Shown piece by piece: positions 1 through 40,269 of a stretch of DNA of 40,269 bases (positions are counted from its first letter, which is position 1; each line of letters opens with the position of its first letter). The DNA comes from an uncultured Chloroflexota bacterium. GTDB lineage: Bacteria > Chloroflexota > Anaerolineae > Anaerolineales > Villigracilaceae. Where the stretch lies: assembly GCA_900696595.1 (NCBI GenBank), contig CAADGT010000134.1, forward strand, positions 1-40,269, read 5' to 3'. The position numbers were made by a program, and so were the translations under genes. The notes under the pieces were generated by a model. The model saw nothing but the letters and a program-made list of their open reading frames with translations, was not told where the DNA came from and did not search any database.

Positions 1-99
1 CCCGGCGCGCGCTGGACAAAGGAGGGCGCTACCATGGTTGCCAAGGCTCGAGCCGCCTGGATTAGCCGCCAATGGGATGCCTTGCCGTTGGCTGCTTGA
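1..99 (+). CDS. C-terminal fragment, possibly of a transposase
   Basis: An open frame enters from the left edge and stops with TGA at 97-99, giving 32 residues that include RWTKEGA and ISRQWDAL. The pattern R-W-x-x-x-G-A followed by an R-A and a W-D close to the end resembles the C-terminus of some IS transposases (ISKra4-like), but the fragment is too short to be sure. It is followed by about 120 bases of spacer and the promoter of the peptide-importer operon. It could equally be the tail of an unrelated gene. Confidence 0.35.
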   Translation, partial: PGARWTKEGATMVAKARAAWISRQWDALPLAA

Positions 100-134
100 T
101 TCTACAGAATTTGAATGCTCCCGTTTGATCTATG

Positions 135-162
135 TTGACGCTTCTTTAGGTTGGAGTATAAT
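135..162 (+). promoter_or_regulatory. Promoter of the first peptide-importer operon
   Basis: TTGACG (135-140), a 16-base spacer and a perfect TATAAT (157-162) form a sigma70-type promoter about 52 bases before the first ATG. The same hexamers with the same spacing recur at 11068-11095 before the second importer operon. Confidence 0.7.
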
Positions 163-220
163 ACCTTCCTGATCGAATTATCATGCTTACATTCTACTTT
201 GTGGCAAAGGAACAACACGC

Positions 221-1213
221 ATGCCTAATATCATACTCGATGTCCAAGGGCTGGAGACGACGTTCAAGACTCCGGACGGCGTGATACATGCGGTAAATGG
301 CGTATCTTTCGGACTTAAAGAGGGAGAGACGCTTGGAGTGGTGGGGGAGAGCGGATGTGGAAAAAGCGTCACGATGCTTTCATTGTTGAAGTTGATTCCG
401 TCGCCGCCGGGAAAAATCCAGGCGGGCAGGGCTGTTTTCAACAAAAACGATTTGATCCAAATGACGCCCGATGAACTTCGATATGTGCGCGGCGCCCAGA
501 TCGGCATGGTGTTCCAGGACCCCATGACGTCGCTCAACCCCGTGCTGACCATCGGACGACAACTGGAAGAGCCGCTGATGCTCCATGTGGGCATGACCAG
601 GAAACAGGCGCGCGAGCGCGCCGCCAGTTTGCTTGCCATGGTCGGCATCCCCAACGCCAAGGAACGTTTGAACGATTATCCCCACCAGTATTCCGGCGGA
701 ATGCGCCAGCGCGTCATGATCGCCATGGCGCTGGCGTGCAGCCCGCAAATTCTCATCGCCGACGAACCGACCACCGCGCTGGACGTGACCATTCAAGCCC
801 AGATCGTCGAACTGGTCAAGCGACTGCGCGACGAACTTGGCATGGCGATCATCTGGATTACGCACGATCTGGGCGTAGTGGCTGGGCTGGCTCAGCGCGT
901 GCTCGTCATGTATGGAGGGTATGTCATCGAAGAGTCGCCCATCAACGACCTGTATGCCAATCCGTCTCATCCTTATACCATCGGGCTGCTGGGCAGCCTG
1001 CCGCGCGTGGATGAACGAAAACACGACAAATTATTTTCCATCGAAGGATTGCCGCCCGTGCTTTATCATAAACCCACTGCCTGTCCTTTTGCTCCGCGTT
1101 GCCGCTGGGTCATGGACCGTTGCTGGAAGGAAAACCCGGAACTTGAGCATGTTCTGCCCGAACATCGCGTCGCCTGCTGGGTGGATACCAAAACCGGGAG
1201 GCCGCGCTCATGA
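221..1213 (+). CDS. Peptide ABC transporter ATP-binding protein (DppD/OppD type)
   Basis: This is one of the two cytoplasmic ATPases of a dipeptide/oligopeptide importer. The 330-residue protein has Walker A GESGCGKS near residue 45, Q-loop [11 protein letters not shown], signature YSGGMRQR, Walker [15 protein letters not shown] and the switch histidine in ITHDLG. The C-terminal oligopeptide-transporter extension carries four cysteines (CPFAPRC, DRC, AC), a cluster typical of this subfamily and reported to bind an iron-sulfur centre in some DppD proteins. The start is an ATG with AAAGGA about 10 bases upstream. It is the first gene of the operon, and its stop overlaps the next start (ATGA). 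Closely related to the gene at 15441, but in a different operon. Confidence 0.95.
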
Positions 1214-2193
1214 CCTCCAACAATGACTTTCTCCTTCATGTTGACGATCTGGTGATGCATTTTCCGATCTACCGCGGCGTATTCCAGCGCAAGGTGGGCG
1301 CGGTACATGCGGTTGACAGAGTCAGTTTTGACGTCAAAAAAGGCGAGACGCTCGGTCTGGTGGGAGAGTCTGGTTGCGGCAAGACCACCGTCGGGCGCAC
1401 TATCTTGCAACTTTATAGACCGACTTCCGGAAAAGTCGAATTTGAAGGCGTAGACCTTGTCAGATTGAAAGGCGAAGACATGCGTCGGATGCGCCGCAAA
1501 ATGCAGATGATCTTCCAGGACCCTTATGCCAGCCTCAACCCGCGCATGACAGTGGAACAGCTGGTGGGCGAACCGTTGCTGGTTCATAATGTGGTTGCGG
1601 GCAAAGAGATCAACGACCGGGTGAAACAACTGCTCGAATTGGTCAAACTTAATCCGTCCTTTGCCAACCGCTACGCCCACGAATTCTCCGGCGGACAGCG
1701 CCAGCGCATTGGCATAGCCCGCGCCCTGGCGTTGAACCCAAACTTTATCATTTGCGACGAGCCAATCTCCGCCCTCGACGTTTCCATTCAAGCGCAGGTG
1801 GTTAATCTATTGGAGGAATTACAGGCGCAGTTCGGGCTGACCTATCTCTTTATTGCCCATGATCTCTCCATGGTGCGGCACATCAGCACGCGGGTGGCGG
1901 TCATGTATCTGGGAGTGATCATGGAACTGGCGGATCGCGACGAACTGTATAACAATCCGTTGCATCCATACACCCAGGCTTTGCTCTCGGCAGTTCCCAT
2001 CCCAGATCCGATAGCGGACGCGCGGCGCCAACGCGTCATTCTCGAAGGCGATGTGCCGTCGCCGGTCAACCCGCCGTCGGGCTGCCGCTTCCGCACCCGC
2101 TGCCCAATCGCTGTGGCAATGTGCGCCGAGTCGCGTCCTGAATTTCGCGAGATAAAACCAGGTCACTTTGTGGCCTGTCATCTGGCCAAGTAA
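1210..2193 (+). CDS. Peptide ABC transporter ATP-binding protein (DppF/OppF type)
   Basis: Second ATPase of the importer, 327 residues. Walker A is GESGCGKTT, the Q-loop is [14 protein letters not shown], the signature is [15 protein letters not shown], Walker B is [14 protein letters not shown] and the H-loop is FIAHDLS. The C-terminal Cys-containing extension ([12 protein letters not shown]) matches OppF/DppF. The ATG lies inside the stop of the preceding gene (ATGA), so the pair is translationally coupled and probably forms the usual D/F heterodimer beneath the two permeases encoded at 4590 and 5668. Confidence 0.95.
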
Positions 2194-2209
2194 AGCCGAT
2201 CGTCACACT

Positions 2210-2221
2210 AAAGGAGGTGAT
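2210..2221 (+). promoter_or_regulatory. Perfect Shine-Dalgarno without a matching gene start
   Basis: AAAGGAGGTGAT is a full-length complement of the 16S rRNA 3' end but lies about 80 bases before the true start of the binding-protein gene, which has its own AGAGGAGAAG. A nearby TTG (2226) would give only a 6-codon frame whose TGA overlaps ATG 2243. The same motif occurs in the leader at 11152. Confidence 0.55.
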
Positions 2222-2299
2222 GCTGTTGCATAAATCGAACCTATGAAGCGTTTCTGCACGTTCGTTACCAAACCCTTCCATTTTCAAGAGGAGAAGACA

Positions 2300-4348
2300 A
2301 TGCGTAAATTATTTGCTCTACTGAGCCTTCTTGTGATCGCCAGCATGGCTCTTGCGGCCTGCGGCGGACAAGAGGCTCCCCCCGCTGCCACGGGAGAAGC
2401 GACCGACGCTCCCTCCGTGGAATCCACTCAGGAACCTGCATCCACCGGCGGCGAATTCAAATCCAAGGATCCGACGACCTTCGTCGCGGTCACCATCGGC
2501 GAACCTGAGACGCTGGACCCCGCTCTGGCGTACGAAACCGCCGGCGGCGAGATCATCCAGAACGTCTATGAGACCCTCGTCTTCTACGACGGCGCTGCGA
2601 CCGACAAGTTCGTGCCGCAACTGGCAGAATCCTGGGAAGTTTCCGAGGACGGCGCCACCTATACCTTCAAGATTCGCTCCGGCGTGAAATTCCACGATGG
2701 CGCGGACTTGACCGCTTCCGATGTGGCGTACTCCTTCCAGCGCGGACTGCTCTTCGGCGGTTACAGCGGTCCCCAGTGGCTGCTGGCTGAGCCGTTCTTC
2801 GGCATCGGCGTTGACGATATCTCCATCGTTGTGGACGGCGAAGGCGCCTGCGCGGATGACCGCGAGTGCTTGAGCGCCCTTCCTGCGGAAGACCTGAAAG
2901 CCGCCTGCGAAAAAGTCACCGCCGCAATTGTGGCTGACGACGCCGCCGGCACCGTCACCATGACCCTCGCCCAGGCGTGGGGACCGTTCATTCCCACCAT
3001 TGCCAATGGCTGGGGCTCTGTCATGGATAAGGACTGGACCATCGCCAACGGCGGTTGGGACGGCTCCTGCGACACCTGGCAGAATTACTACGCTGAACCC
3101 TCCGAGAGCGACCCCTTCACCACTATCATGAACGGCACGGGTCCCTTCAAACTCGATCACTGGACCCAGGGTGAGGAACTCGTCCTCGTCCGCAACGACA
3201 ACTACTGGCGCGAACCCGCCAAACTCGAGCGCGTTGTGATCAAGTCTGTGGACGAATGGGGAACCCGCTTCGCGATGATGCAGGCCGGCGACGCCGATCA
3301 GGTTTCTGTCCCGGCCGAGAACCGCTCCCAGATGGATGAACTGGCTGGCGAAATGCGCGTCTTTGACTTGTCCGCCGGCTCATACGCCGAACCTGTGGGC
3401 ATCTGCGGTTATGATTCCAGCGCCCAGGGCCAAGCCAAATTCACCGCCTGCGGCGCGGGCGAAGCCGACAACGGCCAGCCCTTCCGCCTGTATATTGGAC
3501 GCCCCTCCATCTCCAGCCAGGACCTGTTCATGACCTTCAACATCGCTGAGACCTCCAACTACGTTGGCTCCGGCGCTCTCGATGGCAACGGCATCCCGCT
3601 GGACTTCTTCTCGGATGTCCACATCCGCAAGGCGTTCGCCTACTGCTTCGATTGGGACACCTACATCAGCGACGTATTTGACGGCGAAGCGGTTCAACAG
3701 CCCGTGCTTGCCCGCCAGGGTATGCCCGGCTACGAAGCCGACGCCCCGACCTATAGCTACGACGCGGCGCAATGCGAAGCCGAGTTCAAAGCCGCCGACC
3801 TTGATAAGGACGGCATCGCGGCTGGCGACGACCCCGAAGGCGACGTCTGGACCACCGGCTTCCGCCTGCAGGCGCTCTACAACCAGGGCAATACCTCGCG
3901 CCAGGTCGTTTCCGAGATTCTGTCCGCCAATGTCGCCGCGGTTAACGAGCTGTTCGTGATCGAGACTGTGGGCTTGCCGTGGCCGACCTTCCTGCGCACC
4001 ATCCGCGCCAAAGAGTCGCCCTACTTTGTGAGCGGCTGGCAGGAAGACATCCACGACCCGCATAACTGGTATCAGCCCTACATGCTCGGCACCTATGCGA
4101 GCCGCCAGAACCTGCCCGCCGAGTTAAAGGACCAGTTCTCCGACATCCTCGACCGCGGCGTTGCAGCCACCGACCCGGCGGAACGCCAGACGATCTACGA
4201 AGAAGCCAACGCGCTCTACTTCGAACAGGTCCCGACCATCCTGCTCGCCACGGCCACCAGCCACGGTTTCGAACAGCGCTGGGTGCATGGCGCCATCCTG
4301 AACCCGATCTTCTCCGGCAACTATTTCTACACAATGTACAAAGACTAG
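2300..4348 (+). CDS. Peptide ABC transporter substrate-binding lipoprotein (SBP_bac_5 family)
   Basis: Extracytoplasmic receptor of the first importer, 682 residues. ATG 2300 is chosen over the in-frame ATG at 2243 because it follows AAGAGGAGAAG and starts directly with a lipoprotein signal peptide (MRKLFALLSLL to lipobox ALAAC, lipidated Cys21). The fold is in canonical order: GEPETLDPALAYETAGG near the mature N-terminus, LAESWEVSEDGATYTFKIR and GVKFHDGADLTASDV, then NGTGPFKLDHW, and in the C-terminal half VHIRKAFAYCFDWD, VNELFVIETVGLPW and HDPHNWYQPYM. A Cys-rich insertion (about residues 185-210 and 375-395) is not seen in E. coli DppA. A strong hairpin follows the stop. Murein peptides are plausible ligands from context, not proven. 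Confidence 0.93.
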   Translation: MRKLFALLSLLVIASMALAACGGQEAPPAATGEATDAPSVESTQEPASTGGEFKSKDPTTFVAVTIGEPETLDPALAYETAGGEIIQNVYETLVFYDGAATDKFVPQLAESWEVSEDGATYTFKIRSGVKFHDGADLTASDVAYSFQRGLLFGGYSGPQWLLAEPFFGIGVDDISIVVDGEGACADDRECLSALPAEDLKAACEKVTAAIVADDAAGTVTMTLAQAWGPFIPTIANGWGSVMDKDWTIANGGWDGSCDTWQNYYAEPSESDPFTTIMNGTGPFKLDHWTQGEELVLVRNDNYWREPAKLERVVIKSVDEWGTRFAMMQAGDADQVSVPAENRSQMDELAGEMRVFDLSAGSYAEPVGICGYDSSAQGQAKFTACGAGEADNGQPFRLYIGRPSISSQDLFMTFNIAETSNYVGSGALDGNGIPLDFFSDVHIRKAFAYCFDWDTYISDVFDGEAVQQPVLARQGMPGYEADAPTYSYDAAQCEAEFKAADLDKDGIAAGDDPEGDVWTTGFRLQALYNQGNTSRQVVSEILSANVAAVNELFVIETVGLPWPTFLRTIRAKESPYFVSGWQEDIHDPHNWYQPYMLGTYASRQNLPAELKDQFSDILDRGVAATDPAERQTIYEEANALYFEQVPTILLATATSHGFEQRWVHGAILNPIFSGNYFYTMYKD

Positions 4349-4370
4349 TTCGCCGCGTGGGTTGAATAAC

Positions 4371-4400
4371 TTCCGGGGACTCGCTTGCGGGTCCCCGGAA
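4371..4400 (+). other. Intercistronic hairpin after the binding-protein gene
   Basis: TTCCGGGGAC and GTCCCCGGAA form a perfect 10-bp stem, extendable inward by CGC/GCG, with no T-tract behind it. Such structures between a binding-protein gene and permease genes usually protect the upstream mRNA 3' end and lower downstream expression. The remainder of the 241-base gap (4401-4589) shows nothing clear. Confidence 0.7.
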
Positions 4401-4589
4401 CTTCCCAGCCTTGCCATGCGAAACCGGCCGGAGAGGTTTTTTCCGACCCGTTCCAGATGTCAAGCCTGACCCGCATCGTAGCGCGGCTCATGCCGCAAAT
4501 TCAGTTAAAAAGATCATATTGCCCTGCGCGCGCGAGACAAACCCCGCGGTACAGAGCGATATGAGCGACTAAAAGACCAGAGGTGATTT

Positions 4590-5654
4590 GTGCTTACATA
4601 CATCATTCGCCGTTTGTTGCTTGTGCCAGTCCTGCTCTTTGGCGTAACCGTGCTGATCTTTGGGATGTTGCAGTTTCTCGAGCCTGACGAGCGGGTTGCG
4701 TTGTACATTCGCGGCGATCCCCGATCGGATGCGCAGGTTGACTCCTATATTAAAAAATATTGTCTGGATTGCCCAATCTATGTTCAATATACAAATTGGT
4801 TGGTTGGCACGGTTGACACAGTGACAGGCGAGCGCGAAGGCGGCATCCTGTATGGCAACTTTGGCTGGTCCAAGACCGGCTCGCAGCCGGTCGCCCAATT
4901 GATCGCCCGCCGCTTCCCCAACACCCTCGACCTGACCATCTGGGCGGTGGGACCGGTGATATTGGTGGGCATCTGGCTGGGCGTGCAAGCCGCCGTGCAT
5001 CACAACGGCTGGATCGATCAAGCCGCGCGCGTCTTCAGCATCGTCGGCACCTCCTTCCCCACCTTTGTATTTGGCTTGCTGGTTCTCATGTTATTCTACG
5101 CCAAGTTGCAATGGTTCCCGCCGGGACGCCTGACCGACGAATTCAATGTGGTGGTCAATTCCGACGCCTTCCATCATTACACCACCCTGTTGACATTCGA
5201 TGCCATTTTGAACGGCCGCTTCGACATCTTTTTGGATGCCCTGCGGCACATGTTCCTGCCCATCCTCACCCTTTCCTATATCAGCTGGGCGACCTTCCTG
5301 CGTGTGACGCGCGGCTCGATGCTTGAGACCCTGCGCCAGGAATACGTAACCACAGCCCGCGCCAAGGGACTGCCGGAAAAGGATGTCATCTATAAACACG
5401 CCCGGCCGAACGCAATGCTTCCGGTCGTGACGCTTGCCGGCTTCACCGTAGTCGGTTTGATGGGCGGCGTAATCATCACCGAAACGGTCTTCGATTATCC
5501 CGGCATCGGTTCTGCGGCGGCGGCCGCCTCGGCGCAGTTGGACGTGATCACCGTGCTCGGTTTCGCCCTGTTCAACGGGTTGATCCTCATTGTCGCCAAC
5601 CTCGTGGTGGATATCCTTTACGCCGCCGTGGATCCGCGCGTCCATCTGTCTTAG
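4590..5654 (+). CDS. Peptide ABC transporter permease (DppB/OppB type)
   Basis: Inner-membrane subunit, 354 residues, with the family N-terminus (MLTYIIRRLLLVPVLLFGVT), about six membrane segments and the ATPase-docking EAA loop around EYVTTARAKGLPEKDV. The extracytoplasmic loop after the first helix contains a C-x2-C pair (YCLDCP). The start is GTG with AGAGGTGA 5-8 bases upstream. The C-terminus VDPRVHLS is typical of DppB proteins. It pairs with the DppC-type gene 13 bases downstream. Confidence 0.93.
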   Translation: MLTYIIRRLLLVPVLLFGVTVLIFGMLQFLEPDERVALYIRGDPRSDAQVDSYIKKYCLDCPIYVQYTNWLVGTVDTVTGEREGGILYGNFGWSKTGSQPVAQLIARRFPNTLDLTIWAVGPVILVGIWLGVQAAVHHNGWIDQAARVFSIVGTSFPTFVFGLLVLMLFYAKLQWFPPGRLTDEFNVVVNSDAFHHYTTLLTFDAILNGRFDIFLDALRHMFLPILTLSYISWATFLRVTRGSMLETLRQEYVTTARAKGLPEKDVIYKHARPNAMLPVVTLAGFTVVGLMGGVIITETVFDYPGIGSAAAAASAQLDVITVLGFALFNGLILIVANLVVDILYAAVDPRVHLS

Positions 5655-5667
5655 CAGGGAGAGCATC

Positions 5668-6711
5668 ATGACACAACCCGTAACCCCCACCGGCAATAAC
5701 GAACTGCTTGGCACGGCAGTCGCCATGCGCAAAATCACCCGCTTTGAACGCCTGCTGGGTCCGGATAACTACCGGATTATGCAAGGGCTGTTCAAAACGC
5801 CCGCTTCCATTGCGGGGTCCATATTAATTCTTCTGTTTATCCTCGTGGCGATTTTTGCGCCTGTGCTGGCTCCGCCCGTCACCCCCAACGACCCCTACAA
5901 GATTCCGCGCGACGGCTTCAAATCTCAACCGCGCGAACCCGGCTCCGATTGGACGAAGAACGTCCCCGACATTCCGTTCTGGTACAAAGCCGTGACCGGC
6001 AATGAAGAATGGGTGCATCTCTTCGGCACCGCGCAGGGTCAATACGACATTTACTACGGCGTGATCTGGGGCACGCGCACCGCCTTTCGGGCGGGTTTCA
6101 TCGTCGTCCTCTCCACGCTGTTGATCGGCGTCGTCGTCGGTTCGGTCTCCGCCTATTACGGCGGGCTCACGGACAACATCCTGATGCGCATTGTGGATGT
6201 CCTGCTGGTGTTGCCCGGGTTGATGGCAACCCTGATTCTGGCGGCTGTGCTGACGCCCATCATCGGCAAAAGCACCCTGCCGGTCATGATTTCATTGATC
6301 GCTTTTGGCTGGCTGGGCTATTCGCGCATCATTCGCGGCGATATCCTTTCGGTGAAACAACGCGACTTTATCCTGGCTGCCCGCGTCATCGGCGCCAAAG
6401 ACAGCCGCATCCTCTTCCGCCACATCATCCCCAACGCCATTGTTCCAACCATGGTGCTGGCGTCGCTGGATATCGGCACGGTGACGCTTTCCTTTTCCGC
6501 GCTCTCCTTTCTCGGCATCGGCGTGGAAGTCGGTTATGCCGACTGGGGGCAGGTGCTGGCTTTTGCCCGCAACTGGATCACCAGCCTCAACACCTATTGG
6601 TACATCATCGTTTACCCCGGCGTGACGCTCGTGCTGTTCGTCCTCGGCTGGAACCTGCTCGGCGACGCCCTGCGCGACGTGCTCGACCCGCGCATGAGAG
6701 GCAAAGTCTAA
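5668..6711 (+). CDS. Peptide ABC transporter permease (DppC/OppC type)
   Basis: Second membrane subunit, 347 residues. The ATG at 5668 (MTQPVTPTGN) follows GCAGGGAGAG and is preferred over an upstream in-frame start inside the previous gene. An N-terminal cytoplasmic tail precedes helix 1 (SIAGSILILLFILVAIFAP), then a long extracytoplasmic segment of about 60 residues, then the transport core with EAA loop RDFILAARVIGAKDSRI. The C-terminus DALRDVLDPRMRGK matches DppC. The next gene appears to start three bases after the stop. Confidence 0.93.
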   Translation: MTQPVTPTGNNELLGTAVAMRKITRFERLLGPDNYRIMQGLFKTPASIAGSILILLFILVAIFAPVLAPPVTPNDPYKIPRDGFKSQPREPGSDWTKNVPDIPFWYKAVTGNEEWVHLFGTAQGQYDIYYGVIWGTRTAFRAGFIVVLSTLLIGVVVGSVSAYYGGLTDNILMRIVDVLLVLPGLMATLILAAVLTPIIGKSTLPVMISLIAFGWLGYSRIIRGDILSVKQRDFILAARVIGAKDSRILFRHIIPNAIVPTMVLASLDIGTVTLSFSALSFLGIGVEVGYADWGQVLAFARNWITSLNTYWYIIVYPGVTLVLFVLGWNLLGDALRDVLDPRMRGKV

Positions 6712-6713
6712 TC

Positions 6714-7418
6714 TTGCGGCTTCCCGCTGTTTATCTTCTATTTGTTGGAATAGCCCTGCTTCTGGCGGGGCTGTTCTTTGATTCCGGCGCGGCGCGCGCG
6801 CGTTTGCAAACCGCCACCCCCGCTCCCACATCTTTACCTGTGGGGACGCCCGACCGCCTGGCGCAACCCACCCTGCCCGCCTCTCCCTCGCAGGCAGACC
6901 TCGGATCGCAGGCGTACTGGCTTTCCTGCCTGCCCTGTCACGGCGATGTGGGGCAGGGGCTGACCGACGAATTCCGCGAGACATACCCGGCTGAAGATCA
7001 ATACTGTTGGGAAAGCGGCTGTCATGGCAAGAACCCCTACGAGAGCGGTTTCACGCTTCCGAAGACAATCCCCGCCGTTGTGGGACCCGGAACATTGCAA
7101 AAGTATGCGAACGCCGCCCAACTTAACGCTTACATCCGCGCCGCCATGCCATACTGGGACCCCGGCAGTTTGACCGAAGACGAAGCCTGGAAGATCACCG
7201 CCTTCCTCCTGCGCGAAAATGGGTTGTGGGACGCCCGGGAGGAGATCAACGCCTCCAACGCCGACCGGATTCCGGTCCACGAACCCGAGCCGGAATCCAC
7301 TCTCGAAGCGGATTCGCCCCCAGCGGGCATCCCGCCCTATGGCGCCGCCATCCTTGTATTTGTTTTGCTTGTTTCAGGAATCCTCCTGAGCCGTTTGAGA
7401 AGGAACCCGCAGATATGA
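6714..7418 (+). CDS. Membrane-anchored c-type cytochrome
   Basis: Predicted 234-residue electron-transfer protein with an N-terminal signal/anchor (LRLPAVYLLFVGIALLLAGL), a Thr/Pro-rich spacer, a cytochrome c domain and a C-terminal helix (AAILVFVLLVSGILLSRLRR). The heme site is CLPCHG (C-x2-CH); AAMPYWDPGSLTEDEAW supplies a plausible axial Met. A second motif, CWESGCH (C-x4-CH), could be another heme site or a disulfide/metal site. The proposed start is TTG 6714, preceded by GAGAGG about 12 bases upstream; no ATG or GTG precedes the hydrophobic segment in frame after the previous stop. A cytochrome is an unexpected member of a peptide-importer operon. Family certain, role unknown. Confidence 0.82.
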   Translation: MRLPAVYLLFVGIALLLAGLFFDSGAARARLQTATPAPTSLPVGTPDRLAQPTLPASPSQADLGSQAYWLSCLPCHGDVGQGLTDEFRETYPAEDQYCWESGCHGKNPYESGFTLPKTIPAVVGPGTLQKYANAAQLNAYIRAAMPYWDPGSLTEDEAWKITAFLLRENGLWDAREEINASNADRIPVHEPEPESTLEADSPPAGIPPYGAAILVFVLLVSGILLSRLRRNPQI

Positions 7419-8239
7419 ACATCCTGATCGCCTCCGACATGGAAGGCGCGACTGGCGTGGTGGATTGGGACCACGTCATGCCCGAGCGCCCGGACTACCC
7501 CCGCTTTTGCCGCCTGCTGACCGGCGACATCAACGCCGCCGCACGCGGAGCGTTTGCGGGCGGGGCAAAGCGAGTCTCCGTCACCGACGGGCATAACACC
7601 AGCCGCAATATTTTGATCGAAGAACTGGACGGGCGCGTCACCCTGAATTGCGGAAGCCCCATGCCCGCGCTCTCGATGGTGCATGGCGTGGACCGCGGCG
7701 TGGACGGGGTTTTATTCATCGGCTATCACGCGCGCGCCGGGGCGCAAAACGCAATTTTGGATCACACCTGGTCGGACGCGAGAGTCGCCAACCTGTGGAT
7801 CAACGACCGGCTGTTCGGCGAGGCGGCATTGAACGCGGCGGTCTGCGGACAGTTCAACGCGCCGGTGGTCATGATCTCCGGCGATCAGACGGCCTGCGCC
7901 GAAGCCCGCGACATGCTCGGCGACCTGGAAACGGCCGTCGTCAAAACCGCTGTCGGGCGCATGGCCGCGGAATGTCTGCCGCCTTCCGTCACTGCCGGGT
8001 TGATCGAGCAAGCCGCAAAACGCGCCGTGGAGCGACTCCAGTCCGGGACTGCGCCCGCGCCGTTTATCGTCCCCGCGCCCATCGTCATGACGCTCGAATT
8101 CTATAAATCCGAAATGGCGGATAAAGCCATGACCCTGCCCGGCGCGCGCCGCGCACAGGATCGCAAAGTTCAATATAATGCCGACGATATGCTGACCATC
8201 TACCACGCCTTCCGCGCAATGGTCGGCATGGCGCGATAA
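7415..8239 (+). CDS. M55 family D-aminopeptidase (DppA of Bacillus type)
   Basis: Zinc-dependent peptidase that removes N-terminal D-amino acids, 274 residues, close to the family length. Metal-ligand motifs are visible: SDMEGATG at the N-terminus, DGHNTS near residue 51, FIGYHARAG near 100 and GEAALNAAV near 130. The ATG overlaps the previous stop (ATGA) and has GAGAAGGAA upstream. In Bacillus subtilis the homologous dppA heads a dipeptide importer operon followed by murein-peptide enzymes. Here it sits after the permeases and before an NlpC/P60 enzyme and an Ala-Glu epimerase, supporting use of D-amino-acid-containing wall peptides. The name should not be confused with the binding protein called DppA in E. 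coli. Confidence 0.92.
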   Translation: MNILIASDMEGATGVVDWDHVMPERPDYPRFCRLLTGDINAAARGAFAGGAKRVSVTDGHNTSRNILIEELDGRVTLNCGSPMPALSMVHGVDRGVDGVLFIGYHARAGAQNAILDHTWSDARVANLWINDRLFGEAALNAAVCGQFNAPVVMISGDQTACAEARDMLGDLETAVVKTAVGRMAAECLPPSVTAGLIEQAAKRAVERLQSGTAPAPFIVPAPIVMTLEFYKSEMADKAMTLPGARRAQDRKVQYNADDMLTIYHAFRAMVGMAR

Positions 8240-8249
8240 GAATTGCCCC

Positions 8250-10019
8250 ATGCCATACGAAACCGTCTGCGGCGCAAAACTGTATTACGAAACCTTCGGC
8301 GTTAAGCGCGAAGGACAAACGCCCGTCCTGCTGATTCACGGCTCCACCCAGACGGGATACTCCTGCTGGAACAAGATCGCGCCCGAACTGGCGCGAGACT
8401 ACTTCGTCATTGTGCCGGATTGCCGCGGGCATGGGCGCTCGGAAAACCCAACGCGCTCCTACTCCTTCCGCGAACTCGCCGCCGACATGGCTGCGCTGAT
8501 CCGCGCCCTCGGATTCGAGAAGGCGCATGTCGTCGGACACAGCAACGGCGGAAACGTCGCCATCGTCATGATGATGGAACACCCCGACGCGACTCAAACC
8601 TGCGTCGCGCAGGCGGGCAACGCCTGGTTGAGCGACGCGCTGATCGAACGCGAGCGGCTCATCTTCCGCCCGGAATACATCGCCGCGCATTACCCCGAAT
8701 GGATGAAGGAAGCCGTCGCCCTGCACGAACCTTTTCACGGCGAGGGATACGCCAGCCTGCTGATGGACCTGACGCGCGAAGAACTTTTGCGCGAACCCAA
8801 CTACACGCCGCAACAACTTGCCCGCGTAAACCTGCCCGCGCTTTTTATTCAGGGCGAAAAGGACGAAGTGAACGCGCCCAGCCGCTTCGCGCAACTCATG
8901 GCGCGCGCCGCGCCGCTCTCCGAACTTTGGATTCCGAAAAATGTCGCCCACAACGTTCACGACGAGACGATGAACGACTGGCTGGAGACCGCGCGCGATT
9001 TCTTCTCGCGGCGCGGAAACGCCGAAAGCGAAGCGCTGTACCGCTTTCGCATGGCGCATTATCCCGACAAACGCGACGGGGAATTCAACGTCCGCGTGGA
9101 CGCGCGGGGAAAAATCGTCGGCGCAGTATTAACCCCGCAGCGCAGGCAGGAAGCCCTGTCCGTATTGAATCGAGCCGCGCCCGAAGATGAGATTCAAGTC
9201 CGGATCGCAGAATCAACCCCCTGGGCGATCCTCAATCGCCCCATCGAAGACCTGCGAAGCAAGCCCACGATCCACAGCGAACGGATCAGCCAGGCGCGTT
9301 TGAGCGAGACCGCGCGCGTGATCGAGCGCGTCCCCGGCTGGGCGAAGATTCGCCTTGAACACGACGGCTACATCGGCTGGGTTCACGACAATTCGCTTTT
9401 TATCTGCGACGCAAGCGCCGCCGCGCAGTATCTTTCCACATGCAACGCCGTCGCATCCGCTTCGCTGGCGGAGGCGAAAAACGAACGCGGCGCGTTGACT
9501 CAAAAAATTCCCTTCGGCGTTCGCGCGCGGCTTGAAGGCGATCAATTGATTCTGCCCGACGGGCGGCGCTGGATTGTCACCCCGTCCGGCTTTCTTGCTT
9601 TGGATAAAACCCCGCCTCCGACTCCCGAAGGCATTGCCCAGACCCTCGACCTGATTCGCCGTTTTGCCGGAGTCCCCTACCTGTGGGGCGGACGTTCCCC
9701 CTACGGCTTCGACTGCTCCGGGCTGGCGGGCGTTTTCCACGCTTTCATGGGCGTGAACATCCCGCGCGACGCCGACCAGCAATTTACATCCGGCAGGGAA
9801 GTGGATACCCCTGAACCCGGCGACCTGCTCTTCTTCGGCGAACCCGACGAAGACGGCGACGCGCACATCAGCCACGTCGCCATTTCATTGGGAGGCGACG
9901 ACTTCATCCACGCCAACGGCAGCGATTGGGGCGTTTCCTATAACAGCCTCGACCCGCAAAGCCCCATCTACCGCGCCTGGCTGGGAGAAAACTATCGCGG
10001 CGCGCGCAGGTTCGTATGA
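8250..10019 (+). CDS. Alpha/beta-hydrolase fused to SH3 and NlpC/P60 peptidase domains
   Basis: A 589-residue protein of two enzymes. Residues 1-255 are an alpha/beta-hydrolase: LLIHGSTQ oxyanion region, nucleophile Ser98 in GHSNGG, Asp205 in GEKDEV and His234 in VAHNVH. Residues about 275-450 are SH3-like, with GWAKIRLEHDGYIGWVHD typical of YkfC-type enzymes. Residues 455-589 are NlpC/P60: Cys489 in YGFDCSGL, His542 in HISHVA and a third polar site in FIHANG. NlpC/P60 enzymes of this architecture cut the gamma-D-Glu to diamino-acid bond of murein peptides. There is no signal peptide, so it probably acts in the cytoplasm on imported peptides. It starts 10 bases after the D-aminopeptidase gene and overlaps the epimerase gene. 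Both active sites look intact. Confidence 0.9.
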   Translation: MPYETVCGAKLYYETFGVKREGQTPVLLIHGSTQTGYSCWNKIAPELARDYFVIVPDCRGHGRSENPTRSYSFRELAADMAALIRALGFEKAHVVGHSNGGNVAIVMMMEHPDATQTCVAQAGNAWLSDALIERERLIFRPEYIAAHYPEWMKEAVALHEPFHGEGYASLLMDLTREELLREPNYTPQQLARVNLPALFIQGEKDEVNAPSRFAQLMARAAPLSELWIPKNVAHNVHDETMNDWLETARDFFSRRGNAESEALYRFRMAHYPDKRDGEFNVRVDARGKIVGAVLTPQRRQEALSVLNRAAPEDEIQVRIAESTPWAILNRPIEDLRSKPTIHSERISQARLSETARVIERVPGWAKIRLEHDGYIGWVHDNSLFICDASAAAQYLSTCNAVASASLAEAKNERGALTQKIPFGVRARLEGDQLILPDGRRWIVTPSGFLALDKTPPPTPEGIAQTLDLIRRFAGVPYLWGGRSPYGFDCSGLAGVFHAFMGVNIPRDADQQFTSGREVDTPEPGDLLFFGEPDEDGDAHISHVAISLGGDDFIHANGSDWGVSYNSLDPQSPIYRAWLGENYRGARRFV

Positions 10020-11029
10020 ATCTGAACGTCTCGCCGCTCACGCTCAATCTGCGCACAACCTTCCGCGTCTCTCACGGCGCAAGCGACCGGAGGGAAAACG
10101 CGCTGGTCACACTGCAACACGAAGGCTTGACCGGCTATGGCGAAGCCGCCGCCGTGTTCTACTACGGCGACACCTACGAAAGCCTGAGCGCCGCGCTGCA
10201 ATCCCTGCCGCCGTTGGGCGACGACCCCTTCGCGCTCGAAGAGATTCTCAACCGCCTGCCGCCCATGTCTCACGCCGCGCAAGCCGCCGTGGATATGGCG
10301 CTGCACGACCTGTGGGGCAAACGGCTGGGGCAACCGCTTTACCGCCTGCTTGGGTTAACGCCCGCGCCGCTCCCGCAAACCTCCTTCACCATCGGCATTG
10401 ATACGCCCGAAGCCATGTCCGCCCGCGCGCGCGAGACGCAATATCCCATCATCAAAACAAAATTGGATTCCCAAAATCCCGAAACCCAGGTCGCCGCCAT
10501 CCGCGCCGCCTCCTCCGCCGTTTTGCGGGTGGATGCGAACGCCGCCTGGACGCCCGCCCAGGCATTGGATTTAATTCCGCGCCTCGCCCCCTACGACCTG
10601 GAACTGATCGAACAACCCCTGCCTGCGGGCGACCCCGAAGCCTATCGCTGGCTCAAACATGAACTTGCCCGGCGCGATGTCCGCGTTCCAATTTACATAG
10701 ACGAAAGCCTGCAAACTTCCCGCGACGTTGCGCGTCATGCCGGGGCGGTGGACGGCGTTGTAGTCAAACTGATGAAGACCGGCGGCTTGCGCGAAGCCCT
10801 GCGCGCCATCCACACCGCCCGCGCCCACGAGATGCAAGTCATGCTCTCCTGCATGATCGAAAGTTCGCTGGGCGTGACCGCCGCCGCCCACCTCGCCCCG
10901 CTCTGCGACCAACTCGATTTGGACGGACCCCTGCTCATCGCCAACGATCCCTTCGACGGACTGCGCTACGACGGCGCGAACCTCTCCCTGCCCGACCGCC
11001 CCGGCATCGGCGCCGCGCTTCGTTTGTAA
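10016..11029 (+). CDS. L-Ala-D/L-Glu dipeptide epimerase (enolase superfamily)
   Basis: 337 residues of the muconate-lactonising subgroup of the enolase superfamily, most like YkfB/YcjG, which convert L-Ala-D-Glu released from murein into L-Ala-L-Glu so that it can be hydrolysed. Acid-base Lys in KTKLD (K-x-K) and KLMKTGG, metal ligands in RVDANAAW, IEQPL and YIDES, and the late DLDGP loop that helps define dipeptide specificity are all present. The ATG overlaps the stop of the NlpC/P60 fusion (ATGA). It is the last gene of the operon; about 40 bases later the promoter of the next operon begins, with no clear terminator between. Confidence 0.9.
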   Translation: MNLNVSPLTLNLRTTFRVSHGASDRRENALVTLQHEGLTGYGEAAAVFYYGDTYESLSAALQSLPPLGDDPFALEEILNRLPPMSHAAQAAVDMALHDLWGKRLGQPLYRLLGLTPAPLPQTSFTIGIDTPEAMSARARETQYPIIKTKLDSQNPETQVAAIRAASSAVLRVDANAAWTPAQALDLIPRLAPYDLELIEQPLPAGDPEAYRWLKHELARRDVRVPIYIDESLQTSRDVARHAGAVDGVVVKLMKTGGLREALRAIHTARAHEMQVMLSCMIESSLGVTAAAHLAPLCDQLDLDGPLLIANDPFDGLRYDGANLSLPDRPGIGAALRL

Positions 11030-11067
11030 AAGAAAGACTATACAAATCTGCGGGCAACGCCTCTCCG

Positions 11068-11095
11068 TTGACGCAATTAGATAATTAGGTATAAT
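11068..11095 (+). promoter_or_regulatory. Promoter of the second peptide-importer operon
   Basis: TTGACG (11068-11073), 16 bases, TATAAT (11090-11095): identical hexamers and spacing to 135-162. It implies a leader of about 145 bases before ATG 11248. Confidence 0.7.
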
Positions 11096-11151
11096 TCAAA
11101 TTGCTTCAACTGTTTTTTAATGAGACGCGCCTTTGATTTCTCTTGTACAAA

Positions 11152-11164
11152 AAAGGAGGTGATC
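11152..11164 (+). promoter_or_regulatory. Perfect Shine-Dalgarno without a matching gene start
   Basis: AAAGGAGGTGATC, the full anti-16S complement, lies in the leader about 84 bases before the binding-protein ATG, which has its own TTGGAGGAG. No convincing reading frame starts at the right distance. It duplicates the arrangement at 2210. Confidence 0.55.
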
Positions 11165-11247
11165 GGTAGGGGAATAAGTTTTGACGCGCGCATTTCCAAC
11201 TGTCTGTAAGTCAACCCCCTAATTTTTCTTCTTGGAGGAGAAAACCA

Positions 11248-13128
11248 ATGTTACGAAAACGATTGTTAGCATTGCTCGGCTTGCTCGTGATCGCCAGCAT
11301 GACCCTCGTAGCCTGCGGCGGAACGGACGTGCCTGCCGCGCCGTCGGTCGAGACCGTCGAAGTCATCGTGACCGAGGTGGTGGAAGTCGAACGCGAGGCG
11401 TTCACAACACCGCACCCGATCCTGAGCGACCTCAAGGTTCGCCAGGCGCTTGCCTACTGCACCAACAAATCGGATCTGCTCAAGTCAGTGTACCCGTTGA
11501 TCAGCGATGAAGCTCGCGCGGGACTGGTGATGGACACATTCATTCCCAAGAGTCACTGGGCTTACGCTGGCGACGAAAATGTCACCATTTATTCGTACGA
11601 TCCCGATAAGGGACGGGCGCTTCTCGATGAAGCCGGCTGGACCCTCGCTGAAGGCGCGGATTTCCGCACGAACGCCGATGGCGATGAACTTTCCCTGAAA
11701 TTCACCACCACGAGCGCCACCTTCCGCCAGACCTGGGCGGCAATCTGGGAACAGCAGATGGCGGAGTGCGGCATTCGCATCGTTCGTTTGCATGCCCCTG
11801 CCTCCTGGTGGTTTGGCGATACCACAGGCATTGCCCGCCGCGATTATGAACTCGGCGCGTTCGCCTGGGTGGGCCAAGCCGACCCCGGTGGTCAGACCCT
11901 GTATGCTTGTGATCAGATCCCCTTCCCGACCAACGGCTGGGAAGGTCAGAATGCCATGGGTTGGTGTAATGAAGCCGCCAGCACGAACATCAAACTGGCG
12001 AACAACACGCTCGTGCAAGATGAGCGCATTGCGGCGTATACCGTTGTCCAGCAGGAATTCACCAAGGACGTCCCGAGCATCCCGCTCTTCAACCGCACCG
12101 AAACCTTCGCGACCGCGGCTGACCTCACCGGCTTTGCTCCCACTCCGGGACAGGAATACTACAACTACAACGTTCAGGAATGGGCCCGCCCCGGACAGGA
12201 TACCATCATCCTCGGCTTTACGCAGGAACCGGCCTCCCTCTTCACGCTCGTGGAAGACGCCTTTGTGGCAAACATCGCCTACCAGATCGTTCGCCCCGCG
12301 CAGGAATGGCATCTGAACTACGAATTCACGAATTCGCCGATCACCAAGGAACTGCCCACGCTTGAAAACGGCGGGACGACCAACAACGATGTCGAAGTGT
12401 CTGAAGGCACAAAGGTTGTGGACGTCAATGGCGATGTCGTCGAACTCGCCCCTGGCGTGACAGTCAAGAATGCGGCTGGCGAAGAAGTGGAATTCACCGG
12501 CGGCACCGTCACCATGAAGCAGTTGGTCTCCAGGTTCGAGATTGCCGACGGCGTTACCTGGGAAGACGGCACGCCGGTCTCCAGCGCCGACCTTGAATTG
12601 GGTTATAAGATCGCCTGCGATCCCGAATCCGGCGCGACCTCCTTCATCACCTGCGATAAGACCGCCAATGTCGAATTCCTCACCGATGCGGTTGGTTACA
12701 TCCAGACCTGGGTCCCCGGCGTTCAAGACCCGCTATACTTCGTCCCTGTTTGGCCGATCTACCCCAATCATCAGTTGGGCGATGTCCCCGCGGCTGAATG
12801 GGCGACCAACCCGTTGGTGGCTGAGACGCCTCTCTCCTATGGTCCTTACAAGCTCGTGGAATGGGTCAAGGGCGAAAAGATGGTCTTTGCTGCGAATGAG
12901 CACTGGGTCGGCGGCGCTCCTGCCACCCCGAACTTTGTAATTCAGTTCGTCACCCCCGAGAGCGCTGAAAGCTTGTTGCTCGGCGGCGAGGTGGACATCC
13001 TGGCTTCCGAGTCGTTGGCTGGCCTCACCCAAGCGTTGGTGGATGCCGAAGCGGCCGGCGCGATCAAGACCTACACCGAAGCAGGCGGCACCTGGGAACA
13101 CATCGATATCCAGCTGTTTATTCGATAG
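11248..13128 (+). CDS. Circularly permuted ABC transporter substrate-binding lipoprotein (SBP_bac_5)
   Basis: 626 residues; start fixed by TTGGAGGAG and a lipoprotein signal peptide (lipobox TLVAC, Cys23) followed by an acidic spacer. Domain order is swapped. Residues about 56-313 are the canonical C-terminal half: LKVRQALAYC, YDPDKGRALLDEAGW, AECGIRI, VPSIPLFNR. Residues about 316-626 are the canonical N-terminal half: ILGFTQEPASLF, LPTLENG, VTWEDGTPVSSAD, SYGPYKLVEWVKGEK, LLLGGEVDI, ending EHIDIQLFIR. In ordinary relatives (for example the protein at 17850) these blocks occur in the opposite order, and the new termini lie exactly between the two lobes. The frame is uninterrupted across the internal junction (QEWARPGQDTIILG). 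It heads a complete importer operon, so it is likely expressed and functional; ligand unknown. Confidence 0.9.
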   Translation: MLRKRLLALLGLLVIASMTLVACGGTDVPAAPSVETVEVIVTEVVEVEREAFTTPHPILSDLKVRQALAYCTNKSDLLKSVYPLISDEARAGLVMDTFIPKSHWAYAGDENVTIYSYDPDKGRALLDEAGWTLAEGADFRTNADGDELSLKFTTTSATFRQTWAAIWEQQMAECGIRIVRLHAPASWWFGDTTGIARRDYELGAFAWVGQADPGGQTLYACDQIPFPTNGWEGQNAMGWCNEAASTNIKLANNTLVQDERIAAYTVVQQEFTKDVPSIPLFNRTETFATAADLTGFAPTPGQEYYNYNVQEWARPGQDTIILGFTQEPASLFTLVEDAFVANIAYQIVRPAQEWHLNYEFTNSPITKELPTLENGGTTNNDVEVSEGTKVVDVNGDVVELAPGVTVKNAAGEEVEFTGGTVTMKQLVSRFEIADGVTWEDGTPVSSADLELGYKIACDPESGATSFITCDKTANVEFLTDAVGYIQTWVPGVQDPLYFVPVWPIYPNHQLGDVPAAEWATNPLVAETPLSYGPYKLVEWVKGEKMVFAANEHWVGGAPATPNFVIQFVTPESAESLLLGGEVDILASESLAGLTQALVDAEAAGAIKTYTEAGGTWEHIDIQLFIR

Positions 13129-13157
13129 ACTCACAGCGCGCGTCTGCCAGTAGTATA

Positions 13158-13189
13158 GATAGGTGTGCCTCGAAAGAGGCGCACCTATC
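13158..13189 (+). other. Intercistronic hairpin with GAAA tetraloop
   Basis: GATAGGTGTGCCTC, loop GAAA, GAGGCGCACCTATC: a 14-bp stem with one G-T wobble capped by a GNRA tetraloop and not followed by Ts. It occupies the same position (binding-protein gene to DppB-type gene) as the hairpin at 4371, so a role in mRNA stability or stoichiometry is likely. Confidence 0.75.
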
Positions 13190-13206
13190 CTGCTTGCGAG
13201 GGATCA

Positions 13207-14406
13207 ATGACCGTATTTTATATCAGGCGTCTTTTTCAAATGGCTTTGGTATTGCTGATTTCAGCAATTGCCACTTACACGCTTCTCAACTTTGCGCCGG
13301 GGGGACCGCTCGCGGGATTAAGGCAGATACAGCAAACTGGCCGCTTCCAAATCACAGAAGACGATATTGCCCGCATCCGGGCATATTTTGAGTTGGACTT
13401 ATACCTCCCTTATCGTTTTATGCGCTGGTTCGTCGGCTGGCCCACGGGCCCGGTTGAGATCGGCGGCAGAGAATATTTTTCGGATGTGGTGGTGGGGTGC
13501 CGCAAGCCGGTTGAAACTGAAGTTCTTAACGACGACGGCGAGTATGAAATTCAAGTCACCGGCTGCAATGAACTGGTCTACATGAAAGACCTGACAGGGC
13601 GGCGCGTGAGCCGCGGCATCATCCGGGGCGATTTTGGCTTGTCGTGGCGTTTATTGCGCGATCGCCCGGTCTCGGAATTGATCATCAGCCGCCTGCCCAA
13701 GACCATTCAATTGATCGGCTTGTCAACCCTGTTGTCCCTGTTCATTGGGATCCCGCTTGGCATCTATTCCGCAGTCAAACAATATTCGCGATTTGATTAT
13801 ATATTTACATCGCTTGCATTCATGGGATCAGCCATGCCGACCTTTTTCTTTGGCATTGTGATGATCCTGTTGTTCTCCCTCATCCCCAAGGAAGCCGGCT
13901 GGCTTTATGTGCCTGCCGGGTTGTCGGAGTCAGTGCGCGGTTACACCATTCCTTTGCTTGGAGAGGTGGCTGCGGGATCCGTCAAGGACAGGATCCTGCA
14001 TCTCATCCTGCCTGTGGCGGTGCTTACGATTGTCAACATTTCGTATTACAGCCGTTTTGTGCGCGGCAGCATGTTGGAAGTGATGCGGCAGGATTATATC
14101 CGGACTGCGCGCGCCAAAGGACTTTTGGAAAGGGTGGTGATCATGAAACATGCTCTGCGAAACGCCCTTATACCGTTCATCACCATCGTGGTCTTCACCC
14201 TGCCCGGCCTGTTTAGCGGCGCGATCATTACCGAGAGCATCTTCGCATGGCCCGGCATGGGGCGGCTCTACCTTCTGGCGCTTGGCGATTACGACTACCC
14301 TGTAGCCATGGCGATCTTCTTTATCATTGCCGTGCTGACGGTCATAGCCACACTATTGCGGGATGTTCTATACACGATTGTAGATCCGCGCATTCGTTTA
14401 TCCTGA
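13207..14406 (+). CDS. Peptide ABC transporter permease (DppB/OppB type) with extended periplasmic-side loop
   Basis: 399 residues, about 60 longer than E. coli DppB. ATG 13207 is chosen because it follows GCGAGGGA and begins with the family motif FYIRRLFQMALVLL; in-frame upstream starts fall inside the hairpin. After helix 1 the extracytoplasmic loop is expanded (residues about 75-140) and holds two cysteines (Cys98, Cys120) that could form a disulfide. The EAA loop is RQDYIRTARAKGLLERV and the C-terminus is IVDPRIRLS. It partners the DppC-type gene 15 bases downstream and presumably docks the permuted binding protein encoded upstream. Confidence 0.92.
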   Translation: MTVFYIRRLFQMALVLLISAIATYTLLNFAPGGPLAGLRQIQQTGRFQITEDDIARIRAYFELDLYLPYRFMRWFVGWPTGPVEIGGREYFSDVVVGCRKPVETEVLNDDGEYEIQVTGCNELVYMKDLTGRRVSRGIIRGDFGLSWRLLRDRPVSELIISRLPKTIQLIGLSTLLSLFIGIPLGIYSAVKQYSRFDYIFTSLAFMGSAMPTFFFGIVMILLFSLIPKEAGWLYVPAGLSESVRGYTIPLLGEVAAGSVKDRILHLILPVAVLTIVNISYYSRFVRGSMLEVMRQDYIRTARAKGLLERVVIMKHALRNALIPFITIVVFTLPGLFSGAIITESIFAWPGMGRLYLLALGDYDYPVAMAIFFIIAVLTVIATLLRDVLYTIVDPRIRLS

Positions 14407-14421
14407 TGAGATTGGAGCCCC

Positions 14422-15420
14422 ATGACTGCTGATTCCCAGGTCGCCACATTGTCTGCCGAAGCGATAACCATCGAGGAACGCACTCCGTTCCAGATCGTAT
14501 TAAATCGTTTCAAACGCCACCGTTTGGCGATGGTCGCTTCGATCGTCATGCTGGCAATATTCGGCATTACGATTTTTGCCCCTGTGATTGCCCCCTTCAA
14601 GATACAGGAATTATCGGTGAACAAATATTTTGCGCCCTGGGGAACCGTTGACGAAGAAACCGGGCGCACCCATTATATGGGAACGGACAACATTGGCAGG
14701 GATTATTTCTCTCGTCTGATTTATGCCGGGCGCATTTCGTTGACGGTCGCCATTCTCTCCGTGATCATTGCCGAGACGATAGGGATCACCGTTGGGGCGA
14801 TCTCCGGGTTTTTCGGCGGCTGGGTTGACGCCGTTCTGATGCGGTTTGTGGAATTCATGCTGACCATCCCGACCCTGCCGCTGTTGTTGATCATTTCATC
14901 CATGCTTTTGCGCAACGACGAATTGATCAACATACCCGACCCGATTCTACAGTTTATGGGCAACATCCTGCTATTAAGCCCACGGGATTCCCGAAACGCG
15001 GTTCTGATCGTCTTGGTGCTGGCGGGGTTTGGCTGGTTGAGCGCCGCGCAACTTATGCGCGGAACGGTGCTTTCCCTGCGCGAGCAAACCTTCGTCGAGG
15101 CATCGCGTTCGCTCGGCGCGTCGAATTTCCGAATCATCATGCGCGATATGATCCCCAACGCCATGGCGCCCATCATCGTGGACGCTTCGCTCGGGCTGGC
15201 TGGTTACATCGTAGGCGAAGCCGCCCTTGCCTTTCTGGGTTTCGGAATTCAAGACCCTGTTCCAACCTGGGGCAATATGCTGTCTGCCTCGCAACAGTTC
15301 ATGCTCGACCGCCCCTGGCTGCCTCTTGTGCCGGGTTTGCCAATTTTTATCTGTTCGCTCGCTTTCAATTACATCGGCGACGGTTTGCGCGACGCGCTTG
15401 ATCCCCGGCTTAAGTTATAA
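14422..15420 (+). CDS. Peptide ABC transporter permease (DppC/OppC type)
   Basis: 332-residue membrane subunit. An N-terminal cytoplasmic stretch leads into helix 1 (AMVASIVMLAIFGITIFAP). HYMGTDNIGRDYFSRLIYAGRIS is the conserved DppC segment before helix 2, and the EAA-type loop is EASRSLGASNFRI. The C-terminus ends GDGLRDALDPRLKL. The ATG is preceded by GATTGGAG. The following ATPase gene starts about 20 bases after its stop. Confidence 0.93.
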   Translation: MTADSQVATLSAEAITIEERTPFQIVLNRFKRHRLAMVASIVMLAIFGITIFAPVIAPFKIQELSVNKYFAPWGTVDEETGRTHYMGTDNIGRDYFSRLIYAGRISLTVAILSVIIAETIGITVGAISGFFGGWVDAVLMRFVEFMLTIPTLPLLLIISSMLLRNDELINIPDPILQFMGNILLLSPRDSRNAVLIVLVLAGFGWLSAAQLMRGTVLSLREQTFVEASRSLGASNFRIIMRDMIPNAMAPIIVDASLGLAGYIVGEAALAFLGFGIQDPVPTWGNMLSASQQFMLDRPWLPLVPGLPIFICSLAFNYIGDGLRDALDPRLKL

Positions 15421-15440
15421 TCCCGAACTTGGAGACTCCC

Positions 15441-16481
15441 TTGGCAGACACTATGGACACCCAAAAACCCCTTCTGGAAGTCAAAAACCTCAAGACCTAC
15501 TTCTATACCGAAGACGGAGTCGTTCATGCCGTGGACGGCGTGGACTTCGAGATATATCCCGGCGAAGTGCTTGGCATCGTGGGCGAATCGGGATGCGGCA
15601 AAAGCGTCACCTCGCTTTCCATCATGCGCCTGATCGGCATCCCAGGCAAAATCGTCGAAGGCGAAATCCTATTTGATGGAAAAAACCTGGTAAAGGCATC
15701 CGAAGAGGAAATGATGCAGGTGCGCGGCAACCGCATCTCCATGATCTTCCAACAGCCGCAATCCGCGCTCAACCCCGTCTTCCGCGCCGGCGACCAGATC
15801 TCCGAAGTGTTGAACATCCACCAGGATTTCGGCAAGGAAAAAGGACGCGAACGCGCCGTGGAACTGCTCAAGCTGGTCGGCATCCCCGAACCAGAGCGCC
15901 GCGCCGACTCCTTCCCGCACGAACTTTCCGGCGGCATGGCTCAGCGCGTGATGATCGCCATGGCGCTGGCCTGCGTCCCCGACCTGCTGATCGCCGACGA
16001 ACCCACCACCGCGCTGGATGTGACCATCCAGGCGCAGATCCTCGACCTGATGCGCGACATGAAACAACAGCTCGGCTCCGCGCTCATGCTCATCACCCAC
16101 GACCTCGGCGTCATCGCCGAAATGGCAAACCGCGTCGTGGTGATGTATGCCGGGGAAATCGTCGAACAATCCCCCGTCGTCTCCCTCTTCGACAAACCGC
16201 TTCATCCCTATACCCAGGGCTTGATCGGCTCCATCCCGGTCCTCGGCGAAATCCGCGACCGGTTGGATGTCATCCCCGGCTCCGTCCCCAACCTGATTGA
16301 CCTGCCGCAGGGATGCCGTTTCGCCCCGCGATGCCGCGCGCGCGTCGAACATAACCTCGCAATTTGCACCGACCGGCATCCTTCCCTGATCGATATCGCG
16401 GAGGGACATAAGATCCGTTGCTGGCTGTACCAGGACGCCCCCGGACATGTCGCCCCATTGAAATCCGGAAAGGAATCTTAA
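15441..16481 (+). CDS. Peptide ABC transporter ATP-binding protein (DppD/OppD type)
   Basis: About 346 residues. Walker [12 protein letters not shown]-loop [13 protein letters not shown], signature [10 protein letters not shown], Walker [15 protein letters not shown] and H-loop ITHDLG are present, with the C-terminal cysteine extension ([12 protein letters not shown]) of the subfamily. The start is uncertain: TTG 15441 has GGAG six bases upstream and is preferred; ATG 15453 and TTG 15429 are in-frame alternatives. It forms an ATPase pair with the gene at 16501. Confidence 0.92.
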
Positions 16482-16500
16482 ATTCAAGACGGTATTTATC

Positions 16501-17496
16501 ATGACAACAATTAATCAACCCTCCCAGGAAAAGCCGGATTTGTTGGTGGTCAAAAATTTAACGAAATATTTCCCGGTTCGCTCCGGGCTTCTTCAGCGAG
16601 TCACTGCCTGGGTGCAGGCTGTGGACAAGGTCAGTTTTTCCGTAAAATATGGAGAAACGCTTGGCATGGTGGGCGAATCCGGCTGCGGCAAAACCACCAT
16701 TGGGCGCGCCATTTTGCGGCTGATCGAGCCGACCGCCGGCGAAGTGTACTTCGACGGCGAAGATATCCTTACAATGCGCAGCCAGTCGCTAAAAGCCATG
16801 CGCCGCGACATGCAGATCATCTTCCAGGACCCCTACGCCTCGCTCAACCCGCGCATGCCCATCGGCGAATCAGTGATGGAGGGCTTGCAGATTCACAAGA
16901 TCGGGCACCCCAAAGAACGCTGGGAGATCGCCGTCAACATGCTCAAGAAAGTGGGACTCGAGGAATATCACGCCCGCCGCTACCCGCATGAATTCTCCGG
17001 CGGACAGCGCCAGCGCATCGGCATCGCCCGCGCCCTGGCGTTGAACCCCAAATTCATCGTCTGCGACGAGCCGGTCTCCGCGCTCGACGTTTCCATCCAG
17101 TCGCAGGTCTTGAACATCCTCAAAGACTTGCAGAAGGAATTCGGGCTGACCTTTCTCTTCATCGCCCACAACCTGAGCGTGGTCGAGCATATCTCCGACC
17201 GCGTGGCGGTCATGTACCTCGGCAAGATGGTCGAGTTGACCGATCGCGAATCGCTGTACCGCGAGCCGCTTCATCCCTACACCCGCGCGCTCCTCTCCGC
17301 CATCCCCATCCCGCACCCGAACGTCAAGCGCGAACGCACCATCCTCAAGGGCGACGTTCCCAGCCCGCTCAACCCGCCCAAAGGCTGCCGCTTTCACACC
17401 CGCTGCCCGATCGCGATCGCCAAATGCTCGCAGGAAGAACCGGAGTTCAAGGAAATCAAATCCGGTCACTGGGCGGCGTGCTGGCTGGCTGAATAA
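16501..17496 (+). CDS. Peptide ABC transporter ATP-binding protein (DppF/OppF type)
   Basis: 331 residues. Walker [13 protein letters not shown]-loop [14 protein letters not shown], signature [15 protein letters not shown], Walker [16 protein letters not shown]-loop FIAHNLS, and Cys-rich C-terminus ([12 protein letters not shown]). It is the last gene of the second importer operon, followed by two terminator-like hairpins. The ribosome-binding site is weak, with no clear GGAG before ATG 16501. Strongly similar to the gene at 1210, as expected for paralogous importers. Confidence 0.93.
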
Positions 17497-17500
17497 AGCG

Positions 17501-17523
17501 CGGCAATTTTCAAATTGCCGTTT
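17501..17523 (+). terminator. Short terminator-like hairpin
   Basis: CGGCAATTT-TC-AAATTGCCG followed by only TTT, directly after the stop of the last importer gene. A GCGGGG/CCCCGC hairpin (17526-17551) and a stronger terminator follow. Confidence 0.5.
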
Positions 17524-17554
17524 GCGCGGGGTAATATACAAATCGCCCCGCATA

Positions 17555-17586
17555 AAACAGAGACCGCGCAAGCGGTCTCTGTTTTT
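17555..17586 (+). terminator. Intrinsic terminator of the second importer operon
   Basis: AAACAGAGACCGC, loop GCAA, GCGGTCTCTGTTT plus further Ts: a 13-bp stem with a tetraloop and T-tract. Confidence 0.88.
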
Positions 17587-17633
17587 GATATCGCATGTAG
17601 GCTCTCTGGGAATTGCCGTAATTAAAACCTTTT

Positions 17634-17744
17634 GGACACGGATACTTCGACATGCTCAGTACAAGCTTCACGGACAACCCGGACAAAACACGGATTTTTT
17701 AAAAATTCCTTCCGTGAGATTCCGTGAAATCCGTCTTATCCGTG
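17634..17744. repeat. Palindromic interspersed repeat built of CACGGA / TCCGTG
   Basis: The left half carries CACGGA at 17637, 17669 and 17689. The right half carries TCCGTG at 17711, 17721 and 17739 and TCCGTC at 17730; the centre TTTTTTAAAAA joins them, giving a long imperfect palindrome. A CTTCGACATGCTCAGTACAAG segment (17645-17665) resembles a second motif seen in altered form at 33693 (CTTCGATAAACTCAGCGCAA). No coding frame covers it. It fills the gap between the terminator and the promoter of the orphan binding protein. Confidence 0.55.
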
Positions 17745-17808
17745 CGCCGAATCACGGCAAGTCTTAAAGACCTCGCATGTATTTTTATATTGGACGGGAT
17801 GATATAGT

Positions 17809-17814
17809 TATAAT
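17809..17814 (+). promoter_or_regulatory. -10 element of the orphan binding-protein gene
   Basis: TATAAT six bases before ATG 17821, which opens a short leader frame, and 35 bases before the GTG of the binding protein. No good -35 hexamer is seen at 16-18 bases. Confidence 0.45.
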
Positions 17815-17820
17815 TGACGG

Positions 17821-17853
17821 ATGAATCAAACCCATGCAGGCAGGACAACGTGA
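17821..17853 (+). CDS. Possible 10-codon leader peptide overlapping the next start
   Basis: ATG 17821 opens MNQTHAGRTT and its TGA (17851-17853) overlaps the GTG (17850) of the following lipoprotein gene. With TATAAT only six bases upstream it could be translated from a leaderless mRNA and couple translation of the downstream gene. It may be fortuitous. Confidence 0.3.
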   Translation: MNQTHAGRTT

Positions 17854-19772
17854 AAAAAACTTCCATCCCATATTGGCTGTTCCTACTCCTCTTCCTCATC
17901 CCCGCTTGCCTCGGCTTGCAGGATGGAACTGAAACCCCGGCCCCGACTCCCAATTTGGATTCCACGCCGACCCCGCAAGCATCCCCCGACGACGGGATCG
18001 TCGTCTGCATGGGACAGGAACCAAACAGCCTGTATCCCTTCGGCGAATTGAACACCGCCGCGCGCAACGTGCTTGCCGCCATCTACGACGGTCCCATTGA
18101 CAATGTGGGCTACGAATATCAACCCGTTATCCTGACCCAACTGCCCTCGCTCGAAAACGGCGACGCGCAAATCGTAAAAATTGCAGCGCAGTCCGGCGAT
18201 TCAGTGTTGGACGCCGGAGGAAACCTGATCGAATTGACGCCCGGCTCGCGCATTCGCCCTGCGGGTTGCCGCAACGACGACTGCGCCGTCGCCTACGACG
18301 GCGTTACGACAATCGAAATGGATCAAATGATCGTCGCCTTCCGCCTGCGCCCCGACCTCGCCTGGTCGGACGGCGCGCCGCTAACCGCCGACGATTCCAT
18401 CTACTCCTTTGAACTGCAACGCGAAGCGGACGCCGACGACTATCTCATCCAACGCACGCAATCCTACGAAGCCGCCGACGCGCAAACCCTGCAATGGTTC
18501 GGCGTCCCCGGCTTCATCGATTCGACCTACTTCCTCAACTTCTGGCAGCCCGCGCCGCGTCACGCCTGGAGCGAATTTCCCGCAGACCAACTGCCCGACG
18601 TGGACGTATCCTCGCGCGAACCGATCGGATGGGGCCCCTACGCGATCAAAGAATGGATACCGGGGGAAGCAATCACGCTCGAAAAGAATCCCCATTACTT
18701 CCGGATTCGAGACGGCTACCCCAGGACCGAAACGATCCGCATCCGCTTCATCCCCGACCCGGACACTGCCCTGTCCGAGATGATCGCGGGCCGCTGCGAC
18801 CTGATCGAACCTACTTTGAATCTCGAAAACCACGTCGGTTTGCTCAAGAAAATGCAGGACGCGGAAGAGGCGCGCATGTTCGCCGCGACCGGCATGAGCA
18901 TGGAATGGCTCGGCTTCAGTCTTGCCCACGCCTCATACGACAACGGATACGACGTCGGCAGAGACAGGCAGAACTTCTTCGCCGACACCTATACGCGGCA
19001 GGGAATCGCCTACTGCCTGGATCGGGGGACGGTCGCAGCCAGTGTCCTCTACAACCTGACGGACGTCCCCGCGACCTACCTGCCGTCGAACCATCCCGCA
19101 TTCAATTCGGACGCTTCCCCCATCCCTTATGACCCGCAGATCGGCGTCTCACTACTTGAGCAGGCGGGCTGGCGGGACACGGACGAAGACCCTTCCACGC
19201 CGCGCCGCGCCGTCAATGTAAAAAACGTGGCGTATAACACGCCGTTGCTTCTGAAATACCAAACCACATCCACCGCCCAGCGCAGGCAGGTGACCGCCAT
19301 CTTAGAACGCTCGCTTGCCGAATGTGGCATCGGCCTCGAAATCGAATTTGTCCCGCCCAACGATCTTTACGCTCCGGGTCCCGACGGACCGCTTTTCGGA
19401 AGGCAGTTTGACCTTGCCCAATACGCTTTGGGCGCAGAGGGAAGCGAACCCCCCTGCGGCTGGTTCACGAGCGACGGGATTCCCTCCGAATCCAATTCGT
19501 GGTCGGGGTCGAATATCACCGGATATCGCAACGCCGACTATGACCAAGCCTGCCGCGCGGCGCAGTTTTCCATGCGGGAGGATTCCGCCTACCTGGCGTC
19601 ATATCGCCAGACCCAGATCATTCTTGCGGAGGGACTCCCCGCCATCCCGTTATATTCGCGCCTGCGCATCGCCGCCGCCCGTCCCGACCTGTGCGGATTC
19701 GATCTCGATCCTTCAGCAAACGCGCTATGGAATGTCGAAGCGTTCGAGATCTCCGCCGCCTGTCAAAACTGA
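17850..19772 (+). CDS. Orphan ABC substrate-binding lipoprotein (SBP_bac_5, canonical order)
   Basis: 640 residues from GTG 17850 (AGGA upstream); a lipoprotein signal peptide ends LFLIPAC (Cys20), followed by a Pro/Thr-rich spacer. Domains are in normal order: GQEPNSLYPF (about 55), LPSLENG (98), LAWSDGAPLTADD (170), GWGPYAIKEWIPGE (260), then the second lobe YTRQGIAYCLDRG (381), YDPQIGVSLLEQAGW (427), AECGIGLEIEF (490) and LPAIPLYSR (596). Nearly every landmark has a counterpart in the permuted protein at 11248, so the two are close relatives. No permeases accompany it; it may deliver ligand to the importer encoded just upstream. Confidence 0.9.
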   Translation: MKKTSIPYWLFLLLFLIPACLGLQDGTETPAPTPNLDSTPTPQASPDDGIVVCMGQEPNSLYPFGELNTAARNVLAAIYDGPIDNVGYEYQPVILTQLPSLENGDAQIVKIAAQSGDSVLDAGGNLIELTPGSRIRPAGCRNDDCAVAYDGVTTIEMDQMIVAFRLRPDLAWSDGAPLTADDSIYSFELQREADADDYLIQRTQSYEAADAQTLQWFGVPGFIDSTYFLNFWQPAPRHAWSEFPADQLPDVDVSSREPIGWGPYAIKEWIPGEAITLEKNPHYFRIRDGYPRTETIRIRFIPDPDTALSEMIAGRCDLIEPTLNLENHVGLLKKMQDAEEARMFAATGMSMEWLGFSLAHASYDNGYDVGRDRQNFFADTYTRQGIAYCLDRGTVAASVLYNLTDVPATYLPSNHPAFNSDASPIPYDPQIGVSLLEQAGWRDTDEDPSTPRRAVNVKNVAYNTPLLLKYQTTSTAQRRQVTAILERSLAECGIGLEIEFVPPNDLYAPGPDGPLFGRQFDLAQYALGAEGSEPPCGWFTSDGIPSESNSWSGSNITGYRNADYDQACRAAQFSMREDSAYLASYRQTQIILAEGLPAIPLYSRLRIAAARPDLCGFDLDPSANALWNVEAFEISAACQN

Positions 19773-19875
19773 TTGGAGAACGCCGCCTGAATCTTGCTAT
19801 AATTCAAACAGTTTTGTCGGGTTTGAATCCGAACCCGGAATTATTGCGCGCTCATCCTTTCATCGGCAGGTCATC

Positions 19876-20958
19876 ATGATTCGCAATCTTTTGCTTGTGG
19901 ACGATCAACGCGACATCCTGCGCCTTCTGCATTCCACGCTGGATACGCTCAAGAACAAGGATATCCAGGTCTTCGAAGCCCAATCGGGGGAGGAGGCTCT
20001 GCTCGAATCGTCGCGCCGCAACATTGACATGCTGGTCTCCGACTACAAACTGCCGGGCATGACCGGCGTGGAATTGATGCACAAGGTGCGCGCCCGTCAC
20101 GCCGAAGTGAAGGTGATCTTCATTACCGGCATGACCGAGCGCAAGATGCGCGACGAAATGCTCAACTCCGGCGCGTTCGCCATCTTCGACAAACCCATTC
20201 CGATCGCCGATTTTCTCGATTCAGTCGAACGCGGCTTGGGCCTCGTCCAAACCATCTTTCCGCCTGAAATAGCCGCCTCCGGCGCGGGGGACGAACCGCA
20301 GCAAGCCCGGCTCTCGGACCTGCTCGCCAACTTCCGGCAGGATTTCAACGCCGACGCGGTCTTCCTGCTCAACGAACGCGGCTTGATCAATGCCCGCACA
20401 GGCAGCCTGCACGACCCGAGCATGGAGGTCTCGCTCATCTCCACCCTGATGGCGATCCACAGCACGAGTCTGAAAGTCGCGAAGCACAATCACCAGGAAT
20501 CCATCGAGTCGTATCACGTCTTCAACGGCGGCGACCATGATTTATTGTTCCTCCCGGTCACGCCGTTGTACGCGCTTCTTGTGGCTGGAAAGGGACTGGC
20601 GGACGAGGATCAGATTCTCGACTCAGTGCGCGGGTTGATTTCCCTGCGCGCGCAGGTCGTCAAGGCGCTGGCTTCGATGGGCGTGACCGGCGAATTGAAG
20701 TTCAAATCTCAGCCAGCGGCGGCTCCGCCCGCGCCGACGGTTCCCAGGAAAAACACCGACCGGCTCGCCAAAGCGATTCCCGCGCCGGAGATGGAAGCCC
20801 TGCTCAAAGACGCCGCCGATGAAAAAGCGAAGAAGACCTCCGCCGACGATTTCTGGGACGAAGCCGCGCAGGACCTCGGCAGGAAATCGCTCAACCCCGA
20901 AGTGATCTCGCTCGAAGAAGCGAAAAAGATGGGGCTTATCCCCGGCGGCGACAAATAG
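19876..20958 (+). CDS. Response regulator with C-terminal roadblock/LC7-like domain
   Basis: 360 residues. The receiver domain (1-125) has acidic D9/D10 (LLVDDQ), phospho-acceptor D56 (VSDYKLPG), T85 (IFITGMTE) and K106 (FDKP). There is no DNA-binding domain; residues about 145-270 (DAVFLLNERGLINARTG onward) resemble roadblock/LC7 modules that bind small GTPases or dimerise. The tail (about 290-360) is Ala/Lys-rich and ends EEAKKMGLIPGG, probably disordered. ATG 19876 opens the receiver domain directly. A TATAAT (19798-19803) upstream may be its promoter, and a CGGGTT/AACCCG hairpin lies in the leader. No histidine kinase gene is adjacent. The C-terminal assignment is moderate. Confidence 0.82.
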   Translation: MIRNLLLVDDQRDILRLLHSTLDTLKNKDIQVFEAQSGEEALLESSRRNIDMLVSDYKLPGMTGVELMHKVRARHAEVKVIFITGMTERKMRDEMLNSGAFAIFDKPIPIADFLDSVERGLGLVQTIFPPEIAASGAGDEPQQARLSDLLANFRQDFNADAVFLLNERGLINARTGSLHDPSMEVSLISTLMAIHSTSLKVAKHNHQESIESYHVFNGGDHDLLFLPVTPLYALLVAGKGLADEDQILDSVRGLISLRAQVVKALASMGVTGELKFKSQPAAAPPAPTVPRKNTDRLAKAIPAPEMEALLKDAADEKAKKTSADDFWDEAAQDLGRKSLNPEVISLEEAKKMGLIPGGDK

Positions 20959-20983
20959 AAGTGTGATACAATTTTGCCCGCAC

Positions 20984-21057
20984 TGGGGCATGGTGCAATG
21001 GCAGCACACCAGCCTTTGGAGCTGTGGATCTTGGTTCGAATCCAGGTGCCCCAGCCA
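20984..21057 (+). tRNA. tRNA-Gln (anticodon TTG)
   Basis: Acceptor TGGGGCA pairs with TGCCCCA, the D-arm is GTGC/GCAC, the anticodon loop is CTTTGGA with TTG at 34-36, and the T-arm is CTTGG-TTCGAAT-CCAGG. The discriminator is G, and the CCA end is encoded (21055-21057). The outermost anticodon-stem pair looks like a C-T mismatch. A GATACAAT -10-like element lies just upstream. Confidence 0.9.
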
Positions 21058-21092
21058 GGAAGGTCCGCGCAGGCGGACGAACCGACCGAACG

Positions 21093-21136
21093 GGATTTGC
21101 CGCGGAGGAACTCACGACCGCGCAAATCCTGTTTTT
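21093..21136 (+). terminator. Terminator after tRNA-Gln
   Basis: GGATTTGC(C)GCGG and CCGCGCAAATCC form a 12-bp stem with one bulged C and a 12-base loop, followed by TGTTTTT. A smaller hairpin GTCCGC-GCAG-GCGGAC (21063-21078) precedes it. It ends about 15 bases before glmU. Confidence 0.7.
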
Positions 21137-21151
21137 ATCTGAGGTGACTCG

Positions 21152-22516
21152 ATGAAAATTAGCGCCATCCTTCTCGCCGCAGGACAAGGCACACGCATGA
21201 AGTCGTCCCTCCCGAAAGTGTTGCATCCAGTGGCGGGCAAACCGATGATCTGGCATGCCCTGCGGGCGGTTGCGACATCCACTACGGAGAAGCCAGTCGT
21301 GGTGATCGGCCACGGCGCGGACGAAGTAAAAGGCTACTTGGGCGAATCCGCTCAAACGGTCCGACAGGAGCCGCAATTGGGGACGGGTCACGCCGTCATG
21401 GCGGCGGAAAATCTGCTCAGGGGAAGATCCGATCTGGTCGTTGTTTGTTATGCGGATATGCCCCTGTTGCGGGGCGAAACGCTTCAAAAACTCGTCGAAA
21501 CGCAAAAACAAAATAAAGGACCAATGTCTTTGTTGACGGTGGTTGCCGACGACCCGCGCGGGTTTGGGCGCATTGTCCGGGGCAGGGATGGGACGGTGTC
21601 CGCCATCGTCGAGGAATATGTTGCCACGCCGGAACAGTTGCAGATCAAAGAATTGAACGTGGGCGGGTATTGCTTCGATGCAAAGTGGTTGTGGGAGGCG
21701 TTGAAGCGCATTCCAAAAAACCCGAAGAAGGGCGAATATTACCTGACCGACACGGTTGAACTTGCCGTGAAGGACGGCTTGTCCGTCCATGCGACCGCGA
21801 TGGACGATCTTGAGGAAATCATCGGCGTGAATACGCGCGCGCATCTGGCGGAAGTGGAAGCCGCCATGCGCCGGCGCATCAACGAAGCGCACATGTTGAA
21901 CGGCGTGACGATGATTGACCCGGCTTCGTCCTACATCGAGGCGGATGTGAAGATAGGCAGGGACACTACGATCATGCCGAATACATATTTGCAGGGGAAG
22001 ACCGAGTTGGGCGAGGGGAACGTCGTCGGTCCGAACACGGTCGTCCGCGATACGAAGATCGGAAACGGATGTAAAATCCTCGCGTCTGTGCTGGAAGGCG
22101 CGACGCTCGAAAACGATGTGGACATGGGACCGTTTGCGCGTTTAAGAAAGGGCGCGCATCTGGGAAATCATGTCCACATGGGGAACTTCGGCGAGGTGAA
22201 GGATTCGCACCTTGCCGAGGGCGTGAAGATGGGGCATTTTTCCTACATCGGCAACGCGAAGATCGGCGCGAATACGAACATCGGGGCGGGGACGATCACC
22301 TGCAATTACGACGGCGAGAAGAAACACAACACCGAGATCGGCGCGGATGTCTTCATCGGTTCGGATACGATGCTGGTTGCGCCGCTCAAACTCGGCGACG
22401 GCTCGCGCACCGGCGCGGGCGCGGTGGTGACGAAGGACGTGCAGGAGGATACGCTCGTGGTGGGCATGCCCGCGCGCGCCATCCGCAAACTGGAACGGAA
22501 ATCGAAAAAGAAATAG
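21152..22516 (+). CDS. glmU: Bifunctional UDP-GlcNAc pyrophosphorylase / glucosamine-1-phosphate acetyltransferase
   Basis: 454 residues, standard length. It makes UDP-N-acetylglucosamine for cell-wall and surface polysaccharides. The N-terminal nucleotidyltransferase starts LLAAGQGTRMKS-LPKVLHP, with GTGHAV and YADMPLL (metal Asp). From about residue 250 the protein is a left-handed beta-helix of hexapeptide repeats (IGRDTTI, LGEGNVVGPN, IGANTNIGAGT) holding the acetyltransferase site, including His in GHFSYIGNAKIG and NYDGEKK. The start ATG has GAGGTGAC upstream. Next gene: cdd. A hairpin (22558-22575, CGACGCT/AGCGTCG) follows the stop. Confidence 0.97.
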   Translation: MKISAILLAAGQGTRMKSSLPKVLHPVAGKPMIWHALRAVATSTTEKPVVVIGHGADEVKGYLGESAQTVRQEPQLGTGHAVMAAENLLRGRSDLVVVCYADMPLLRGETLQKLVETQKQNKGPMSLLTVVADDPRGFGRIVRGRDGTVSAIVEEYVATPEQLQIKELNVGGYCFDAKWLWEALKRIPKNPKKGEYYLTDTVELAVKDGLSVHATAMDDLEEIIGVNTRAHLAEVEAAMRRRINEAHMLNGVTMIDPASSYIEADVKIGRDTTIMPNTYLQGKTELGEGNVVGPNTVVRDTKIGNGCKILASVLEGATLENDVDMGPFARLRKGAHLGNHVHMGNFGEVKDSHLAEGVKMGHFSYIGNAKIGANTNIGAGTITCNYDGEKKHNTEIGADVFIGSDTMLVAPLKLGDGSRTGAGAVVTKDVQEDTLVVGMPARAIRKLERKSKKK

Positions 22517-22557
22517 ACAGGCTCATCTGTATCTTTGCGTAAGAGGCTTCGCGAAGG

Positions 22558-22575
22558 CGACGCTCTCTAGCGTCG
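22558..22575 (+). other. Hairpin between glmU and cdd
   Basis: CGACGCT-CTCT-AGCGTCG, a 7-bp perfect stem without a T-tract, preceded by a GCTTCGCGAAGGC mini-hairpin. It may attenuate or stabilise the glmU transcript. Confidence 0.5.
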
Positions 22576-22628
22576 GCTTGACGCGATGCAGTGAAGTAGA
22601 TACCTGGCAGGAGAAAACAGACAGAACC

Positions 22629-23048
22629 ATGACGATCACAAAAGAAGAAAAACAATCCCTGATTGACCTGGCGAACGAGGCGCGCAGGCGCGCTTATGTC
22701 CCTTACTCCAACTACCCTGTCGGCGCGGCGCTACAGACGAAGACCGGGCGCATCTTCACGGGGGTGAACATCGAGAATGCCGCCTACCCGCAGACGATGT
22801 GCGCCGAACGCATCGCCATCTTCAAGGCGGTCTCCGAAGGCGAAAAGGAGTTTGAGGCAATTGCCGTAGTCACTAACAACGGCGGCTCGCCTTGCGGCGG
22901 ATGTCGGCAGGTGATGGCGGAGTTCGGCTTGGATACCATCGTCCTCTTCGGAAACGGAGAAGGGAAATTAACTTTTGAAACCACCGTGAATAACCTCCTC
23001 CCGGAAGCCTTTATCCCGGAACATTTGGCTGTGGATAATGAGGGTTGA
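22629..23048 (+). CDS. cdd: Cytidine deaminase
   Basis: 139 residues, typical of the homotetrameric enzyme that converts cytidine/deoxycytidine to uridine forms in pyrimidine salvage. Zinc and catalytic residues are Cys58-Ala-Glu60 (MCAERIA) and Cys89/Cys92 (SPCGGCRQ); substrate motif NIENAAYP. The ATG at 22629 is chosen because it starts the conserved helix; the nearest GGAG lies about 16 bases upstream, so initiation may be weak. Heptanucleotide repeats begin directly after the stop. Confidence 0.95.
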   Translation: MTITKEEKQSLIDLANEARRRAYVPYSNYPVGAALQTKTGRIFTGVNIENAAYPQTMCAERIAIFKAVSEGEKEFEAIAVVTNNGGSPCGGCRQVMAEFGLDTIVLFGNGEGKLTFETTVNNLLPEAFIPEHLAVDNEG

Positions 23049-23118
23049 GAATAGAGATTGGAGAGTAGAGAATAGAGATTGGAGAATAGAGAATAGAGAA
23101 TAGAGAGTAGAGAATAGT
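23049..23118. repeat. Heptanucleotide tandem array (TAGAGAA/TGGAGAA type)
   Basis: About ten degenerate 7-mers (TAGAGAT, TGGAGAG, TAGAGAA) in strict 7-base phase starting at the cdd stop codon. Resembles the short tandemly repeated repetitive (STRR) heptamers known from cyanobacteria. Confidence 0.85.
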
Positions 23119-23126
23119 AGTTTCTT

Positions 23127-23158
23127 CAATTACCAATTACCAATTACCATTACCAATC
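23127..23158. repeat. Heptanucleotide tandem array (CAATTAC type)
   Basis: Three perfect CAATTAC units and a degenerate tail, immediately before recO. The complement, TTGGTAA, is the unit found at 30752 and 31835. Confidence 0.8.
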
Positions 23159-23164
23159 CCCGCC

Positions 23165-23923
23165 ATGGCTGACTTCCATTCCTTCCGCGCATCTGCTGTC
23201 GTGCTTCGCCACTCGGAGTGGGGCGAGGCGGATCGTCTGATCACGCTTTACACGCGGGAACACGGCATGAAGCGCGCGCTGGCGAAGGGGGCAAGGAAGG
23301 TCGCGTCGCGCAAAGCCGGGCATCTCGAGCCGTTCACCCACGTCACGCTCCAACTTGCAAAGGGGCGCGACGTGCTTATCGTTACGCAGGTCGAAACTGT
23401 GAACGCTTATCTCCCCTTGCGCGACGATCTGATCAAAACCGCCCACGCCTCCTATGTCGTCGAATTGCTCCTGCGCTTTTCTTATGAAGACGAAGGGGCG
23501 AATCCTTCCATCTTCAGGCTATTGACCGAGACCCTCGCGCGGCTCGAAAAAGAGGACGACGCCTGGCTCCCGGTTCGATATTATGAAATGCGCCTGCTCG
23601 ACGCGGTGGGATTCCGCCCGCACCTCTTCGAGTGCGCGAACTGCGGGCGCGAAATTTTGCCCGAAGACCAGTTCTTCTCCTTTACAATCGGGGGTGTCGT
23701 CTGTCCGCGTTGCGGCGAGGGTCTGCCCAACCTTGCGGGGATTTCAGTGGAAACGCTCAAGTATTTGCGCCACTTCCAACGCTCCAGTTACAGGGAAGCC
23801 TCAAGAGCCAGACCCGGCCCCCAAGTTCGCAAAGAGGCGGAGGCGTTGATGCAAGGGTACTTTACCTATCTGCTCGAACGTCAATTGAACACCCCCGTTT
23901 TTTTGAAAAAAATCAAATCGTAA
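23165..23923 (+). CDS. recO: DNA repair protein RecO
   Basis: 252 residues. RecO loads RecA with RecF/RecR during recombinational repair. It has an N-terminal OB-fold (ASAVVLRHSEWGEADRLITLYT, GARKVASRKAGHLEPF) and a helical C-terminal domain with a four-Cys zinc site (CANC and CPRC). ATG 23165 fits the family N-terminus but is preceded by repeat sequence with no Shine-Dalgarno, so translation may depend on coupling or another mechanism. A terminator begins at its stop. Confidence 0.95.
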   Translation: MADFHSFRASAVVLRHSEWGEADRLITLYTREHGMKRALAKGARKVASRKAGHLEPFTHVTLQLAKGRDVLIVTQVETVNAYLPLRDDLIKTAHASYVVELLLRFSYEDEGANPSIFRLLTETLARLEKEDDAWLPVRYYEMRLLDAVGFRPHLFECANCGREILPEDQFFSFTIGGVVCPRCGEGLPNLAGISVETLKYLRHFQRSSYREASRARPGPQVRKEAEALMQGYFTYLLERQLNTPVFLKKIKS

Positions 23924-23948
23924 AACGCCCGCTCGCGCGGGGCGTTTT
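23922..23948. terminator. Bidirectional intrinsic terminator
   Basis: AAAACGCCC, loop of 9, GGGCGTTTT: it serves recO on the plus strand and the convergent flavoprotein gene (ending 23971) on the minus strand. Confidence 0.88.
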
Positions 23949-23970
23949 CGGTCGAAGAGTCTCCTTCCGC

Positions 23971-25206
23971 TCAGCGCGAATTTGACGGAGGCGTAAAAAG
24001 CCATTTGCGTTCTTCTTCCGGCTCAATGCCCGGAGTTTTTTTGCTCCAATTCAACACAAGACTCCATGCGACAAGCAACACAACGGGTTTGAGAAACCGC
24101 CAGAGCAGAATTTGAAACCAGCCCCACTTGAGCGGATAGATGACCTGCGAGATGAACCAGCGCGCGAACAGGGCTTGCCCCAGCCCGCTTCTCCCCAGCC
24201 GACGCCTGTACCCGCGAAATGAAAATTCGTTACGCTGACAGGATTCCGCGATCTCGCGCGCGGCGACGATGCCGTAACCCAACGCCATGCTGATCCCCTC
24301 GCCGAAGATCGCATCCGCCCCGACGGCGTCGCCGACCAGCAACACTCGCGGCACAGAGACTTTATTCCCCGGCGCGTACCAGCGGATGGGATATCCTTTG
24401 ATCTCGCAGTCGTTCAAGTCGAATCCACGCCTCTGCATTTCTTCCGCAAGCGGTTCTTTCAACGCCGGGCGTTTTTGGTCTGCGAGCAGGTTCGTATCGT
24501 ACACGCCCCAACACCGCATCGGCGTTCCTTTTATCCGGGTGGGGAAGTCCCACACATAACCGGCGATGTTATTTGGGACGGGGAAGAAATCGAAGAAAGC
24601 GATTCCTTCCCGCCCGCTCTGTCCTTCGGGAGTCTCTTCCAGCGCCGTCGAATGTGGGGAAGGTCGGGAGGGGGTAAGAACCTCGATCACTCTTGCAGTG
24701 GATACCGGATCGTTCGGCAGGATGCATCGTCTTGTGATTCCATTCGACCCATCCGCGCCGACGACGACTGCGGCGGTGAATCTCCCCTTATCGGTTTCGA
24801 CGGTTACGCTGTCCTCGCCCGGCAGGATTCTTTTAACTGTAACTCCCTCTCTAATCTCTATTCCTCTATTCCCTGCCTTTCCTGCCAGCCAGTGATCGAA
24901 CTCGTCCCGGCGCACCACGCGCAGGGCGTGGCGTTTCGGCGCGCGCACGCGCAAGCCTTTCCCTCCAAAATCAAAACGGATTTCACCCGCAACGACGTTC
25001 GGGACTTCGTTCACATCCAACCCCAGCGCCTCGAGGATGCGTTCCGCGTCGAGCGTCAACCCGCCGGCGCAAAGCTTCGGGCGCGGATAACGCTCCTTTT
25101 CGAGGATCAGGATTCGGGGAGTCAGATGCGGGGCAAACTTTGCAAGGTGAAGCGCGGTCGAGAGTCCGCCCGGTCCGCCGCCGATGATGAGAATGTCCTT
25201 ATCCAT
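23971..25206 (-). CDS. Geranylgeranyl reductase family FAD-dependent oxidoreductase
   Basis: 411 residues. The FAD-binding Rossmann motif is DILIIGGGPGGLSTALHLAK; RPKLCAGG is the family P-x-x-C-G-G loop; GADGSNG is the second nucleotide-contact motif; LLVGDAVGADAIFGEGI is the GD-motif for FAD ribityl binding. Members reduce prenyl double bonds or oxidise/reduce other lipids. A hydrophobic C-terminal segment (WFQILLWRFLKPVVLLVAW) suggests membrane association. ATG 25206 has TTGAGG just upstream and is preferred over TTG 25215. Exact substrate unknown. Confidence 0.88.
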   Translation of the reverse strand: MDKDILIIGGGPGGLSTALHLAKFAPHLTPRILILEKERYPRPKLCAGGLTLDAERILEALGLDVNEVPNVVAGEIRFDFGGKGLRVRAPKRHALRVVRRDEFDHWLAGKAGNRGIEIREGVTVKRILPGEDSVTVETDKGRFTAAVVVGADGSNGITRRCILPNDPVSTARVIEVLTPSRPSPHSTALEETPEGQSGREGIAFFDFFPVPNNIAGYVWDFPTRIKGTPMRCWGVYDTNLLADQKRPALKEPLAEEMQRRGFDLNDCEIKGYPIRWYAPGNKVSVPRVLLVGDAVGADAIFGEGISMALGYGIVAAREIAESCQRNEFSFRGYRRRLGRSGLGQALFARWFISQVIYPLKWGWFQILLWRFLKPVVLLVAWSLVLNWSKKTPGIEPEEERKWLFTPPSNSR

Positions 25207-25231
25207 AAGCCTCAATTGTGCCAGAAATTCG

Positions 25232-25268
25232 AGCGGGGCGCAAAGTCGGGAGATTTTGCGCCCCCGCT
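25232..25268 (-). other. GC-rich hairpin between MFS gene and flavoprotein gene
   Basis: AGCGGGGCGCAAA and TTTTGCGCCCCCGCT pair over about 13 bp with one bulge. There is no clear T-tract in either direction. It may partly terminate transcription of the MFS gene or stabilise its end. Confidence 0.45.
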
Positions 25269-25269
25269 G

Positions 25270-26556
25270 TCAGTCTGCCGCGGCTTGGAGCGGGAGCGGT
25301 TCGATGGTTTTTCGCCAGAAGAAAGCCCAATATAGGAAGACCGAGATTGTGTAAAGCGCGATTGTGCCGATGAAGGGGGGACCGAAACCGTACTGAACCT
25401 GAAGCCATCCGCTGACGGTGGGGCTGAACGCCCAGCCGAAATTCCACGCCATGCTGGTCAGGCTCGCCACCGTGGCGCGCCCCGAAGGTTCGACGCGTTC
25501 CATCACGAAGGCTTGATAGACGGGGCTGCTCATGTTCATCAAAGCGAGGCGGATGTAAAAAGCGGCCGCGCCGATCCAAAAAATGGGCGAGAAGCCAAGC
25601 AGGATCAAAAACGGAACGGATAACGCCTGCGAGACAACGACCAGTTGAATCTTTCCCGTCCGTTCGGCGAGCGGCGGCGCAAGGAGCAAGCCGATGCCCA
25701 TTGCCAGCGAACCCCAGGCGAATAACGCGCCGATGACCGGGTCGGGCTGGTTATGCGCGACGCGGAAGAAGACGTTCATGAACGGCATGATCAGACCCGC
25801 GCCCAGCGATGTGAGCAGCATGGGCAGGATGAATTTGACCAGCAAGCCGGGATGTTTCGACGCAAATTCGAAGGGGGCGAAAACGACGCGCTGTCCGCGC
25901 GAAATTTTTGGCGATTTGATCAGCGTCAGCGGAATCACTGCGGCCACGGCAAAGACACCTGCGACCAATATGGAATCTCCGTAGGCGTGACTGCTGGTGG
26001 CTGGGACGTTCTGCGCCTGACCCATCCAGGTCGGGAGGTAGCCGCCGATCCAGTTGCCGACGGACGCCATGGTCATGGTCAACCCCTGACCGAAACTGAA
26101 GAGATAGGTGCGTTCCTTCTCGTCGCTGTTTTCCATCAGGAAGGGAGACATGGTCACGCCCGCCAGGCTTTGCGCCAGACCCGAAACGATGTTCATCGCA
26201 TAGAGCGAAGTCTCCGTCCGCCAGAGCGCCATGGCGAGGATGGAAACCGCCAGCAACCCGCTCGATAGCACAAGCGAGCCTTTGCGCCCGATGCTGTCCG
26301 CCAGGTAGCCCATGGGCAGGGCGGCGATCAATGCGACGAAACTGCTGGCGGTGATCAGATTGCCCAGCGTCGATTCGTTGAAGCCGAGGCTGAGGGCGTA
26401 GAAGTTGAAGATCAGGCGGAAGACGCCCATCACCGCGCCGGTGACGACTACGTTGAGCAGATAAAGCCGCGCATTCGGTTTGAACGCGCGGACGTGGGAG
26501 AGATATTCTCCAAAGATGTGGAATGGATTGCGATTACTGGCGGTCTGTGTCTTCAT
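25270..26556 (-). CDS. MFS family transporter
   Basis: 428 residues with about 12 membrane segments. The signature loop between helices 2 and 3 is GYLADSIGRKGSL, and a second MFS-like segment lies in the C-terminal half (PPLAERTGKIQL). Its ATG overlaps the stop of the upstream ArsR-type regulator gene (ATGA), so the two are co-transcribed and co-translated. This arrangement is typical of efflux pumps controlled by a ligand-sensing repressor. Substrate not deducible. Confidence 0.88.
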   Translation of the reverse strand: MKTQTASNRNPFHIFGEYLSHVRAFKPNARLYLLNVVVTGAVMGVFRLIFNFYALSLGFNESTLGNLITASSFVALIAALPMGYLADSIGRKGSLVLSSGLLAVSILAMALWRTETSLYAMNIVSGLAQSLAGVTMSPFLMENSDEKERTYLFSFGQGLTMTMASVGNWIGGYLPTWMGQAQNVPATSSHAYGDSILVAGVFAVAAVIPLTLIKSPKISRGQRVVFAPFEFASKHPGLLVKFILPMLLTSLGAGLIMPFMNVFFRVAHNQPDPVIGALFAWGSLAMGIGLLLAPPLAERTGKIQLVVVSQALSVPFLILLGFSPIFWIGAAAFYIRLALMNMSSPVYQAFVMERVEPSGRATVASLTSMAWNFGWAFSPTVSGWLQVQYGFGPPFIGTIALYTISVFLYWAFFWRKTIEPLPLQAAAD

Positions 26557-27662
26557 GTTATTTTTTTGACCGGCTCGCCTTCGAGAAAGGCGGTCAGGTT
26601 TTGATATACGGCTTCGAGCGCCTGTGTGCGGGCGGTGTAACGGTTCTCTTCGTGTAGCAGAGAGAGTTCCACCAGACCGGCGAGGCGCAATTCCCTGAGG
26701 TGATGGGTGACGGTGGGCGGGCGCAGTTGCAATTTGCGCGCAATCTCCGATGGCGCCAGGTTTTCGCTGGTGAGATAACGCATGATCTTCAGGCGGGTCG
26801 GGTCGGCGAGCGCTTTGAGCGAACGGACGAGCGCGTCCGGCACAATCTCGCCGGGGATGACGGACATATCCGCCGGGCGCGCGCCGAATCCGAGCATCAT
26901 AGTATCGTTTGGAAATTTTTCAAAGAAGACCAGCGGCGTGGTCCAAAAGATGGGGACGAGGATGAAGGTCGAGGCGTTGAATTCATCTCCGGGTTGCAGC
27001 CCCTGCGAGAGTTCGTTGAAGAGCTCTTCAAAACTCAAAGAGGAGGATAAAGCCTGGGCGCGTTCCAACCCAGCCCTGAGCGCGGGTTCGATGCGCTTTT
27101 CCTCCTCCTCGAAGAACGCCTGGTAATAGGACTGGATCGCGGCCAGATAGGCGTCACCCAGATCAGCCGGGCGGCTCCACCACTCCAGCGCGGATTCGAC
27201 CGCTTCGCGCTTTATGTTCCCGTGTTTGTGGGTGAACAGTTTGTGGAAGAAATCCACATCGGCGGGAGTCCATTTTCCATCGGCGGCGATGCGCAGGAGA
27301 ATTTCCCGGTAGGCTTTGTATTTCGCATCCTCTTCGGGGTCTCCCGATTTGTGAACGTCCCGGACGCTGTAGAGTTCGATCATGCGCTCGGCGGCGGGAA
27401 TTTGTTTGAGCGCCCACAATGCGCTGATGGCGTCCTTTGGGGCGGGAAGATCGTGAATCCATTTGAGCGGGACGCCCAATAAAGGGTAAAACTCCTCCAA
27501 AAATTTTCGTTCCGCCGCCGGGATGCGCGCGCGGACGCTGGCGGCGTAGGATGGGCGGATGCCGTAGGAGTTCGGTTCGTTCAGGACGTGCAGGCTGATG
27601 AATAGTTCGTAGGCGGTTCCGAAATCCCAAACGATGGCGGGGGAGGAGTTTGTCATGGGCAT
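26553..27662 (-). CDS. ArsR-type winged-helix regulator with large N-terminal domain
   Basis: 369 residues. The C-terminal about 90 residues are a winged helix: LKALADPTRLKIMRYL, ENLAPSEIARKLQLRPPTVTHHLRELRLAGLVEL, ENRYTART. The roughly 270-residue N-terminal part has no obvious cysteine metal site and looks like the extended domain of Firmicutes/Chloroflexota ArsR proteins (DUF5937-like), probably a ligand or dimerisation module. Alternative start ATG 27656. A near-perfect palindrome lies 19 bases upstream of the start. Probably represses or activates itself and the MFS gene. Confidence 0.85.
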   Translation of the reverse strand: MPMTNSSPAIVWDFGTAYELFISLHVLNEPNSYGIRPSYAASVRARIPAAERKFLEEFYPLLGVPLKWIHDLPAPKDAISALWALKQIPAAERMIELYSVRDVHKSGDPEEDAKYKAYREILLRIAADGKWTPADVDFFHKLFTHKHGNIKREAVESALEWWSRPADLGDAYLAAIQSYYQAFFEEEEKRIEPALRAGLERAQALSSSLSFEELFNELSQGLQPGDEFNASTFILVPIFWTTPLVFFEKFPNDTMMLGFGARPADMSVIPGEIVPDALVRSLKALADPTRLKIMRYLTSENLAPSEIARKLQLRPPTVTHHLRELRLAGLVELSLLHEENRYTARTQALEAVYQNLTAFLEGEPVKKIT

Positions 27663-27680
27663 GATCCGGATGTGAATTTC

Positions 27681-27708
27681 GGGCGACGGTCGTTATAGAC
27701 TGTCGCCC
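27681..27708 (-). promoter_or_regulatory. 11-bp palindrome before the ArsR-type gene
   Basis: GGGCGACGGTC, loop GTTATA, GACTGTCGCCC (one G-T pair). Not followed by Ts on the minus strand. It could be an operator of the regulator or a structure separating the small protein gene from the regulator gene. Confidence 0.5.
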
Positions 27709-27721
27709 GATCTTGGAGGAA

Positions 27722-27952
27722 TTATTTGCCTTTCAATTTTCTGCCGATGGTGATCAGGGTATCGCCGGTGCTTTTATCTATGGTCTCGTTAAAGGGCGGG
27801 ATGTTCTTGAATAACACGCCAATCGCGATCAGCGCCTGCCCGGTCTGACGGGTGAAAATGCCCCGGGCTGTTGGCTCGACTTCGGCGCAATCGGTGGTTG
27901 TGGTTGTTTCAATACCTTCCATGGTCATATTTTCGTTTGTGATCGCTGACAT
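27722..27952 (-). CDS. Small hypothetical protein, 76 residues
   Basis: Begins MSAITNENMTMEGIE with a Thr-run and a single Cys, followed by a hydrophobic stretch (GQALIAIGVLFKNIPPF) and a basic end (IGRKLKGK). A strong AGAGAGGA lies seven bases before ATG 27952, and a strong promoter lies upstream, so it is likely a real first gene of the operon with the ArsR-type regulator and MFS transporter. Family not recognised. Confidence 0.65.
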   Translation of the reverse strand: MSAITNENMTMEGIETTTTTDCAEVEPTARGIFTRQTGQALIAIGVLFKNIPPFNETIDKSTGDTLITIGRKLKGK

Positions 27953-28017
27953 GGTGTCCTCTCTTCCTCATAAGGGACGTTTAGCCTGTCGGCTATGTTA
28001 GTCAAATATATAATTAG

Positions 28018-28046
28018 ATGATAGTCTAAGTTAGATGGTTTGTCAA
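28018..28046 (-). promoter_or_regulatory. Strong promoter of the small-protein / ArsR / MFS operon
   Basis: On the minus strand TTGACA (28041-28046), 17 bases, TATCAT (28018-28023). The region carries direct repeats CATCTAACTTA and CATCTAATTA, with TTAGACTA and TTTGACTAA nearby, plausible contacts for the winged-helix regulator. Confidence 0.75.
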
Positions 28047-28262
28047 GTTAAAAAATAGGAAAAAAACACCTAAAAAACGCCGTCCCCGGCTGGATAGACG
28101 ACGCCTCTCTCTCCCTTTTGGCTTTTCTCGTCTGGTTTGCCTTTTCCCCGCTCGGGCTGATTCTGCATGGGCTGGCAATCTGGCGCGGCGGGAATCCGTT
28201 GGAGGTGTTGGCGGGAAAGAAACCTTCCCCGTAAGAATCGACAATGTCGTCCACAACCCCGT
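28047..28262. other. Gene-free gap with possible membrane-protein remnant
   Basis: On the plus strand a frame ending at TAA 28232-28234 reads LSLLAFLVWFAFSPLGLIL and NPLEVLAGKKPSP, which looks like the hydrophobic C-terminus of a membrane protein, but no start codon or upstream portion exists. It may be a decayed gene end or chance. No terminator with a T-tract was found. Confidence 0.25.
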
Positions 28263-28838
28263 CTACCGCGCTTCCTGGAATTCTTCGACCTGGTAGGTAT
28301 AAACCTGTAATCTTGCATTGCGCCAAAGATTCCCGCGCTCGCCCATTTTGTAACAAAGTTGTTCGAGGAACTCGACCGGGTCGGGGATCTTCTCCCAAAC
28401 CTGCGGCAGGAAGGTCGCTCTGCGCTGTCCGTGTTTGAGGATCACGCCATCTATATGCGGGCGCAGTTTGCGGAGGAGATCGTCGCTTGTGGAATATTCC
28501 AATTCTTTCGGCGCGGTCAGGCGCGAGATCTCAATGCGGATGTCGCTCAATTCCGATTCGCTCACGGGCGGAAAGCGCGGATCTTCCATCGCGGCAGAGA
28601 CGGCATGTTCGCGCACGTCCTCCGCCAGCGGCTGATAGGCCTCGAGCGCGCCGATGCACCCGCGCAGGCGGCCGTCAATCGTCAACGTCACAAAAGACGC
28701 GCCTTTTTCCAGCAAGACTGGCGTGAGGGAGGATGGGTCGGACAACGGCGGTTTCCCTCCCCTTGCGGCATGTTCAATCGCCTCACGCGCGATCCGCAAA
28801 AGCGTTTGCTTTTCACCATCCGTCAACGTGGTGGACAT
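28263..28838 (-). CDS. AMMECR1 domain protein (AmmeMemoRadiSam system protein A-like)
   Basis: 191 residues, full length for the family. The hallmark LRGCIGAL is present (RLRGCIGALEAYQPL), with ARGGKPPL upstream and SRLTAPKEL and LPQVWEKIPDPVEFLEQLC later. AMMECR1 proteins often occur with Memo and radical-SAM partners in an uncharacterised modification system, but neither partner is nearby. ATG 28838 follows GAGGTCAGGG. It is probably co-transcribed with the flavin reductase 21 bases upstream. Biochemical role unknown. Confidence 0.92.
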   Translation of the reverse strand: MSTTLTDGEKQTLLRIAREAIEHAARGGKPPLSDPSSLTPVLLEKGASFVTLTIDGRLRGCIGALEAYQPLAEDVREHAVSAAMEDPRFPPVSESELSDIRIEISRLTAPKELEYSTSDDLLRKLRPHIDGVILKHGQRRATFLPQVWEKIPDPVEFLEQLCYKMGERGNLWRNARLQVYTYQVEEFQEAR

Positions 28839-28859
28839 ATCGCCCTGACCTCAAGCGTT

Positions 28860-29369
28860 TTATTCCAATCGAGACAACGCCCAATATTCCCGATTGTGAT
28901 AGATCAACGGCTCGCCTTCGCCGGTTCCGCGCGCGGCGGCCACTTCGGCGATGAAGAGCGTATTCAGCCCCGCATCGTGCGTATGCACAACCCGGCAGTC
29001 CATCCACGAAAGCCCGCCGACGATGAGGGGCGAACCGGTCACGAGGGTTTCAATCTGCACATGCGAGAACCGATCCGCCGATTCGGGCAGGCGCCCCGCA
29101 AACAGGTCGGAGACGCGCTTTTGCGACGACGCAAGAATGGTCAGCCCAAACGCGCCGGATTTCAACGTCAATTCATGAGTGCGGGTGTCTTTTTTCATGG
29201 CAATTGTGATCCACGCCGGGTCGAGCGAAATGGACGTGAACGAATTGGCGGTCATGCCATGGCGGTCGTTTTCGTAGGCGGCCGCCACGACGGTCACGCC
29301 CGCCGACCAGGCGCGCATGGCGGAGCGCAGGGCTTCGGGGTCAAGGGTCATAACAGGGAAAATCTCCAT
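28860..29369 (-). CDS. Flavin reductase-like FMN-binding protein
   Basis: 169 residues. The flavin reductase fold is recognised from GVTVVAA, HGMTANSFTSISLDPAWITIAM, GAFGLTILASSQ and the late LIYHNREYWAL. Such proteins reduce free FMN/FAD with NAD(P)H for a partner monooxygenase, or act as oxidoreductases. ATG 29369 lies only eight bases from a TATCAT -10 element, suggesting a leaderless message; ATG 29351 (MTLDPEAL) with GGAG 11 bases upstream is the alternative. First gene of a pair with the AMMECR1 gene. Confidence 0.88.
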   Translation of the reverse strand: MEIFPVMTLDPEALRSAMRAWSAGVTVVAAAYENDRHGMTANSFTSISLDPAWITIAMKKDTRTHELTLKSGAFGLTILASSQKRVSDLFAGRLPESADRFSHVQIETLVTGSPLIVGGLSWMDCRVVHTHDAGLNTLFIAEVAAARGTGEGEPLIYHNREYWALSRLE

Positions 29370-29377
29370 TTGAATTC

Positions 29378-29406
29378 ATGATAACGGGGCGGAGAGTCAG
29401 AGTCAA
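29378..29406 (-). promoter_or_regulatory. Promoter of flavin reductase / AMMECR1 pair
   Basis: Minus-strand TTGACT (29401-29406), 17-base spacer, TATCAT (29378-29383), eight bases from the ATG. Confidence 0.65.
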
Positions 29407-29428
29407 GCCGGAAAAACTTTTTTCCCCA

Positions 29429-29460
29429 GACCTGTCAGGTTTCTGAAAACCTGTCAAGTC
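29429..29460. repeat. Inverted repeat GACCTGTCAGGTTT
   Basis: GACCTGTCAGGTTT and AAACCTGTCAAGTC (12 of 14 pair or wobble) separated by four bases, followed by TTTTAC. It lies between divergent genes. It looks like an interspersed palindromic element; a direct CCTGTCA repeat is also embedded in it. Confidence 0.6.
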
Positions 29461-29517
29461 TTTTACTTCCTTACCTTCATTAATCGCCTTTTATTCTCGC
29501 ATGGTAAACTCACGCGC

Positions 29518-30750
29518 ATGTCTCCCAAAGTCAGAAAGATATTTATCGGGCTGGCGGGCTTGCTCATCGCGGCGGCGTTGATTTATCAGATCCCCGCCGT
29601 GAAAACGCGCCTCGAATGGCGGCTGGATGTTTTTCAAGTCTACGTCAAAAACGTGATTAACCCGGTCGGGCCCGTGCCCACGGCCTTGCCCGTCACCCCG
29701 CAGCCTGCGACCCCGACAATCGCAACTACAAACACCGTTGCGGCCCAAGCATTGCCGACCGCCACGCCCGCATCAACCTTTCCGCCGCTTCCAGCGCAGG
29801 CGAAAATCAAATCGCCCCCGTATGAGAAACAAACCGCCAACAATTGCGGTCCTGCCACGCTTTCGATGGCGTTGCATCTTTACGGATGGGAGGGCAGTCA
29901 AAGCGACATATCCGACCTGGTTAAACCCGTCAGCGGCGACCGCAACGTCAACCCCGAAGAACTGCGCTATTACATCCGCACGCAGGCGGGCTGGCTCAAC
30001 CTTGAATATCGCGTCGGCGGAAACATCGAAACGCTCAAACGCCTGCTTGCCGCAAACTACCCCGTCATCGTCGAGTCGGTCACAGCGCTCGACCCCGCCG
30101 ACGCGCTCGGCCCCGCCGACGATCTGTGGGCGGCGCATTACCTTCTCGTCACAGCCTACGACGACTCGACGCAGGAATTCACCGTGCAGGATTCCTATCA
30201 CGGACCCGACCTGAAAATTTCCTACGCCCAACTCGAAGCCGATTGGAAGCCCTTCAATAACGTCTATCTTTTGATGTACTTCCCGCAATTCGAGGAGGAA
30301 GTGAAAACCCTGCTCGGCTCAGACTGGGACCCGGGGCTGAATCGGCAACGAGTCCTTTCCCACGCCGAAAGTTTGATCTCCGCCCCCTCCGCCGACGCCT
30401 TCGACTGGTTCAACTACGGCAGCAACCTGGTTTACTTTGAACGCTACGACGAAGCCGCGCGCGCCTACGACAAAGCCCGCGAACTGGGTTTGCCGTTGCG
30501 GATGTTCCGCTATCAATTCGGCCCCTTCCTCGCCTATTTTCACTCCGCCCGCAACGACGACCTGTTGACCCTTGCAAAATACGCGCTCGGCGTAACGGAC
30601 AAATCGGAAGAAGCATGGCTGTGGTACGGCTTCGGACTCTATCGCAAAGGGGATTACGACGGCGCGCTCAAAGCCTGGCAAAAGGCGGATTCGATCAACC
30701 CGAACTTCTACGAAGACCAGGCGCGGAAGGCGATGGAGTTGGTACAGTAG
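29518..30750 (+). CDS. C39-like cysteine peptidase domain protein with TPR tail
   Basis: 410 residues. One N-terminal membrane anchor (IFIGLAGLLIAAALIYQI), a Pro/Thr/Ala linker to about residue 95, a papain-like C39_2 domain with Cys in TANNCGPATLSMAL, His in LWAAHYLLVTAYDD and a following Asp (VQDSYHGPD), and a C-terminal helical region (DAFDWFNYGSNLVYFERYDEAARAY, EEAWLWYGFGLYRKGDYDGAL) matching tetratricopeptide repeats. It probably acts outside the cell, anchored in the membrane. A TAAACT -10-like hexamer ends seven bases before the ATG and no Shine-Dalgarno is visible, so it may be leaderless. Confidence 0.85.
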   Translation: MSPKVRKIFIGLAGLLIAAALIYQIPAVKTRLEWRLDVFQVYVKNVINPVGPVPTALPVTPQPATPTIATTNTVAAQALPTATPASTFPPLPAQAKIKSPPYEKQTANNCGPATLSMALHLYGWEGSQSDISDLVKPVSGDRNVNPEELRYYIRTQAGWLNLEYRVGGNIETLKRLLAANYPVIVESVTALDPADALGPADDLWAAHYLLVTAYDDSTQEFTVQDSYHGPDLKISYAQLEADWKPFNNVYLLMYFPQFEEEVKTLLGSDWDPGLNRQRVLSHAESLISAPSADAFDWFNYGSNLVYFERYDEAARAYDKARELGLPLRMFRYQFGPFLAYFHSARNDDLLTLAKYALGVTDKSEEAWLWYGFGLYRKGDYDGALKAWQKADSINPNFYEDQARKAMELVQ

Positions 30751-30751
30751 G

Positions 30752-30786
30752 TTGGTAATTGGTAATTGGAGATTGGTGAGTGATGA
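30752..30786. repeat. Heptanucleotide tandem array (TTGGTAA type)
   Basis: TTGGTAA, TTGGTAA, TTGGAGA, TTGGTGA, GTGATGA: five units beginning one base after the stop of the C39-like gene. Confidence 0.85.
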
Positions 30787-30805
30787 TCCGCCATTTGCAG
30801 GAATA

Positions 30806-30865
30806 ACTCCGAAGGAGTGAGATGATTGTAGTTTTATCGCAAAGATATGCAAACCCCGAAGGGGT
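30806..30865. repeat. Twin-hairpin repeat (ACTCC-GAA-GGAGT / ACCCC-GAA-GGGGT)
   Basis: Two 5-bp palindromes with GAA loops (30806-30818 and 30853-30865) separated by an AT-rich spacer. The GGGGTG of the second ends about seven bases before ATG 30872 and is the only ribosome-binding-site candidate of that gene, so it may be sequestered in the stem. Confidence 0.7.
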
Positions 30866-30871
30866 GTCATA

Positions 30872-31834
30872 ATGATTCGACGACGAATTCTGGCTTTTGG
30901 AATTCTGCTCAACCTTTTTATTCCCTCCGCCTGCCAGCCTGCGGCGACGGCAACACCCGAAGTGATTGTTGTTTCCACATCCACGCCCGCGCAGGCGACG
31001 GAAACTGCGACTGAGATTCCATCGCCCACGGCGACATCCCAGCCGACGGTGACGGCGACGCCGGATACGATTCGAGTCTCGCCAAAAGACGGGATGACTC
31101 AGATCCAAATCCCTTCGGGGACGTTCTTCATGGGCGGCATGGACGTGTACCGCGAGAACGACGAACAGCCCGCGCATGAGGTCGTCATTGATTCGTTTTG
31201 GATGGATCAAGTGGAAGTGACAAACGGCATGTATGAACTGTGCGTTCGCGCGGGCGCGTGCCGCCTTCCAAAGGAGGCCCGTTCGGACAACCGCGAGGAA
31301 TATTTCAATGCCGCGCCCTTCCGCGATTACCCCGTCGTCCATGTGGCATGGTACGACGCGAACGCCTACTGTCAATGGGCGGGGCGCAGGCTTCCGACCG
31401 AAGCGGAATGGGAACGCGCCGCGCGCGGCGACGACAAGCGCAACTATCCCTGGGGCGACGAAGCGCCAAACCAGTTCAACTCCAATTCGTTGAACATCGT
31501 TGGCGATACGACGCGCGTCGGTTCCTACCCCGAAGGCGCAAGTCCGTTTGGGGTTTTGGATATGGCGGGCAACGTCTGGGAGTGGGTGGCGGACTATTAC
31601 AAGCCCAATTATTATGCAATCGCCCCGCTCGAGAATCCGCAAGGTCCCACAAGGGAGGAGGCGCGCAGCGATCTGCGCGTGATCCGCGGCGGCTCGTTTC
31701 AGGAGGACGGAATCTTTTTGCGATTGGCAAACCGCAGTTTTCTCGACGGTCCCGACCCGAAAGCGGATCCGAAAGACGAGGCATATTACGGGAAGAGTTC
31801 AAACCGGGTGGGGTTTCGGTGCGTGGAAGAGTAG
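30872..31834 (+). CDS. Formylglycine-generating-enzyme-like (SUMF1) lipoprotein
   Basis: 320 residues. A lipoprotein signal peptide (ILLNLFIPSAC, Cys20) and a Thr/Pro/Ala-rich spacer to about residue 70 precede an FGE-sulfatase domain: QIPSGTFFMGG, MDQVEVTNGMYELCV, HVAWYDANAYCQWAGRRLPTEAEWERAARG (in segments), YPWGDEAPN, LDMAGNVWEW, VIRGGSF, VGFRCVEE. Family members generate formylglycine or act in other oxidative reactions, but many surface copies have no known activity. No sulfatase gene is close. The start overlaps a repeat that supplies its only Shine-Dalgarno. Confidence 0.9.
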   Translation: MIRRRILAFGILLNLFIPSACQPAATATPEVIVVSTSTPAQATETATEIPSPTATSQPTVTATPDTIRVSPKDGMTQIQIPSGTFFMGGMDVYRENDEQPAHEVVIDSFWMDQVEVTNGMYELCVRAGACRLPKEARSDNREEYFNAAPFRDYPVVHVAWYDANAYCQWAGRRLPTEAEWERAARGDDKRNYPWGDEAPNQFNSNSLNIVGDTTRVGSYPEGASPFGVLDMAGNVWEWVADYYKPNYYAIAPLENPQGPTREEARSDLRVIRGGSFQEDGIFLRLANRSFLDGPDPKADPKDEAYYGKSSNRVGFRCVEE

Positions 31835-31918
31835 TTGGAGATTGGTAATTGGTGATTGGGGATGGGTGAAGGGTGAAGGGTGAAGGATGAAGGGTGAAGG
31901 ATGAAGGATGAAGGGTGA
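31835..31918. repeat. Twelve-unit heptanucleotide array
   Basis: Begins at the base after the stop codon: TTGGAGA, TTGGTAA, TTGGTGA, TTGGGGA, TGGGTGA, then AGGGTGA/AGGATGA units, all in perfect 7-base phase. The unit changes gradually along the array. The following 140 bases (31919-32059) are purine-rich and hold no gene. Confidence 0.95.
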
Positions 31919-32059
31919 ATAAAGAAAGATTGGCAGGAGTGGGGAAGGGTTGTTGATGGGCGGGAAGTGGGCAGAATCGGATTCGGGGAGGGAAAACCTG
32001 GAAACGCTGAATCCGGTTCGGGCGGGGAGAGAGGCGGGGTTCGTCATCCAAAATTTTTA

Positions 32060-32088
32060 TTGACGCTGAATCCCCGTCATGGTATTAT
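32060..32088 (+). promoter_or_regulatory. Promoter of the SAM riboswitch-metK transcript
   Basis: TTGACG (32060-32065), 17 bases, TATTAT (32083-32088); the predicted start near 32095 lies about 25 bases before the riboswitch P1. Confidence 0.7.
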
Positions 32089-32119
32089 CCCCGCCACAAT
32101 CGAATAGCCCGTAAAGACA

Positions 32120-32299
32120 CTCTTATCCAGAGAGGCGGAGGGAACGGCCCGGTGATGCCTCGACAACCAGTGGAGCGGTCAAGTAGTCTGATAGTCATGT
32201 AGTCGAATGGTCAAGACCATGCGACCGCGCGGCGAAGAGACCAACGGACCAACCCGCCAGGTGCCAATTCCGACAGACGGATGTTCTGGGAGATGAGAG
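32120..32299 (+). promoter_or_regulatory. SAM-I (S-box) riboswitch with enlarged arm
   Basis: The conserved core is clear: CTCTTATCCAGAGAGGCGG (P1/P2 start), AGGGAACGGCCCGGTGATGCC, CGACAACC, GGTGCCAATTCC and the closing GATGAGAG. It binds S-adenosylmethionine and turns off metK through the terminator that follows. The aptamer is about 180 bases, far longer than the usual about 110, because the arm between CGACAACC and GGTGCCAATTCC contains an extra about 80 bases, closed by GCGGTC/GACCGC and including an octamer array (AAGTAGTC, TGATAGTC, ATGTAGTC, GAATGGTC) and an ATGGTC-AA-GACCAT hairpin. Confidence 0.93.
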
Positions 32300-32321
32300 G
32301 GTAAATACTGCAACGCATGTT

Positions 32322-32360
32322 ATTGCCCTTTCTGCGCGTCTGGAAGGGCAATTTTCATTT
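32322..32360 (+). terminator. Riboswitch-controlled terminator
   Basis: ATTGCCCTT and AAGGGCAAT pair, followed by TTTCATTT, 17 bases before metK. This is the expected expression platform of the SAM riboswitch. Confidence 0.8.
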
Positions 32361-32376
32361 CACAAGGAGAAACACA

Positions 32377-33597
32377 ATGAGCAATACTTTTATGACCTCC
32401 CCCAAACTGATGTTCACATCGGAATCAGTGACGGAAGGCCACCCCGACAAGATCTGCGACCAGGTTTCGGATGCCGTGCTGGACGCCTGCCTCGAGCAGG
32501 ACCCGCGCTCGCGCGTGGCGTGCGAAACAGCCGTCAAGACCGGTTATGTGATGCTGCTGGGCGAGATCACCACCAACGCGCAGTTCAATTACGATGAACT
32601 TGTGCGCAAGACTGTCAACGAGATCGGTTACGACTCGAGCGACAAGGGATTCGACGGTTCGTCCTGCGGCGTGCTGGTCGCCATCGCCAAACAATCCGGC
32701 GACATTGCCATGGGCGTGAATCACGCGCTCGAAACCCGCGACGGGCATCGCCTGACCGACGAGGAGGTTGAATCCATCGGCGCGGGCGACCAGGGCATGA
32801 TGTTCGGCTTTGCCTGCAACGAAACTCCGACCCTGATGCCGATGCCGATCTATCTGGAGCATAAACTGACGCGCAAGCAGAGCGAACTGCGCAAGAGCGG
32901 CGCGATCAAATGGCTGAGACCCGACGCCAAGAGCCAGGTGACGATTGAGTATTCGAATGGCAAGCCGGCGCGGGTGGATACGGTGTTGATTTCGACCCAG
33001 CACTCGCCGGATGTCTCGCAGAATGAAATCACTGAAACCGTCACCGAAGAGATCATCATGAAGACTCTGCCCGAAAACCTGGTGGATAAAAACCTGAAGG
33101 TCTTCGTTAACCCAACCGGTCGCTTCGTCGTCGGCGGACCGATGGGCGACGCGGGGGTGACGGGACGCAAGATCATCGTGGACACCTACGGCGGCATGGG
33201 GCGTCACGGCGGCGGCGCGTTCTCCGGGAAGGACCCGACGAAGGTGGACCGCTCCGCGGCGTATGCGGCCCGTTATGTGGCGAAGAACATCGTCGCCGCC
33301 GGGCTGGCCGACCGCGTGGAAGTGCAGGTGGCTTATGCCATCGGTGTGGCGCATCCGCTTTCGGTGAACGTGGAGACTTTCGGCACGGCAAAGATCGCCG
33401 ACGAGAAAATCGCCAAACTGATTGACGAACTCTTCGACCTTCGCCCGGGCGCGATCATCCGCGACCTCGGACTGCGCAAGCCGATCTATCGCAAGACGGC
33501 GGCGTACGGTCACTTCGGGCGCGACGATATCGAATTCCCCTGGGAGCGCACGGATAAGGCGGAGGCGTTGAAGAAGGCGGCGGGGATCGGTTCGTAA
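32377..33597 (+). CDS. metK: S-adenosylmethionine synthetase
   Basis: 406 residues; makes S-adenosylmethionine from methionine and ATP in the cytoplasm. Landmarks: [19 protein letters not shown] (in parts), [33 protein letters not shown] 32377 follows AAGGAGA and is preferred over an in-frame start inside the terminator. Feedback control by the SAM-I riboswitch directly upstream is evident. A strong terminator follows, so it is monocistronic. Confidence 0.98.
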
Positions 33598-33624
33598 GCC
33601 GCGATGCGCCATTCGAAAGAAAGC

Positions 33625-33659
33625 AAAAGCGCCTCTGATAAATCAGGGGCGCTTTTTTT
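33625..33659 (+). terminator. Intrinsic terminator of metK
   Basis: AAAAGCGCCTCTGAT-AA-ATCAGGGGCGCTTTTTTT, a 14-bp stem with one wobble and a long T-tract. Confidence 0.93.
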
Positions 33660-33739
33660 GTTTTACCCGTGGAGTTTGTCCCCGGTTTTCCCTGCTTCGA
33701 TAAACTCAGCGCAAACCCGGCGGCGCGCTGCGAGGGAAT

Positions 33740-33761
33740 CCTGCGCCGGAAACGGCGCAGG
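33740..33761 (+). other. Hairpin with GAAA tetraloop
   Basis: CCTGCGCCG-GAAA-CGGCGCAGG, a 9-bp perfect stem in the gap between metK and the LysM gene, followed by GAGAAGGAGGATC but no start codon. No T-tract. Function unclear; possibly part of a repeat or a small transcript. Confidence 0.5.
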
Positions 33762-33831
33762 GAGAAGGAGGATCAACCTGTCTGATCTGTTTTGCGCGCA
33801 TGTAGTTGATCGGGCGTCAAATCGAATCTGA

Positions 33832-33837
33832 TATAAT
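33832..33837 (+). promoter_or_regulatory. -10 element of the LysM gene (near-leaderless)
   Basis: TATAAT eight bases before ATG 33846. No Shine-Dalgarno lies between them. A TTGATC lies 20 bases upstream, too far for an ideal -35. Confidence 0.55.
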
Positions 33838-33845
33838 TTTTTACG

Positions 33846-34682
33846 ATGAATCCAAAACGATTTTTTATTTTATTGACGCTGTTCAGCCTGTTGTTGTTCG
33901 GCTTGTGGCTTCCTGCAAACGCCGCGCCGCGCGCGCAGCAATACGTCACCCCCACGCCCGGCGCGGATGGGCGCATTCTTTACGTCGTCCAGCCGGGGGA
34001 TAACTGTTTCCGCGTGGCGGCTTTGCATGGCATCACAGTGGATCAATTGCGGCAGTTGAACTCCAAACTGGATGAGAACTGTACGCTCGTCGAAGGACAG
34101 GAATTGTTGATTGGCGTTGTCGCCGCGGCGACCGCAACCGTCGCGCCAAACCAGTCTGCGGTCACGCCGACGGTCACGCCCACGCCGTTGACCGGGTTGA
34201 CGCAGGTCTGTGTGTTATTGTTCAACGATGTGAACGGCAACGCCATGCGCGAGGAGGTCGAACCCGCCATTGAAGGCGGCGCGGTGAGTTTGACGGAGAT
34301 CAACGGGGCATATTCCGGCTCGCTGACGACGGCAATCCCCGACGATCCCGAGGCGTATCAGGGAATTTGTTTCGACGATATTCCCGCAGGCGCGTACAAC
34401 ATCACCATGGCGGTTCCCGATAATTTCAACCCGACCATGGCGTTGAATTATTCGTTAAAAGTCAACGCCGGCGACCGGGCGTTCGTGGATTTCGGCGCGC
34501 AGTCGCGGGATGTGGTGGTGGACCCCGGCGCGGAAGAAAATGAAAACGCGGGCGGCGGTTCGACCGCGCTCGGAATCTTCGGCGCGATCCTTGTGTTGGG
34601 CGGCGCGGGGCTGGGATATTACGCCTGGCGCAGCGGCAAACCCGAAAGCCGGCTGGCGGGCGGCGGGATGTTGAAGAAGTAA
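33846..34682 (+). CDS. LysM surface protein with single C-terminal membrane anchor
   Basis: 278 residues. A signal peptide (FFILLTLFSLLLFGLWLPANA), a LysM domain at about 40-90 (YVVQPGDNCFRVAALHGITVDQLRQLN in parts, EGQELLIG) that probably binds peptidoglycan or chitin-like glycans, a Thr/Pro-rich linker, an SdrD-B-like beta domain (VCVLLFNDVNGNAMREEVEP, AIEGGAVSLTE), then a C-terminal helix (ALGIFGAILVLGGAGLGYYAW) with a short basic tail. Likely exposed on the outer face of the membrane. ATG only eight bases from TATAAT suggests leaderless translation. Confidence 0.87.
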   Translation: MNPKRFFILLTLFSLLLFGLWLPANAAPRAQQYVTPTPGADGRILYVVQPGDNCFRVAALHGITVDQLRQLNSKLDENCTLVEGQELLIGVVAAATATVAPNQSAVTPTVTPTPLTGLTQVCVLLFNDVNGNAMREEVEPAIEGGAVSLTEINGAYSGSLTTAIPDDPEAYQGICFDDIPAGAYNITMAVPDNFNPTMALNYSLKVNAGDRAFVDFGAQSRDVVVDPGAEENENAGGGSTALGIFGAILVLGGAGLGYYAWRSGKPESRLAGGGMLKK

Positions 34683-34693
34683 ATGAAAATACA

Positions 34694-34731
34694 GGCGACG
34701 GTCACTTCAAAAGCGACCGTCGCCTTTTAAT
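34694..34731. terminator. Bidirectional terminator overlapping the rnhB 3' end
   Basis: AGGCGACGGTC, 11-base loop, GACCGTCGCCT, then TTTTAATTT on the plus strand; on the minus strand it overlaps the last codons of rnhB and is followed by GTATTTTC. The stem sequence GGCGACGGTC is shared with the palindrome at 27681. Confidence 0.82.
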
Positions 34732-35337
34732 TTGAAACGTCTTTCGATGGACGGGGGAAGGACCGAGTTCGTGAATCTTTTTTTGATGCAGTAAAGTGCC
34801 ATACCCCTTGTGACGCGCGAATTGATATTCGGGATAATCTTTGTGCAGGGCTGTCATCCATTCGTCGCGGGCGGTCTTGGCGAGGATCGAAGCGCAGGCA
34901 ACGCTCAGGCATTTTGCGTCGCCTTTGACGATGGCGGTCTGGGGGATGTCGAGTTCGGGGAGTTCGAGTCGGAAGTCGGTCAGCAGATAGTCTGGGAATT
35001 GATTCAACGATTCGAGCGCGCGGCTCGCCGCCAGCCGGGTGGCGGGTACGATTCCCATCTGGTCTATTTCTTCGCTGGAGGCGAATCCGACTCCGTGCGC
35101 GAGGGCGGTCGCGCGGATGAGCGGCGCGAGGGCGAAACGCTCACGGGGAGTCAACTGTTTGGAATCGCGCACCCGGCTCAAAGTCCGGAGAAGATGCGGG
35201 CGCCTGTGGGGGAGGATCACCGTCCCGACGCAGACCGGCCCGGCGAGGGCGCCGCGTCCGGCTTCGTCCAACCCGGCAATGAGGGGATGCGCGCGCCAGA
35301 GTTTTTTTTCGTAGGAGAGGTCAGGGTCTTGAGTCAT
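34702..35337 (-). CDS. rnhB: Ribonuclease HII
   Basis: 211 residues; removes RNA from RNA-DNA hybrids and misincorporated ribonucleotides. Active-site motif LDEAGRGALAGPV, further acidic residue in LTDF, the conserved VKGDAKCLSVACASILAKTARD region (in parts) and HKGYGT near the C-terminus. The start ATG lies inside the 3' end of the glycosyltransferase gene (17-base overlap), so the two are co-transcribed. The C-terminus overlaps a terminator stem. Confidence 0.96.
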   Translation of the reverse strand: MTQDPDLSYEKKLWRAHPLIAGLDEAGRGALAGPVCVGTVILPHRRPHLLRTLSRVRDSKQLTPRERFALAPLIRATALAHGVGFASSEEIDQMGIVPATRLAASRALESLNQFPDYLLTDFRLELPELDIPQTAIVKGDAKCLSVACASILAKTARDEWMTALHKDYPEYQFARHKGYGTLLHQKKIHELGPSPVHRKTFQIKRRRSLLK

Positions 35338-36052
35338 ACGCGCCGCGCATCGCGTTGAGGTGGATGCGGAAGATGTCGCCGATCATGCGCAGGGCGTCGC
35401 GCACCGCGTTGACTTTGCTGTCGGGGTCGTAGTACCAGTGGATGGGGATCTCGCGGATGCGAAGTTTTCCGCGGCGGGCGAGGTAGAGCAGTTCGATGTC
35501 GAACGACCAGCCGGCGAGCGTTTGTTTGCGAAAGAGATTTTCGGTCGTTGCGGCGCGGAAGCATTTGAAGCCGCATTGCGTGTCGTTCAAGCCCGGCAGG
35601 ATCAAACTGCGGATGGCGAAGTTGATGGCGCGCCCGCCGATGTGGCGGTAGGACGGTTCGTTGTAACGGATGGACCCTTTTGCTTCGCGCGAGCCGATGG
35701 CGATGTCGAAATCGTTGAGCGCGGGCGGCAGGAATTTGGGCAGGTCTTCGATGGGCATCGAAAGGTCGGCGTCGCAGATGAAGCGGTATTCGCCGCGCGC
35801 CGCCAACATGCCGCGCCGCACGGCGTTGCCCTTGCCGTTGCGCTCCTCGTGGATCACGCGCAGGGTTGGGCGGTCTTTGGCGAATTCATTTGCAATTGCC
35901 AGTGTGGCGTCCGAACTGCCGTTTTCCACCACGATCACTTCGCTGGCGTAGTCTTGCGCTTTTAGAAAAGAGAAGATCTGGTCGAGCGCGCGCGGCAGGC
36001 GGTTTTCCTCGTTATGGGCGGGGATGACGATTGAAAGGAAGGGGGATGACAA
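35321..36052 (-). CDS. Family 2 glycosyltransferase (dolichyl-phosphate glucose synthase-like)
   Basis: 243 residues, cytoplasmic GT-A fold. LSIVIPAHNEENRL, VIVVENGSSDAT, the metal-binding DAD in FICDADLSMP, IGSREAKGS and the DTQCGFKCF segment match polyprenyl-phosphate glycosyltransferases that charge lipid carriers with a sugar for export. There is no C-terminal membrane helix, so it probably associates peripherally. It starts six bases from the NERD-like gene's stop and overlaps rnhB. Sugar donor not determined. Confidence 0.88.
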   Translation of the reverse strand: MSSPFLSIVIPAHNEENRLPRALDQIFSFLKAQDYASEVIVVENGSSDATLAIANEFAKDRPTLRVIHEERNGKGNAVRRGMLAARGEYRFICDADLSMPIEDLPKFLPPALNDFDIAIGSREAKGSIRYNEPSYRHIGGRAINFAIRSLILPGLNDTQCGFKCFRAATTENLFRKQTLAGWSFDIELLYLARRGKLRIREIPIHWYYDPDSKVNAVRDALRMIGDIFRIHLNAMRGAYDSRP

Positions 36053-36058
36053 GGCGGC

Positions 36059-36871
36059 TTATTGGTTGAAATAGAAGAGAAATGCGGCGCCGGCTACGAG
36101 CAGGCAACACTCGAAAAGCCCCAGCCCGGCGAGAAGCAGCCATTGGGCGCGCGATACGGCGGATGTCTTTTTTTGCGGCGCAGGTTTTGGGGCTTGCCGC
36201 GCGGGGCTTGGCTGCCTGCCTGCCGCAGGGGGGCGGGCTGGGCTTCCCTCTTTTTTTTCGGGGGACGACGGCTCGCGCAATTCGGGGATCAAGATGCGAT
36301 CCACCAGGTTTGCGATATTCTCCGCCCGCATGACGGGCTTTGCCTGGTTGAGTTGGTTTGCAAATTGCCGCACGGCGTCGCTGCGAACAATGCGGATGGC
36401 GGGCTGAACGGCTTCGATTTGCGCGCCGGGATCCGTGCAGATCAACACCGGCTCGACCTCCACAGGGACATGGATGTTGTTGATTTCGAGGTATTTTTGA
36501 AAACCGCGCGCAAGTTTTGTAACGTACTCCACCAGGTTCTGCCTGGCGGGCGTTGTCGTTCCATTTTTGAGCGTATTCCATTCCCTGCCCCTGGCTTCGA
36601 AATGCCCTTTTACTGGCGAGGCAAAAATCACAGAGATCGAGCCGGGACCCACCAGGATGAGCGGGATGAGAATGTCGCTTTCCAGCAGGGAAAAATTGCG
36701 GATGACGGCATATCCCTTGTCCAGCATCCTGTCCAGTTGGGCGATGACCTTTTCCTGCGCTTCCAGTTCGGCGGGCCAGTCCAAGCCGTATGTCAACGCG
36801 CCCTGGGCGCGCGCGACGACGCCGATGTTGCCTTGCCGGTCGCGAAAGGGGGTTTTATCGTACACGCGCAT
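36059..36871 (-). CDS. Membrane-anchored NERD-like protein, active site degenerate
   Basis: 270 residues from ATG 36871, which has AGGTGA five bases upstream (GTG 36880 is the in-frame alternative). Residues about 40-160 resemble the nuclease-related NERD domain (EKVIAQLDRMLDKGYAVIRNF, ILVGPGSISVIFASPVKGHF in parts), but the E-x-K expected after the glycine-rich turn reads FAS, so nuclease activity is unlikely. A Pro/Ala/Lys-rich linker and one C-terminal helix (WLLLAGLGLFECCLLVAGAAF) follow. Domain call is moderate. Confidence 0.65.
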   Translation of the reverse strand: MRVYDKTPFRDRQGNIGVVARAQGALTYGLDWPAELEAQEKVIAQLDRMLDKGYAVIRNFSLLESDILIPLILVGPGSISVIFASPVKGHFEARGREWNTLKNGTTTPARQNLVEYVTKLARGFQKYLEINNIHVPVEVEPVLICTDPGAQIEAVQPAIRIVRSDAVRQFANQLNQAKPVMRAENIANLVDRILIPELREPSSPEKKEGSPARPPAAGRQPSPARQAPKPAPQKKTSAVSRAQWLLLAGLGLFECCLLVAGAAFLFYFNQ

Positions 36872-36880
36872 AAACTTCAC

Positions 36881-37183
36881 CTAAAAGAATGGAACGTTTT
36901 CCAGCTCGTCGCAAGAGGCGTTCTCTTTTGTCGAAATAAACTCGCGGCCTCCCGCTTGCGCAATTTGAACGGGCTTGAAGAGATCGAACGTGCTTGCCAT
37001 CAATTCCCGGCGCGACCCTGTGACAAAATACATCCCTTTTTGAAGCCGTTCCAGCAGGGTTTTGCGGTCGAGCGTCAGCCGGTCCGAGAAGGTGAATCCG
37101 CGCCGTTCATAGGCGCGCACCGCGGCGATCTGCCCGCTTTTGTGCCGAACCGCTTCGATTACGCCGTCTATCTTTTTTGCCAT
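36881..37183 (-). CDS. Conserved-looking hypothetical protein, 100 residues
   Basis: Starts MAKKIDGVIEAVRH at ATG 37183, preceded by CCGGAGGTC, an excellent ribosome-binding site. It is mixed charged and soluble, with no signal peptide or membrane segment; YERRGFTFSDRLTLDRKTLLERLQKG and KGMYFVTGSRR (in parts) suggest a small beta-rich domain. The stop lies 10 bases from the next gene's start, so it is co-transcribed with the NERD-like gene. Family not recognised. Confidence 0.8.
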   Translation of the reverse strand: MAKKIDGVIEAVRHKSGQIAAVRAYERRGFTFSDRLTLDRKTLLERLQKGMYFVTGSRRELMASTFDLFKPVQIAQAGGREFISTKENASCDELENVPFF

Positions 37184-37216
37184 GAGTTGACCTCCGGTGA
37201 ATTTTAACACAGCGCG

Positions 37217-37258
37217 AAAAAAAAGAGAGGTGAAATGCCGGTGCATTGCGCCTCTCTC
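37217..37258 (-). terminator. Terminator after tRNA-Pro
   Basis: On the minus strand AGAGAGG-CGC-AATGC pairs with GCATT-TCAC-CTCTCT, an interrupted stem, followed by eight Ts. Confidence 0.75.
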
Positions 37259-37304
37259 AGCCACTCCCATGCCTGCGTTGGAGAAAGCCTTCCACGCATG
37301 TGAG

Positions 37305-37379
37305 TCGGGGCGATAGGATTCGAACCTACGACCTCTTGCTCCCAAAGCAAGCGCGCTAGCCGGACTGCGCCACGCCCCG
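37305..37379 (-). tRNA. tRNA-Pro (anticodon TGG)
   Basis: Acceptor CGGGGCG pairs with CGCCCCG, the anticodon arm is CTTGC-TTTGGGA-GCAAG with TGG at 34-36, the T-arm is GTAGG-TTCGAAT-CCTAT, and the discriminator is A. The C1-G72 pair is typical of bacterial tRNA-Pro. CCA is not encoded (CTC follows), unlike the tRNA-Gln at 20984. Confidence 0.95.
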
Positions 37380-37399
37380 ATATGATAAAGCGTGCCGAG

Positions 37400-37405
37400 T
37401 ATAAT
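37400..37405 (+). promoter_or_regulatory. -10 element of the esterase gene (near-leaderless)
   Basis: TATAAT seven bases before ATG 37413; no recognisable -35 at 16-18 bases. Confidence 0.55.
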
Positions 37406-37412
37406 GCGGGGG

Positions 37413-38297
37413 ATGAATCTCCGTCAAGCAACCCTCGCCCTCATCTTGGTCGCGCTTCTCCCCGGACTTTCAGCCTGTTTCTCCTCAAATGAAGTTCCCC
37501 CCGCCGCAACATTTCCCCCCTCTCCGCCCACCGCGACATCCACCCCAACCTTAATCCCTCCCTCGCCGACGCCCACCCCGCTGACCTGCCTCACGCAACC
37601 CGGCGGGGTCGAGGAGGGCGTTGTCAATGCCACCGTCCCGCCGCAGGAATATCTCATCTACCTACCGCCCTGTTATCACGAACAAACAGACAAGCGCTAT
37701 CCCGTCCTGTATCTGTTGCACGGACAGACCTTCACTGACGATCAATGGGTCAGGCTGGGCGTGCCGCAGAGCGTTGACCGGATGATCCTCGCGGACGAAA
37801 GCGCTCCCTTCATCGTCGTCTTCCCCGACGACCGCTACTGGAACAGCGCCTACGGCCCCGACTTTGGCGACCGCTTCATCGGCGCGCTCATCCCCTACAT
37901 TGACGCGACCTATCGCGCCATTCCAGATCGCGAACACCGCGCCCTGGGCGGCCTCTCGCGCGGCGGCGGCTGGACGGCGGAACTCGGCTTCAAGAACCCG
38001 AACCTCTTCGGCTCGCTCGGCTTCCATTCCCCCGCCATCTTCACCGGCGACGCGTATGCGGTCGAAAAGCAGTTGTTATCCATCCCGGAGGAACTTCGCC
38101 CGCGCATCTGGGTGGATGCGGGCGAGAACGACCGCGAACTGCCCAGCATCCGCGAATTCGAGCGTATGCTCACCCGCAACGCCATCCCGCACGAATTCCA
38201 CTTCTTCTCCGGCGACCACTCCGAAACCTACTGGGGCGCGCACGTCCGCAACTACCTGCTCTGGTATGCCCAGGGCTGGGCCGAACCGCCAGAATGA
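37413..38297 (+). CDS. Putative esterase lipoprotein (esterase D / IroE-like fold)
   Basis: 294 residues from ATG 37413 (MNLRQATLALI). Lipoprotein signal peptide with lipobox GLSAC, then a Pro/Thr-rich spacer to about residue 60. The alpha/beta-hydrolase domain has the oxyanion segment LYLLHGQTFTDDQW, nucleophile Ser in GLSRGGGW, acid in DAGENDRE and His in SGDHSETYW. Probably hydrolyses an ester or acyl group outside the cell; substrate unknown. In-frame ATG at 37392 lies before the -10 box and is rejected as a start. Confidence 0.88.
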   Translation: MNLRQATLALILVALLPGLSACFSSNEVPPAATFPPSPPTATSTPTLIPPSPTPTPLTCLTQPGGVEEGVVNATVPPQEYLIYLPPCYHEQTDKRYPVLYLLHGQTFTDDQWVRLGVPQSVDRMILADESAPFIVVFPDDRYWNSAYGPDFGDRFIGALIPYIDATYRAIPDREHRALGGLSRGGGWTAELGFKNPNLFGSLGFHSPAIFTGDAYAVEKQLLSIPEELRPRIWVDAGENDRELPSIREFERMLTRNAIPHEFHFFSGDHSETYWGAHVRNYLLWYAQGWAEPPE

Positions 38298-38305
38298 CCG
38301 TACGT

Positions 38306-38311
38306 TATAAT
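38306..38311 (+). promoter_or_regulatory. -10 element before galE
   Basis: TATAAT 26 bases before the galE ATG, which has CCCAGGAGC as ribosome-binding site. No strong -35. Confidence 0.45.
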
Positions 38312-38337
38312 TTCCAAAATCCAACCCAGGAGCAATC

Positions 38338-39315
38338 ATGAATATCCTTGTCACAGGCGGCGCGGGTTACATCGGCTCCGCCACAGCGGAAGCGCTGATT
38401 CAAGCCGGGCATACCGTCGCCGTCTACGATTCACTCGTCACCGGACATCGCGCCGCGATCCCGGCCGGAGCGAAGTTCATCCACGCCTCGCTCGACGACA
38501 GCCACGCCCTCGCCGAGGCATTAACCTCAACCCAATTCGACGCGGTCATGCACTTCGCCGCCTTCATCGAAGCGGGCGAAAGCATGAAAGACCCCGGCAG
38601 ATTCTTTCGCAACAACTTCACAAACTCGCTTGCCTTAATGGAAACCGCAGTCAAAACCGGCGTGAAGCGATTTGTCTTTTCCTCCACCGCCGCGGTCTAT
38701 CAATCCAGCGACCAGCCGCTGACCGAAGAGTCGCCCATCGGGCCGACCAACGTCTACGGCCACACCAAACTGATGACTGAACAGGCGCTCGAATGGTATC
38801 GCTCCATCTTCGGCTTGCATTACGCCGCCCTGCGCTACTTCAACGCCTGCGGCGCATTGCCCGGGCGCGGCGAAGCCCACCAGCCCGAGTCGCACCTCAT
38901 TCCGCGCGTGTTGCAAATCGCATTGGGACAGGCCGAATCCGCAACGCTCTACGGCGCGGACTACCCCACCCCCGATGGAACCTGCATCCGCGACTACATC
39001 CACATTGCCGACCTCGTCTCGGCTCACCTGCTCGCCTTAGACGCATTGGAAACGCGCGACAAACTCATCTACAACGTGGGCAGCGGCAACGGCTTTTCCG
39101 TGAAGGAAGTCATCGAAACAGCGCGCCAGGTCACGGGTCACGCCATTCCGGTCGTCGAGCAACCGCGCCGCGCCGGAGATTCCGCCCGCCTTGTCGCATC
39201 CCCCGCCAAAATAAAAAAAGAACTCGGCTGGGAACCCAAATACACCAACCTGCAAGACATCCTCTCCAGCGCGTGGGACTGGCACACATCGCATCCGCGC
39301 GGCTACGAAAAATGA
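38338..39315 (+). CDS. galE: UDP-glucose 4-epimerase
   Basis: 325 residues of the short-chain dehydrogenase/reductase superfamily. NAD-binding GGAGYIGS at the N-terminus, catalytic FSSTAAVY and Y-x-x-x-K in VYGHTKLMTEQ, followed by YFNACGA and DGTCIRDYIHI, which are typical of GalE. It interconverts UDP-glucose and UDP-galactose for surface polysaccharides or galactose use. Its stop overlaps the ATG of the next gene (ATGA). Confidence 0.95.
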   Translation: MNILVTGGAGYIGSATAEALIQAGHTVAVYDSLVTGHRAAIPAGAKFIHASLDDSHALAEALTSTQFDAVMHFAAFIEAGESMKDPGRFFRNNFTNSLALMETAVKTGVKRFVFSSTAAVYQSSDQPLTEESPIGPTNVYGHTKLMTEQALEWYRSIFGLHYAALRYFNACGALPGRGEAHQPESHLIPRVLQIALGQAESATLYGADYPTPDGTCIRDYIHIADLVSAHLLALDALETRDKLIYNVGSGNGFSVKEVIETARQVTGHAIPVVEQPRRAGDSARLVASPAKIKKELGWEPKYTNLQDILSSAWDWHTSHPRGYEK

Positions 39316-40007
39316 CGTTCCGTTTTCATCGCATCCCGGTCGGCATTTGCAACTGCTATCTTCTGCGCGGCGAACGAACCGTCCTGATAGACGGCGGCGC
39401 ATGGGGCGGCTTCCCCGCGTTTCAAAAACATCTGCAAGACCTGGGCATAAACCCCAAAGAGATCGAACTCATCCTGCTCACGCACGGGCATTGGGATCAC
39501 ATCTCCTGCCTCGCCGACATTCAAAAAATCACCGGCGCGAAGATCGCCATTCATGAAAAGGACGCCTTCATGATCGAGACGGGCGAACCGCCTTTTCCCA
39601 ACGGGGTTACTTTATGGGGAAAATTGATGTCCTGGTCCGCGAAGCGGATTCTCCGCCCGCATCTTTCTCCGCTCAAAGCGGATACGGTTATTCTGGATGC
39701 CGGTCTTTCGCTGAAGCCTTTTGGGATCCCCGGCGAAGTCGCTTACACGCCCGGTCACACGATGGGGCATGTCAGCGTGATTCTCGAAAGCGGCGACGCC
39801 ATCGTCGGCGACATGGCCATGAACGACTGGTACCTGCGCCTCACCCCCGGCCTGCCCATCCTCGCGGACGATATACATCTGGTCGTCGAAAGTTGGAAGA
39901 AGATTCTGCCGCTCGGAATTAAACGCATCCACCCCGCGCATGGACGGGACTTTGATGTGGAAGTCATGAAGAGAGAGGTCGAGAGATTCGTAATGCGTAA
40001 TGCGTAA
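39312..40007 (+). CDS. Metallo-beta-lactamase-fold hydrolase
   Basis: 231 residues. Zinc-binding HGHWDH (LLTHGHWDHIS), His in YTPGHTMGHVS, bridging Asp in VGDMAMND and terminal His in HPAHGRD: all ligands of the glyoxalase-II-like branch are present. Translationally coupled to galE. The last codons (FVMRNA) are encoded by the heptamer CGTAATG repeated, so the C-terminus has been set by repeat sequence. Substrate unknown. Confidence 0.92.
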   Translation: MTFRFHRIPVGICNCYLLRGERTVLIDGGAWGGFPAFQKHLQDLGINPKEIELILLTHGHWDHISCLADIQKITGAKIAIHEKDAFMIETGEPPFPNGVTLWGKLMSWSAKRILRPHLSPLKADTVILDAGLSLKPFGIPGEVAYTPGHTMGHVSVILESGDAIVGDMAMNDWYLRLTPGLPILADDIHLVVESWKKILPLGIKRIHPAHGRDFDVEVMKREVERFVMRNA

Positions 40008-40030
40008 GACGGGAAAACTAAATCACACCA

Positions 40031-40072
40031 GTAACTTGTAACTTGTAACTTGTAACTTGTAACTTGTAACTC
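40031..40072. repeat. Heptanucleotide tandem array (GTAACTT type)
   Basis: Five perfect GTAACTT units and a final GTAACTC, between convergent genes; a shorter CGTAATG repeat spans the stop codon of the preceding gene (about 39991-40007). Confidence 0.95.
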
Positions 40073-40086
40073 CTTACGCGATTCGC

Positions 40087-40269
40087 TTACTGCCCGCAGG
40101 TGAAGCGCGCCAGCGCTTCATCGAACATGCCGCGAGACGTGCCGTCTTGCGGCGCGTAAACCTTCCACGCAAAGGCGCGGTCGCCGCACGTCCATGCGCC
40201 GGCGCCGCCGAAGGGAAGCGCCGGGCTGGCGGTGGTGGCGATGTCGTCGTACATCACGTTCATGTTGCG
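40087..40269 (-). CDS. 3' end of an unidentified gene (60 codons seen)
   Basis: On the minus strand an open frame enters from the right edge and stops at TAA (40087-40089). Visible residues include MYDDIATTASPALPF, GAGAWTCGDRAFAWKVY and ALARFTCGQ. Two cysteines and a lack of charged clusters suggest an extracytoplasmic domain with a disulfide. The frame has GC-rich third positions like real genes here. Family not recognised. Confidence 0.6.
   Translation of the reverse strand, partial: RNMNVMYDDIATTASPALPFGGAGAWTCGDRAFAWKVYAPQDGTSRGMFDEALARFTCGQ

Follow-up and report, generated by a model that had tools for sequence, protein, structure and literature searches.

A cluster C binding lipoprotein with its two halves in swapped order heads an Opp/Dpp-type importer operon in Chloroflexota

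How far can the large two-lobe fold of a cluster C substrate-binding protein (SBP) be rewired in nature? Binding proteins have been circularly permuted mostly by engineering, and we found one natural precedent, in cluster B. The question is raised by a gene at positions 11248-13128 of a 40,269-nucleotide stretch of DNA from an uncultured Chloroflexota bacterium (contig CAADGT010000134.1), the whole of which we call the window. The initial annotation of this stretch had proposed that the gene encodes a lipoprotein with all blocks of an SBP_bac_5 protein in which the second half precedes the first. Our analysis leaves little doubt that the product is a naturally occurring circular permutant of a membrane-tethered cluster C (SBP_bac_5) lipoprotein, cognate to an ABC importer of the Opp/Dpp/Nik type. 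Such a half-for-half permutation of the large cluster C fold, retained across Chloroflexota, is a natural test of how much rewiring a binding protein tolerates before its function is lost. Its canonical relatives, sometimes within one operon, provide matched pairs for asking whether closure, permease docking and transport depend on where the termini lie and on which side the tether sits.

Swapped order of the halves and predicted fold

The open reading frame at 11248-13128 encodes 626 amino acids without an internal stop. The SBP_bac_5 Pfam profile matches the protein in two pieces of reversed order, each above the curated cut-off. Positions 11398-11904 correspond to profile positions 205-358 (68.7 bits) and positions 12520-13095 to profile positions 16-201 (70.1 bits). 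The total of 137.4 bits, compared with a cut-off of 32.4, places the protein in the family, and the colinear profile order of lobe 1, lobe 2 and C-terminal tail of lobe 1 is not kept. On sequence grounds, the protein is a permuted derivative of SBP_bac_5 (cluster C) and not a canonical member. BLASTP against the canonical neighbour (17814/17850) gave the two off-diagonal blocks that had been expected, residues 318-623 versus 60-370 (E = 2e-29) and residues 58-296 versus 388-629 (E = 3e-24), and the residue pairs listed earlier for the two proteins agree when the neighbour is taken to start at 17850. The reversed Pfam pieces and the off-diagonal blocks bear out the proposal that all family blocks are present with the second half before the first. 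The local alignment score with the neighbour rose from 291 for the protein as it is to 513 when its halves were reordered canonically, and the top score of shuffled controls was 55 (n = 60).

Compared by sequence with solved structures, the protein matched NikZ (4oet) and AppA (1xoc) twice each, in swapped order, and the sequence and fold matches listed for it were all family-5 proteins. Two NCBIfam equivalogs remained under their cut-offs (Opp4A, 133 bits versus 650; DppA_dipep, 44 bits versus 1005). A permuted order depresses such scores, and colinear profile scores under-call permuted proteins.

A first AlphaFold2 model, made with 23 sequences, had a pLDDT of 76.7 and a pTM of 0.73. With 57 permuted sequences the values were 89.4 and 0.82, and the poor region was confined to the leader and tether (residues 1-46, pLDDT <50). 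Residues 55-314 superpose on NikZ 249-494 (Z 24.4, 2.3 A), on DppA 272-495 (Z 23.0) and on MppA 300-523 (Z 21.3), and residues 314-615 superpose on AppA 18-265 (Z 19.6), NikZ 2-240 (Z 18.2) and DppA 1-263 (Z 17.5). The model predicts the two-lobe alpha/beta fold of family 5 that had been anticipated, each half superposing on its counterpart lobe, and the predicted closure of the lobes rests on the pTM and the separate superpositions of the halves. The parts of the protein and the genes that follow it are given in Table 1.

Table 1. Parts of the permuted protein and genes of its cluster (positions in the window)
Feature	Position	Strand	Basis
Lipoprotein leader with lipobox MLRKRLLALLGLLVIASMTLVAC, residues 1-23; lipidation predicted at Cys23	11248..11316	+	sequence
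Variable low-confidence tether, residues 24-51, from lipid anchor to new N-terminus of the fold	11317..11400	+	orthologue lengths, pLDDT
Lobe 2 (normal second half), placed first, residues 52-290	11401..12117	+	Pfam 205-358, superposition
Former C-terminal part of lobe 1, residues 291-312, with YNVQEW at its end	12118..12183	+	aligned canonical C-termini
Joint of old C- to old N-terminus, residues 313-317, ARPGQ	12184..12198	+	alignment A2
Lobe 1 (normal first half), placed second, residues 318-615	12199..13092	+	Pfam 16-201, superposition
Hinge strand at the new C-terminus, residues 616-626, WEHIDIQLFIR	13093..13125	+	alignment, model; lobe 1-to-lobe 2 crossing inferred
OppB/DppB-type permease, cognate partner	13165..14406	+	Pfam BPD_transp_1
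OppC/DppC-type permease	14422..15420	+	Pfam BPD_transp_1, OppC_N
OppD/DppD-type ATPase	15429..16481	+	Pfam ABC_tran, oligo_HPY
OppF/DppF-type ATPase	16501..17496	+	Pfam ABC_tran, oligo_HPY
Family-5 binding lipoprotein in canonical order, frame open from 17814	17850..19772	+	Pfam 12-353, one piece

The lipobox residues A22 and C23 are conserved to at least 90% among 23 orthologues, and the tether that follows differs strongly in length between orthologues. We considered a window gene at 2243 as a match to the permuted N-terminus and rejected it, the similarity being merely a common lipoprotein leader and a chance extension. At the end of the first half, YNVQEW aligns with canonical C-termini such as MWNIEEF, and the modelled segment 55-314 reaches the C-terminus of NikZ (494). 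The old first strand, DTIILGFTQEP (from D318), comes directly after the joint, and the old leader is absent. The old termini are thus joined by a short linker, as proposed, with about 5 residues between W312 and D318; 6-7 residues lie between W312 and T319 in 57/57 aligned orthologues.

At the new C-terminus the WEHID strand is conserved right to the stop codon, with W616, E617, H618 and D620 kept in 55-56 of 57 orthologues, and the predicted model has a long strand at residues 606-621. In the superpositions P615 equals DppA 263, P55 equals DppA 272 and MppA 300, and the 8 missing positions are P616-623 (WEHIDxxL). The hinge of MppA was published as 286-287 and 507-508 (PMC6022919). Together, these correspondences argue for an opening past the crossover that leaves both hinge strands in the protein. 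According to the model, the chain would open roughly 8-13 residues beyond the first lobe crossover, inside lobe 2, and the C-terminal strand WEHIDxxL should span the hinge. The initial annotation had put the break at the crossover between the lobes; the break does lie near it, but the superpositions move its exact position about 8 residues further on. The idea that the permuted chain crosses between the lobes a single time was dropped in view of the two DppA correspondences and the eight-residue C-terminal strand between them. Cys 71, 174, 221 and 240 of lobe 2 are invariant (57/57), and lobe 1 has two conserved Cys, one invariant and the other present in 56/57; the conserved Cys of both lobes may pair as disulfides.

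Comparison with known binding proteins

Cluster C (family 5) SBPs of PF00496, which include DppA, OppA, MppA, NikA/NikZ and AppA, resemble the permuted protein in both lobes and their motifs, in the lipobox leader and in the Opp/Dpp-type operon, and their halves superpose with those of the permuted protein with Z scores of 17-25. In contrast to these proteins, which carry the tether on lobe 1, the permuted protein has swapped halves with the tether on lobe 2, its old termini are connected and the Asp with which DppA binds the dipeptide appears to be substituted. Nearest to both halves are the canonical family-5 proteins of the phylum (for example L028, L103 and the 17850 protein). They share a similar operon and leader, but have the normal order and fall outside the permuted clade in every tree.

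Literature searches in an open-access subset turned up no report of a permuted protein of cluster C, in agreement with the initial annotation, which named none. Natural permutation of an SBP as such does have a precedent. The cluster B SBP TpMglB-2 (Tp0684) from Treponema pallidum is circularly permuted and has been termed 'Type Ic / Cluster Bc', and its ligand binding and closure were demonstrated experimentally (PMC4990184). Like the 11248 protein, TpMglB-2 is a natural, lineage-conserved permutation of a tethered binding lipoprotein of an ABC importer. However, TpMglB-2 is a sugar-binding cluster B protein in which the last ~70-100 residues have moved and a fourth hinge crossing has been added, whereas the 11248 protein belongs to cluster C, is cut near the middle and, judging from the alignment, has no added crossing. 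Permuted halves of a Thermotoga ribose-binding protein (PMC9815098) likewise probe the tolerance of SBPs to rewiring, but these are engineered single lobes of a ribose-binding protein with type I fold.

Importer operon, permease insert and ligand

The permuted gene heads a complete importer operon, as stated in the initial annotation, in which Pfam assigns two genes to Opp/Dpp-type permeases and two to ATPases of that type. The 17850 gene closes the cluster and encodes another binding protein, and its orthologues likewise adjoin both ATPase genes. The order SBPperm-permB-permC-atpD-atpF was present in nearly all loci with enough flank, in both class-level lineages that carry the gene. Two divergent paralogues (L121 and L124) had no importer neighbours within the stretch read, and for the paralogues at L110 and L111 the reading covered only short flanks. 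Most likely, the predicted role of the permuted protein is to capture a solute and hand it over to its own permeases.

The OppB-type permease has an insert of ~55 residues (about 92-145; ~13438-13599) in the outer loop between TM1 and TM2. The insert contains two conserved Cys (112 and 134) and is present in 15/15 aligned permeases from permuted operons, and the canonical-operon permeases examined lack it, having no insert or unrelated inserts at that place. In E. coli DppABCDF a scoop motif reaches into DppA (PMC12136057); the two-Cys insert is located beyond the region of this motif. Among genomes of the window's genus, SBP, permB and permC come and go together like a cassette at a fixed place upstream of the ATPase genes (L141 and L152 versus L123, L127 and L142-L150). 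It occurs in the permuted form, in a canonical form at the same place in two genomes (G031 and G019), and is missing in five others (G032, G020, G017, G004 and G014), which retain the ATPases, the canonical SBP, a response regulator and glmU. Tentatively, the permutation could be adaptive and not neutral, with the lobe-2 tether and a co-evolved two-Cys-insert permease giving a non-canonical docking geometry and the SBP-permB-permC triple being gained and lost as one cassette, although we consider this rather unlikely.

In DppA, R383 and D436 (precursor numbering) hold the dipeptide. D436, which binds the amino group of the peptide, aligns with Gln210 of the permuted protein, and this position is Gln or Glu in 51/57 orthologues, which makes an ordinary free dipeptide less likely as the ligand. 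For R383 the pairwise alignment, weak in that region, shows no clear counterpart. Our guess is that the permuted protein binds a peptide or peptide-like ligand. The row of genes at 7226-11029 encodes a D-aminopeptidase (M55, DppA-like), an alpha/beta-hydrolase fused to SH3 and NlpC/P60, and an L-Ala-D/L-Glu epimerase-type protein of the enolase superfamily. This row looks like a murein-peptide breakdown set next to two peptide importers and hints at murein peptides as the ligand; in the other lineages, however, no such set was seen beside the importer. Between the first importer operon of the window and the M55 gene, at about 6711-7418, there is a possible small membrane-bound c-type cytochrome with one CLPCH motif (at 6927) and a match resembling cbb3 subunit III.

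Distribution, selection and origin of the permuted gene

Profiles of the two halves were used to sort relatives and separated all of them cleanly into 69 distinct intact permuted proteins and 30 canonical full proteins. Homologues with the same domain order, whose absence would have refuted the initial proposal, are thus numerous, and they occur in several families of Anaerolineae and in a second class-level lineage of Chloroflexota. An end-to-end relative is present in 12/37 genomes of the window's genus (its own included), several others of which lack the permuted gene, and in 7/24 other genomes of the order. A GTDB scan yielded 26 more permuted loci, all from Anaerolineales, Anaerolinea, Bellilinea and other Chloroflexota bins; its patterns were those of close relatives and missed the second class-level lineage, and thus it sets no bound on spread beyond Chloroflexota. 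In a draw of 400 Chloroflexota genomes we counted 43 carriers (~10%) from two class-level lineages, with two copies split. One order outside the window's class has the permuted gene in 41/60 genomes, including most genomes of two families (f36 and f72) and none of two others (f46 and f75). A search of viral contigs gave no match. A candidate for an independent permutation outside the phylum, an apparent end-to-end match on a Rhizobium plasmid (CP087973.1:42225-53721, L128), was rejected because the region consists of two canonical family-5 genes in tandem whose frames are broken and run on; these genes are unannotated, and the mimicry arises in tblastn.

The dN/dS of the window gene versus five orthologues is 0.05-0.18 overall and about 0.05-0.2 per half, the halves being similar, and invariant residues are present in both lobes. 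Hence, the permuted gene is under purifying selection.

In our trees, permuted and canonical proteins are split by one branch (SH-aLRT 98 for lobe 1, 99 for lobe 2 and 100 for the concatenated lobes), the permuted clade contains no canonical-order members and the nearest canonical rows are alike for both half trees (L103 and L098). The congruent half trees with shared nearest canonical rows fit, at the level of sequence, one permutation of a single parent gene. The permuted order would be the derived one, since family members in general have the canonical order. In the concatenated tree a long-branched canonical protein, L093, attaches basally to the permuted clade, although its placement is unsure; its loop FSTPDPVLSEF resembles FTTPHPILSDL.

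At three loci (L056, L059 and L061) canonical and permuted genes lie in tandem, ~300 bases apart or less, which suits a route by tandem duplication. Tandem duplication of an ancestral canonical gene would have been followed by in-frame fusion of the two copies, the first losing its N-terminal half but keeping its leader, and the second losing its leader and C-terminal half. The product would consist of leader, lobe 2, old C-terminal tail, ~5-residue joint, lobe 1 and hinge strand. Reopening of the chain in the loop just inside lobe 2 would let both hinge strands stay, with which ordinary Venus-flytrap closure should work, and the lipid anchor, formerly on lobe 1, would now be on lobe 2 near the hinge.

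The swapped order might instead have been produced in assembly, by collapse of tandem canonical genes such that the tail of one was joined to the head of the next. The tandem canonical genes of the Rhizobium plasmid CP087973.1, which run on in one frame, do mimic the permuted order. At our locus, however, the epimerase gene lies 219 bases upstream and the permease gene 37 bases downstream, with no spare halves alongside, and the same termini recur in 69 distinct proteins, some on multi-megabase contigs (4.40, 5.26 and 5.80 Mb). The presence of the same order in many independent genomes refutes a misassembly, to which we give practically no credence. We also regard as improbable a chimera in which halves of two different binding-protein genes were fused head to tail. 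The tandem canonical and permuted neighbours mentioned above made such recombination possible, but the trees of either half alone recover one and the same clade and share their nearest canonical rows; a chimera of very close tandem paralogues would look just like a permutation and is equivalent to one.

A decaying pseudogene, or a protein whose transport function was lost after the rearrangement, would agree with the frameshifted or reduced copies at L122, L120 and L125 and with the missing gene in several genomes of the genus. These members suggest that the permuted protein is dispensable in some lineages. Decay is nevertheless very improbable for the window gene: as the initial annotation had argued from frame, signal peptide and operon, the frame is open, the lipobox intact and the operon conserved, and both halves have low dN/dS and both lobes invariant residues. 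There is also little probability that the permuted protein serves in docking or regulation independently of ligand and that the canonical 17850 protein captures the ligand. The canonical SBP does remain with the ATPase genes where the permuted gene and the permeases are missing, but the permuted protein is the sole SBP seen in the operon at L112, L122 and L114-L118, loci that cover the second class-level lineage and several Anaerolineae. We favour a permuted protein that itself binds the solute.

Three permuted loci have unusual architectures. The paralogue at L111:2035-4500 (-) carries ~150 extra C-terminal residues that match no family. At L125:8431-9675 (-), on the 5.80-Mb contig, lobe 2 is followed directly by TVWEHIDFNL, lobe 1 is missing, and an extra C-terminal stretch has no significant Pfam match. 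At L120:4550-6749 (-), where a frameshift and a true split gene are both possible, the permuted protein is encoded by two overlapping ORFs, the second without a leader, which are split exactly at the interlobe joint.
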